From NCBI GenBank assembly GCA_011524915.1, contig WTJH01000013.1, positions 1 to 44,791 on the forward strand: a stretch of DNA of 44,791 nucleotides. The letters are read 5' to 3'. The notes beneath the pieces are model-generated. The model was not told where the DNA came from, did no database searches, and was given only the letters and a program-made list of their open reading frames with translations. This stretch comes from Flavobacteriales bacterium. GTDB taxonomy: Bacteria > Bacteroidota > Bacteroidia > Flavobacteriales > Flavobacteriaceae. The position numbers and the translations under genes were made by a program. Numbering within the stretch: position 1 is the stretch's first letter; the number at the start of each line of letters is the position of its first letter. Of the stretch, positions 1 to 44,791 are shown one piece after another.

Positions 1-76
1 ATTATCTGAAAATTCCTGAATCTGAGTAGTCAGATAAATAGGCTTATGGTTATAAAAAACTTTATACATTTAGACC

Positions 77-721
77 ATGGTTTTAGACACTAAAATAGCC
101 GACCAAACGGCGACATATCTTTTACAAATAAATGCAATAAAATTAAATCCTAAAAACCCTTTCCAATGGGCGAGTGGATGGAAGTCTCCAATTTATTGCG
201 ATAACCGTTTAGCACTTTCATATCCTGAAATTCGACAATTTCTGGCCCAATCCATGGCTCAAAGCGTTCGGGAAAAATATCCCCAGGTCAGTCATATCGC
301 TGGCGTAGCCACTGGAGCTATTGGCATTGGACTGTTAGTTGCCGAAGCCCTTGAATTGCCTTTTGTCTATGTGCGACCCGAAGCCAAAAAACACGGTCGT
401 AAAAATCAAGTGGAAGGACAACTCCCTCAAAAGGCTCAGGTAGTTGTGATTGAAGATCTAATTTCGACAGGGAAAAGTAGTCTAAATGCGGTTGCTGCCT
501 TACAAGAATCTGAAGCAGCTGTTTTGGGTATGTTAGCCATATTTACCTATGGATTTGAAATTTCGAATACGCACTTTACTGAGGCAGGAATTGCTTTAGA
601 TACGCTTTGCGATTATGAACATTTGATTGCACATGCCAATCGTCAAGGCTTAGTTGCCGATGACCAGCTCAATATACTTGGGGCATGGCGTCAGAATCCA
701 GAAGACTGGAGCCCTGAGTAG
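77..721 (+). CDS. pyrE: Orotate phosphoribosyltransferase
   Basis: Transfers the phosphoribosyl group of PRPP onto orotate to give orotidine 5'-monophosphate in de novo pyrimidine synthesis; cytosolic. The 214-aa product has the usual family length. The PRPP-binding signature VVVIEDLISTGKS lies at residues 122-134, and the mobile catalytic loop with the KKHGRKNQVEG sequence lies around residues 104-114. The ATG at 77 gives the expected N-terminus. The stop is only two bases from the end of the convergent biotin ligase gene, with no clear terminator between them. The family assignment is secure; nothing odd was seen. Confidence 0.96.
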   Translation: MVLDTKIADQTATYLLQINAIKLNPKNPFQWASGWKSPIYCDNRLALSYPEIRQFLAQSMAQSVREKYPQVSHIAGVATGAIGIGLLVAEALELPFVYVRPEAKKHGRKNQVEGQLPQKAQVVVIEDLISTGKSSLNAVAALQESEAAVLGMLAIFTYGFEISNTHFTEAGIALDTLCDYEHLIAHANRQGLVADDQLNILGAWRQNPEDWSPE

Positions 722-723
722 AA

Positions 724-1461
724 TCAATAGACAAACTTAAATTGCTTCCCACTCAGGGATATGGGTTCTCCCGTTTGCAAAACCAGTTGGGGTACCCCAT
801 TGGGATCGACTCCACGAATTTGAACATCTAATAGCTCACCTTCTAACTGGAGTCTTAGTCCCTTTTGTTTTCCGAATAAGTTTTCATTGTAGCTACTCAA
901 AAGAGAATCTTGTCGCCAATTTTGTGGCGTCTCTAAGGTAGATTTTAATACTTGAAGACAGTCTTCAAACAGGGCATGAAGATCCATCTCCCGACCCATC
1001 TGAAGTTTAAGAGAACTCGCATGTGGAATCCCTGGGAAATTTTCTTGATTTACATTGATTCCAATACCAATTATGGAATGTCCCACATAAGGACCATGTA
1101 AAGTATTTTCGATCAATACGCCTCCAATTTTAGAATTTCCTGCCATTATGTCATTGGGCCATTTGATCCCAACATGGGGAACTTCCAGCTTTTGTAAAAC
1201 CTGAATCAGCGCCACTGAAACTGCAACGGTAATCAAAAATTGATCCTTAGCCCAAAATCCCGGAGTTTCCCAATACGTACTAAAGGTGAGGTTTTTCCCT
1301 TGATCGGAGATCCATTCGCGTTCTCTTTGACCACGCCCAGCAGTCTGGTGACTTGTAATGACTACATCACCCGAACGACAAAGTCCAGAGGCGACTCTCG
1401 ACTTTAAGTAATCGTTCGTGGAAGAAATGGCATCAAGTTTGATTATTCTAAATTGTATCAA
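724..1461 (-). CDS. birA: Biotin--[acetyl-CoA-carboxylase] ligase, catalytic-only form
   Basis: Activates biotin to biotinyl-AMP and attaches it to the lysine of biotin carboxyl carrier domains. The 245-aa protein carries the GRGQREREW biotinyl-AMP loop at residues 42-50, KWPND at 100-104 with the catalytic lysine, and KIGGVLIE at about 111-118. There is no N-terminal helix-turn-helix domain, so it should be an enzyme only and not a biotin repressor of the E. coli BirA type. The start is TTG at 1461-1459; an in-frame TAA lies five codons upstream and there is no nearby ATG. It is divergent from rsfS, as is usual in Bacteroidota. Confidence 0.93.
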   Translation of the reverse strand: MIQFRIIKLDAISSTNDYLKSRVASGLCRSGDVVITSHQTAGRGQREREWISDQGKNLTFSTYWETPGFWAKDQFLITVAVSVALIQVLQKLEVPHVGIKWPNDIMAGNSKIGGVLIENTLHGPYVGHSIIGIGINVNQENFPGIPHASSLKLQMGREMDLHALFEDCLQVLKSTLETPQNWRQDSLLSSYNENLFGKQKGLRLQLEGELLDVQIRGVDPNGVPQLVLQTGEPISLSGKQFKFVY

Positions 1462-1527
1462 GAAATCTGAAGATTAGAAGGTGAAATCCTTAATTTTGAA
1501 ACTCATGGATAAAAATATATTATTTTA

Positions 1528-1899
1528 ATGGCAAACACTCAAGCAACTGCGAATGATCTTATTACTCAAATATTAACCGGAATTGAAGACGTTAAAGGGG
1601 TTGACATACAGCTTCTCGATTTAAGAGAAATTGAAAATACGGTTTGCAGTTACTTTATTATTTGTAATGGGACTTCGAATACACATGTTTCTGCCATTGT
1701 AAATTCTGTCCAAAAGACAGTAAGCAAACAAATCCAAGAAAAACCCTACCATACCGAAGGTTCCGAAAATGCAGAATGGGTATTGATCGACTACGTTGAT
1801 GTGGTGGTTCATGTTTTCCAAAAACACATTCGGGACTACTACAATATTGAAGGCTTATGGGGGGATGCAAAAACGACCGAGATTGCCTCGAACTATTAA
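1528..1899 (+). CDS. rsfS: Ribosome silencing factor
   Basis: RsfS/Iojap family. It binds ribosomal protein uL14 on the large subunit and blocks subunit joining, lowering translation in poor conditions (family knowledge). The 123-aa product shows the core pattern ENTVCSYFIICNGTSNTHV at about residues 36-54, the GSENAEWVLIDYVDVVVHVF block, and the RDYYNIEGLWGDA end typical of the family. It is the first gene of a plus-strand run rsfS-ftsH-LUD-cdsA-psd; ftsH starts six bases after its stop. Confidence 0.95.
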   Translation: MANTQATANDLITQILTGIEDVKGVDIQLLDLREIENTVCSYFIICNGTSNTHVSAIVNSVQKTVSKQIQEKPYHTEGSENAEWVLIDYVDVVVHVFQKHIRDYYNIEGLWGDAKTTEIASNY

Positions 1900-1905
1900 T
1901 ACGCT

Positions 1906-3867
1906 ATGACACAAAAGAAAAAGACACAAAAACCCAATTTTAATATTTATTGGATTTACGGAATCATCATTTCCTTGCTTATCGGAATGAGTTTGTTCCG
2001 TTCTGACGATGGTTGGCAAAGCATTCAAAAAACTAACATTTCCAATTTTGAGCGAATGCTCAACAATGGAGATGTATTGGAGGTTGTGGTCATCAATAAA
2101 AGTCTCGCCCAGGTGAGTTTGACTCCAGAGGCACTTTCCAAGCAAGAATATGCCAAACTGAAGGGGAAAAATTTCCTAGGACAAGAAAATATCCAAGGCC
2201 CTCACTATCAATTTGAGGTAGGGAACCTCGAGTTGTTTCAACGAAAACTTGAAAAAGCGGAGGCAAACGACATCGCTTTTAGATACGAATTTAAAACGGT
2301 CGAAAACCGATGGTTAGATGTCTTTGTTGGCTTTCTGCCCATCATTTTAATCATTGGGGTTTGGATTTTCTTAATGAGACGTATGTCTGGCGGTGCCGGT
2401 GGTGGTCCGGGAGGACAAATCTTTAACATTGGAAAATCGAAAGCCAAGCTTTTTGATCAGAATACAGAAGTAAAAGTTACGTTCAAAGATGTTGCTGGTC
2501 TGGAGGGAGCTAAAGAAGAAATTCAAGAAATTGTAGACTTCCTTAAAAACCCAAAAAAATATACGGTTCTAGGTGGGAAAATTCCCAAAGGAGCCCTTTT
2601 AGTAGGATCTCCAGGAACTGGAAAAACCCTCTTAGCCAAAGCTGTAGCGGGTGAAGCCAAGGTTCCTTTTTTCTCCTTATCAGGATCTGATTTTGTTGAG
2701 ATGTTTGTAGGGGTTGGAGCTTCACGGGTTCGGGACCTCTTTAAACAAGCGACCGAAAAATCGCCTTCCATCATCTTTATTGATGAAATTGATGCCATTG
2801 GTCGTGCTCGAGGAAAAAACAACTTTACGGGATCCAACGATGAAAGAGAAAACACTCTGAATCAACTATTAACCGAAATGGACGGTTTTGGAACCGATAC
2901 CAATGTAATTGTATTAGCGGCTACCAACCGAGCGGATGTTTTGGATAAAGCCTTGATGCGCGCCGGACGTTTCGATCGTCAGATCTATGTGGACCTGCCA
3001 GATCTAAGAGAGCGTAAAGAGATCTTTAAAGTGCATTTAAAGCCTTTAAAAACCATCAAAAGCTTGGATGTCGATTTCTTGGCTAAACAAACGCCTGGTT
3101 TCTCCGGAGCAGATATCGCAAATGTCTGTAACGAAGCCGCTTTGATAGCTGCCCGAAAAAATAAAAAATCGGTTGGAAAGCAAGATTTTCTGGATGCTGT
3201 AGATCGAATTATCGGAGGACTAGAAAAGAAAAATAAGATTATCACAGCCGAAGAAAAAAGAACAATTGCATTTCACGAGGCCGGGCATGCCACGGTCAGT
3301 TGGTTGCTGCGTTTTGCTGCTCCATTGGTCAAGGTTACTATTGTTCCCAGAGGTCAATCCTTAGGAGCTGCATGGTATTTACCAGAAGAACGGATGATTG
3401 TTCGAACCGAACAAATGCTCGATGAGATGTGTGCTACCCTAGGGGGACGAGCGGCTGAAAAAATCATTTTCGATAAAATTTCAACGGGAGCTTTAAGCGA
3501 TTTAGAAAAAGTAACCAAACAAGCTAGAGCTATGGTTTCTGTATATGGACTCAACGAAACCATCGGAAATATTACATATTACGATTCCTCTGGCCAGAAT
3601 GAGTACGGGTTTTCAAAGCCGTATTCGGAACAAACAGCCCAGAAAATTGATGAGGAAATTTCTGAACTCATAGAGAAACAATACCAAAGAGCTTGTGAGC
3701 TTTTGAAAGAAAATCAAGAAAAACTTACCGCCTTAGCTGAGCGACTTTTAGAAAAAGAAGTTATATTTAAAGACGATTTGGTGGAAATCTTAGGAGAACG
3801 CCCCTTTGAATCTCCGGAAGATTTGGAAAAAAAGACCGAATCTGAAATAAAAGAAGACAAAAGTTAG
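1906..3867 (+). CDS. ftsH: ATP-dependent zinc metalloprotease FtsH
   Basis: Membrane-anchored AAA+ protease that degrades misassembled membrane proteins and regulatory substrates; hexameric, with its ATPase and protease domains in the cytoplasm. The 653-aa product has a first membrane segment at about residues 13-31, a periplasmic stretch, a second membrane segment at about 137-158, and a Gly-rich linker. The AAA domain follows with Walker A GSPGTGKT (234-241, Ser in place of the usual second Pro), Walker B IIFIDEID near 289-296, and the arginine-finger region MRAGRFDRQ. The zinc-binding HEAGH is at 457-461. The C-terminus is acidic and Lys-rich. It sits six bases after rsfS and six before the LUD gene, consistent with one transcript. 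Confidence 0.97.
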
Positions 3868-3873
3868 GTTAAT

Positions 3874-4470
3874 TTGGGTTTATTCGACGGACTTTTTGGG
3901 GGTAAAAAACAAAAGGCAAAAAGTAGTCAAAGTCAATATTTGCCCGAAACCAAAGAGCCAGACGAAATAAACTTCGCCCGAAACTTTACTGAAAAAGGAG
4001 GGCGATTCATCTTTTGCGAATCCCTAGAAGAAGCCCAGCAGGCCTTTAACTCTATACTTGCCGAACACCAATGGGAAACAGACCGTGTCGCTTGTATTCA
4101 AGAAGAATTGGGACAACATTTTAATGTCCAAATCAGTGCAACAGGGAATAAACAAATCCTGAGCGATGCAGCTGTCATGCTCCTGACTTGCGAATACTTG
4201 ATAGCAAATACCGGTGGCATCATGATTTGTAGTTCTCAAATTCAAAAAATTGCGCTTCCAGAGCTTCCAGAACATCTGATTATTTTTGCCAGTACAGCAC
4301 AAATTTCTGCTGATGTGAGTGAGGGAATGTCTGCGCTTAAATCTAAATATTTTGAATCTTTACCGACTAATATCACTACCCTAAACCCGAAGCATCCGGA
4401 TCGAGAATCAGATTTTTTAAGCTACGGCAACAATTCCAAAAACATTTATCTACTCTTAGTAGAGGCCTAA
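3874..4470 (+). CDS. LUD-domain protein (LutC/YkgG-like)
   Basis: The 198-aa protein resembles the LUD family, which includes the lactate-utilisation subunit LutC. A short hydrophilic Lys/Gln-rich N-terminus precedes a compact alpha/beta domain with the characteristic CEYLIANTGGIMICSSQ region at about residues 108-125. The start is TTG at 3874, six bases after ftsH; no ATG fits before the conserved body. The stop lies one base before the cdsA start codon. LutA and LutB partners are absent here. The ftsH-cdsA location suggests a membrane or quality-control link rather than lactate oxidation, but that is inference; its biochemical role is unknown to me. Confidence 0.8.
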   Translation: MGLFDGLFGGKKQKAKSSQSQYLPETKEPDEINFARNFTEKGGRFIFCESLEEAQQAFNSILAEHQWETDRVACIQEELGQHFNVQISATGNKQILSDAAVMLLTCEYLIANTGGIMICSSQIQKIALPELPEHLIIFASTAQISADVSEGMSALKSKYFESLPTNITTLNPKHPDRESDFLSYGNNSKNIYLLLVEA

Positions 4471-4471
4471 G

Positions 4472-5266
4472 ATGACAGAAAACAGTACAAGAGCTATTTC
4501 AGGATTGCTCTACGTTGGGCTCATTCTTGGAAGCCTATTTAGTGGAGAACTCTATTTTAGTGGGGTCATATTTATCTTTTCACTTTTAGTACTTTGGGAG
4601 TATTGTCGTTTGAGTGGATTTGCCCCCTATGCTGCCCTGCTGCTATTCAGTGTCCTTTTTGGAGGTAAACTATTGGGGTGGTTTCCAAAAACGATAATAG
4701 ACCTTTGGATTATAGCCGCTTTGGTTTCGGCTCTTCTTTTAAGTGTAGGGTTATTTAAACCCCGGAAAATTCCTAAGGCAGTATTGGCTGTCTTGGCCGT
4801 TTCCTATATCATGGGTGGAAGCCTTGGGATCATGGACCTATATGGTTTTCCACAAGACCCTACTTTTTTAGTGGTTCTAACCTATGGAAGCATTTGGATG
4901 AATAATACTTTTGCCTATCTGTTTGGTAAATCTTTCGGCAAAAGACTCTTGGCCCCGAATATTTCTCCAAAAAAATCTTGGGAAGGTTTTTGTGGAGGAG
5001 CCATTTTTGCTGTTCTCTTCAGCATACTATACGGTTGGTTTTTAGTGCATATGCCCTGGACTCAAGGACTCGTCTTTGGGTTTTTGGTTGCTGTTTTTGC
5101 CACCCTAGGGGATCTGGTTCAATCGCAAATGAAAAGACAAGCTCAGGTCAAGGATAGTGGTTCTCTTTTACCGGGACATGGAGGTTTTTTTGATCGGATG
5201 GACAGTATTATCTTTACGGCCCCAGTCATTGCTGGAGTACATATTATTTTTTTCTATGTTTCATAA
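4472..5266 (+). CDS. cdsA: Phosphatidate cytidylyltransferase
   Basis: Makes CDP-diacylglycerol from phosphatidic acid and CTP, the branch-point precursor of phosphatidylethanolamine and anionic phospholipids; integral inner-membrane enzyme. The 264-aa product is a string of hydrophobic helices. It ends with the CDP-diglyceride synthetase signature, seen as KR(x4)KDSGSLLPGHGGFFDRMD, at residues 218-244. Its last 11 bases overlap the start of psd, the next enzyme class in the same pathway, so the two are probably translationally coupled. Confidence 0.95.
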   Translation: MTENSTRAISGLLYVGLILGSLFSGELYFSGVIFIFSLLVLWEYCRLSGFAPYAALLLFSVLFGGKLLGWFPKTIIDLWIIAALVSALLLSVGLFKPRKIPKAVLAVLAVSYIMGGSLGIMDLYGFPQDPTFLVVLTYGSIWMNNTFAYLFGKSFGKRLLAPNISPKKSWEGFCGGAIFAVLFSILYGWFLVHMPWTQGLVFGFLVAVFATLGDLVQSQMKRQAQVKDSGSLLPGHGGFFDRMDSIIFTAPVIAGVHIIFFYVS

Positions 5267-5912
5267 AGAAGGTTATCAAATCATATTGGTCAGTTTTTTG
5301 ATCGCAACAGCTATTGCATTAATTACTCAAAACTATGTAGCAAACCCCTATTTACGATGGGGGATCCTAGTGCTGAATTTGGTGTTTATAATTTTAATCC
5401 TACAATTCTTCAGAAATCCAAGCCGGAACACCATCCCAGATGTGAATGAAATTATAGCCCCAGTAGACGGAAAGGTGGTGATCATAGAAGAAGTTTACGA
5501 AAAGGAATATTTTAAAGACAAAAGACTTCAAGTGTCCATTTTTATGTCACCGATAAATGTACACGTAACCCGCTATCCAATTAGTGGTGAAGTCCTATTC
5601 AGCAAATATCATCCCGGCAAATATCTAGTTGCTTGGCACCCCAAATCTTCAGAACTCAACGAACGAACAACCATCGTTGTATCCAATGAAACCACAGGAC
5701 CGATCCTTTACCGTCAGATTGCAGGTGCTCTGGCTCGCAGGATTGTAAATTACGCCAAAGTAGGCGATCAGGCGCAGCAGGGAGAAGATGCTGGATTTAT
5801 CAAATTCGGCTCTCGAGTAGACTTATTTCTACCCCTAGATGCAAAAATTAACGTCAGCTTAGACCAACACGTACGTGGAGGCGAACAAAGTATTGCAACG
5901 ATAGGGAAATAG
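5256..5912 (+). CDS. psd: Phosphatidylserine decarboxylase, short pyruvoyl-dependent form
   Basis: Converts phosphatidylserine to phosphatidylethanolamine. The enzyme self-cleaves at a Gly-Ser bond to create a pyruvoyl group. Starting at the ATG at 5256 the protein is 218 aa, with two hydrophobic segments at about residues 7-25 and 33-50. APVDGKV (Asp near 71) and SPINVHVTRYP (His near 103) follow, and the processing site is FGSR with the Ser near residue 186. I chose 5256 over the upstream GTG at 5157 because the extra 33 residues are only the cdsA reading frame read out of phase. The length fits the compact decarboxylases common in Bacteroidota. Confidence 0.92.
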   Translation: MFHKEGYQIILVSFLIATAIALITQNYVANPYLRWGILVLNLVFIILILQFFRNPSRNTIPDVNEIIAPVDGKVVIIEEVYEKEYFKDKRLQVSIFMSPINVHVTRYPISGEVLFSKYHPGKYLVAWHPKSSELNERTTIVVSNETTGPILYRQIAGALARRIVNYAKVGDQAQQGEDAGFIKFGSRVDLFLPLDAKINVSLDQHVRGGEQSIATIGK

Positions 5913-5914
5913 CT

Positions 5915-8548
5915 TTAAGAAAGCTGTTCTAATTGCTGCGTTAATACTTCGATCTTTGCTGCTGCATCCTCAGCTTTTTTACGCTCTAATGCTACAACCT
6001 TTTCAGGTGCATTGGAGACAAAACGTTCGTTCGAAAGTTTTTTCTGAACACTTGCCAAAAATCCTTTGAGGTAGGATAATTCCTCTTCAATTTTTTGACG
6101 TTTTTCTTCCAAACCTTCAGCTTGCTCTAAGGGAATAAAGAAAATTGTTTTATCGACACGAAAGCGGCTTCCACTAGCTCCCTCAGGAATTGGCTCGAAT
6201 TTAATATCGGACACATAGCCCATTTTTTGGATCAAGCTCTGGTGTGGAAATTCACTAGCGTTGAGTTCGGTATACAAACTTAAGGGCTCTTTAAAACCAA
6301 TATGGTTCTCCTGTCTTTGCTTCCGCAAGGCAGATATAAGTTCTTGAATCCATTCAAAAGTCTGAATGGAATTGGAATCAAATGACTGTTGTTGAGGCCA
6401 CTGGCTTACAGTCAGGGCATTTTCGGGAGAACGATCCCGAACGGCATGCCAAAGCTCTTCCGATAAGAAAGGCATGAAGGGATGTAATAATTTAAGATTT
6501 TGCTCAAACAATTGAATCAAACGTTCCTGGGTGGGTGCTGCTATAGGCTCTCCAAAGGCCGGTTTTAAACCTTCCAGTAGCCATGAACAGAAGTCGTCCC
6601 AAATCAGTTTGTAGATAGCCATCATGGCATCAGAAATACGATACTTATCAAAGTGATCGTTGACGGTCGCTAAAGTTTCCTGAAAACGATTATCATACCA
6701 GTCCAGCAGGGCCAGATCCGCTGCCGTACTCGAAGCTTGTGGATCTTCGGTCCATCCTTCTAGTAGGCGATAAGCATTCCAGATCTTATTGGCGAAGTTT
6801 TTCCCTTGCTGACATAAACTTTCATCAAAAAGGAGGTCATTTCCTGCCGCCGCACTTAAGAGAAGTCCCACACGAACTGAATCCGCCCCAAAGGAATCTA
6901 TTAATCCTAGGGCATCCGGAGAATTCCCCAATTGCTTGGACATTTTACGCCCTTGTTTGTCTCGTACCAGTCCCGTTAGATATACCTTACTAAAGGGTTG
7001 TTGATCTCGAAATGCATAGCCGGCCATGATCATTCGGGCTACCCAAAAGAATAGGATATCCGGACCTGTCACTAAATCTTGCGTAGGATAATAATAATTG
7101 ACTTCTGGATTATCTGGATTACGAATTCCATCAAAAACAGAAATAGGCCACAGCCAAGAAGAAAACCAAGTATCCAAAACATCTGGGTCTTGGCGAAGAT
7201 CTTGGGGAGTTAGTTTAGAGTTTCCAGATTTTATTTGGGCCTTTTCTAGGGCTTGTTGCTCGTTGAGAGCAACAACATAAGCGTCTTTTTGCGTCCCATA
7301 ATAATAAACAGGGATCCGATGTCCCCACCACAATTGACGTGAAATATTCCAATCGCGGATATTTTCCATCCAGTGGCGATAGGTGTTTTTAAATTTTTCT
7401 GGAATTAAAGCCACTTCTCCGTTTTCCATGACAGCCTCCAAAGCGGGTTTGGCAAGATCTTCCATCTTTAAAAACCACTGTTCTGAGATACGAGGCTCTA
7501 CAACGGCCTTGGTGCGCTCCGAAGTACCCACCTTGTGCCTATGGGGTTCTTTTTTAACCAAAATTCCGTCCGCTTCCAGTGCTTTTGCAATCTCCTTTCG
7601 AGCCTTAAAACGATCCATCCCCTCAAAGGATAAACCCTCTGCATTTAAAGTTCCATCGGGATTAAAAATATCGATGAACTCCAACTGATGTTTTTCTCCT
7701 AATTCTTTATCATTCGGATCATGAGCGGGAGTAACTTTTAAGCAACCTGTCCCAAATTCTCGATCTACATAAGTGTCGGTGATGATCGGTATTTCTCTAT
7801 TGGCCAAGGGTACGATGGCTTTTTTTCCGTGGAGATCAAAATAGCGTTCATCCTCCGGATGAATACAGATCGCCGTGTCTCCGAGTAAGGTCTCGGGACG
7901 TGTTGTGGCAATGGTTAATGTTTGATCCGAATCAACAATCGGGTAGTTGATATGATATAAAAGCCCGTCTTTCTCTTCATAGATAACTTCTTCATCTGAA
8001 AGAGTCGTCTGCGCTTCAGGATCCCAATTGACCATACGGAATCCTTTGTAAATCAGGCCTTTTTCGTGCAGGTCCATAAAGACCTGTAGCACGCTTTCAT
8101 ACATTTCTGGATCCAAGGTAAAACGAGTTCTATCCCAGTCGCATGAACAGCCCAAATAGCGCAATTGTTTTAAAATAACTCCTCCATACTCTTCCGTCCA
8201 AGCCCATGCGTGTTTTAAAAACTCATCTCTGCTGAGATCCTTTTTCTCTATACCTTCGCTCTTGAGCTTAGCCACTACTTTTGCCTCGGTAGCAATGGAT
8301 GCATGATCGGTTCCAGGGACCCAACAAGCATTATATCCCATCATACGAGCCCGGCGTATAAGCACATCTTGAAGCGTGTTATTGAGCATATGCCCCATGT
8401 GGAGTACACCCGTTACATTCGGAGGTGGAATGACAATAGTATAGGGCTTCCGACCGTCTGGTTGGGATTTAAAATAAGCTTGTTTTTCCCAATAATCGGA
8501 CCATTTTTTTTCAACAGTAGCAGCAACAAATTTGGCTGGTATATCCAT
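5915..8548 (-). CDS. valS: Valyl-tRNA synthetase
   Basis: Charges tRNA-Val; a class I synthetase with an inserted editing domain. The 877-aa protein has the HIGH-type motif HMGH at residues 50-53 and the KMSKS-type motif as KMSKQ at 535-539. The editing domain spans roughly 195-345 and contains TTRPETLLGD. Anticodon-binding helices follow, and a C-terminal coiled-coil arm covers about residues 810-877. The Gln in KMSKQ replaces the canonical Ser; the two lysines are intact. It converges with psd, with only two bases between the stops. Confidence 0.97.
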   Translation of the reverse strand: MDIPAKFVAATVEKKWSDYWEKQAYFKSQPDGRKPYTIVIPPPNVTGVLHMGHMLNNTLQDVLIRRARMMGYNACWVPGTDHASIATEAKVVAKLKSEGIEKKDLSRDEFLKHAWAWTEEYGGVILKQLRYLGCSCDWDRTRFTLDPEMYESVLQVFMDLHEKGLIYKGFRMVNWDPEAQTTLSDEEVIYEEKDGLLYHINYPIVDSDQTLTIATTRPETLLGDTAICIHPEDERYFDLHGKKAIVPLANREIPIITDTYVDREFGTGCLKVTPAHDPNDKELGEKHQLEFIDIFNPDGTLNAEGLSFEGMDRFKARKEIAKALEADGILVKKEPHRHKVGTSERTKAVVEPRISEQWFLKMEDLAKPALEAVMENGEVALIPEKFKNTYRHWMENIRDWNISRQLWWGHRIPVYYYGTQKDAYVVALNEQQALEKAQIKSGNSKLTPQDLRQDPDVLDTWFSSWLWPISVFDGIRNPDNPEVNYYYPTQDLVTGPDILFFWVARMIMAGYAFRDQQPFSKVYLTGLVRDKQGRKMSKQLGNSPDALGLIDSFGADSVRVGLLLSAAAGNDLLFDESLCQQGKNFANKIWNAYRLLEGWTEDPQASSTAADLALLDWYDNRFQETLATVNDHFDKYRISDAMMAIYKLIWDDFCSWLLEGLKPAFGEPIAAPTQERLIQLFEQNLKLLHPFMPFLSEELWHAVRDRSPENALTVSQWPQQQSFDSNSIQTFEWIQELISALRKQRQENHIGFKEPLSLYTELNASEFPHQSLIQKMGYVSDIKFEPIPEGASGSRFRVDKTIFFIPLEQAEGLEEKRQKIEEELSYLKGFLASVQKKLSNERFVSNAPEKVVALERKKAEDAAAKIEVLTQQLEQLS

Positions 8549-8568
8549 CCTAAGAGTAATTTGAAAGC

Positions 8569-8591
8569 CAAAAGTAAGGGGTATTCAGCAC
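8569..8591 (-). promoter_or_regulatory. Candidate valS promoter
   Basis: On the minus strand, TACTTTTG (8576-8569) matches the Bacteroidota -7 element TAnnTTTG. A T-rich tract ending in G at 8591 could serve as the -33 element, but the spacing of 14 bases is shorter than usual. The predicted RNA start lies 15-20 bases before the valS ATG. Confidence 0.4.
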
Positions 8592-8651
8592 AAAAAAAAT
8601 TTAATCCTAAAGGAATAGAACGAGAATATTCCCTGCTAGCCAAAGGAATAG

Positions 8652-8659
8652 TATATTTG
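8652..8659 (+). promoter_or_regulatory. Candidate -7 promoter element for the DUF1573 gene
   Basis: TATATTTG matches TAnnTTTG exactly and lies 25 bases before the ATG at 8685. No good TTG -33 box is present at the expected distance. The spacer is occupied by GGAATA/TATTCC repeats that could be an operator (see findings). Confidence 0.45.
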
Positions 8660-8684
8660 AATATTGTTGTTTAAATTTTTCGCT

Positions 8685-9086
8685 ATGAAATCTATCCATT
8701 TATCATTCTTGACGGTCGTTCTTTTCAGCCTCTTTAGCTTTGAAATTTCTGCTCAGCAAACGGGTCCCCAAATCAGTTTTGAAACCCAAAATCTGGATTA
8801 TGGTCAAATCGACTATGCTTCTGATGGCGTACGCACATTTGTATTCACCAATACAGGAGATGCACCCTTAAAAATCACCAATGTCAAATCTTCTTGTGGG
8901 TGTACCATCCCCAAAAAACCCAAAGCTCCCATAGCTCCTGGAGAAAAGGGAGAAATACAAGTCAAGTATGACACCAAACGCCAAGGACCGTTTAGAAAAA
9001 CCATTACGGTAAACTCAAATGCTAGCAACCAACCCATTGTAGCATTAAAAATTGGTGGGGTAATTGCAGCTCCGGAGTCAAACTAA
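8685..9086 (+). CDS. Secreted DUF1573-domain protein
   Basis: A 133-aa exported protein. The N-terminus (MKSIHLSFLTVVLFSLFSF, then ISAQQ) is a clear signal peptide with cleavage near residue 23. The mature part is a single Ig-like DUF1573 domain with SSCGCTIPKKPKAPIAPGEKG and a final conserved ITVNSNA block. DUF1573 proteins are numerous in Bacteroidota; their function is not established. The ATG at 8685 was chosen over the TTG at 8664 because it begins the signal peptide directly. Its stop overlaps the stop of the convergent protease gene by about three bases. Confidence 0.88.
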   Translation: MKSIHLSFLTVVLFSLFSFEISAQQTGPQISFETQNLDYGQIDYASDGVRTFVFTNTGDAPLKITNVKSSCGCTIPKKPKAPIAPGEKGEIQVKYDTKRQGPFRKTITVNSNASNQPIVALKIGGVIAAPESN

Positions 9087-10417
9087 AATGCCTCCCTTAA
9101 GCGGATCTGGACTTTAAATTCTCGGAATTTCCTTCGGAGAACCAACTGAATTCTTCTACCGGGTTTTTGTTGCAGCAGTGCATTTACTTCTGAAAGTTTC
9201 ATCTTCTCGGATGGTTTTCCGTTGATTCGGACCAATATATCCCCCGCTAAAATACCCGCATCGGCTGCTGGTGAACCCAAACGAACTTCAGATATTTCGA
9301 CTAAGGGTCGAAGTTTGTAGGTATAACGTGGCTGAAGAAAGATTTGTTTGCCTTCGAATCCCGATCCATTTTCATTTCCAGAGCTCAATTCGGGATATAC
9401 CCGTTCCCGAACCAATGCCAAACTACTGTATTGGATCTCCAATCCACTTAAATTATAATAGAAAGGGGCATTTATATTTCTGCGTTCCTTAAGATACACC
9501 GCATTCTGCGCATAATCCCAACAGATCCAAAAGCGAGATAATAACTCTCCTCCAATACTCCCCAAACGGTTTCCATTAAAATTGGTAGACCCAAAGTAGG
9601 TGGTATCGGGATATGCCACCTTGACCTCTTCCAAAGCCATCCCTGCAAGATTTAAACGCTTGACCTTACCCCTTTTTCCATAGACGTCTCCCGTAATACC
9701 TCGTCCTAAAAAGTCCCGAAAGTAAGGGGGCTGTGCAATCATGTGCTGTTGGCCTTCAAAAAGCCATAAAGCGTCACTAGAACCGCTATCCATTAGTGCA
9801 ATGCCTTGATATTTATCTCCCATTCCTAATTCGACATCGATAGGAATAAATGGTTTTTCGTGAATAAAGCTCAAAGGGTATTTTCTACTTTTCTTAGGGG
9901 CTTTAAATGGGCGACTAAAAGGCTCCAAAACCAGTTGCTTTCTTCTGTAGTCTAGGGTTACTCTAAAATTTCGAAGAAAATCAACCCCAATAATACCTCC
10001 GATGGCAAGTCCCATACGTTTCGAAAACTCAAAATGAGCAGCGTTGATCCAGAGGACCTCAAAATTTTGAACGGAAAGCTTTTTATAGCGCAACTGATTG
10101 CCTTTGGATCGAAATCCAATAAGTTCTGCTGCCCCTCCCAACCCTTGAATACTAATTTTTTCAGCTTTGGATGGATCAAAATTTTGAAGATCCTCCTCAT
10201 AAAAAACTAATGTTTTACGGACACCGGAATCAAAGATAAAATTGCGTTTAAGGCCATTGAGCTCAAGCGAAAAGACGACCAAATTATTTATCTGTTCAAA
10301 TGGAATTCGAATTTTTGAATTCCGGCTATGAATCTGCCATTCGGCTGATTGACCCTGAACTATGAATCCAGAAAACCCGAAAAAGACTAAAAGAAAAAAG
10401 TTTCTGGGGCGAAACAT
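9083..10417 (-). CDS. Secreted aspartyl protease with C-terminal PDZ domain
   Basis: The 444-aa product starts at the ATG at 10417, which opens a signal peptide (MFRPRNFFLLVFFGFSGF, cleavage after VQGQS). Two aspartyl-protease half-sites are visible: IFDSG with Asp near residue 63, and LMDSG with Asp near 210. A PDZ domain follows at about residues 376-440, with the GSPAADAGILAGDILVRING pattern. Members of this family in Bacteroidota are probably periplasmic or cell-surface peptidases; the substrate is unknown. An upstream GTG/ATG extension to 10489 would bury the signal peptide and was not used. Confidence 0.85.
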   Translation of the reverse strand: MFRPRNFFLLVFFGFSGFIVQGQSAEWQIHSRNSKIRIPFEQINNLVVFSLELNGLKRNFIFDSGVRKTLVFYEEDLQNFDPSKAEKISIQGLGGAAELIGFRSKGNQLRYKKLSVQNFEVLWINAAHFEFSKRMGLAIGGIIGVDFLRNFRVTLDYRRKQLVLEPFSRPFKAPKKSRKYPLSFIHEKPFIPIDVELGMGDKYQGIALMDSGSSDALWLFEGQQHMIAQPPYFRDFLGRGITGDVYGKRGKVKRLNLAGMALEEVKVAYPDTTYFGSTNFNGNRLGSIGGELLSRFWICWDYAQNAVYLKERRNINAPFYYNLSGLEIQYSSLALVRERVYPELSSGNENGSGFEGKQIFLQPRYTYKLRPLVEISEVRLGSPAADAGILAGDILVRINGKPSEKMKLSEVNALLQQKPGRRIQLVLRRKFREFKVQIRLREAF

Positions 10418-10530
10418 GCTGCAATTTTGTTTTAAAATAACTAAAAAACTATCAATTTTTAAATTGTCATAAAAAATAGGGAGTAGCATTTACGAAGCTG
10501 CTTAATTTTTATCACTTTTGCAGCTGATTT

Positions 10531-11739
10531 ATGCAAACCAAGCCAACTTTAGCACAACGGGCTCAACACCTGCCTTTTTCTCCCATTCGGAAATTAGTCC
10601 CATTGGCAGATGCTGCAAAGGCACGTGGAATCGAGGTATTGCATTTTAACATCGGACAACCCGATGTAGCAGCACCGAAAGAAGCCTTGGATCGGGTTCA
10701 ACAAAGTCATATGGATCTGCTCCCTTATGGCGATTCCCAAGGCCCCCTAAGCTATCGAAAAAAGCTTTGTGACTATTACCAAAACCACGGAGTCCATTTA
10801 ACCCCTGAAGATATACTGGTTACTACAGGAGCTAGTGAAGCCTTGAGTTTTACGATCAATACGATCTGTGATCCGGACGATGAAATCATCATCCCAGAAC
10901 CCTTTTATGCGAATTATAACGGGTTTGCCTCTGCCGCCAGTGCGCGAGTAGTTCCGGTAGTTTCTAAATTCGAAAATGGATTTGAACTACCGCCTTTGGA
11001 ACTGATTGAAAATCATATTGGTCCCAAAACCAAAGCGATATTGCTTTGTAATCCTAATAATCCCACAGGCTACCTCTATCGTGAAGACGAGATCCGAACC
11101 CTAGGGGCTATGGCACAGAAGTATAATATCTTCTTAATTGTTGACGAAGTGTATCGCGAATTCATTTATGAAGGCGGGAGTCATTTCTCTGTTTTAGCCG
11201 AAGAAGAATGGGCACAAAATGCCATCATGATCGATTCGGTATCCAAAAGGTTTAGTATGTGCGGTGCCCGTGTGGGCTGTTTGGTGAGTCGAAATCATGA
11301 ATTTTTAAACCTGACCCTCAAATTGGCTCAGTTCCGCTTATCGCCACCCACCTACGCTCTTATGGCGAGTGAAGCTGCCTTGGATGCCCCTGCGAGCTAT
11401 CTGGAAGATGTTCGACAAGAATATGCCCGTAGAAGAGCAACGGCTATAGAACATTTTGGAGCCATAGCGGGAGTGGAAATTTCAATCCCAAAAGGTGCTT
11501 TTTACAGCATCATGAAACTTCCTGTTGCGGATGCAGAGGATTTCTCCAAGTTTTTGCTGACAGATTTCAATCTTGACGGTACCACTTTGATGCTGGCACC
11601 AGCCAATGGATTTTATTCGAACTTGTCGCTTGGACGGAATCAAATTCGATTTGCTTTTGTACTGAATTCAGAGAAGATCATCAAAGGGGCTGCTATTATG
11701 AAAGCCGCTCTTCAAAGCTACCAAGCTCAGGAAAGTTAG
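10531..11739 (+). CDS. PLP-dependent class I/II aminotransferase
   Basis: A 402-aa fold-type I aminotransferase. The PLP lysine is K239 in SVSKRFSMCGARVG; the CNPNNPTG motif is near 173-180, and the aspartate contacting the pyridine nitrogen is in VDEVYRE near 204-210. It resembles the aspartate/aromatic aminotransferase group, but the substrate cannot be fixed from the sequence. It lies 12 bases upstream of murB and is likely cotranscribed with it. A second aspartate-type enzyme is encoded at 30138-31322, and a third aminotransferase sits in the aromatic operon. Confidence 0.88.
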   Translation: MQTKPTLAQRAQHLPFSPIRKLVPLADAAKARGIEVLHFNIGQPDVAAPKEALDRVQQSHMDLLPYGDSQGPLSYRKKLCDYYQNHGVHLTPEDILVTTGASEALSFTINTICDPDDEIIIPEPFYANYNGFASAASARVVPVVSKFENGFELPPLELIENHIGPKTKAILLCNPNNPTGYLYREDEIRTLGAMAQKYNIFLIVDEVYREFIYEGGSHFSVLAEEEWAQNAIMIDSVSKRFSMCGARVGCLVSRNHEFLNLTLKLAQFRLSPPTYALMASEAALDAPASYLEDVRQEYARRRATAIEHFGAIAGVEISIPKGAFYSIMKLPVADAEDFSKFLLTDFNLDGTTLMLAPANGFYSNLSLGRNQIRFAFVLNSEKIIKGAAIMKAALQSYQAQES

Positions 11740-11751
11740 TACCTTGCGCCT

Positions 11752-12750
11752 ATGCAAGAAGAGATATCTTTAAAACCCTTCAACAGTTTTGGACTTGAGA
11801 TTTCAGCAAATGAACTGATTGAGGTCCACCGAGCCGAAGATTTACCAGAAATACTCGAGCAATCTAAGGACACCCAAACATTGATCTTAGGGGGAGGCAC
11901 CAATATCTTATTTACTCAAAATTTTGCGGGAAAAGTTCTGAAAATGTGTACGCGAGGGATGGAGATCGTTGAAGAAACAGTTACTTCCGTTTTGATCGAA
12001 GTTCAGGCGGGCGAAATCTGGCACGATCTGGTCATGTGGAGCATTCAAAAAGACTTAGGAGGTTTAGAAAATTTAGCCTTGATTCCAGGTTCTGTAGGTG
12101 CAGCTCCGATTCAGAACATTGGAGCCTATGGAGTAGAACAAGCTCAGTGTTTTCATTCTTGTACGGTTTGGGATCGAAAAGAACACACATTTCAAAATAT
12201 CTCCAAACAAGATTGTGATTTTGGGTATCGCAATTCGATATTTAAATCCACCCATAAAAACCGTTATATCATCTGTTCGGTTCGATATCGCCTCCAAAAA
12301 AAACCGCATCAATTGGAGCTTTCTTATGGAGGGCTTGCAAAAGTTGTATCCCAATCCTCTCCCACGATTAGAGATGTAGCTCAAGCAGTTATCCAAATCC
12401 GAGAAAGTAAACTTCCTAACCCTGAGGAATTAGGAAATGCGGGAAGTTTTTTTAAAAATCCAATTATAACAGAAAAAGAGCTTGGGGCCATTCAGAAAAC
12501 TTATCCTGAAATCCCCACCTATCCGAATACAACTGGAAAAGTTAAAGTTCCTGCAGCTTGGTTAATCGACACTCTTGGATGGAAGGGCTACCGCAAAGGA
12601 GACGCTGGAGTTCACAAAAATCAAGCTTTAGTTTTGGTCAATCATGGGAAGGCTCGAGGATACGAAATCCAACAATTATCGGAAGCCATTCAGAAAGATG
12701 TTTTGGATCATTTTGGTATCTCCTTAATCCCTGAAGTAAATATCCTCTAA
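11752..12750 (+). CDS. murB: UDP-N-acetylenolpyruvoylglucosamine reductase
   Basis: The FAD enzyme that reduces the enolpyruvyl ether to UDP-N-acetylmuramic acid in peptidoglycan synthesis; cytosolic. The 332-aa length and the presence of the middle loop match the type I (E. coli-like) enzymes. FAD-binding LGGGTNILF is at residues 46-54 and PGSVGAAPIQNIGAYG at 112-127. The catalytic serine is S232 in NAGSFFKNP, and the C-terminal glutamate is E328 in PEVNIL. The stop is one base from the end of the convergent dtd gene. Confidence 0.95.
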   Translation: MQEEISLKPFNSFGLEISANELIEVHRAEDLPEILEQSKDTQTLILGGGTNILFTQNFAGKVLKMCTRGMEIVEETVTSVLIEVQAGEIWHDLVMWSIQKDLGGLENLALIPGSVGAAPIQNIGAYGVEQAQCFHSCTVWDRKEHTFQNISKQDCDFGYRNSIFKSTHKNRYIICSVRYRLQKKPHQLELSYGGLAKVVSQSSPTIRDVAQAVIQIRESKLPNPEELGNAGSFFKNPIITEKELGAIQKTYPEIPTYPNTTGKVKVPAAWLIDTLGWKGYRKGDAGVHKNQALVLVNHGKARGYEIQQLSEAIQKDVLDHFGISLIPEVNIL

Positions 12751-12751
12751 T

Positions 12752-13204
12752 TTACTCTTTGTTTTTCGAGTCTATGGTTATGGTTACCGGACCATCATTT
12801 TGAGAACTCACCTGCATATCTGCACCAAAGACACCTGTTGCGACCCGGTTGGAAAGTTTGATTGCGGCCTGCTCCACAAAATATTCATACAAGGGAACCG
12901 CATGGGCATGACCTGCGGCTCGAACATAGGAAGGACGGTTGCCTTTTTTAGTCGCAGCAAATAAAGTAAACTGACTGATCACCAACAACTCCCCTTCTAT
13001 ATCGAGTAGAGAACGATTCATCTGACCTGCATCGTCACTAAAAATACGTAACTGGGTTAGCTTGCGGAGCAACCAATCGGCATCCTCCTGATCATCGGCA
13101 TCCTCTACTCCCAAAAAAACAATTAATCCCGGACCTATAGATCCAACTGTGGTAGCATCTACTTCTACCTTTGCCCATCGCACTCTTTGTATAACTACAC
13201 GCAT
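12752..13204 (-). CDS. dtd: D-aminoacyl-tRNA deacylase
   Basis: Hydrolyses D-aminoacyl-tRNAs and mischarged glycyl-tRNA-Ala, keeping D-amino acids out of translation. The 150-aa protein has SQFTLFA at residues 77-83 and NDGPVTI at 136-142, the two active-site motifs of the family; the cross-subunit Gly-Pro motif is intact. The ATG at 13204 lies six bases after the rsgA stop, so the two form a translation-related pair. Confidence 0.95.
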
Positions 13205-13210
13205 ATATGC

Positions 13211-14137
13211 TTATCGGTATTGAGAATCGTCTTCCAATAATTGCAAATAACTACGGTAACGAGACCCCGCAATTTCTCCTCGATCAACAGCATCTTTCAC
13301 CCCACATTGAGGCTCGTGAACATGTCTGCAATTATGAAACTTGCATTGACTTAAATATTGCTCAAACTCAACAAAATATGGCCCAATTTCTTCTGGCTCC
13401 ATGTCCACTATCCCAAATCCCTTGATCCCGGGGGTATCAATAATCCTACAGGCGTCTGGTAAATCAAACATTTCTGCAAATGTTGTGGTATGTTGCCCTT
13501 GCTGATGTTGTTCAGAAATTGCTGCGGTTTTGAGATTCAAATTGGGAGCAATGGCATTGATTAGAGTTGATTTGCCCACACCACTATGACCCGAAAACAT
13601 ACTGACTTTGTTGCGCATTAAATTTCTAATCTGATCTACCCCTTCTTGATTTAAGGCTGAAATGGAATAACAATCATACCCAATGGATTGATAAAGCTCC
13701 TTTAAGTCTTCTAAAGTTTCTTTTTCAGCGGTCGAATAGGTATCTAATTTGTTAAACACAAGAACCGCAGGAATCTGGTAAGCTTCGGCAGTTACTAAAA
13801 AGCGATCAATAAAAGCCGTAAAAGTAGGCGGGTTATTAAGGGTAATGAGTAAAAAAACCTGATCGATATTTGCCGCAATGATATGCGTCTGCTTGGAGAG
13901 ATTTACAGATTTACGGATGATGTAGTTTTCGCGAGGCAGTACATCCGTAATAATGCCTTCCGTATCATTTTCAAACGCAATCATAACCCGATCGCCTACA
14001 GCCACAGGATTGGTGCTTTTGATCCCTTTGAGACGCAGGCGTCCTTTGATACGACATTGCACCCATTGTTCCTGGGTTTTAACGGTATACCAGCTTCCTG
14101 TAGAGCGATAAACGATGGCAGATGTTTCGGCTTTCAT
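13211..14137 (-). CDS. rsgA: Ribosome small-subunit maturation GTPase RsgA
   Basis: A circularly permuted GTPase that acts in late 30S assembly. The 308-aa product has an N-terminal OB-fold to about residue 70. The motifs occur in permuted order: FNKLD (128-132, G4) precedes the P-loop GHSGVGKST (183-191, G1) and DTPG (234-237, G3). A C-terminal zinc knuckle is formed by C265, C270, H272 and C278. All key residues are present. It is divergent from gpmI and upstream of dtd. Confidence 0.97.
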   Translation of the reverse strand: MKAETSAIVYRSTGSWYTVKTQEQWVQCRIKGRLRLKGIKSTNPVAVGDRVMIAFENDTEGIITDVLPRENYIIRKSVNLSKQTHIIAANIDQVFLLITLNNPPTFTAFIDRFLVTAEAYQIPAVLVFNKLDTYSTAEKETLEDLKELYQSIGYDCYSISALNQEGVDQIRNLMRNKVSMFSGHSGVGKSTLINAIAPNLNLKTAAISEQHQQGQHTTTFAEMFDLPDACRIIDTPGIKGFGIVDMEPEEIGPYFVEFEQYLSQCKFHNCRHVHEPQCGVKDAVDRGEIAGSRYRSYLQLLEDDSQYR

Positions 14138-14198
14138 TTAAACCTACAAATTAGGGATATAATTTAGTCTTTAGCAAAACTAAACACATGTGATTTTT

Positions 14199-14206
14199 TA
14201 ACTTTG
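14199..14206 (+). promoter_or_regulatory. Candidate -7 promoter element for gpmI
   Basis: TAACTTTG matches TAnnTTTG and is followed by CAGC, a common extension in Flavobacteriia. It ends 17 bases before the gpmI TTG start. The -33 element is poorly defined: a TTAG at 14171-14174 is about 24 bases away. Confidence 0.5.
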
Positions 14207-14223
14207 CAGCAAAATTAATTCCC

Positions 14224-15750
14224 TTGAAGAAAACCCTCTTAATGATTTTGGATGGCTGGGGTAACAGTCCCGATCCAAAAGTATCCGCAGTAGAACAAGC
14301 AAAAACCCCTTATATAGACCAGTTATATAACGATTATGCTCATGCCGAACTCCGCACCGACGGAGGTTTTGTTGGGCTTCCAGATGGGCAAATGGGCAAT
14401 AGTGAAGTGGGGCATATGAACTTAGGCGCGGGACGAATCGTATACCAAGACTTGGCCAAAATCAGTTTAGCCTTTTCGGAAGGAAGCATACGGGAGAACG
14501 AAAATTTACAGAAAGCCTTTGCCACAGCAAAAGAACAAGGTTCTACTCTACATTTTTTGGGCTTGGTTTCTGATGGAGGTGTTCATGCCCATATCGATCA
14601 TTTGGAAGGATTTTTAGACCTAGCTCAGGCGGCTGAACTCCCTAAAGTAAGTGTTCATGCTTTTTCTGATGGTCGAGATGTAGATCCTAAATCCGGAGCT
14701 CAATTCATCGAAAGACTGCAAAATAAATGTACCCAAACAGGGGCTCAATTAGCCTCGGTAACCGGACGCTATTTTGCCATGGATAGAGACCAACGCTGGG
14801 AAAGAACTCAAAAGACCTACGATGCCTTGATCCATGGAACGGGGCAGCTCACCACGGATTTTGTTCAGGCCATAGAAGAGCAGTATAACCAAGGGGTAAC
14901 AGATGAATTTTTAGAACCTTTAATAGCCCAATCGCCCGAAGGTAAGCCCCTTTCCATCATTCAAGAAAACGATGTGGTCATCTTTATTAATTTTAGAACC
15001 GACCGAGGGAGACAACTGACAAAAGCACTTACTCAAACCCCGATCGAGGGAACCTCCATGAAGCCCGTAAAGGTTCATTTAGCAACCTTGACCAACTACG
15101 ACGCCTCGTTTACAGCTGTGGATGTATTGTTTGATAAAGAAAACCTTGTGGACACCTTAGGGGAAACCCTCTCTAAAGCCGGAAAAACTCAAATTCGAAT
15201 TGCAGAAACCGAAAAATACCCACACGTAACCTTTTTCTTTAACGGAGGTAGAGAAGAACCTTTTACAGGAGAAGAACGCATTCTATGCCCATCTCCAAAG
15301 GTGGCTACTTATGATTTGCAACCCGAAATGAGCGCTTATGATTTGCGTGATGCCCTACTTCCAAAAATTCAGGAAGCATCAGCAGACTTTATTTGTTTAA
15401 ACTTCGCCAACCCTGATATGGTAGGACATACAGGGGATTTCCAAGCAGCTGTAAAAGCTTGTGAAACCGTAGACAACTGCGCAGAAACAGTCATAGAAGC
15501 TGCTCTAGCTGCAGGATATAGCACCTTGGTCATTGCCGACCATGGGAATTGTGAAACCATGCAAAATCCAGATGGAAGCCCACATACTGCACATACCACA
15601 AATCCAGTACCTGTGATTTTGGTAGAAGCCGAAAAACGTTCCATAGCCTCTGGAATTTTGGGGGATATTGCTCCTACCATTTTAGACCTTATGGGAGTAG
15701 AACAACCTCAAGCCATGACACAAAAGTCTTTATTGGTGAAAAATGTGTAA
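14224..15750 (+). CDS. gpmI: Phosphoglycerate mutase, 2,3-bisphosphoglycerate-independent
   Basis: Interconverts 3- and 2-phosphoglycerate in glycolysis and gluconeogenesis; a Mn-dependent alkaline-phosphatase-fold enzyme. The 508-aa product starts MKKTLLMILDGWG, with metal ligand D10 and the catalytic serine S60 in GNSEVGHMN. The later metal ligands are seen in NFANPDMVGHTGD and IADHGNCE. The start is TTG at 14224; no ATG precedes the conserved N-terminus in frame. It heads a tight plus-strand group with a thioredoxin-fold lipoprotein, map and a methyltransferase. Confidence 0.96.
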   Translation: MKKTLLMILDGWGNSPDPKVSAVEQAKTPYIDQLYNDYAHAELRTDGGFVGLPDGQMGNSEVGHMNLGAGRIVYQDLAKISLAFSEGSIRENENLQKAFATAKEQGSTLHFLGLVSDGGVHAHIDHLEGFLDLAQAAELPKVSVHAFSDGRDVDPKSGAQFIERLQNKCTQTGAQLASVTGRYFAMDRDQRWERTQKTYDALIHGTGQLTTDFVQAIEEQYNQGVTDEFLEPLIAQSPEGKPLSIIQENDVVIFINFRTDRGRQLTKALTQTPIEGTSMKPVKVHLATLTNYDASFTAVDVLFDKENLVDTLGETLSKAGKTQIRIAETEKYPHVTFFFNGGREEPFTGEERILCPSPKVATYDLQPEMSAYDLRDALLPKIQEASADFICLNFANPDMVGHTGDFQAAVKACETVDNCAETVIEAALAAGYSTLVIADHGNCETMQNPDGSPHTAHTTNPVPVILVEAEKRSIASGILGDIAPTILDLMGVEQPQAMTQKSLLVKNV

Positions 15751-15774
15751 ATTATACTGACTAAATATATCCCT

Positions 15775-16320
15775 ATGCGAATTCGCCTCCTTTCAACGCT
15801 TGTGCTTCTATCCTTGGTTTTTGCCTGTAAGCAAAATCCTCAATCGGCATTGCCAACTTTAGCAGAAACAACAGAAGGCGAAACCATCTATTTAGGCACA
15901 ATCACCAAAGGGAACTTAAATAACAATACCTATACGCCTTGGTTTGAACCGGCCTATGAAAATTTTCAGGTCCCAGAAGAATGGATCAAACAACATAAAC
16001 CTCTGGCCAAAAAGCTAGAATTTATCATTCTTATGGGTACTTGGTGTTCCGACTCTCAAAGAGAAGTTCCGGGAATGATCCGTTTGATTGAAGCATTAGA
16101 CAGAGATGACCAACTGAAAATTTATGCTTTAGACGAATTCAAACAATCGGAGGGAGGCATCGAAAAAACTTGGAATGTAGAACAAGTTCCTACCCTGATC
16201 GTTCTTGATAAGGGCGAAGAGTTAAACAGGATAGTCGAATTTCCATTAGATACACTTGAAGAGGACTTGGGGAGCATTCTTCGAAAAGAACCTTATAAAC
16301 ACGCCTACGCGCTCGATTAA
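15775..16320 (+). CDS. Thioredoxin-fold lipoprotein with a CxxS site
   Basis: A 181-aa predicted lipoprotein. The N-terminal signal ends in a lipobox with Cys18 (LVFAC). The thioredoxin-like core has TWCSDS (Cys91, Ser94), and the conserved cis-proline is in EQVPTL near residue 139. The second active-site cysteine of the usual CxxC is replaced by Ser, so it probably does not act as a simple disulfide reductase; mixed-disulfide capture or isomerase roles are possible. It runs directly into map, with no bases between the stop and the next ATG. Confidence 0.82.
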   Translation: MRIRLLSTLVLLSLVFACKQNPQSALPTLAETTEGETIYLGTITKGNLNNNTYTPWFEPAYENFQVPEEWIKQHKPLAKKLEFIILMGTWCSDSQREVPGMIRLIEALDRDDQLKIYALDEFKQSEGGIEKTWNVEQVPTLIVLDKGEELNRIVEFPLDTLEEDLGSILRKEPYKHAYALD

Positions 16321-17136
16321 ATGTCAAAAATCGTACTCAAAAACGCTGAAGAAATAGCGTTGATTCGAGAAAGTGCTCTGATTGTTTCCAAAACCTTGGG
16401 AATGCTAGCTTCAGAGATTAAACCTGGAATTAGTGCTTTAGAATTAGACCAATTAGCCGAAACTTTTATTCGAGATCATGGAGCAGAACCCGGATTTTTA
16501 GGGCTTTATGACTTCCCTAATACACTATGCATGAGTCCTAACGACCAAGTAGTGCACGGAATTCCAACAGCTAAGCCACTCGAATCTGGAGATATTATCT
16601 CCATAGACTGCGGAGCCTTAAAAAATGGTTTTTATGGGGATCATGCCTACACTTTTGCCGTTGGAGAAATAGCTGAAGAAACTCAAAAATTACTCGATGT
16701 CACTAAGGCCTCGCTCTACAAAGGAATTGAAGCATTTGTGGCAGGAAACCGAGTGGGAGATCTGGGCTTCGCCGTCCAACAGCATACAGAAGCAGAAGGC
16801 TATGGAGTGGTTCGCGAATTGGTAGGACACGGGCTAGGGGCCAGCATGCATGAAGGACCCGAAATCCCCAATTATGGCAGAAGAGGCCGGGGTAAAGTAT
16901 TCCTCGAAGGGATGGTTATAGCTATTGAACCCATGATAAACATGGGAACACATAGGATTATTCAAGAAAAAGACGGCTGGACCATCCGAACAGCCGACCG
17001 TAAACCCTCAGCGCATTTCGAACACGATGTTGCGCTGATCGATGGAAAACCGCGCTTGTTATCTACCTTTGATTATATCTATGAAGCCCTTGGAATATCG
17101 TCTGTGGAAGAAGACCCCTTTCGGTTTGAAGCTTAA
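16321..17136 (+). CDS. map: Methionine aminopeptidase, type I
   Basis: Removes the initiator methionine from nascent proteins. The 271-aa product holds the complete dinuclear metal site D96, D107, H170, E203 and E234, plus the substrate-contact histidine H79 in VVHGIP. There is no N-terminal zinc-finger extension. The ATG begins immediately after the TAA of the lipoprotein gene, and the methyltransferase gene starts three bases after its stop, so these genes are almost certainly cotranscribed. Confidence 0.96.
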   Translation: MSKIVLKNAEEIALIRESALIVSKTLGMLASEIKPGISALELDQLAETFIRDHGAEPGFLGLYDFPNTLCMSPNDQVVHGIPTAKPLESGDIISIDCGALKNGFYGDHAYTFAVGEIAEETQKLLDVTKASLYKGIEAFVAGNRVGDLGFAVQQHTEAEGYGVVRELVGHGLGASMHEGPEIPNYGRRGRGKVFLEGMVIAIEPMINMGTHRIIQEKDGWTIRTADRKPSAHFEHDVALIDGKPRLLSTFDYIYEALGISSVEEDPFRFEA

Positions 17137-17139
17137 GCT

Positions 17140-17895
17140 ATGAAATGGATTCTCAATCTTTTTCCAAGACCCCTATTAATTCGCTTGAGTATACTTTTCA
17201 GACCGCTGTTGGATCTGTTCTTTAGAGGAAATCGATTTACCGATCCTATCAATCAAAAATCCTACCGAAAATTTTTAGACTACGGCTACCACAACATCCG
17301 TAAAAATGTTCTCTGCCCGGGAACTCTTTCTTTGGAAAGACATCGACTGTTATGGTTGTATTTGTCCCGTAAAACCACTCTTTTCGATCAATCACTTCGG
17401 GTACTTCATGTGGCCCCAGAGCAAGCCTTTTACAAAGCTTTTAAAGCCATCCCCCAATGGGACTACACTACAACAGACCTCCACTCTCCCCTAGCCGACG
17501 TTCGGGCCGATCTGTGCAACTTACCCTTCGACTCTGAATCCTTTGATTTGGTGATATGCAACCATGTTTTAGAGCATATCCCAGATGACCTTCAAGCCAT
17601 AAAAGAAATCTTTAGAGTTCTCACTTCTGGTGGACAAGCAATTTTACAAGTTCCTTTGGAACAAGAACGTGAACATACCTTTGAGGATGATCGTATTACG
17701 GATCCTCAAGAACGCGCTCGAATTTTCGGTCAATACGACCATGTACGCATCTATGGGAAAGATTATTTTAAGCGTTTAGAATCGGTTGGATTTAGATCTC
17801 AACCGATTGATTATACGGCCGAACTATCACCTTCCGAAATAGAGCAGTATGCTCTTCCCAAGGGAGAATGGATCCCCTGGGTACAAAAAGGATAA
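17140..17895 (+). CDS. SAM-dependent class I methyltransferase, substrate unknown
   Basis: A 251-aa protein with a methyltransferase-11-like core. DVRADLCNLPFDSESFDLVICNHVLEHI corresponds to motifs II-IV, followed by the loop EIFRVLTSGGQAILQVP. Motif I is unusual: the strand reads VLHVAPEQAFYKAF instead of the Gly-rich VLDIGCGTG. The first 60 residues are basic and Arg/Phe-rich (NLFPRPLLIRLSILFRPLLDLFF), possibly a membrane-surface helix. It is the last gene of the gpmI-map group. The substrate could be a small molecule or lipid; nothing fixes it. Confidence 0.78.
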   Translation: MKWILNLFPRPLLIRLSILFRPLLDLFFRGNRFTDPINQKSYRKFLDYGYHNIRKNVLCPGTLSLERHRLLWLYLSRKTTLFDQSLRVLHVAPEQAFYKAFKAIPQWDYTTTDLHSPLADVRADLCNLPFDSESFDLVICNHVLEHIPDDLQAIKEIFRVLTSGGQAILQVPLEQEREHTFEDDRITDPQERARIFGQYDHVRIYGKDYFKRLESVGFRSQPIDYTAELSPSEIEQYALPKGEWIPWVQKG

Positions 17896-17979
17896 ACCTA
17901 TATCCGCAAAGTATCCCTAGGCTTACCGATTCCAGTAGAGCATAAGATTTAGAAGTTTAAGCGCTAAAAATAAAATCCT

Positions 17980-17998
17980 AGTCTTCAAAATCAAGACT
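17980..17998. terminator. Weak possible bidirectional terminator
   Basis: The six-base inverted repeat AGTCTT / AAGACT has a seven-base loop between the methyltransferase and apbE stops. On the minus strand it is followed by a T-rich stretch that is interrupted (ATTTTATTTTT). The stem is short, so this is tentative. Confidence 0.3.
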
Positions 17999-18007
17999 CA
18001 ATTGCGC

Positions 18008-19000
18008 CTATTTATTCCAACCTTGCGATGGAATTTGCAGCAGTTGGTCTCCTTCAGCCACAATCCATAAAGCTTCTAAGCTTGAATCCTCTTCAATAAG
18101 CTGCTGTCCTTTTTCTAATGGAAGAACCATCAATGCTGTAGCCCAAGCATCGGCTACACTACAGCGAGGGGCCAGTACAGACACACTCAAAATGGTGGAA
18201 AGGGCAGGTTTTGCTGTTTTGGGGTCTATGGTATGCACATAATAGGCACCCGTTATGGAGTCGATCCGGAACTTTCGATAATTTCCGGAAGTTGCCATAG
18301 CACCCGTCCCTAAATCTAAGGTTTGAATAAAAGCCCGGTATTTTTCTTGTTTGGGATCATCTATAGCTATTCGCCAAGGTTTATTGGATTTGGGGCTACG
18401 ACCCCGAGCCCGAATTTCTCCTCCGATTTCGATGAGATAATTTTCTACTTCTTGAGCTTCAAACCAGTCGGCCACTACATCGACCGCATAGCCTTTGGCA
18501 ACGGCATTAAAGTCTAATGCCATATTAGGGGCTTGCTTAAAGAGCCAGCCAGGTGCATTTAATTTGATTTTTTCAAAGCCAACCAGTTGCTTTAGGCTAT
18601 CGATTTGTGCATCACTTAGGTTATTTATGCCTTCTTTACTTCCAAATCCGTAGGCTTCAACCAAAGGACCTACTGTGGGGTCGAAAGCTCCTTGAGAATT
18701 CTTCCATACGGTCTGAGATAGTTGGTATACCTTTTGGAAATGGAAATCGATCTGGAGAGAATCCTGTGCTCTGTTAAACTGGGAAATAAGCGAATTCGGA
18801 ATATAGGTGGACATACTATTATTGAGGCTATCATAAATAGCATCCAAAGCCTGTTCTACTTGAAGTTGATCGGGGCTGCTCCCTTGATAAGTAATCTGAT
18901 AGGTGGTTCCAAAAACCGGTCCCCCCAGTTGATGTGTCGAAGATTTTTGACAGCTCAAAATCAGCGGGATTAGGATCCCAATTAGCCTATAGTATTTCAT
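18008..19000 (-). CDS. apbE: FAD:protein FMN transferase lipoprotein
   Basis: Attaches FMN through a phosphoester bond to Thr/Ser of target proteins, in particular NqrB and NqrC. The 330-aa protein starts with a lipoprotein signal (IPLILSC, Cys17). It shows the ApbE landmarks: AVAKGYAVDVVADW near residues 167-180, GGEIRARG, and TGAMATSGNYR. The upstream nqr operon supplies the likely substrates. Its start overlaps the end of the 121-aa gene by 14 bases, so those two are translationally coupled. Confidence 0.93.
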   Translation of the reverse strand: MKYYRLIGILIPLILSCQKSSTHQLGGPVFGTTYQITYQGSSPDQLQVEQALDAIYDSLNNSMSTYIPNSLISQFNRAQDSLQIDFHFQKVYQLSQTVWKNSQGAFDPTVGPLVEAYGFGSKEGINNLSDAQIDSLKQLVGFEKIKLNAPGWLFKQAPNMALDFNAVAKGYAVDVVADWFEAQEVENYLIEIGGEIRARGRSPKSNKPWRIAIDDPKQEKYRAFIQTLDLGTGAMATSGNYRKFRIDSITGAYYVHTIDPKTAKPALSTILSVSVLAPRCSVADAWATALMVLPLEKGQQLIEEDSSLEALWIVAEGDQLLQIPSQGWNK

Positions 19001-19352
19001 TTAAACCCGTAAAATTTATGGCCATAGCTTCCGATTTCGACAAGGGTAGTTCATAGTTCTCAGCACGTGCAAAGCCTACCCCTGCATACCAGACTTTGGC
19101 ATTATACTTTTGAGCATGCGAAGTGATTTTATCCATCAATTCAGGGTCATAGGTTTTTGGATTCTTAGGATATACACATCCTTTCACCACAACAAAATGA
19201 AGCTTTTTCTGTTTTAAGCAAACAAATTGTGGATCCTTTTTTAAGTCTGAACTGATGGAAAGAACTTCGAAGCCTTCGGCCTCCAAATGATCACCCACTT
19301 CTTTCATAGCCATTTGATGGAGCTCCTTTTCAGTAATCTCTTGAGGTGTCAT
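18987..19352 (-). CDS. Small conserved protein between nqrF and apbE
   Basis: A 121-aa soluble protein without signal peptide or membrane segment. It has a mixed alpha/beta pattern with FEVLSISSDLKKDPQFVCLKQKKLHFVVVKG and a C-terminal YAGVGFARAENYELPLSKSEAMAINFTGL. It resembles small proteins found at this position in flavobacterial nqr loci, sometimes loosely labelled as NqrF-related, but it has none of the NqrF cofactor motifs. The strands resemble a nuclease-like or holdase-like fold only superficially, and I do not assign a function. It overlaps apbE by 14 bases and is separated from nqrF by a strong terminator. Confidence 0.75.
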   Translation of the reverse strand: MTPQEITEKELHQMAMKEVGDHLEAEGFEVLSISSDLKKDPQFVCLKQKKLHFVVVKGCVYPKNPKTYDPELMDKITSHAQKYNAKVWYAGVGFARAENYELPLSKSEAMAINFTGLNEIL

Positions 19353-19433
19353 CTTTTTCTGTTTTTTTACAAAGAAAGAAAATGTAATGCAATCAAAACC
19401 AAAATCCTGATCCCATATTGGAAACGAACAGCT

Positions 19434-19460
19434 AAAAAAAATCCCGCCAAATGGCGGGAT
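19434..19460 (-). terminator. Intrinsic terminator of the nqr operon
   Basis: The perfect eight-base stem ATCCCGCC / GGCGGGAT with a four-base loop (19441-19460) is followed on the minus strand by a run of T from 19440 to 19434. It lies directly behind the nqrF stop at 19469. Confidence 0.88.
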
Positions 19461-19468
19461 CTAGATTA

Positions 19469-20764
19469 TTATCCTCCGAAGTCGTCGAAACGAACATTCT
19501 CAGGTGGGATTCCAAAATCATCTGCCATTTTTTCAACGGCTTGGTTCATCAATGGAGGTCCACAGAAATATACTTCAATATCTTCTGGAGTATCGTGTTG
19601 GGACAAATAGTTGTCGATCACTACTTGGTGCACAAATCCTGTAAATCCGTCACCTTCCCCATCTAAACCGTCTTTAGCTTTCCAGTTATCTTCTTCCAAA
19701 GGTTCTGAAAGAGCGATATAAAACTTAAAGTTTGGAAAATCTCTTTCTAAAGCTCTGAAATGCTCAGTGTAGAACAATTCACGCTTGGAACGACCACCAT
19801 ACCAGAACGTAACTTTTCGACCGGTTTGAAGCGTTCTAAAGAGTTCATACAAATGCGAACGCATGGGTGCCATACCAGCTCCACCTCCAACATAAAGCAT
19901 CTCAGCTTCTGAATGATTGATGAAAAATTCACCATAAGGTCCAGATATAGTTACTTTATCTCCAGGCTTTTTAGAAAAGATATAAGAGGAAGCAACTCCT
20001 GGATTGACATCCATCCAATTGTTTTTATTCCGATCCCATGGTGGGGTAGCAATCCGCACATTGAGCATAATTTCACGCCCTTCTGCTGGGTAAGAGGCCA
20101 TAGAATAGGCACGCTCAACCGTTTCAGGGTTTTTCATGGTCAAAGGCCATAGATTGAATTTATCCCATTCCAGTTTAAACTTATCCGGTTCTCCAGGATG
20201 TTCTTCCGGGTGAGCAGAAATATCGATGTCCTCGTACTTCACTTCGCACTGAGGAATTTCGATCTGAATATACCCCCCAGCTTTATAGTCCATCGCTTCT
20301 GGAATTTCGACTACAAATTCTTTGATAAATGAGGCGACATTCCAGTTACGAACCACTGTTGCTTCCCACTTTTTGATTCCGAAAACTTCTTCAGGTACTT
20401 CGATAACCATGTTTTCCTTCACCTTAACCTGGCATCCTAAACGCCATCCTTCGGCCACTTCTTTTCGGGTGAAGTGTGGGGCTTCGGTCGGTAGAATTTC
20501 TCCTCCCCCTTCGATAACACGGCACTTGCATTGGATACATGTACCTCCTCCTCCACAAGCGGAAGGCAAGAAAATTTTATTGTTCCCTAAGGTTCCCAAA
20601 AGGGTCCCACCTGAGGAAACTTCGATATCGTTTTCTCCATTGATTAGAAGCGAAACAGGTCCCGAGGGTAATAATTTCGCTTTGGCCCCTAACAACACTC
20701 CAACCAACAAAAAGGTAACGACTAAAAATACTACTACACTAGCTACAATTACACTTATATCCAT
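19469..20764 (-). CDS. nqrF: Na+-translocating NADH:quinone reductase subunit F
   Basis: The electron-entry subunit: it oxidises NADH via FAD and a 2Fe-2S cluster and feeds the membrane flavins. The 431-aa product has one N-terminal membrane helix (residues 3-25). The ferredoxin cluster cysteines are C70, C76, C79 and C111. An FAD domain carries RAYSMASYP, and an NADH domain carries [14 protein letters not shown]. The C-terminal [12 protein letters not shown] and the final DDFGG are typical. It is the last gene of nqrABCDEF, followed by the intrinsic terminator. Confidence 0.97.
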
Positions 20765-20774
20765 CTCTAAAGGC

Positions 20775-21392
20775 TTATAATTTAATTCCCATAAAACTCA
20801 TAAACCCAAGGGCCATAAGTCCAGTTATTATAAAAGTAATTCCAAGACCACGCAAAGGTGCAGGAACATTGGAATAGGTTATTTTTTCTCGTATGGCTGC
20901 AATAGCGATAATGGCTAAGAACCATCCGATTCCGGAGCCAAAACCATACACAGCGCTTTCTCCTAGGCCAGCAAAATCTTTTTGTTGCATGAATAAAGAT
21001 CCTCCAAGAATAGCACAGTTAACGGCAATTAAAGGAAGAAAAATACCCAAGGCACCATAAAGGGCCGGAGCAAATTTTTCTACGATCATTTCAACTAATT
21101 GTACCATAGAAGCAATGACCGCAATAAACATGATAAAGCTCAAAAAGCTTAAGTCGATAGAAGCATAGCTGGGATCCAACCATTGAAGGGCTCCCGGACG
21201 GAGCAAATACGTATCTAATAGGAAGTTGATCGGAACAGTTATCGCCAATACAAAAATAACGGCTAAACCAAGTCCTACAGCTGTTTTTACAGTTTTTGAA
21301 ACCGCTAAATAGGAACACATCCCCAAGAAATATGCAAAAATCATATTCTCAATAAAGATGCTTTTAACAAAAAGATTGATATAGTTTTCCAT
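20775..21392 (-). CDS. nqrE: Na+-translocating NADH:quinone reductase subunit E
   Basis: An integral membrane subunit of about six helices, related to RnfA. The 205-aa product shows inverted-repeat topology halves starting [21 protein letters not shown] and [11 protein letters not shown]. The cysteines at about residues 26 and 121 match those that hold the intramembrane iron centre together with NqrD (family knowledge). It is spaced nine bases after nqrD and ten before nqrF. Confidence 0.96.
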
Positions 21393-21401
21393 GGGTGGGG
21401 A

Positions 21402-22085
21402 TTAGTTTTTTTCGATTAGGTTACGGTTGCGCGATCTTTGAAGCCAGATGAATATCCCGACGGTGATCAATGCCATGGGCGAAAGGAGCATAAGTCCATT
21501 ATTTACATATCCCATTTCATATAAAGCATCTGGAATCACTTGGAATCCAAAGAGTTTTCCTGAGCCTAACAACTCTCTAAAGAAGGCAACTACAATAAGG
21601 ATAAATCCATAGCCTGCGGCATTTCCAATACCATCTAAAAAGGATTTCCATACACCATTACCCAAAGCAAAAGCTTCTAAACGTCCCATAACGATACAAT
21701 TGGTAATGATCAGTCCAATAAAGATGGATAGTTCTTTACTTACATCGTAAGCAAAAGCTCGAAGGACTTGATCGACTAAGATCACCATAGAGGCAACAAC
21801 AACCAATTGGACGATGATTCGAATCCGGTTGGGAATCAAGTTTCGTAGAAGCGAAATAATCACGTTACTTGCAGCCATAACTGCCATCACGGAAATACTC
21901 ATCACTACGGCAGGTTTCAATTGAACCGTAATCGCTAAAGCAGAACAGATACCTAATACCTGAACCGTAATTGGATTATTATCATCCAAAGGATCGGAGA
22001 GTAATGCTCTGTTTTTCTTAGAAAAGAGGGGTTCTTTGTCTTTGTTTACAAAGAGAACCGATGGTTTTTGAGTTTCTGATGCCAT
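21402..22085 (-). CDS. nqrD: Na+-translocating NADH:quinone reductase subunit D
   Basis: The membrane partner of NqrE, RnfE-like. The 227-aa product has about six hydrophobic helices. The LGICSALAITVQLKPAVVMS region near residues 45-64 and IGLIITNCIVMGRLEAFA near 141-158 contain the paired cysteines of the iron site. A roughly 30-residue hydrophilic N-terminus precedes the first helix. It is located six bases after nqrC. Confidence 0.96.
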   Translation of the reverse strand: MASETQKPSVLFVNKDKEPLFSKKNRALLSDPLDDNNPITVQVLGICSALAITVQLKPAVVMSISVMAVMAASNVIISLLRNLIPNRIRIIVQLVVVASMVILVDQVLRAFAYDVSKELSIFIGLIITNCIVMGRLEAFALGNGVWKSFLDGIGNAAGYGFILIVVAFFRELLGSGKLFGFQVIPDALYEMGYVNNGLMLLSPMALITVGIFIWLQRSRNRNLIEKN

Positions 22086-22091
22086 AGGGTA

Positions 22092-22823
22092 TTAGTTTAA
22101 AGCCACTAAGGATTGAGATTCTTTTTGAAGATAGGGTAGATAGTGCTGAAGACGCTCGGTAATCATAGCCGTTACTCCGTCTCCTGTAATGGTAGCTCCG
22201 GAAATTGCATCGACTTCATGATCTTCTTTATCTAGTCCTTGCGGATCGTTATTGGTTTTAGAAACAGCGATCCCCATTAGTTTTCCATTAGAATCGAAAA
22301 CTTTTTCGTCTACGAAGCGTTCTTGAAACCACGCCTGGGTAATTTCTGCACCCAGACCGGCCGTTTCTCCTTTATGATCAAATACAGCTCCTTTGATGGT
22401 ATTGCGATCATCTTTAAGAGCAACATAGCCCCAAATGGCATCCCAAAGCCCCGCTCCTCTCAGCGGAATGATATAGTAGCTTTGATCGCCCACGGCTGCA
22501 ATGTAAAGTGGAAAGCGTTGTTCTTGGACCGGCTTTTTAAGTTCGGTATTCAATTTTACTTCAAAAGCATCTGTATTGGTATCAATTGATCCATCAGCTG
22601 TTAGTGATATGGCTTGTTGAATGTATTCTTTGTACTTGGCCTCTGCTTCCTCTCGGGAAACTTCGATTCCAATGGTAGAAAGAATATTTTGCATTTTCTC
22701 TTTTCTGACGTTGTCCGCTTGTCGAGCTTTTAGGCTACTGGCTGTAAATGCCAAACTGGAAGCTACCACAAATACCATGATGGCTGCGAATAGAAAAGTA
22801 TAAGCGTTACTATCTCGGTTCAT
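22092..22823 (-). CDS. nqrC: Na+-translocating NADH:quinone reductase subunit C
   Basis: A single-pass membrane subunit carrying covalent FMN. The 243-aa product has an N-terminal helix at about residues 8-27 and a periplasmic FMN-binding domain. The flavinylation motif DAISGATITGDGV places the acceptor threonine at T211. This motif is the target of ApbE, encoded nearby. The ATG at 22823 is three bases after the nqrB stop. Confidence 0.97.
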   Translation of the reverse strand: MNRDSNAYTFLFAAIMVFVVASSLAFTASSLKARQADNVRKEKMQNILSTIGIEVSREEAEAKYKEYIQQAISLTADGSIDTNTDAFEVKLNTELKKPVQEQRFPLYIAAVGDQSYYIIPLRGAGLWDAIWGYVALKDDRNTIKGAVFDHKGETAGLGAEITQAWFQERFVDEKVFDSNGKLMGIAVSKTNNDPQGLDKEDHEVDAISGATITGDGVTAMITERLQHYLPYLQKESQSLVALN

Positions 22824-22826
22824 AAA

Positions 22827-23984
22827 TTATGCCGTTTTAAGTTGAGCAGAAGCCCATCGTTTTTTTCGTTTACTAATATTGCCTTCAACTACGTAGTGGT
22901 CAATGGTAGGTGCAAATACGTTCATTAATAGAATGGCGAGCATGACTCCCTCTGGATAAGCAGGATTAAATACTCGGATCAGAATACAAAAGACTCCAAC
23001 CAAAAAGCCATAGATCCATTTTCCTTTCTGCGTTTGAGCAGCAGAAACAGGATCGGTAGCCATAAATACAATTCCAAAAGCGAATCCTCCTACAACTAAA
23101 TGGTTCATCCAGGAAAAGCTCATCAGTGCATTGGCTCCCCAAAGGTTAAATAAAAACCCTACTAAAGCAGCACCAAGAACGCCTCCAACCATAATTCTCC
23201 AACTGGCAACTCCTGTAGCAATCAATACTAAAGCACCTGCAAGCACCCACAGGGTAGATGTTTCAGCAATTGAACCGGGAATAGCTCCTTGAAACATTTC
23301 AAACATACTGTAGTTGACTTGTCCACCAGCGGCAAGAGTTCCCAAAATAGTTTCTCCCGAGATTCCGTCAACTGCACCAGCCTCAGAAACCCATACTTTG
23401 TTTCCCGACATATAAGTAGGATAGGCAAAGAATGCAAAAGCTCGAGCCGTCAGCGCCGGATTAAGAATATTCATTCCCGTTCCTCCAAAGGCTTCTTTGG
23501 CGATCAAAACAGCAAAGGCTACTGAAAGAGCTACCATCCAAAGTGGAATATCCACAGGCATAATCATAGGAATTAAAAGTCCTGTGACTAGATATCCCTC
23601 GTTAACCTCGTGTCCTCGATAAATTGCGAAAGCAAATTCTATCGCTAGACCTACGATATAGGATACAGCAATCATAGGCACTATTTTCCATGCTCCATGG
23701 ATAAAAGCGTCTAAAAATGTAAACGTTTCACCTGTTTGGCTGTAGTATTGATAACCGGTATTGTAGATCCCATAAACCAATGCAGGTAAAAGGGCGATAA
23801 TTACAGTAACCATCGTTCTTTTCAGATCCACGGCATCCCGAATATGAGCTCCTTTTTGTGTGGTATGATTGGGAACAAACAAAAAGGTATCAAAAGCGTT
23901 GATCGCTGGGGCAAATTTTTCTAATTTTTCCCCTTTAGCGAAAGGCTTTTTTAGGGTGTCTAAACGATTTCTTAAGAATTCCAT
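22827..23984 (-). CDS. nqrB: Na+-translocating NADH:quinone reductase subunit B
   Basis: The main membrane subunit, carrying riboflavin and covalent FMN and forming the Na+ path. From the ATG at 23984 it has 385 aa; the TTG two codons upstream is less likely. About ten hydrophobic helices are visible, with the RnfD/NqrB signature GGTGMNILNPALTARAFAFFAYP at about residues 167-189. The expected FMN acceptor region reads DGISGETILGT at about 206-216, with Glu where the family consensus has Ala (see findings). Confidence 0.96.
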   Translation of the reverse strand: MEFLRNRLDTLKKPFAKGEKLEKFAPAINAFDTFLFVPNHTTQKGAHIRDAVDLKRTMVTVIIALLPALVYGIYNTGYQYYSQTGETFTFLDAFIHGAWKIVPMIAVSYIVGLAIEFAFAIYRGHEVNEGYLVTGLLIPMIMPVDIPLWMVALSVAFAVLIAKEAFGGTGMNILNPALTARAFAFFAYPTYMSGNKVWVSEAGAVDGISGETILGTLAAGGQVNYSMFEMFQGAIPGSIAETSTLWVLAGALVLIATGVASWRIMVGGVLGAALVGFLFNLWGANALMSFSWMNHLVVGGFAFGIVFMATDPVSAAQTQKGKWIYGFLVGVFCILIRVFNPAYPEGVMLAILLMNVFAPTIDHYVVEGNISKRKKRWASAQLKTA

Positions 23985-23996
23985 CTTCAATTTTTT

Positions 23997-25349
23997 TTAT
24001 CCTACTTCCTTAATCATTAATTCTATCCCTTTGCGAATAATTTCTTGTGCTTCAATTTTAGAAGTATTCGCATAGTCTATCAGCCCAAAATCTTCCGAAA
24101 CTACTTCGTAGATTCCTAAGGCTTCCATTTTCTCAATATCCTCTACCATACATGCTTTTAACAATTGCATGGGGTAGATATCCATTGGAAATACTTTTTC
24201 CATTTCTCCTGTCACTACCAAGGCTCTTTCCTCTCCGTTTAGGTTGGTATCCACTTCGTATCCTTTTTTTCCAAACAACCAGGATAAGGAAGTGTTTGAC
24301 AAGCTGGGAATATGGTTCCCTACAAAGGGTAACCACCCAAACATTCGGTAGTGATTTCCTTCCGGAATTACCGAAACTAAATTGTTATAAAAACCGATAT
24401 GCCCATCGGAGGCAATTGCTGTACCTGTAAGAACGTTTCCGTTAATGACGCGTACAGGACGACTGGTATCCATTTGGGCAATATCTAATAAGGGAGCGAT
24501 CTCAGCCCCAATTTTAGTTTGAAAATACTGGGGTGCTGCAACTGCATTTCCTGCGATAGCTACAGTGCGTTGTCCATCATATATACCCGTTTCAAAGAAG
24601 CGACCAATATTAACTACATCCTCAGGTCGTACTACCCATACGCGATCTCCAGAATTTATGGGACATAATTTCTGAATTTGGACACTAGGGTCTCCCGCTG
24701 GATGCGGTCCTTTTACAGAAATGGGTTTTACATTTTGTACCTCTGTAAAGAAGCCTCCAAAACTGTTGTCATAGGTCAAAAAAACCGATCCATCAGTAAG
24801 TTTGGTCAATACGTCTACACCCGCTTGAAACTCTGCCTTGTTGTTTTTAAGCAAAAACTCAAAATCAACATCTAGAGGAGCTGTGGCATAAGTGGACACC
24901 AAAATAGCTTGTGGCTTGTCGTCCGGATTAGCGACAACATCGTAGGGACGTTGCTTGATAAACGGCCAACATCCAGAAGTCAACAGCAGATCGATAATTT
25001 GTTCTCTGGAACTGCGATTTTCTGCACTGACGTTATGTTTTTGTTGACGACTACCTTCAGCTGCAATTACGACCTTAAGAATTTTGCGCTTGGCTCCACG
25101 AACAACGGCCTGTACCACTCCGGAGACTGGACTAACAAATTGGATACGAGGATCCTTCTTATCGAAGAAAATAGGAGTTCCTTGAGCTACTTGATCTCCT
25201 TCCCGGACAGCAAGTTTGGGCGTTGTAGCGAAAAAGTCATCAGGTTGTAGCGCATAAGTCTTGGAAGGTTCTGCTACATTAAGGATTTTTTCAGCCTGAC
25301 CCCTAAGCTTCAGTTGGGCACCTCTACGGATGCGGATGTCATTGGACAT
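23997..25349 (-). CDS. nqrA: Na+-translocating NADH:quinone reductase subunit A
   Basis: A cytoplasmic subunit implicated in ubiquinone/menaquinone binding. The 450-aa product begins with the biotinyl-lipoyl-like domain (IRIRRGAQLKLRGQAE, then REGDQVAQGTPIFFDKKDP and VSPVSGVVQAV) followed by the NqrA core with YDNSFGGFF and VWVVRPEDVVNIGRFFETG. It is the first gene of the operon, with a good candidate promoter 33 bases upstream. Confidence 0.96.
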   Translation of the reverse strand: MSNDIRIRRGAQLKLRGQAEKILNVAEPSKTYALQPDDFFATTPKLAVREGDQVAQGTPIFFDKKDPRIQFVSPVSGVVQAVVRGAKRKILKVVIAAEGSRQQKHNVSAENRSSREQIIDLLLTSGCWPFIKQRPYDVVANPDDKPQAILVSTYATAPLDVDFEFLLKNNKAEFQAGVDVLTKLTDGSVFLTYDNSFGGFFTEVQNVKPISVKGPHPAGDPSVQIQKLCPINSGDRVWVVRPEDVVNIGRFFETGIYDGQRTVAIAGNAVAAPQYFQTKIGAEIAPLLDIAQMDTSRPVRVINGNVLTGTAIASDGHIGFYNNLVSVIPEGNHYRMFGWLPFVGNHIPSLSNTSLSWLFGKKGYEVDTNLNGEERALVVTGEMEKVFPMDIYPMQLLKACMVEDIEKMEALGIYEVVSEDFGLIDYANTSKIEAQEIIRKGIELMIKEVG

Positions 25350-25381
25350 AAAGCTTTGTTTATTTTTTTTCTAAAATCACG

Positions 25382-25413
25382 CAAATTTAAGCATTGGTTC
25401 CTACATTCTAAAG
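25382..25413 (-). promoter_or_regulatory. Candidate promoter of the nqr operon
   Basis: On the minus strand, CTTTAG (25413-25408) acts as a TTTG-like -33 box. An 18-base spacer separates it from TAAATTTG (25389-25382), a perfect TAnnTTTG -7 box followed by CG. It lies in the 139-base divergent gap between nqrA and the plug-protein gene, 33 bases before the nqrA ATG. Confidence 0.55.
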
Positions 25414-25488
25414 TTTAGACTCCATGGATTTCGACTATTTATATCGGTTCTAAATAAATAATCTGGTCGAATTTAGTTTCTTTGGGTA

Positions 25489-26739
25489 ATGATTCATCGA
25501 TTTTGGTTTTGTAGTCTTTTTTTTGTGGGCCTCGGCCAGGTTTTTGGGCAAAATTTTCCCCAACAAACACCGGCTCATATACAGTCTGTATTTTTTGAGG
25601 TCGCTGGTCAGATGGACCCTTTCCCTATTTTGGAAGCCAATGAGATCGCTACTTTACACTTTGACGACCTCCAAGCTCAAGAAACGGATTATTTCTACAC
25701 CATCCGATATTTTGATCACGATTGGACACCCTCTCTTTTATTTGAGAACGAGTACTTACAGGGACTTGCTCAAAATCGAGTATCCGAATTCACCAATGCG
25801 GTAAATACGCTTCAGCCCTACACCCATTATACCATCCAAATCCCTAATGAGGAATGCAAGCCACTGCTGAGCGGCAATTATCTTATCGAGGTAGAAGACA
25901 TCGATGGAAACATCATTTTTTCCAGACCTTTTGCTATCGCCCAAAATCGAGTGAGTGTGGCCGGTGGCGTATACAGGAGTGTAGATTTAGAAAAATTTCA
26001 GACCCATCAAAGACTCCAACTGAGCATTCGGGCTTTAGACCGTCCGATCCGGCAGCCCGAAGAGCGCCTTCATGTTTATGTTGTTCAGAATAAAAGGTGG
26101 GATAAAATTCAAGGTCCCATTCCCATTCACTTCAACCGAGGGATGCAGATCGATTTTCGTTTAGACCCAAGCCTTAGTTTTAATGGAGAAAATGAGTTTT
26201 TATTTGTGGACACCAAAGATGTCAGAGTTCCAGGGCCACAAACCGCTTTTGTAGAACGCGAAGATTTGTACATAGCCCACCTCCATCCAGACCCATTTCT
26301 CGCCCAAAGTCCCTACACATGGACAGGAGACATCAATGGAAGATTTATGATCACCACCCTTCAAGACTACGGATACAGACACCATATTGCCGACTACAGC
26401 TGGGTCCATTTCAGCTATATTGCTCCTCCCCCCAATACGAACGACCGCATTTATGTACTCGGACATTTTAACGCTTTTCAACCGGCCCCAGCCTATGAGA
26501 TGCTTTACAATCCCGACAGCAGTACCTATGAAGCCTATGTCCGCCTAAAACAAGGGCTGTATAATTATCAGTATTTTCTACAAAACGATCTCTCTCCCGA
26601 TAGGATTACACCGCTTTCGGGTCAACATGCTCAAACCGAAAATGAATACACGGTCTTGGTATACTATAAAGGTTTTGGTGACCTAAATGACGCTCTGATT
26701 GCTGTTCAAAGCTTCAGCAGCTTTGATTTATTGAACTAA
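25489..26739 (+). CDS. Type IX secretion plug-domain protein (DUF5103)
   Basis: A 416-aa exported protein: signal peptide in the first 20 residues (IHRFWFCSLFFVGLGQVFG), then an Ig-like beta-rich body with repeated aromatic strands (DFYTIRYFDHDW-like, NYQYFLQND, TVLVYYKGFGDLNDALIAVQ). It resembles the DUF5103 family, one member of which plugs the SprA translocon of the Bacteroidota type IX secretion system (family knowledge). No other T9SS core gene is in the window. The 51-base gap to apaG may carry its own weak promoter. Confidence 0.82.
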   Translation: MIHRFWFCSLFFVGLGQVFGQNFPQQTPAHIQSVFFEVAGQMDPFPILEANEIATLHFDDLQAQETDYFYTIRYFDHDWTPSLLFENEYLQGLAQNRVSEFTNAVNTLQPYTHYTIQIPNEECKPLLSGNYLIEVEDIDGNIIFSRPFAIAQNRVSVAGGVYRSVDLEKFQTHQRLQLSIRALDRPIRQPEERLHVYVVQNKRWDKIQGPIPIHFNRGMQIDFRLDPSLSFNGENEFLFVDTKDVRVPGPQTAFVEREDLYIAHLHPDPFLAQSPYTWTGDINGRFMITTLQDYGYRHHIADYSWVHFSYIAPPPNTNDRIYVLGHFNAFQPAPAYEMLYNPDSSTYEAYVRLKQGLYNYQYFLQNDLSPDRITPLSGQHAQTENEYTVLVYYKGFGDLNDALIAVQSFSSFDLLN

Positions 26740-26790
26740 ACCTCTTCAAATTAGGTGCAATGGGTAATTTTCCATATCTTTAAATGGATT

Positions 26791-27177
26791 ATGATTCAAC
26801 AAGTTACGAGAGGTATTAAAATATCTGTTCAGGCAGATTATGAGGGGAGTTTTTTAAAAGACTATGTCCTCCACTATGCCTTTGTGTATAAAATTACCAT
26901 TGAGAATCAAAGTAAAAACGCGGTTCAGCTTCTTACCCGTCATTGGAAAATTAAAGAAGCCCTCAATCCCACCCAGTATGTCAATGGCGATGGTGTTGTA
27001 GGGAAAAAACCCATTTTACAACCGGGAGAATCTCATTCCTATCAATCGGGATGCTTACTTACCACTCCGGTTGGATCCATGCAAGGCACTTACATCATGA
27101 TCGACTTTAGCCTAGCCAAAAAATTCCATGTGGAGATTCCCATTTTTAAGTTAAATGCTCCGCATATTCTGAATTAA
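26791..27177 (+). CDS. apaG: ApaG-domain protein
   Basis: A 128-aa ApaG fold (fibronectin-III-like). Visible landmarks are VTRGIKISVQADYEGSF, YAFVYKITIENQS, LLTRHWKI and the C-terminal GSMQGTYIMID. The family has been linked to Co2+/Mg2+ homeostasis and diadenosine polyphosphate metabolism, with no settled activity. The ATG at 26791 was preferred over the GTG at 26755 because it starts directly on the conserved domain and gives the common family length. Confidence 0.92.
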   Translation: MIQQVTRGIKISVQADYEGSFLKDYVLHYAFVYKITIENQSKNAVQLLTRHWKIKEALNPTQYVNGDGVVGKKPILQPGESHSYQSGCLLTTPVGSMQGTYIMIDFSLAKKFHVEIPIFKLNAPHILN

Positions 27178-27235
27178 TATCTCCGGTTAATCTTCTACAG
27201 AAAATCTTTAAATTGGTCCATAAAATTGATCGTTT

Positions 27236-28861
27236 ATGGCTAATTCTTGTTTTAAAGTTCCGTATCCCGTTAATGAACCCGTTCGTTCTTACACCCCTAA
27301 CAGCACTGAAAAAGAAGCTGTTTTAGAAACCTATCGAAAGCTGTATGGACAGTCCAAGGAGGTCCCACTCCGCATCCATGGAAAGGACATCAAGACAGGT
27401 GATTTGGGAACTATGCATCCTCCCCACGACCACAAGCATCAACTTGGGGTCTATCATAAGGCACGTCCAGAGGATGTAAAGCTGGCGATTGATAGTGCTT
27501 TAGCTGCACGTTCGCAATGGAGCACGATGGACTGGAGTGCCCGAGCCAGTATTTTTCTTAAAGCTGCGGCATTGGTTGCTGGGCCCTACAGAGATATCAT
27601 TAATGCCAGCACCATGTTGGCACAGTCCAAGACCATTCATCAGGCGGAAATAGATGCTGCTTGTGAGTTTGCTGACTTTTTAAGATTTAACGCCTATTAT
27701 CTTCAAGAAATTTATGAGCAACAACCCGATAGTGACGACGGCATTTGGAATCGACTTTCCTACCGACCTCTAGAAGGATTTGTGTACGCGGTTTCGCCTT
27801 TTAATTTTACAGCCATTGCAGGAAATCTCCCAGCGAGTGCCGCACTTATGGGGAATGTAGTAGTTTGGAAACCCAGCGATCATCAAGTTTTTTCGGCCCA
27901 AGTGGTTATGGAGATTTTTGAGGAAGCTGGAGTTCCTCCCGGAGTCATCAATATGGTGATGGGAGATCCCGAAATGATTACCAATATTGTCTTGGACACT
28001 CCAGAATTTGCTGGAATTCACTATACCGGATCAACTGCAGTTTTTAAGGATATTTGGACCAAAATCGGGAGTAAGATCCACCAGTTTAAATCTTATCCAC
28101 GTATTGTAGGTGAAACCGGAGGGAAAGATTTTATTATTGCGCATCCCTCTGCTAAGCCTTTGGAAGTGGCAGCGGCTATCATTCGGGGTGGTTTCGAATT
28201 CCAAGGGCAAAAATGTTCTGCTGCATCACGGGTATATTTACCGGCCTCCATTGCCCCACAGATTATAGAACACACCCAAAAGATGATGGCCGAGATTCAA
28301 ATGGGAAGTCCGGAAGATTTCGAAAATTTTGTCACTGCAGTCATTCATCAAGGAGCTTTCAACCGATTGAAAGACGCTATAGAAAGCATTCGAAAATCGG
28401 ATGAGGCCACCATACTGGCTGGAGGAAACTGTGATGACAGCAAAGGATATTTTGTAGAACCGACGCTTGTACAGACCACTAACCCACATTTTTTCTCTAT
28501 GGAAACAGAATTGTTTGGGCCTCTAGTTACTGTATATGTATATGAGGATAAAGATTGGAAAGAGACATTAGAGCTAATCGATCGGACCTCCGAATATGCA
28601 CTTACAGGAGCTGTGTTTTCTCAAGATCGTTATGCCCTGGAAGAAGCCTTAGGAGCTCTAGAAAACAGTGCTGGAAACTTTTATTTGAATGACAAGTGTA
28701 CAGGGGCCGTTGTTGGACAACAACCCTTTGGAGGTGCTCGAGGTTCGGGAACCAATGATAAAGCAGGCTCCGTATATAATTTGTTACGTTGGGTTTCCCC
28801 GCGTCTGATCAAAGAAACATTTGTCCCGGCTCAAGATTTTAAATATCCATTTTTAGGATAA
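27236..28861 (+). CDS. pruA: L-glutamate gamma-semialdehyde dehydrogenase
   Basis: Oxidises glutamate semialdehyde, in equilibrium with pyrroline-5-carboxylate, to glutamate with NAD+; this is the second step of proline catabolism. The 541-aa product is a stand-alone enzyme, not fused to PutA. Catalytic C327 lies in FQGQKCSAASR and the general base E293 in VGETGGKD. NAD contacts are seen around SPFNFTAI and YTGSTAVF. The C-terminal GGARGSGTNDKAGS anchor loop is present. No proline dehydrogenase gene is in the window. Confidence 0.95.
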   Translation: MANSCFKVPYPVNEPVRSYTPNSTEKEAVLETYRKLYGQSKEVPLRIHGKDIKTGDLGTMHPPHDHKHQLGVYHKARPEDVKLAIDSALAARSQWSTMDWSARASIFLKAAALVAGPYRDIINASTMLAQSKTIHQAEIDAACEFADFLRFNAYYLQEIYEQQPDSDDGIWNRLSYRPLEGFVYAVSPFNFTAIAGNLPASAALMGNVVVWKPSDHQVFSAQVVMEIFEEAGVPPGVINMVMGDPEMITNIVLDTPEFAGIHYTGSTAVFKDIWTKIGSKIHQFKSYPRIVGETGGKDFIIAHPSAKPLEVAAAIIRGGFEFQGQKCSAASRVYLPASIAPQIIEHTQKMMAEIQMGSPEDFENFVTAVIHQGAFNRLKDAIESIRKSDEATILAGGNCDDSKGYFVEPTLVQTTNPHFFSMETELFGPLVTVYVYEDKDWKETLELIDRTSEYALTGAVFSQDRYALEEALGALENSAGNFYLNDKCTGAVVGQQPFGGARGSGTNDKAGSVYNLLRWVSPRLIKETFVPAQDFKYPFLG

Positions 28862-28920
28862 TTTTCACATCAACATGTTTAATTAATAATTAAATTGTAC
28901 ACCACCCAATATAGCCCAAA

Positions 28921-29370
28921 ATGAATTTACAAACCTTTTTTTGCTGTCTTCTATGTAGTCTTGGTACATGGGTGATGGCACAACAAAGCTCCTATCGCGT
29001 CACTAAAGAGTATGATGAACGGGGGCAATTGATTCGGTACGATTCTGTTCGTACTTCCAGTGGGGGTCACTATTATAGTTTTCAACAGAGCGGACCCCAT
29101 ATGAATTCTAAGTTTAAAGGTCGTTTTCATATAATGACTGATTCGATCGGAGTCGTTTCTATTGACTCTACCCTAGCTGGAGCCCTAAGGTCTTCTGGAA
29201 AATGGAGTGTTTCCCCCAAGATTTTTATCCAACACTGGGACGATAGTGATAGCCTAAGTATTGAAATGCAACATATGGATTCTCTGATGCGATGTCAAAT
29301 GAAAGCCATGTTTCAAGAACTGGATGCTGTTTTTAACCCTTGTAAGGAAAAGAAACAAAAGACCGAATAA
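28921..29370 (+). CDS. Small secreted protein, function unknown
   Basis: A 149-aa protein with a clear signal peptide (NLQTFFCCLLCSLGTWVMA, cleavage before QQSS near residue 21). The mature part begins YRVTKEYDERGQLIRYDSVRT, a pattern seen in many Bacteroidota exported proteins of the RHS-like or YD-repeat-like type, then becomes polar with several Met/His/Asp residues (HWDDSDSLSIEMQHMDSLM). It resembles no family I can name. It is convergent with rsmG, with two bases between the stops. Confidence 0.7.
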   Translation: MNLQTFFCCLLCSLGTWVMAQQSSYRVTKEYDERGQLIRYDSVRTSSGGHYYSFQQSGPHMNSKFKGRFHIMTDSIGVVSIDSTLAGALRSSGKWSVSPKIFIQHWDDSDSLSIEMQHMDSLMRCQMKAMFQELDAVFNPCKEKKQKTE

Positions 29371-29372
29371 CA

Positions 29373-30002
29373 TTACCCCATCGGAAGGTAAACCACTTGT
29401 TTGGTTTCGAAAAAGGGTTCCTGAAAAAACTCGGGAATGGGATAACATTTGGCTTTAGGAAAGGGTTTAAGTTCTTCTTCCAGATCCCCTCCCTTGAGAT
29501 ATAGAATACCATTAGAAAGGCTGTGATCAGAAGCTGGTTTGAACTTGTCCGCTATCCAAGGAACAAATCGTTCCATCCGAGTAACAGCTCTACTGACAAC
29601 AAAATCAAAGGTTCCAGTAACATCTTCTGCCCGTTTATGCTGTGCTACTACATTGTTGATTTCTAAGGCTTTTGCAACTTCCTGAACAACCTTTATTTTT
29701 TTACCGATACTATCGACCAGTTTAAACTTTGTTTCTGGAAATAAGATGGCCAAGGGAATCCCTGGAAAACCCCCTCCGGTACCCACATCTAAAATAGAAG
29801 CTCCAGGCCGAAACGACTGCACCTTACTCAGTGCTAAACTATGCAAGACATGACGCTCATAAAAGGCTTCCATGTCTTTCCTTGAAATCACATTGATTTG
29901 TTGATTCCATTCCTGATATAGGGGGCCTAAAGCCTCCAATTGTTGTTTTTGAGCAGAGGTGAGCTCTGGGAAATATTCAAAAATGCGATCTACACCTAGC
30001 AT
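29373..30002 (-). CDS. rsmG: 16S rRNA (guanine527-N7)-methyltransferase
   Basis: Methylates G527 in the 530 loop of 16S rRNA. From the ATG at 30002 the protein is 209 aa and starts MLGVDRIFEYFPELT, the expected N-terminus; the longer frame to 30053 adds an unconserved hydrophobic tail. The SAM site LDVGTGGGFPG is at residues 71-81, and DFVVSRAV plus LKGG in the C-terminal part are typical of RsmG/GidB. Confidence 0.95.
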   Translation of the reverse strand: MLGVDRIFEYFPELTSAQKQQLEALGPLYQEWNQQINVISRKDMEAFYERHVLHSLALSKVQSFRPGASILDVGTGGGFPGIPLAILFPETKFKLVDSIGKKIKVVQEVAKALEINNVVAQHKRAEDVTGTFDFVVSRAVTRMERFVPWIADKFKPASDHSLSNGILYLKGGDLEEELKPFPKAKCYPIPEFFQEPFFETKQVVYLPMG

Positions 30003-30137
30003 TTGCGGTTTATTTGGCACAAAAATCTGACTATTTGTAAGAAAAATAAACATTTTTAGAAGGAAAGTATTTTTTAGATCGAAATGCCAAGAAAGTCGTG
30101 TATTTTCGCAGCTAATACTTAAGTAAACGAATGAGTT

Positions 30138-31322
30138 ATGACAAAGCTTTCGAACAGGATTGAATCCTTGCCCGCTTCAGCTACTCTGGCTATGGCAGCC
30201 AAAGCGCGTGAATTGAAAAATCAGGGAGTCGATGTAATCGGTCTTAGTTTAGGGGAACCGGACTTTAATACCCCTGAATTTATTAAAGATGCAGCGATCC
30301 AAGCCGTTAATGACAATTATAATTCTTACTCCCCAGTGGATGGCTATGCTGATCTTAAAGATGCGATATGCCTAAAATTTAAGCGGGACAATCAACTGGA
30401 GTACAAACCCTCTCAGGTGGTTGTATCCACGGGAGCAAAACAATCCATTGCCAATGTTTGTATGGTACTGTTAAACCCTGGAGATGAAGTTCTACTTCCT
30501 GCACCTTACTGGGTGAGCTATTCTGCCATTGCTACTTTGGCAGAAGCCAAATCCACTATCATTCCATCCTCAATTGACACGGATTTTAAAATTACTCCCG
30601 AGCAATTAGAAGCGGCCATCACCCCCCAAACAAAATTGGTGATGTTCAACTCCCCGAATAACCCCAGTGGAACCATTTACACTGAAGAAGAATACCGGGC
30701 ATTGGGGAAAGTACTTGAAAAGTATCCAGACATCTATATTTTATCCGACGAAATTTACGAACATATCAATTACGGGACACCTCACTTTAGTATCGCAGCG
30801 ATCCCGGAACTTTATGATCGTACCATAACTGTCAACGGAGTGGCGAAAGCCTTTGCTATGACCGGTTGGCGAATCGGATATATTGGCGCTCCAGAATGGA
30901 TTGCTAAGGCCTGTAACAAAATGCAAGGACAAATTACCAGTGGAGCCAACTGTATAGCCCAACGCGCAACTATTGCCGCTTTGGAGGCCCCAGTAAGTAA
31001 GATCCAATATATGGTCGATGAATTCAAGAACCGTCGCGAACTCATCATTGAATTGCTTTCGGAAATTCCGGGAATCCAACTCAACCAACCTCAGGGAGCT
31101 TTTTATGTATTCCCTGATGTTTCTGCATATTTTGGCAAGACACTCAATGGTAAAACAATTGCTAATGCTTCTGACTTTGCTCTGTATCTTTTAGAAGAAG
31201 CTCATGTCGCTACGGTAACAGGAGAAGCTTTTGGGAATGAAAATTGTATTCGAATTTCCTATGCTGCCTCTGAAGCAGATATTAGAAAAGCGATTGGACG
31301 TATCGCTAGTGCCCTAAGCTAA
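30138..31322 (+). CDS. Aspartate-type aminotransferase
   Basis: A PLP-dependent class I aminotransferase of 394 aa. The motifs are PLP lysine K237 in NGVAKAFAMTGWRIGY, SPNNPSG at 172-178, SDEIYEH near 203-209, and the carboxylate-binding Arg in NCIRISYA near the C-terminus. It resembles the Ib subgroup of aspartate aminotransferases, some of which also accept prephenate. The Bacteroidota-like box TATTTTCG lies about 30 bases upstream. It is followed by a bidirectional terminator shared with the aromatic operon. Confidence 0.92.
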   Translation: MTKLSNRIESLPASATLAMAAKARELKNQGVDVIGLSLGEPDFNTPEFIKDAAIQAVNDNYNSYSPVDGYADLKDAICLKFKRDNQLEYKPSQVVVSTGAKQSIANVCMVLLNPGDEVLLPAPYWVSYSAIATLAEAKSTIIPSSIDTDFKITPEQLEAAITPQTKLVMFNSPNNPSGTIYTEEEYRALGKVLEKYPDIYILSDEIYEHINYGTPHFSIAAIPELYDRTITVNGVAKAFAMTGWRIGYIGAPEWIAKACNKMQGQITSGANCIAQRATIAALEAPVSKIQYMVDEFKNRRELIIELLSEIPGIQLNQPQGAFYVFPDVSAYFGKTLNGKTIANASDFALYLLEEAHVATVTGEAFGNENCIRISYAASEADIRKAIGRIASALS

Positions 31323-31373
31323 AATCAGATTTTCTCCTCCAAGGTATTGAGGGGAAATTTGTTCAATGTATAT

Positions 31374-31409
31374 CAAAAAAAAGCCCGGAAAACCGGGCTT
31401 TTTTTTTTT
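31374..31409. terminator. Bidirectional intrinsic terminator
   Basis: The seven-base stem AGCCCGG / CCGGGCT with an AAAA loop (31382-31399) is flanked by nine A on the left and ten T on the right. It can end both the plus-strand aminotransferase transcript and the minus-strand aromatic operon. Confidence 0.88.
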
Positions 31410-31412
31410 GAG

Positions 31413-32495
31413 TTAAGCATTCATGATGCTTTCCTGATGATTGATGGATTCTTGGTGAATCGCTTTAAAAAAGCGAAGAACAAATTCTTCACTTAGGCCA
31501 CGCTCCTCCCCTTCGAGGATCATTTTTCCTAAGATTTCGTTCCATCGCTTGCTTTGTAAAACAGACACATTGTTGTCTTTTTTAAGCTTTCCTATAGCTT
31601 CAGCTACTTGCATACGCTTACCAAGAGTATCTAAAAGAGATTGGTCTGCAGCATCGATTTCAGCTCTCATTTTCTTGAGTGCATTTTGATATTCTTCTGC
31701 ATCGGTAGTTTCGACGCGAACACTCCAATCCTTCATATATTGAATTAGTGTTTCGGGAGTAATTTGCTGGGAAGCATCACTCCATGCTTTATCTGGATTC
31801 CAGTGAGACTCTACCATGAGACCGTCGAAATTCAAATCTAAAGCCGCCTGACTCACGTCAAAGATCAAATCGCGACGACCAGCAATATGTGAGGGATCAC
31901 AAATCAATGGTAGATCTGGGAAACGGTTCTGGAGTTCAATGGCCAATTGCCATTCGGGTTTATTACGGTATTTCGTTTTTTCGTAACTCGAAAACCCTCT
32001 GTGAATTACACCGATATTTTTGATGTCAGCTGTATAAATCCGTTCTACACCTCCCAACCAAAGCGATAGGTCTGGATTCACAGGATTCTTAATTAAGACA
32101 ACTTTATCTGTTCCCTTCAGGGCATCGGCGATCTCTTGTACAATAAATGGACTTACTGTGGATCGAGCTCCAATCCATAAAATGTCAATATCGTGCTCTA
32201 AGGCCAGTTGAACATGGTTTGCATTGGCGACCTCTGTGGCAATTTTCATTCCCGTTTCTTCCTTCACTCGTTGCAGCCACTTGAGACCAATGGCCCCAAC
32301 TCCTTCGAAATTTCCGGGTCGTGTTCGGGGTTTCCAAATTCCAGCTCGGAAAGCATTTACGTCACTATCCTTGAGCTGATGAGCTATTTTGAGTACTTGT
32401 TCTTCTGTTTCAGCACTACAAGGTCCTGCAATTACTAAGGGATGATCCAGATTTAAATCATCCAACCATTTGCGCATTTGTTTTTGGTTTTCCAT
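31413..32495 (-). CDS. Bifunctional DAHP synthase / chorismate mutase
   Basis: Fuses the first step of the shikimate pathway (erythrose-4-P + PEP to DAHP) to the chorismate-to-prephenate step. The 360-aa protein begins with a KDO8P/DAHP synthase barrel carrying VIAGPCSAE (21-29), FRAGIWKPRTRPG (49-61) and ICDPSHIAGRRD. An AroQ-type chorismate mutase covers about residues 262-350 (MRAEIDAADQSLLDTLGKRMQVAEAIG pattern). It is the last gene of the aromatic operon, 23 bases after tyrA. In this architecture the mutase part often serves as the feedback sensor for the synthase (family knowledge). Confidence 0.93.
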   Translation of the reverse strand: MENQKQMRKWLDDLNLDHPLVIAGPCSAETEEQVLKIAHQLKDSDVNAFRAGIWKPRTRPGNFEGVGAIGLKWLQRVKEETGMKIATEVANANHVQLALEHDIDILWIGARSTVSPFIVQEIADALKGTDKVVLIKNPVNPDLSLWLGGVERIYTADIKNIGVIHRGFSSYEKTKYRNKPEWQLAIELQNRFPDLPLICDPSHIAGRRDLIFDVSQAALDLNFDGLMVESHWNPDKAWSDASQQITPETLIQYMKDWSVRVETTDAEEYQNALKKMRAEIDAADQSLLDTLGKRMQVAEAIGKLKKDNNVSVLQSKRWNEILGKMILEGEERGLSEEFVLRFFKAIHQESINHQESIMNA

Positions 32496-32518
32496 TGAAT
32501 TGGTTTTATTCGATTGTA

Positions 32519-33379
32519 TTAATTTCCATTTTGTGCCATTCCTTCTAAAATGGGCTTTATTTGGTTCGCTTTTTTCATCAGCTCCAAGAGCTGATCCGTA
32601 TCTTCAGCTTCCAAAGCATCGGCAAAGGTATTTAAATGTCCGATATAGGCATAAAGAGCTTTGAGTACATGTCTTTTATTTTGTTGAAAAATAGGAGCCC
32701 ACATAGCTGCTGAGCTTTTAGCCAAGCGAACTGTAGAAGCAAATCCACTTCCTGCCAACTCGACTATAGTCTCTGGATTTTTTTCCATATCCAATACGGT
32801 TTGCCCCAACATAAATGAACTGACATGCGACAGATGCGACACATAAGCCACATGTAAATCATGGGCTGCTGCATCCATATAAATTAGTCGCATATGCATG
32901 GCTTCCAACAACTCTATTCCTTTCTCTCTTGAGCTAGCTGCAGTTTTTTCAGCATCGCATAGGATGGTTATCTTCCCCTCGAACAAGCCTTCAAAAGCAG
33001 CTTGGGGACCAGAAAATTCTGTTCCTGCAATGGGGTGGGCAGCTAAAAATTGATCCCGTCGTGGATGTTGAGCTACAGCCTCCACTATGGCTGCTTTGGT
33101 AGAACCCATATCGATCACCAGAGTGCTACTAGAAACTCCCTCTAAAACTTGAGGAAGTAGCTTCACTGTAGCATCTACAGGGATGGCCAGAAATAGAACA
33201 TCCATCTGGGACCATTGATCTTTACTCAGTTCGCAGTCCACCAAATTCAACTCCAAAGCCTGTTGCAAGTGGAGTGAAGATTTGTCTGCTCCATAGAGTT
33301 GAACGGATGGTCTGTTCTTTCGTAAGGAAAGAGCAACAGAGCCACCGATTAAACCTAAACCAATAACACCAATTTTCAT
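32519..33379 (-). CDS. tyrA: Prephenate dehydrogenase
   Basis: An NAD(P)-dependent oxidative decarboxylase making 4-hydroxyphenylpyruvate for tyrosine. The 286-aa product has the Rossmann motif GLGLIGGSVAL at residues 7-17, DMGSTKAAI near 91-99, and HPIAGTEFSGP at about 114-124 containing the catalytic His. No ACT domain or chorismate mutase is fused. It overlaps the aminotransferase gene by four bases (ATGA). Confidence 0.94.
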   Translation of the reverse strand: MKIGVIGLGLIGGSVALSLRKNRPSVQLYGADKSSLHLQQALELNLVDCELSKDQWSQMDVLFLAIPVDATVKLLPQVLEGVSSSTLVIDMGSTKAAIVEAVAQHPRRDQFLAAHPIAGTEFSGPQAAFEGLFEGKITILCDAEKTAASSREKGIELLEAMHMRLIYMDAAAHDLHVAYVSHLSHVSSFMLGQTVLDMEKNPETIVELAGSGFASTVRLAKSSAAMWAPIFQQNKRHVLKALYAYIGHLNTFADALEAEDTDQLLELMKKANQIKPILEGMAQNGN

Positions 33380-34533
33380 GAGCGAAGACGGTTTATGGCT
33401 TCATCTATCAAAGCCTCAGAAACACAAAGTGAAAAACGAACATATCCCTGTCCTTGACTTCCAAAAATAGTTCCTGGTGTAATAAATATATGGTGCTTAT
33501 GCAGCAACTCATCAATAAACGTTTCGGGATCAGGATGCTTTTCGTTTAGGCGAGCCCAAACAAACATCCCCACGGCTTGTGGGTCATATGACAGCCCCAA
33601 AACCTCGGCCAGTTGCCAAACTTTAGCTCTCCGTTTGCGATAAATATCATTGAGTTGAGCATACCAATTTTCGTCCAATTGAAGGGCGGCTATAGCTCCT
33701 TTTTGCAATCCATAAAACATCCCCGAATCCATATTGCTTTTAACTTTCAACACGGCATTGATCAGCGGTTGAGCTCCACAAACAAATCCAACACGCCAAC
33801 CCGCCATATTGGAACTTTTACTCAAAGAATTCAATTCAAGAACATGTCCTTGAAGATTATCAGGACTTAAAATACTCTGGGGGTCTTCGTTTAAGATGAA
33901 ACTGTAGGGGTTATCGTTGACCAAAACAATTCCTCTTTGAGAAGTCCATTCCACTAATTTTTGATAGGTTTCTTTTTGGTTGAGGGCTCCTGTGGGCATA
34001 TGCGGATAATTGACCCACATCAGTTTAACTCGAGTGGTATCCATAGCCTCTAGGGCATCAAAATTGGGCTGCCAATTTTGAGAAGCTTCAAGCTCATAAA
34101 ATACCGGTTCTGCTTCTACAATTTTGGTGACCGAAGCATAGGTAGGATAGCCCGGATTGGGGATAAGGACCTGATCTCCGGGATTGAGTAGAGCCATCGA
34201 AATATGCATGATTCCCTCCTTGGATCCCATAAGAGGCAATATTTGCTGATTCGGATCCAAGCCAACCCCATAAAAGCGCTGATAAAAATCTGCTGCTGCT
34301 TGGCGTAGTTCGGGAAGCCCCTGATAACTCTGATATTGATGACTGTTTTCTTGTCCAAGACTTTGCTGTAAAGCTTCAATTACTTGCGGGTGCGGCGCTA
34401 GATCTGGACTTCCAATTCCCATATTCAAAATACGATGCCCCTGTTCCCGCATTTGAGCCACCTCTCGAAGTTTTTTCGAAAAATAATATTCCTGTACCTG
34501 TTCTAGGCGTTGTGCAAAAACGAGCTTAGTCAT
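33376..34533 (-). CDS. Aminotransferase of the aromatic amino acid operon
   Basis: A 385-aa class I/II PLP aminotransferase resembling LL-diaminopimelate/aspartate-type enzymes. The PLP lysine is K239 in NSLSKSSNMAGWRVGF. The usual NPNNPTG loop is changed to VNYPHMPTGA near 173-182, as in several DapL-like relatives. Its place between pheA and tyrA suggests it aminates phenylpyruvate and hydroxyphenylpyruvate to Phe and Tyr; that is inferred from context. Its start overlaps the pheA end by eight bases, indicating coupled translation. Confidence 0.87.
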   Translation of the reverse strand: MTKLVFAQRLEQVQEYYFSKKLREVAQMREQGHRILNMGIGSPDLAPHPQVIEALQQSLGQENSHQYQSYQGLPELRQAAADFYQRFYGVGLDPNQQILPLMGSKEGIMHISMALLNPGDQVLIPNPGYPTYASVTKIVEAEPVFYELEASQNWQPNFDALEAMDTTRVKLMWVNYPHMPTGALNQKETYQKLVEWTSQRGIVLVNDNPYSFILNEDPQSILSPDNLQGHVLELNSLSKSSNMAGWRVGFVCGAQPLINAVLKVKSNMDSGMFYGLQKGAIAALQLDENWYAQLNDIYRKRRAKVWQLAEVLGLSYDPQAVGMFVWARLNEKHPDPETFIDELLHKHHIFITPGTIFGSQGQGYVRFSLCVSEALIDEAINRLRS

Positions 34534-35359
34534 GAATCTGAGAATAAGTTCCTAAAATTTTAAAACTGGTTGCCATAAGAGATAATATGGACTCTGCCTT
34601 ATGAAAGGCCGAGGGCTCTTCAAAGGTGACGTCGATAAAAAATGCATACTTCCCAGGAGTTTCAATTACCGGAAGTGATTGAATCTTGGTCAAATTCATT
34701 TGGCAATCGCTTAATACATTAAGTATAGTTGCCAAACTACCACGCTTATGATCTAGGGTTAATTTAAGGGAGGCTTTGTTGAATTTTTCGGGACTATCGG
34801 CTCGGTCCTTAGCAACAACCACAAAACGAGTCACATTGTTTTTAATGGTTTGAATGGTTGTGGCTAGCACTTCTAATCCGTTCAGCTTAGCGGCTTCAGC
34901 AGAAGCAATAGCTGCGACTCCACTGAGAGATTTTTGAGCGATCTGCTGAGCTACAGCGGCTGTGTCGTCAGCTTCAACCAAGCGGATATGCGGATATTGA
35001 GCCAAGAACTCCTGACACTGCAATAAAGCCATGGGATGGGAGCGCACCTCCTGAATATCGGCAATGGTTTGCCCGGAAAGACCCATGAATTGATGTTGAA
35101 CAGACAAATGGTATTCTCCGATGATTACGCCTTCCATCCGATCAATCAGTGCATAATTCGGCAGAATGGATCCCGCAATAGAATTTTCTAATGCCATAAC
35201 TGCAAAATCGCATCCCCCCTGAAAGAGCTCCTGTAATAACTGGTCGAAACGCATACATTCTAAAAATGAAGCCGTCTCCCCAAAACAAGCTCTTGCCACC
35301 TGATGGTGATACGATCCTTGAGCTCCTTGAATTCCGATAAGAGGTGTTTTTGTGTTCAT
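34526..35359 (-). CDS. pheA: Prephenate dehydratase with ACT domain
   Basis: Converts prephenate to phenylpyruvate for phenylalanine. The 277-aa protein has the dehydratase domain at residues 1-185, with catalytic TRF at 177-179 and DDTAAVAQQIA at 131-141, then an ACT domain at about 195-275. The ACT-domain ESRP motif needed for Phe sensing in other enzymes reads QSLP here. There is no fused chorismate mutase; that activity sits in the last gene of the operon. It is the first gene behind the leader-peptide attenuator. Confidence 0.95.
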   Translation of the reverse strand: MNTKTPLIGIQGAQGSYHHQVARACFGETASFLECMRFDQLLQELFQGGCDFAVMALENSIAGSILPNYALIDRMEGVIIGEYHLSVQHQFMGLSGQTIADIQEVRSHPMALLQCQEFLAQYPHIRLVEADDTAAVAQQIAQKSLSGVAAIASAEAAKLNGLEVLATTIQTIKNNVTRFVVVAKDRADSPEKFNKASLKLTLDHKRGSLATILNVLSDCQMNLTKIQSLPVIETPGKYAFFIDVTFEEPSAFHKAESILSLMATSFKILGTYSQIHD

Positions 35360-35367
35360 TAAACGCC

Positions 35368-35394
35368 AAAAAAAAAGTCTCGATTGATCGAGAC
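35368..35394 (-). terminator. Attenuator terminator before pheA
   Basis: The perfect eight-base stem GTCTCGAT / ATCGAGAC with a two-base minimal loop (35394-35377) is followed by nine T (35376-35368). Only eight bases separate the T tract from the pheA ATG, so the hairpin also covers the translation-initiation region. Confidence 0.85.
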
Positions 35395-35427
35395 TTGATT
35401 ATATATGTTTCATTACAAAGCCTCTCC

Positions 35428-35484
35428 TTAGCCTAAAGCAAAGAAATAAAAGTAGCTGTTGTAATATGTTGATTTTGAAATCAT
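35428..35484 (-). CDS. Tyr/Phe-rich leader peptide (18 aa)
   Basis: The ORF encodes MISKSTYYNSYFYFFALG and stops with TAA. Seven of nine consecutive codons (7-15) are Tyr or Phe: TAT TAC, then after Asn-Ser, TAC TTT TAT TTC TTT. It sits about 70 bases before pheA with an intrinsic terminator in between. A GTG directly before the ATG is in frame and could be an alternative start. It has no recognisable ribosome-binding site, which is normal for Bacteroidota. It is a regulatory ORF rather than a functional peptide. Confidence 0.75.
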   Translation of the reverse strand: MISKSTYYNSYFYFFALG

Positions 35485-35489
35485 CACTA

Positions 35490-35520
35490 CAAATGTAAAG
35501 GCTTGAATTGGATTACAAAA
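35490..35520 (-). promoter_or_regulatory. Promoter of the aromatic operon leader
   Basis: On the minus strand, TTTTG (35520-35516), an 18-base spacer and TACATTTG (35497-35490) match the Bacteroidota TTTG / TAnnTTTG promoter in both boxes. The predicted RNA start falls within a few bases of the leader ATG at 35484. Confidence 0.62.
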
Positions 35521-35610
35521 TTTTTTAATCATTATTTCCAATAATTTAAATCTGATGAATTTCATTATGAATACAACAAAAGAAAGCTATATTTAAAAAA
35601 ATATTGTGAA

Positions 35611-36519
35611 TTGGAACAGCCTCCCTTGCTCCGCATTTCGAATCTTTCGCGTTCATATTCAGACAAACAGGTGCTTAAAAACATCCATCTGGAACTATCT
35701 CCAGGTGAGATCGTTGGGTTTTTAGGGCCCAACGGTGCTGGGAAAACAACACTTATGAAAATTTTATCGGGATACGATAGTCAATGGAAGGGTGATGTAT
35801 TCTTGAACGGGCTAGATTTAGAAACCCATAGAAAGGCTATACAGGCACAAATTGGATATCTCCCCGAACACAATCCTTTGTATTTAGATTGGTATGTCAT
35901 GGAATATCTCAGGTTTATTGCTGACCTGAATAGTATCAAACATCCATCTTTAGATGCAATTATCCATCAAACGGGCTTACAAGACTACAGTGGATCAAAA
36001 ATAAGGACCCTCTCCAAGGGATATCGACAACGCCTGGGGATAGCCGCAGCCTTAGTAAACGATCCCAGTTTTCTTATTTTAGACGAACCCACCACAGGTC
36101 TAGATCCCAATCAGTTGGTAGAAATTCGAAAACTCATTCGAGAATTGGGGAGCTCCAAAACTATTTTATTGTCCACCCATATCCTTCAAGAAGTGGATGC
36201 CCTTTGCGACCGTGTAGTGGTGCTTCATCAAGGAGAAATTGTCATGGACGATTCTATGGAAAATCTCCGAAAACAAGAAACTCAAATTATTGAAGTGGCT
36301 TTTGACTATCGAGTAGAAACGGTTGCCCTATCCCAAATTCAGGGGGTAAAATCGGTTAAAAACACCTTCGATTTTGAATACGAAATAGAAGCGGACAGCC
36401 CTTTGGATCTCAGACCTATACTTTTTGATTTTTCCCATGACAATGGTCTAAAAATCTTAAAGCTTCAAAGAAAAAGTCAGCGGCTGGAACAACTCTTCGA
36501 ACGCCTGACTCAAGATTAA
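35611..36519 (+). CDS. gldA: GldA-like ABC transporter ATP-binding protein
   Basis: The ATP-binding subunit of an ABC-2-type transporter, most like GldA of the flavobacterial gliding-associated transporter. The 302-aa protein has Walker A GPNGAGKT (39-46), the signature LSKGYRQR (134-141), and Walker B FLILDEPTTGLDP with PNQLVEIRKLI behind it. LYLDWYVMEYL after the Q-loop is GldA-like, and the C-terminal domain is about 80 residues. The start is TTG at 35611. GldF and GldG partners are not adjacent, so the symbol rests on similarity only. Its stop overlaps the end of metF by four bases, convergently. A weak TATATTTA box lies about 16 bases upstream. Confidence 0.8.
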   Translation: MEQPPLLRISNLSRSYSDKQVLKNIHLELSPGEIVGFLGPNGAGKTTLMKILSGYDSQWKGDVFLNGLDLETHRKAIQAQIGYLPEHNPLYLDWYVMEYLRFIADLNSIKHPSLDAIIHQTGLQDYSGSKIRTLSKGYRQRLGIAAALVNDPSFLILDEPTTGLDPNQLVEIRKLIRELGSSKTILLSTHILQEVDALCDRVVVLHQGEIVMDDSMENLRKQETQIIEVAFDYRVETVALSQIQGVKSVKNTFDFEYEIEADSPLDLRPILFDFSHDNGLKILKLQRKSQRLEQLFERLTQD

Positions 36520-37472
36520 AATACAGCTGTAGCGATTTTTTGAATATTATCGGCCTTCCCCATAGAATAGTAGTGTAAAAAAGGAACACCAGCGGCTTTG
36601 AGTTCTTTGCTTTGTTCAATACACCAATCGATCCCTACTTGACGTACTTCTTTATTGTCTTTACAACTGATGATTTCTTTGACTAAAGTATCGGGAAGAT
36701 CCACATGAAAACGATGTGGAAGTAAACTCAGATGCCTTTTGATGGAAATGGGTTTTAAGCCTGGAATGACGGGCACATGAATTCCCGCCTTTTTGCAGGC
36801 CTCAACAAAATCAAAATATTTCTGATTGTCAAAAAACATTTGTGTAATAACATATTCGGCTCCCGCTTCTACTTTCTTTTTTAAGAAATGAATATCCGAT
36901 TCTAAACTGGGAGCTTCCATATGCTTTTCGGGATAGCCAGAAACGCCTATACAGAAGTCTGTAGCAGCCGAATTTTGTAAGGCCTCATCTAGATAGATTC
37001 CCTTATTGAGGTCAGATATCTGCTCTACCAATTCTGTAGCGTAAGCATTTCCTCCCTTGTTGGGGGTAAAATAGGTCTCTGATTTCACAGCATCTCCTCT
37101 AAGAGCCACAACATTATCGATCTGTAAAAAGTCTAAATCAATTAAAAAGTTTTCTGTGTCTTCTCGGGTAAAGCCTCCACAAAGTACATGTGGGACCGCA
37201 TCGACTTGATATTTATTTTGAATGGCAGCACAGATCCCCACCGTCCCGGGACGTTTCCGAATCACCTGTTTTTCTAAGAGTCCGTTGGGAAGTTCTTTAT
37301 AGTTATACTCTTCCCGATGATAGGTCACATCCACAAATGGAGGCTTAAACTCCATTAACTGATCCATTTCATCAAAGAGTGTATTGATGCTTTGACCTTT
37401 GAGCGGTGGGAGAATTTCAAAGGTAAATTGTGTTTGGTCTTTGGCTTGCTTAAGGTGTTCGGTTACTTTCAT
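36516..37472 (-). CDS. metF: 5,10-Methylenetetrahydrofolate reductase
   Basis: A FAD enzyme that reduces methylene-THF to methyl-THF, the methyl donor for MetH. The 318-aa product has FEILPPLKG at residues 18-26 with the active-site Glu, NVVALRGD near 137-144, and [17 protein letters not shown] near 212-228. It is the last gene of the methionine operon. Its ATG overlaps the metH C-terminal gene stop as ATGA, so the methyl donor and acceptor enzymes are coupled. Confidence 0.96.
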
Positions 37473-40153
37473 GAGTCATTTAAATTTGGGCTTAACCATT
37501 TCCGCCCTTCTTCTTCACTTATATTTCTTCGCTTACAATAATCTTTTAATTGATCGGGAGTAATTTTTCCCAACCCAAAATAATGTGCTTCCGGGTGTCC
37601 AAAATAATAGCCCGAAACTGAGGCTGCAGGCCACATGGCTAAGGTTTCCGTTAGTTTTACATCGATCTGCTGCTCCACTTCCAAGAGTTCCCATATCCCT
37701 TTCTTTTCCAGATGATCTGGACAGGCTGGATATCCAGGAGCTGGTCGTATCCCTTTATAGGCTTCTTGGATTAATGCTTCATTGGACAATTCCTCTCCAA
37801 GAGCATATCCCCATGCCTCGGTTCTTACATATTGATGTAGATACTCTGCAAAAGCTTCGGCAAAACGATCGGCTAAAGCTTTGATCATGATGGCACTATA
37901 GTCATCGTTTGCCGCTTCATAAGCCGCTGCTTTTTCCGCTGTTCCAAAGCCCGCGGTAACACAGAAAAAACCTAAATAATCTTTAATCTGGGTGTGTTTG
38001 GGAGCAACAAAATCAGCTAATGCCTTATAAGGAAGTGTTTCTCTTCTTTGTAGCTGCTGCCTTAAGGTGAGGCATCTATGAATGATTTCGGACCTACTGT
38101 CATTTGCATAAATTTCTATATCATCCCCTTGGGCATTGGCTGGATAAATTCCAAACCGTGCTTTTGCAACCAACCATTTTTCTTGAATTAACTGCTGGAG
38201 CATCTGCTGGGCATCTGCAAACAAACTTTTGGCTTGTTCACCCACTACTGCATCGTCTAGAATTTGTGGGTATTTCCCGTGTAAATCCCAAGACCGAAAA
38301 AATGGCGTCCAGTCAAAATAGGGCAATAAACGTTCCAGTGGGAAGTCATCCCAGGTTTGAGGACCTAATTGCTGCGGAGTTACAGGGATATGAGTAGACC
38401 AATCGAAAGACCAAGGACGGGAACGCGCTTCCTCTAAAGAGGCGTAAACCTTTTCTGTGGTACGTTCAAGAAACTTGTCGCGGTACAATGTATACTCTTC
38501 TGTAATTCCTTGAGTATACGTTTCAGCAGTTTCTGAATTCATCAATTGACTGACCACTCCAACGGCTCGTGAAGCATCATTGACATGAATTACGGGAAAG
38601 TCTGCCTCCGGAGCAATTTTAACCGCAGTATGTGCTTTGGAAGTCGTAGCTCCTCCAATCAATAGTGGTATTTGTAGGTTTTTTCGCTTCAGTGCTTGTG
38701 TTAGATATACCATTTCGTCTAAAGAAGGGGTTATCAACCCCGACAACCCAATGGCATCGACTTGATGTTCTAAAGCTTCTTCAATAATTTTTTCAGGAGG
38801 GACCATTACTCCTAAATCAATGATCTCGTAATTATTACATGCCAATACCACACTGACAATATTTTTACCAATATCGTGCACATCTCCTTTTACGGTGGCC
38901 ATCAATACTTTGCCAGCCGCTTGGACTCCTTCTTCTTTTTCCTCTTCAATATAAGGCTGTAAATAGGCTACCGCTTTTTTCATTACACGTGCCGACTTGA
39001 CCACCTGAGGTAAAAACATTTTCCCCTCTCCAAATAAATCTCCAACGATATTCATTCCGTTCATCAATTGACCTTCGATCACTTCTATGGGTCGAGTGGA
39101 TAACAGACGTGCCTCTTCGACATCTTCGATTATAAACTGATCGATACCCTTGATTAAACTGTGTGTAATTCGATCTTGTAGGGGTTGGTCTCTCCAGACA
39201 TTTTGTTCGGCTTGAACATTTCTTTTATCTCCTCTTACCGATTCGGCAAAGTCTAATAAACGCTCGGTGGCATCGGCTCGTCGATCCAACAAAACGTCTT
39301 CGACATAGGTTTTTAAATCCTCTGGAATCTCGTCGTAAACTTCCAATAGTGTAGGGTTGACAATTCCCATAGTCATTCCATGCTGGATTCCATGATACAG
39401 AAAAGCTGCATGCATGGCTTCCCGAACACGGTTATTCCCTCGAAATGAAAAAGAAACATTACTGACTCCTCCACTCACATGTGCATGAGGTAAGTTTTCT
39501 CGAATCCATTGGGTTGCTAAAAAGAAATCCAGGGCATTGGTGCGGTGCTCTTCCATTCCTGTGGCCACAGGAAAAACATTGGGATCAAAAATAATGTCCT
39601 GCGGTGGAAAATGAACTTTTTGGGTTAGGAGCTCATAAGACCGTTTACAGATCTCGATCCGTCGCTCTAGAGTATCGGCTTGTCCATCTTCGTCAAAGGC
39701 CATTACAACAACGGCAGCACCATAGTTTCGTATTTTTTGAGCGTGAGATAAAAACTCTGCTTCTCCTTCTTTTAGACTGATAGAATTGACAATGCATTTG
39801 CCTTGAACAACTTTTAAACCAGCCTCAATGATATCCCATTTGGAACTGTCAATCATGATAGGTACCCGAGCAATATCGGGTTCAGCAGCGATAAGGTTTA
39901 GAAATGTTGTCATGGCCTTTTTCCCATCGATCATTCCTTCATCCATGTTGATGTCGATGATTTGGGCTCCCCCTTCTACTTGATCGCGTGCCACTTCTAA
40001 AGCCTCGGTATAATTGGCTTCTTGAATCAAGCGTAAAAATTTACGAGAACCGGTTACATTGGTACGCTCTCCAATATTTACAAAATTGGTCTCTGGTGTA
40101 ATAACCAGAGGCTCAAGGCCTGATAGCTGTAAAAAGGTTTGTTGATCAGGCAT
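37469..40153 (-). CDS. metH: Cobalamin-dependent methionine synthase, folate/B12/activation part
   Basis: Carries the methyl-THF-to-cobalamin half of the reaction. The 894-aa protein contains a pterin-binding barrel (about residues 20-290, [14 protein letters not shown]), a B12 cap helix domain (about 320-405), a B12-binding domain with GDVHDIG (423-429, cobalt ligand H426), and a C-terminal SAM reactivation domain with [12 protein letters not shown] near residue 826. The N-terminal homocysteine domain of standard MetH is missing and is encoded by the preceding gene; the two overlap by one base (TAATG). Confidence 0.95.
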
Positions 40154-41151
40154 TATACATTGGATTTAAATTTTCGAGGGCTGTATTTTTCTGCCAAAAG
40201 AGCAATCTGACGAATATGCTCCGGAGTAGTACCACAACAACCGCCGATAATATTGACTAAGCTGTCTTTTAGGTAGGGCTCAATTAAATCTCTCATTTCA
40301 TCAGCAGTCTGGTCATAGGCTCCAAAAGCATTGGGTAGCCCAGCATTGGGATGAGCCGAAATAAAATGTGGACAAAAATCAGATAAACGCTGTACATAGC
40401 CATATAGTTGATCGGCTCCTAAGGCACAGTTAAGCCCCATACTTAAGATAGAAGCATGACTTAGAGAAATGGCAAAAGCTTCTACCGTTTGTCCCGAAAG
40501 TGTCCTTCCACTAGCATCCGTAATGGTTCCACTAATCATAATTGGAATTTCAAGACCACGCTCCTCAAGTAGGCTATCAATAGCATATATGGCCGCCTTG
40601 GCGTTCAGCGTGTCAAAAATGGTTTCAACCAGAAAAATATCAACCCCACCTTCTAAGAGCCCAATGGCTTGTTCTCGATAGGCCTGTACCAGAGCATCGA
40701 AATCAATGGCTCGATATCCCGGATCGTTAACATCTGGAGACATACTGGCTGTTTTGTTAGTGGGGCCAATGGATCCCGCTACAAATCGAGGTTTAGAAGG
40801 GTCTTTGAGAGTAAAAGCTTCAGCCGCCTCTTTAGCGATTTTGGCCGAAGCAAAATTTAACTCATAAACCAAGTCTTCCATTTCGTAATCCGCCATTCCA
40901 ATGGAGGTAGAAGAAAAGGTATTGGTTTCTAAAATATCGGCTCCCGCTTCTAAATACTTCTCATGAATTTCACGTATGGCTTGAGGTTGGGTGATAGACA
41001 ATAAATCGTTATTCCCCTTTAAAGGACAGCTGTGTTGACGAAAACGCTCTCCCTGGAAGTCTTCTTCTTCAAAGCCATAGGCTTGAATCATCGTCCCCAT
41101 GGCCCCATCTAAGACCAATATCCTTTCCCGAAGTACTTCTTGAATGTGCAT
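40153..41151 (-). CDS. metH: Methionine synthase, homocysteine-binding part
   Basis: A homocysteine S-methyltransferase barrel corresponding to the N-terminal module of MetH. The 332-aa product starts with [18 protein letters not shown]. Its zinc ligands are C242 (MGLNCALG) and C305/C306 ([10 protein letters not shown]). Being immediately upstream of the other MetH half, with a TAATG overlap, implies 1:1 production and assembly into a two-chain enzyme. This split arrangement occurs in Bacteroidota. Confidence 0.94.
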
Positions 41152-41164
41152 TTGACAGTTTCGA

Positions 41165-42334
41165 TTAAAATTGGAGCGCTTGTGTTATGTCGGCTTCGAT
41201 ATCAGTAGGATGTTCCAGTCCCACAGAAAGACGTATCATACCATCTGTTATACCAACCGCCAAACGATCGGTTTCCGAAAGTTTACTGTGCGTAGTCGAA
41301 GCTGGATGTGTGATGATGGTCCTAGAATCTCCAAGATTAGAAGACAAAGAACACATCTGGATAGCATTGATAAAGGAACGCCCTGCTTCTAAACCACCCT
41401 TGAGTTCAAAGGATATAATATTCCCTCCTTGGGTCATTTGTTTTCGAGCAAGAGCATATTGAGGATGAGACTTTAAAAATGGATATTTCACCCAGTTGAT
41501 TTTGGGATGCGTTTCCAAAAACTCAGCTATTTGCAAGGCGCTGGCACAATGTCGATCCACACGGATCGCTAGTGTTTCTAAGCTTTTAGAAAGTACCCAA
41601 GCATTAAAAGGAGAAAGACTATTCCCAGTATTTCGGGTAAACAAATAAATCTCCCGTATCAGATCGGCTTGCCCAACCGTTACTCCCCCTAAGACTCGAC
41701 CTTGCCCATCCATCAATTTCGTGGCAGAATGAATGACCAAATGTGCTCCAAAATCGATAGGGTTTTGGAGATAAGGGGTAGCAAAGCAGTTATCTATGAC
41801 CAAAATAAGATTATGCTTTTGAGCCAAAGCGCCCAACATTTCTAAATCGAGGATATCCACCCCAGGATTTGTTGGAGTTTCGGCATAGATCATTTTAGTA
41901 TTCGGTTGAATTAAAGACTCAGCTGTCTCGGGTGCATCAACAGAAAAATAAGATGTTTCTATCTGCCATTTGGGTAAGTATTTAGTAAACAAGGTATGTG
42001 TAGAACCAAATACGGAACGAGCAGAAACGATATGGTCACCACTATTTAACAGGGCTGCAAAAGTGGAAAAAACAGCACCCATTCCCGTAGAGAAAGCAAC
42101 GCCGCTTTCGGCTTTTTCCATAGCACAAACCTTTTCCACAAACTCGGTAGTGTTGGGATTGGTAAAGCGACTATAAATGTTACGCTCTTTTTCCTCTGAA
42201 AAAGAAGCACGCATATCTTCGGCATCTTCAAATACAAAACTTGATGTTAGATACATGGGAACCGCATGTTCTAAATATTGCGAACGTTCCAACTGATTCC
42301 GAATGGCTTGGGTTTCAAATTTTTGTTTTTTCAT
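41165..42334 (-). CDS. metZ: O-acylhomoserine sulfhydrylase, MetZ-like
   Basis: A Cys/Met-metabolism PLP enzyme. The 389-aa product has the PLP lysine K206 in HSATKLMDGQGRVLGG, a sequence especially like O-succinylhomoserine sulfhydrylases. YSRFTNPNT is near 54-62 and SLGDSRTIITHPASTTH near the C-terminus. With MetX upstream it probably condenses an O-acylhomoserine with sulfide to homocysteine. Cystathionine gamma-synthase or gamma-lyase activity is the alternative. It is located between osmC and the homocysteine-binding MetH gene. Confidence 0.88.
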   Translation of the reverse strand: MKKQKFETQAIRNQLERSQYLEHAVPMYLTSSFVFEDAEDMRASFSEEKERNIYSRFTNPNTTEFVEKVCAMEKAESGVAFSTGMGAVFSTFAALLNSGDHIVSARSVFGSTHTLFTKYLPKWQIETSYFSVDAPETAESLIQPNTKMIYAETPTNPGVDILDLEMLGALAQKHNLILVIDNCFATPYLQNPIDFGAHLVIHSATKLMDGQGRVLGGVTVGQADLIREIYLFTRNTGNSLSPFNAWVLSKSLETLAIRVDRHCASALQIAEFLETHPKINWVKYPFLKSHPQYALARKQMTQGGNIISFELKGGLEAGRSFINAIQMCSLSSNLGDSRTIITHPASTTHSKLSETDRLAVGITDGMIRLSVGLEHPTDIEADITQALQF

Positions 42335-42339
42335 CAGGA

Positions 42340-42774
42340 TTAGTTTTGGGGAATAATGGCTCCGTTGAGTTCAACAGTATATTTTATTTGTGCTGTAGGT
42401 TCCAGGGTTTTGGATACTGAGCAATATTTATCAAACGATAACTTCACCGCTCGGAGGGCTTTTTCGGGACTGCAATTCCCCTCTAAGCGGACAGCTACTT
42501 CTATGGTCTGAAATAGAGCGGGAACAGCACCTTCGGGCCGGAATCCTTCTACGTCCACTTGAATGTCGTCCAGTTCAATTTTTTGTTTTCGCAAAATGGC
42601 AACAATATCAATACTGCTACATCCTGCTAAGCCCATGAGTAATAATTCCATTGGGCTAATTCCTTTTACAGCTCCGGTGGTTTTACTTTTGTTGTCCAAC
42701 AAGACTCGGTGTCCGTTCGTATTGGCGACTTCAAATAAAAAGTCTTGATCCAGTCGTTCGAGTTGTACTTTCAT
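42340..42774 (-). CDS. OsmC-family protein inside the methionine operon
   Basis: A 144-aa OsmC/Ohr fold protein. It has the two conserved cysteines, C52 in LMGLAGCSSIDIV and C118 in FDKYCSVSKTL, expected to form a peroxidatic/resolving pair. A further cysteine is C101. The family reduces organic hydroperoxides or reacts with thiols. Spacing of five bases to both metX and metZ shows it is part of the operon. A role in protecting homocysteine/sulfide chemistry is plausible but inferred. Confidence 0.88.
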   Translation of the reverse strand: MKVQLERLDQDFLFEVANTNGHRVLLDNKSKTTGAVKGISPMELLLMGLAGCSSIDIVAILRKQKIELDDIQVDVEGFRPEGAVPALFQTIEVAVRLEGNCSPEKALRAVKLSFDKYCSVSKTLEPTAQIKYTVELNGAIIPQN

Positions 42775-42779
42775 GAGGA

Positions 42780-43739
42780 TTATTGTTTAAAAATGGGGGC
42801 TAAAATTTTATGGACTTGTTGAGATTCAATCAAAAAAGCATCATGCCCATGATCGGATTGAATTTCGTGGTATTGCACAGCAACACCCATACGCTTTAAT
42901 TCGTTTGCTGATTGTTGATCTTCCTCTGGAAAAAAGAATAAATCTGTATCTATAGCGATTAGGTGAAAACTTCCTTCTAGCCCAGTAAAACATGATTCAA
43001 ATGACTTCCCATCGCGTTCAATATCCAGAGTACAAAGCAAGTGGTTCATACATTTATAGGCGTCTAAAAGGAAACGTTCCTTTATCCGGGTTCCATGATG
43101 ATCCAACCAGGATTCAATATTGAATTTTTGTTTTTCCAAATTGAATGATCTTTTAAAACGCGACTTAAAAGATCTGGGATGCCTGTAGGTAATCATCGCA
43201 TTAATACGCGCTAAAAACAAAGGATCATCACTGTTTTCAAGTATGTTTTTTTGGAGATACGTATGGGCTAAGAGCCAATCTGTAGCCTTCCAATCTGCAG
43301 CAATAGGAATCCAATGTTGAGCAAGGTCTGGCCTTTGTGCGGCTAATTCCCATACCAAACCACCACCGATTGAACCTCCCACTACAGCAAATAAATTTTG
43401 AATGTTTAGACTTTTCAATCCCCAGAGCATCAGACGAGCAATATCACCTAGGTGGAAAGCTTCAGGAACTTCTAATAAATTTTGTTCCACTCCATTTCCT
43501 GGGATATTAAAGGCTAAGATGGTATAGTTTTCTGTATCAATAGCTCGGTGAGGCCCTACTACATCGTTCCACCATCCACCAGCACCGCAAATTTGTGCAT
43601 TTCCCGTAAGAGAATGCAAAATCAGAACAATTGGAGCTTCCCCTAAAGGCAAACCAAACGTCTGATACTGCAATGACAATGCTGTAAAAGCCTGACCACT
43701 ACTAGTTACAAAATTCGGATGTTGAAGATTATGAATCAA
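42780..43739 (-). CDS. metX: Homoserine O-acyltransferase, MetX type
   Basis: An alpha/beta-hydrolase acyltransferase activating homoserine. The 319-aa protein is shorter than many MetX proteins (roughly 350-380). The nucleophile is S123 in GGSIGGGLVWE; the acid is probably D264 or D266 in IDTDLFFFPEED, and the base is H299 in DHGHDAFLIE. The cap region is reduced. Acetyl- versus succinyl-CoA use cannot be told from motifs; the MetZ-like neighbour is compatible with either. It is six bases after metK. Confidence 0.87.
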   Translation of the reverse strand: MIHNLQHPNFVTSSGQAFTALSLQYQTFGLPLGEAPIVLILHSLTGNAQICGAGGWWNDVVGPHRAIDTENYTILAFNIPGNGVEQNLLEVPEAFHLGDIARLMLWGLKSLNIQNLFAVVGGSIGGGLVWELAAQRPDLAQHWIPIAADWKATDWLLAHTYLQKNILENSDDPLFLARINAMITYRHPRSFKSRFKRSFNLEKQKFNIESWLDHHGTRIKERFLLDAYKCMNHLLCTLDIERDGKSFESCFTGLEGSFHLIAIDTDLFFFPEEDQQSANELKRMGVAVQYHEIQSDHGHDAFLIESQQVHKILAPIFKQ

Positions 43740-43745
43740 AATGGA

Positions 43746-44791
43746 TTAAATATTAAAGGCTTTTTTAAGTGCTTCTAACTGATCTAACTTTTCCCAAGTA
43801 AATAATTCTACTTCAAGAGAAACTTTTCCATTGTATGGAGACTCAAATGTTTTTGTTAACACTTGTGGAGTTCTACCCATATGCCCATAGGCTGCAGTTT
43901 CGGTATAGATGGGTTTGCGCAATTGCAAACGTTGTTCGATCCCATAAGGACTTAAATCGAATAGTTTTTGGAGTTTTGCAGCGATCTCGGCATCGTTAAG
44001 GTCAACTTTAGATTGTCCGTAGGTATTGACAAATATGGATGTCGGCTGAGCCACACCAATAGCATAACTCAATTGAACAAGCGCTTCATCCGTTACTCCA
44101 GCAGCGACTAAATTTTTAGCGATATGACGGGCGGCATAAGCAGCACTACGATCCACTTTACTGGGGTCCTTTCCACTGAATGCACCTCCACCGTGACCTC
44201 CATAGCCTCCGTAGGTATCTACGATAATTTTTCGTCCGGTAAGACCTGTGTCTCCGTGTGGGCCACCAATGACAAACTTTCCAGTGGGGTTGATGTGATA
44301 AGTAATGTTGTCTTGGAAGAGCGCTTGAGTACTTTCGGGTAATTTTCCAATTACTCTAGGCATAAGAATATTTATCAAATCTGCTTTAATCTTCAGCAAC
44401 ATTTGAGCTTCGTCAGCATCAAAAGGATCGTGTTGTGTAGAAATAACAATGGTATCTACCCGCAAAGGTTTTTGGTCGTCTCCATATTCTATCGTTACTT
44501 GAGCTTTAGCATCGGGGCGGAGGTAGGGAATCTCATTTTTTTCTCGTCGAAGATCGGCGAGCTCCCTCAGTATCCGGTGAGATAAATCCAATGCCAAGGG
44601 CATATAATCCGGAGTCTCAACAGTGGCATAACCAAACATGATTCCTTGATCTCCCGCACCTTGTTCAGAGGGTTTCTCTCGATCGACACCCTGATTGATA
44701 TCTTGAGACTGCTCGTGTATCAATGAAATTACACCGCAAGAATCTCCACTAAATTGGTAAGCTCCTTCTGTATATCCAATGCGATTGATTG
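43746..44791 (-). CDS. metK: S-adenosylmethionine synthetase (5' end outside the window)
   Basis: Makes SAM from methionine and ATP. About 348 residues are visible; the frame runs open to the right edge. The visible part begins [19 protein letters not shown] upstream of [15 protein letters not shown]. About 70 N-terminal residues, including the HPDKV ATP-binding motif, are off-window. The [21 protein letters not shown] loop and the [19 protein letters not shown] motif are complete. The apparent TTG start at 44723 is internal and was rejected. It is the first visible gene of the methionine operon. Confidence 0.95.

Follow-up and report, generated by a model that had tools for sequence, protein, structure and literature searches.

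How is the operon that begins with pheA controlled in the window, the whole 44,791-nucleotide stretch of Flavobacteriales DNA analysed here, and what is the role of the small reading frame rich in Tyr and Phe codons that precedes it? Most known cases of leader-peptide attenuation come from Proteobacteria and Actinobacteria, and in the E. coli pheL-pheA system a short ORF with aromatic codons lies before pheA, together with a terminator and a competing antiterminator. We propose, with a probability of roughly 0.93, that the operon, which runs pheA-aminotransferase-tyrA-DAHP synthase/chorismate mutase, is controlled by a ribosome-mediated transcription attenuator of the leader-peptide type. The feature in the window is real and, judging from sequence, highly probably functional.

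The operon lies on the minus strand. Its first gene, pheA (34526..35359), encodes a prephenate dehydratase with an ACT domain; PRK11898, its best NCBIfam model, scored below the curated cut-off (E 5.9e-57), and Pfam PDT above its own. It is followed by genes for a PLP-dependent, presumably aromatic, aminotransferase (33376..34533), for prephenate dehydrogenase (tyrA, 32519..33379; NF006307, 362.6 bits, above cut-off) and for a DAHP synthase fused to chorismate mutase (31413..32495; PRK12595, E 1.1e-56, below the curated cut-off). DAHP synthase is the entry step for all three aromatic amino acids. The same order, with DAHP synthase as the fourth gene, occurs in loci L032-L035 of relatives, and the aminotransferase gene adjoins pheA on its 3' side in 29 of 29 relatives checked. 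A gldA-like gene upstream of the leader (35611-36519) has the opposite orientation and points away; the terminator described below is therefore not that gene's.

The leader ORF, MISKSTYYNSYFYFFALG (35428..35484, minus strand), read directly from the sequence, comprises 18 codons plus TAA, from the ATG at 35484-35482 to the stop codon at 35430-35428. Its predicted peptide, M I S K S T Y Y N S Y F Y F F A L G, includes the stretch YYNSYFYFF, in which seven of nine codons specify Tyr or Phe, as the first-pass annotation had stated. The predicted ORF is thus short and holds codons for the operon's end product, and the operon content fits these Phe and Tyr codons. The previously described layout, with the last Phe codon ahead of an antiterminator arm, also stood, except for the exact distance, which is 15 nt from the end of that codon instead of about 16 bases. 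Measured from where the last Phe codon begins, the arm starts 18 nt downstream, at the loose end of the range. The aromatic run by itself is unremarkable, with five consecutive Tyr/Phe codons found 42 times in the genome and the reversed pattern 44 times, and was dropped as evidence in its own right; it is position and conservation, not the run per se, that place the leader above chance.

Region 2 (35411..35424, minus strand) consists of the antiterminator arm GAGGCTT (35424-35418) and the 3' flank TGTAATG, and the arm can pair with AAGTCTC (35396-35390) over seven positions, including one G-U. The latter motif belongs to region 3, AAGTCTCGA (35388..35396, minus strand), which is the 5' arm of the terminator and common to the antiterminator. 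Region 4, TCGAGACTT (35375..35383, minus strand), forms the 3' arm, and a run of nine T (35368..35376, minus strand) completes the intrinsic terminator. The hairpin AAGTCTCGA-TCAA-TCGAGACTT (35396-35375) has 9 bp (8 if the outer A-T is not counted), and eight bases separate the T run from the pheA ATG (35359). The seven-position arm pairing with its one G-U, the perfect 8-bp terminator with nine T and its end eight bases before pheA had all been claimed in the first-pass annotation and were confirmed on the sequence. A further pairing had been missed: region 1, UAUUACAACAGCU (35454..35466, minus strand), lies within the aromatic codons and pairs in the MFE fold with region 2, the 3' flank included (35422-35411). 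As the leader codons can also pair with the antiterminator arm, the full classical scheme is present. The whole window leader folds at -27.3 kcal/mol, compared with -15.4 in dinucleotide shuffles (z = -4.0), and the MFE structure of the free window RNA combines the 1:2 pairing with the terminator, which would be the expected off state. The 1:2 duplex of the window is moderately better than in shuffles (z -1.4).

In the proposed mechanism, transcription would start next to the leader ATG and the ribosome would load at the 5' end. With both Phe-tRNA and Tyr-tRNA charged, the ribosome would reach the stop codon and cover region 2, upon which regions 3 and 4 would pair and RNA polymerase would stop at the T run, ahead of pheA. 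If either tRNA were uncharged, the ribosome would stall on the aromatic codons and cover region 1, leaving region 2 free to pair with region 3; the terminator would then be blocked and the operon transcribed. Without translation, regions 1 and 2 would pair and the terminator would form. From these elements we infer where transcription starts, that the ribosome stalls, that transcription terminates and that the switch responds to Phe and Tyr; the mechanism assumes that ribosome and RNA polymerase are closely coupled in this phylum.

The attenuator interpretation, first put forward for this locus alone, appears well supported by comparison with relatives. Our main sample comprised 134 pheA upstream regions of relatives, nearly all from one family, which is probably Flavobacteriaceae because three named loci with 49-50% identical pheA belong there. 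A Tyr/Phe-rich leader was found in 130 of these regions, 128 times complete and twice (L027, L101) cut by the end of the sequenced stretch taken, with the 3' part of the leader, the arm and the terminator visible. All 128 complete cases have an intrinsic terminator 3' of the leader, between it and the first gene. These terminators were picked by a simple hairpin-plus-T rule, which in L095 took an antiterminator-like fold; a later loop limit was meant to exclude such picks. At least six Tyr/Phe in nine residues of a short ATG ORF occurred in 127 of the 134 pheA upstream regions, against 0 of 60 hisG/trpE upstream regions and 0.4% of shuffled pheA regions. Across about 130 genera the reading frame, its ATG and stop and the aromatic codons have been preserved even as the bases vary, and codon choice is mixed, with both TAT/TAC and TTT/TTC in use. 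The upstream alignment proposed in the first-pass annotation as a check thus turned out as anticipated there, with the Tyr/Phe codons and both alternative pairings kept and the bases covarying. Four family members with pheA among the 134 regions (L079, L100, L115, L122) had no visible leader. In L079, several copies of a repeat of about 120 nt ending in GGCGGGATC lie upstream of pheA, apparently in place of the leader region.

Pairing and spacing were evaluated in 164 loci, 126 from the family set and 38 from a second sample. The mean 2:3 score was 17.3 within genomes and 13.0 +/- 0.2 when each genome received another genome's terminator arm (400 permutations, maximum 13.7); with one genome per distinct arm, the values were 17.8 and 12.9 (maximum 13.7). 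Regions 2 and 3 changed jointly, as in GAGAC/GTCTC, GGGACT/AGTCCC, AGGACT/AGTCCT, CCGGGTT/AACCCGG and AAGGCT/AGCCTT, and position-wise triples across regions 2, 3 and 4 kept both pairs, one position being G/C/G in 77 loci and A/U/A in 46. Region 2 was paired with region 3 in the MFE structure of 163 of 164 transcripts truncated after region 3, and the antiterminator (2:3) and the terminator (3:4) exclude each other. The 1:2 energy was -12.1 kcal/mol as observed and -8.8 +/- 0.2 kcal/mol with swapped partners over the 164 loci (150 permutations, lowest -9.4), and this protector pairing overlaps the control codons. Tested on the arm alone, 1:2 had given a mean z of 0.18 and 14 hits in 164; this arm-only null was set aside, as 86 of 164 loci fell below the 5th percentile once the region 2 flank was included, and the permutations also gave clear pairing. 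There is some circularity in taking the best duplex for each genome, which the permutations control, but the genomes are related, and the statistics leave this kinship out of account.

The geometry of the leader is consistent with ribosome stalling. Counted from the start of the last clustered aromatic codon, region 2 follows at a median of 14 nt (sd 2.3), and at 10-15 nt in 147 of the 164 loci. Toeprinting places the cover of a ribosome with a codon in its A site at about 12-13 nt from the first base of that codon, and the arm therefore begins just outside a ribosome stalled there. The stop codon is spaced more loosely from region 2 (sd 7.6), which a ribosome at the stop could still reach in 146 loci. 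By these spacings, a stalled ribosome would free region 2, whereas a ribosome at the stop would cover it. The placement of the arm after the stop codon, as originally described, applies to the window; in relatives, the arm usually lies within the end of the ORF.

A sigma-A promoter is predicted at 35490..35520 (minus strand), with TTTTG at 35520-35516 and, after 18 nt, the -7 box TACATTTG at 35497-35490. PMC9723704 gives TAnnTTTG at -12 to -5 as the sigma-A box of Flavobacterium psychrophilum. Since the box was placed accordingly, the predicted start in the window is at about 35485, adjoining the leader ATG (about 1 nt before it), and in most relatives the 5' end would precede that ATG by up to about 15 nt. 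TAnnTTNG was present at most 55 nt before this ATG in 145 of 167 loci, against 12% in shuffles, and in the 145 its distance to the ATG was most often 10 or 16-19 nt.

No Rfam family matched the window at gathering scores. The best weak match was RF01859 Phe_leader (full length, 30.7 bits, E 0.0014), below the cut-off of 55, and no match to this model was found in six relatives at E 0.05. T-box and riboswitch families had no match in the window or the relatives searched, and RF01692 Bacteroid-trp had none in the window or the pheA loci. The leader resembles the gammaproteobacterial Phe leader in the short aromatic-codon ORF before pheA and the terminator with a competing antiterminator, but here Tyr is mixed with Phe, often together with Trp, the operon adds tyrA and DAHP synthase, and the predicted transcription start adjoins the leader ATG. 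Bacteroid-trp, listed as cis-regulatory (PMC2864571), is likewise a leader-peptide RNA of the same phylum, but has Trp codons and belongs to another operon. Its model matches trpE leaders of the same family above cut-off (L238, 70.2 bits; L260, 61.0 bits), and leader-type attenuation in the phylum is therefore already known. PMC9723704 reports a conserved structured 5' region before pheA in F. psychrophilum, without Rfam match and present in other Flavobacteriaceae, another conserved 5' element before hisG, and strong hints that leader peptides attenuate amino-acid operons from upstream; its main text gives the pheA element no sequence, specificity or mechanism. This element is very probably the same as the window leader. 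A literature search that covered few subscription journals found no publication describing the aromatic leader. The first-pass annotation, which called leader attenuation best known from Proteobacteria, had mentioned neither RF01692 nor the pheA 5' element reported in PMC9723704; the classical-type switch had not been catalogued for this operon in this phylum.

Leaders of similar design precede other operons. Before hisG of the same genome, a His-run leader, MNMHHHSQQSLTAQAR, is followed by a GC-rich terminator (L231, reverse complement ~1241-1350; G000:C174), and a His-rich leader was seen in 29 of 30 family loci. Before trpE, MIQNKNKTWWWNATA and a terminator (L233 ~765-870; G000:C11) were found, with a Trp-run leader kept in 28 of 30 loci. 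The trpE leader of this genome had no match to the Bacteroid-trp model at E 0.05 and two relatives did, and the model may therefore be too narrow. In the stretches read, no leader was present before the homoserine dehydrogenase or ilvD genes of the genome.

An aromatic leader contains on average 5.2 codons for Phe, 3.6 for Tyr and 0.6 for Trp. Trp codons are found in 96 of 164 leaders (97 codons, 2.6% of residues), comprising 87 of 126 in the family set and 9 of 38 from the second sample. Most of them occupy one of two fixed positions, 4-5 or 9-10 codons ahead of the final aromatic codon; the window leader has none. Given these codons in many relatives, 'dual' specificity for Phe and Tyr may be too narrow for the family. 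It is possible, and we suggest it tentatively, that the leader senses Phe, Tyr and Trp across the family, with Trp tied to the operon's DAHP synthase, and that the window leader lost or never had its Trp codon. The frequency and fixed places of the codon argue for this, as does an operon ending with the enzyme of the first step to all three aromatics. However, there is usually one Trp codon per leader, which stands 4-10 codons ahead of the final aromatic one and would hence be a weaker stall site; it is absent in the window and present in just 9 of the 38 leaders of the second sample, and TGG may instead be retained for the 1:2 stem.

Terminator and alternative pairing alone would fit equally well a riboswitch, a T-box or a terminator bound by a protein, with the Tyr/Phe run as a by-product of a T-rich stretch. 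We consider this very improbable, since frame, ATG, stop and aromatic codons persist across the genera compared, synonymous Tyr and Phe codons are both used, the spacing from codons to arm is fixed, no Rfam riboswitch or T-box matched, and His-run and Trp-run leaders precede hisG and trpE. A chance combination of a T-rich ORF and a terminator without regulatory use, to which the many aromatic-codon runs in this genome might point, is next to negligible, being already refuted by the conservation against controls and by the permutation tests.

When order, class and phylum were sampled, the aromatic leader proved to extend to about 15 further families. It was present in f44, f45, f49, f53 and f55 of the same order, in f3, f4, f5, f8, f9 and f11 of the same class and in f16, f19, f28 and f34 of other classes, and hence in most sampled families of the order and class and in four beyond. 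The first-pass annotation had described a single Bacteroidota leader; the system is not limited to one family or class. No leader was found in the 0.6-Mb reduced genomes (f56), f2 and f52, those of f56 and f2 mostly having a divergent pheA, in sampled distant-pheA loci of f12, f13, f14, f17, f21, f23, f30 and f35, or in three f8 loci where pheA directly follows another gene, whose reading frame by eye resembles EPSP synthase. One f2 locus (L223) passed the leader filter without antiterminator pairing and was excluded from the pairing tests, and a protein-based contig scan yielded no more than 8 loci, of which four came from unrelated Clostridia and had no leader.

Nearly all sampled members of a large family retain the aromatic leader, as do many others. 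Its annotation can be automated, and together with the hisG and trpE leaders it indicates that attenuation is a standard control of amino-acid operons here. The pheA leader offers a natural test of transcription-translation coupling in the phylum and of how ribosomes initiate at very short 5' ends where Shine-Dalgarno pairing is absent. One might speculate, although we regard it as rather unlikely, that an ancient phylum-wide leader senses Tyr, Phe and, in most family members, Trp as well, with ribosomes loading on near-leaderless 5' ends without Shine-Dalgarno initiation; if true, this would, with the hisG and trpE leaders, imply close RNA polymerase-ribosome coupling in the phylum. In two of the 0.6-Mb genomes of f56 (L221, L222), pheA is kept and no leader was seen, as if attenuation had been lost with genome reduction; L221 still has an upstream TATATTTG box. 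Four families of other classes (L168-L171) have an unusually similar pheA accompanied by the leader, a hint that operon and attenuator may have been transferred horizontally as a unit.
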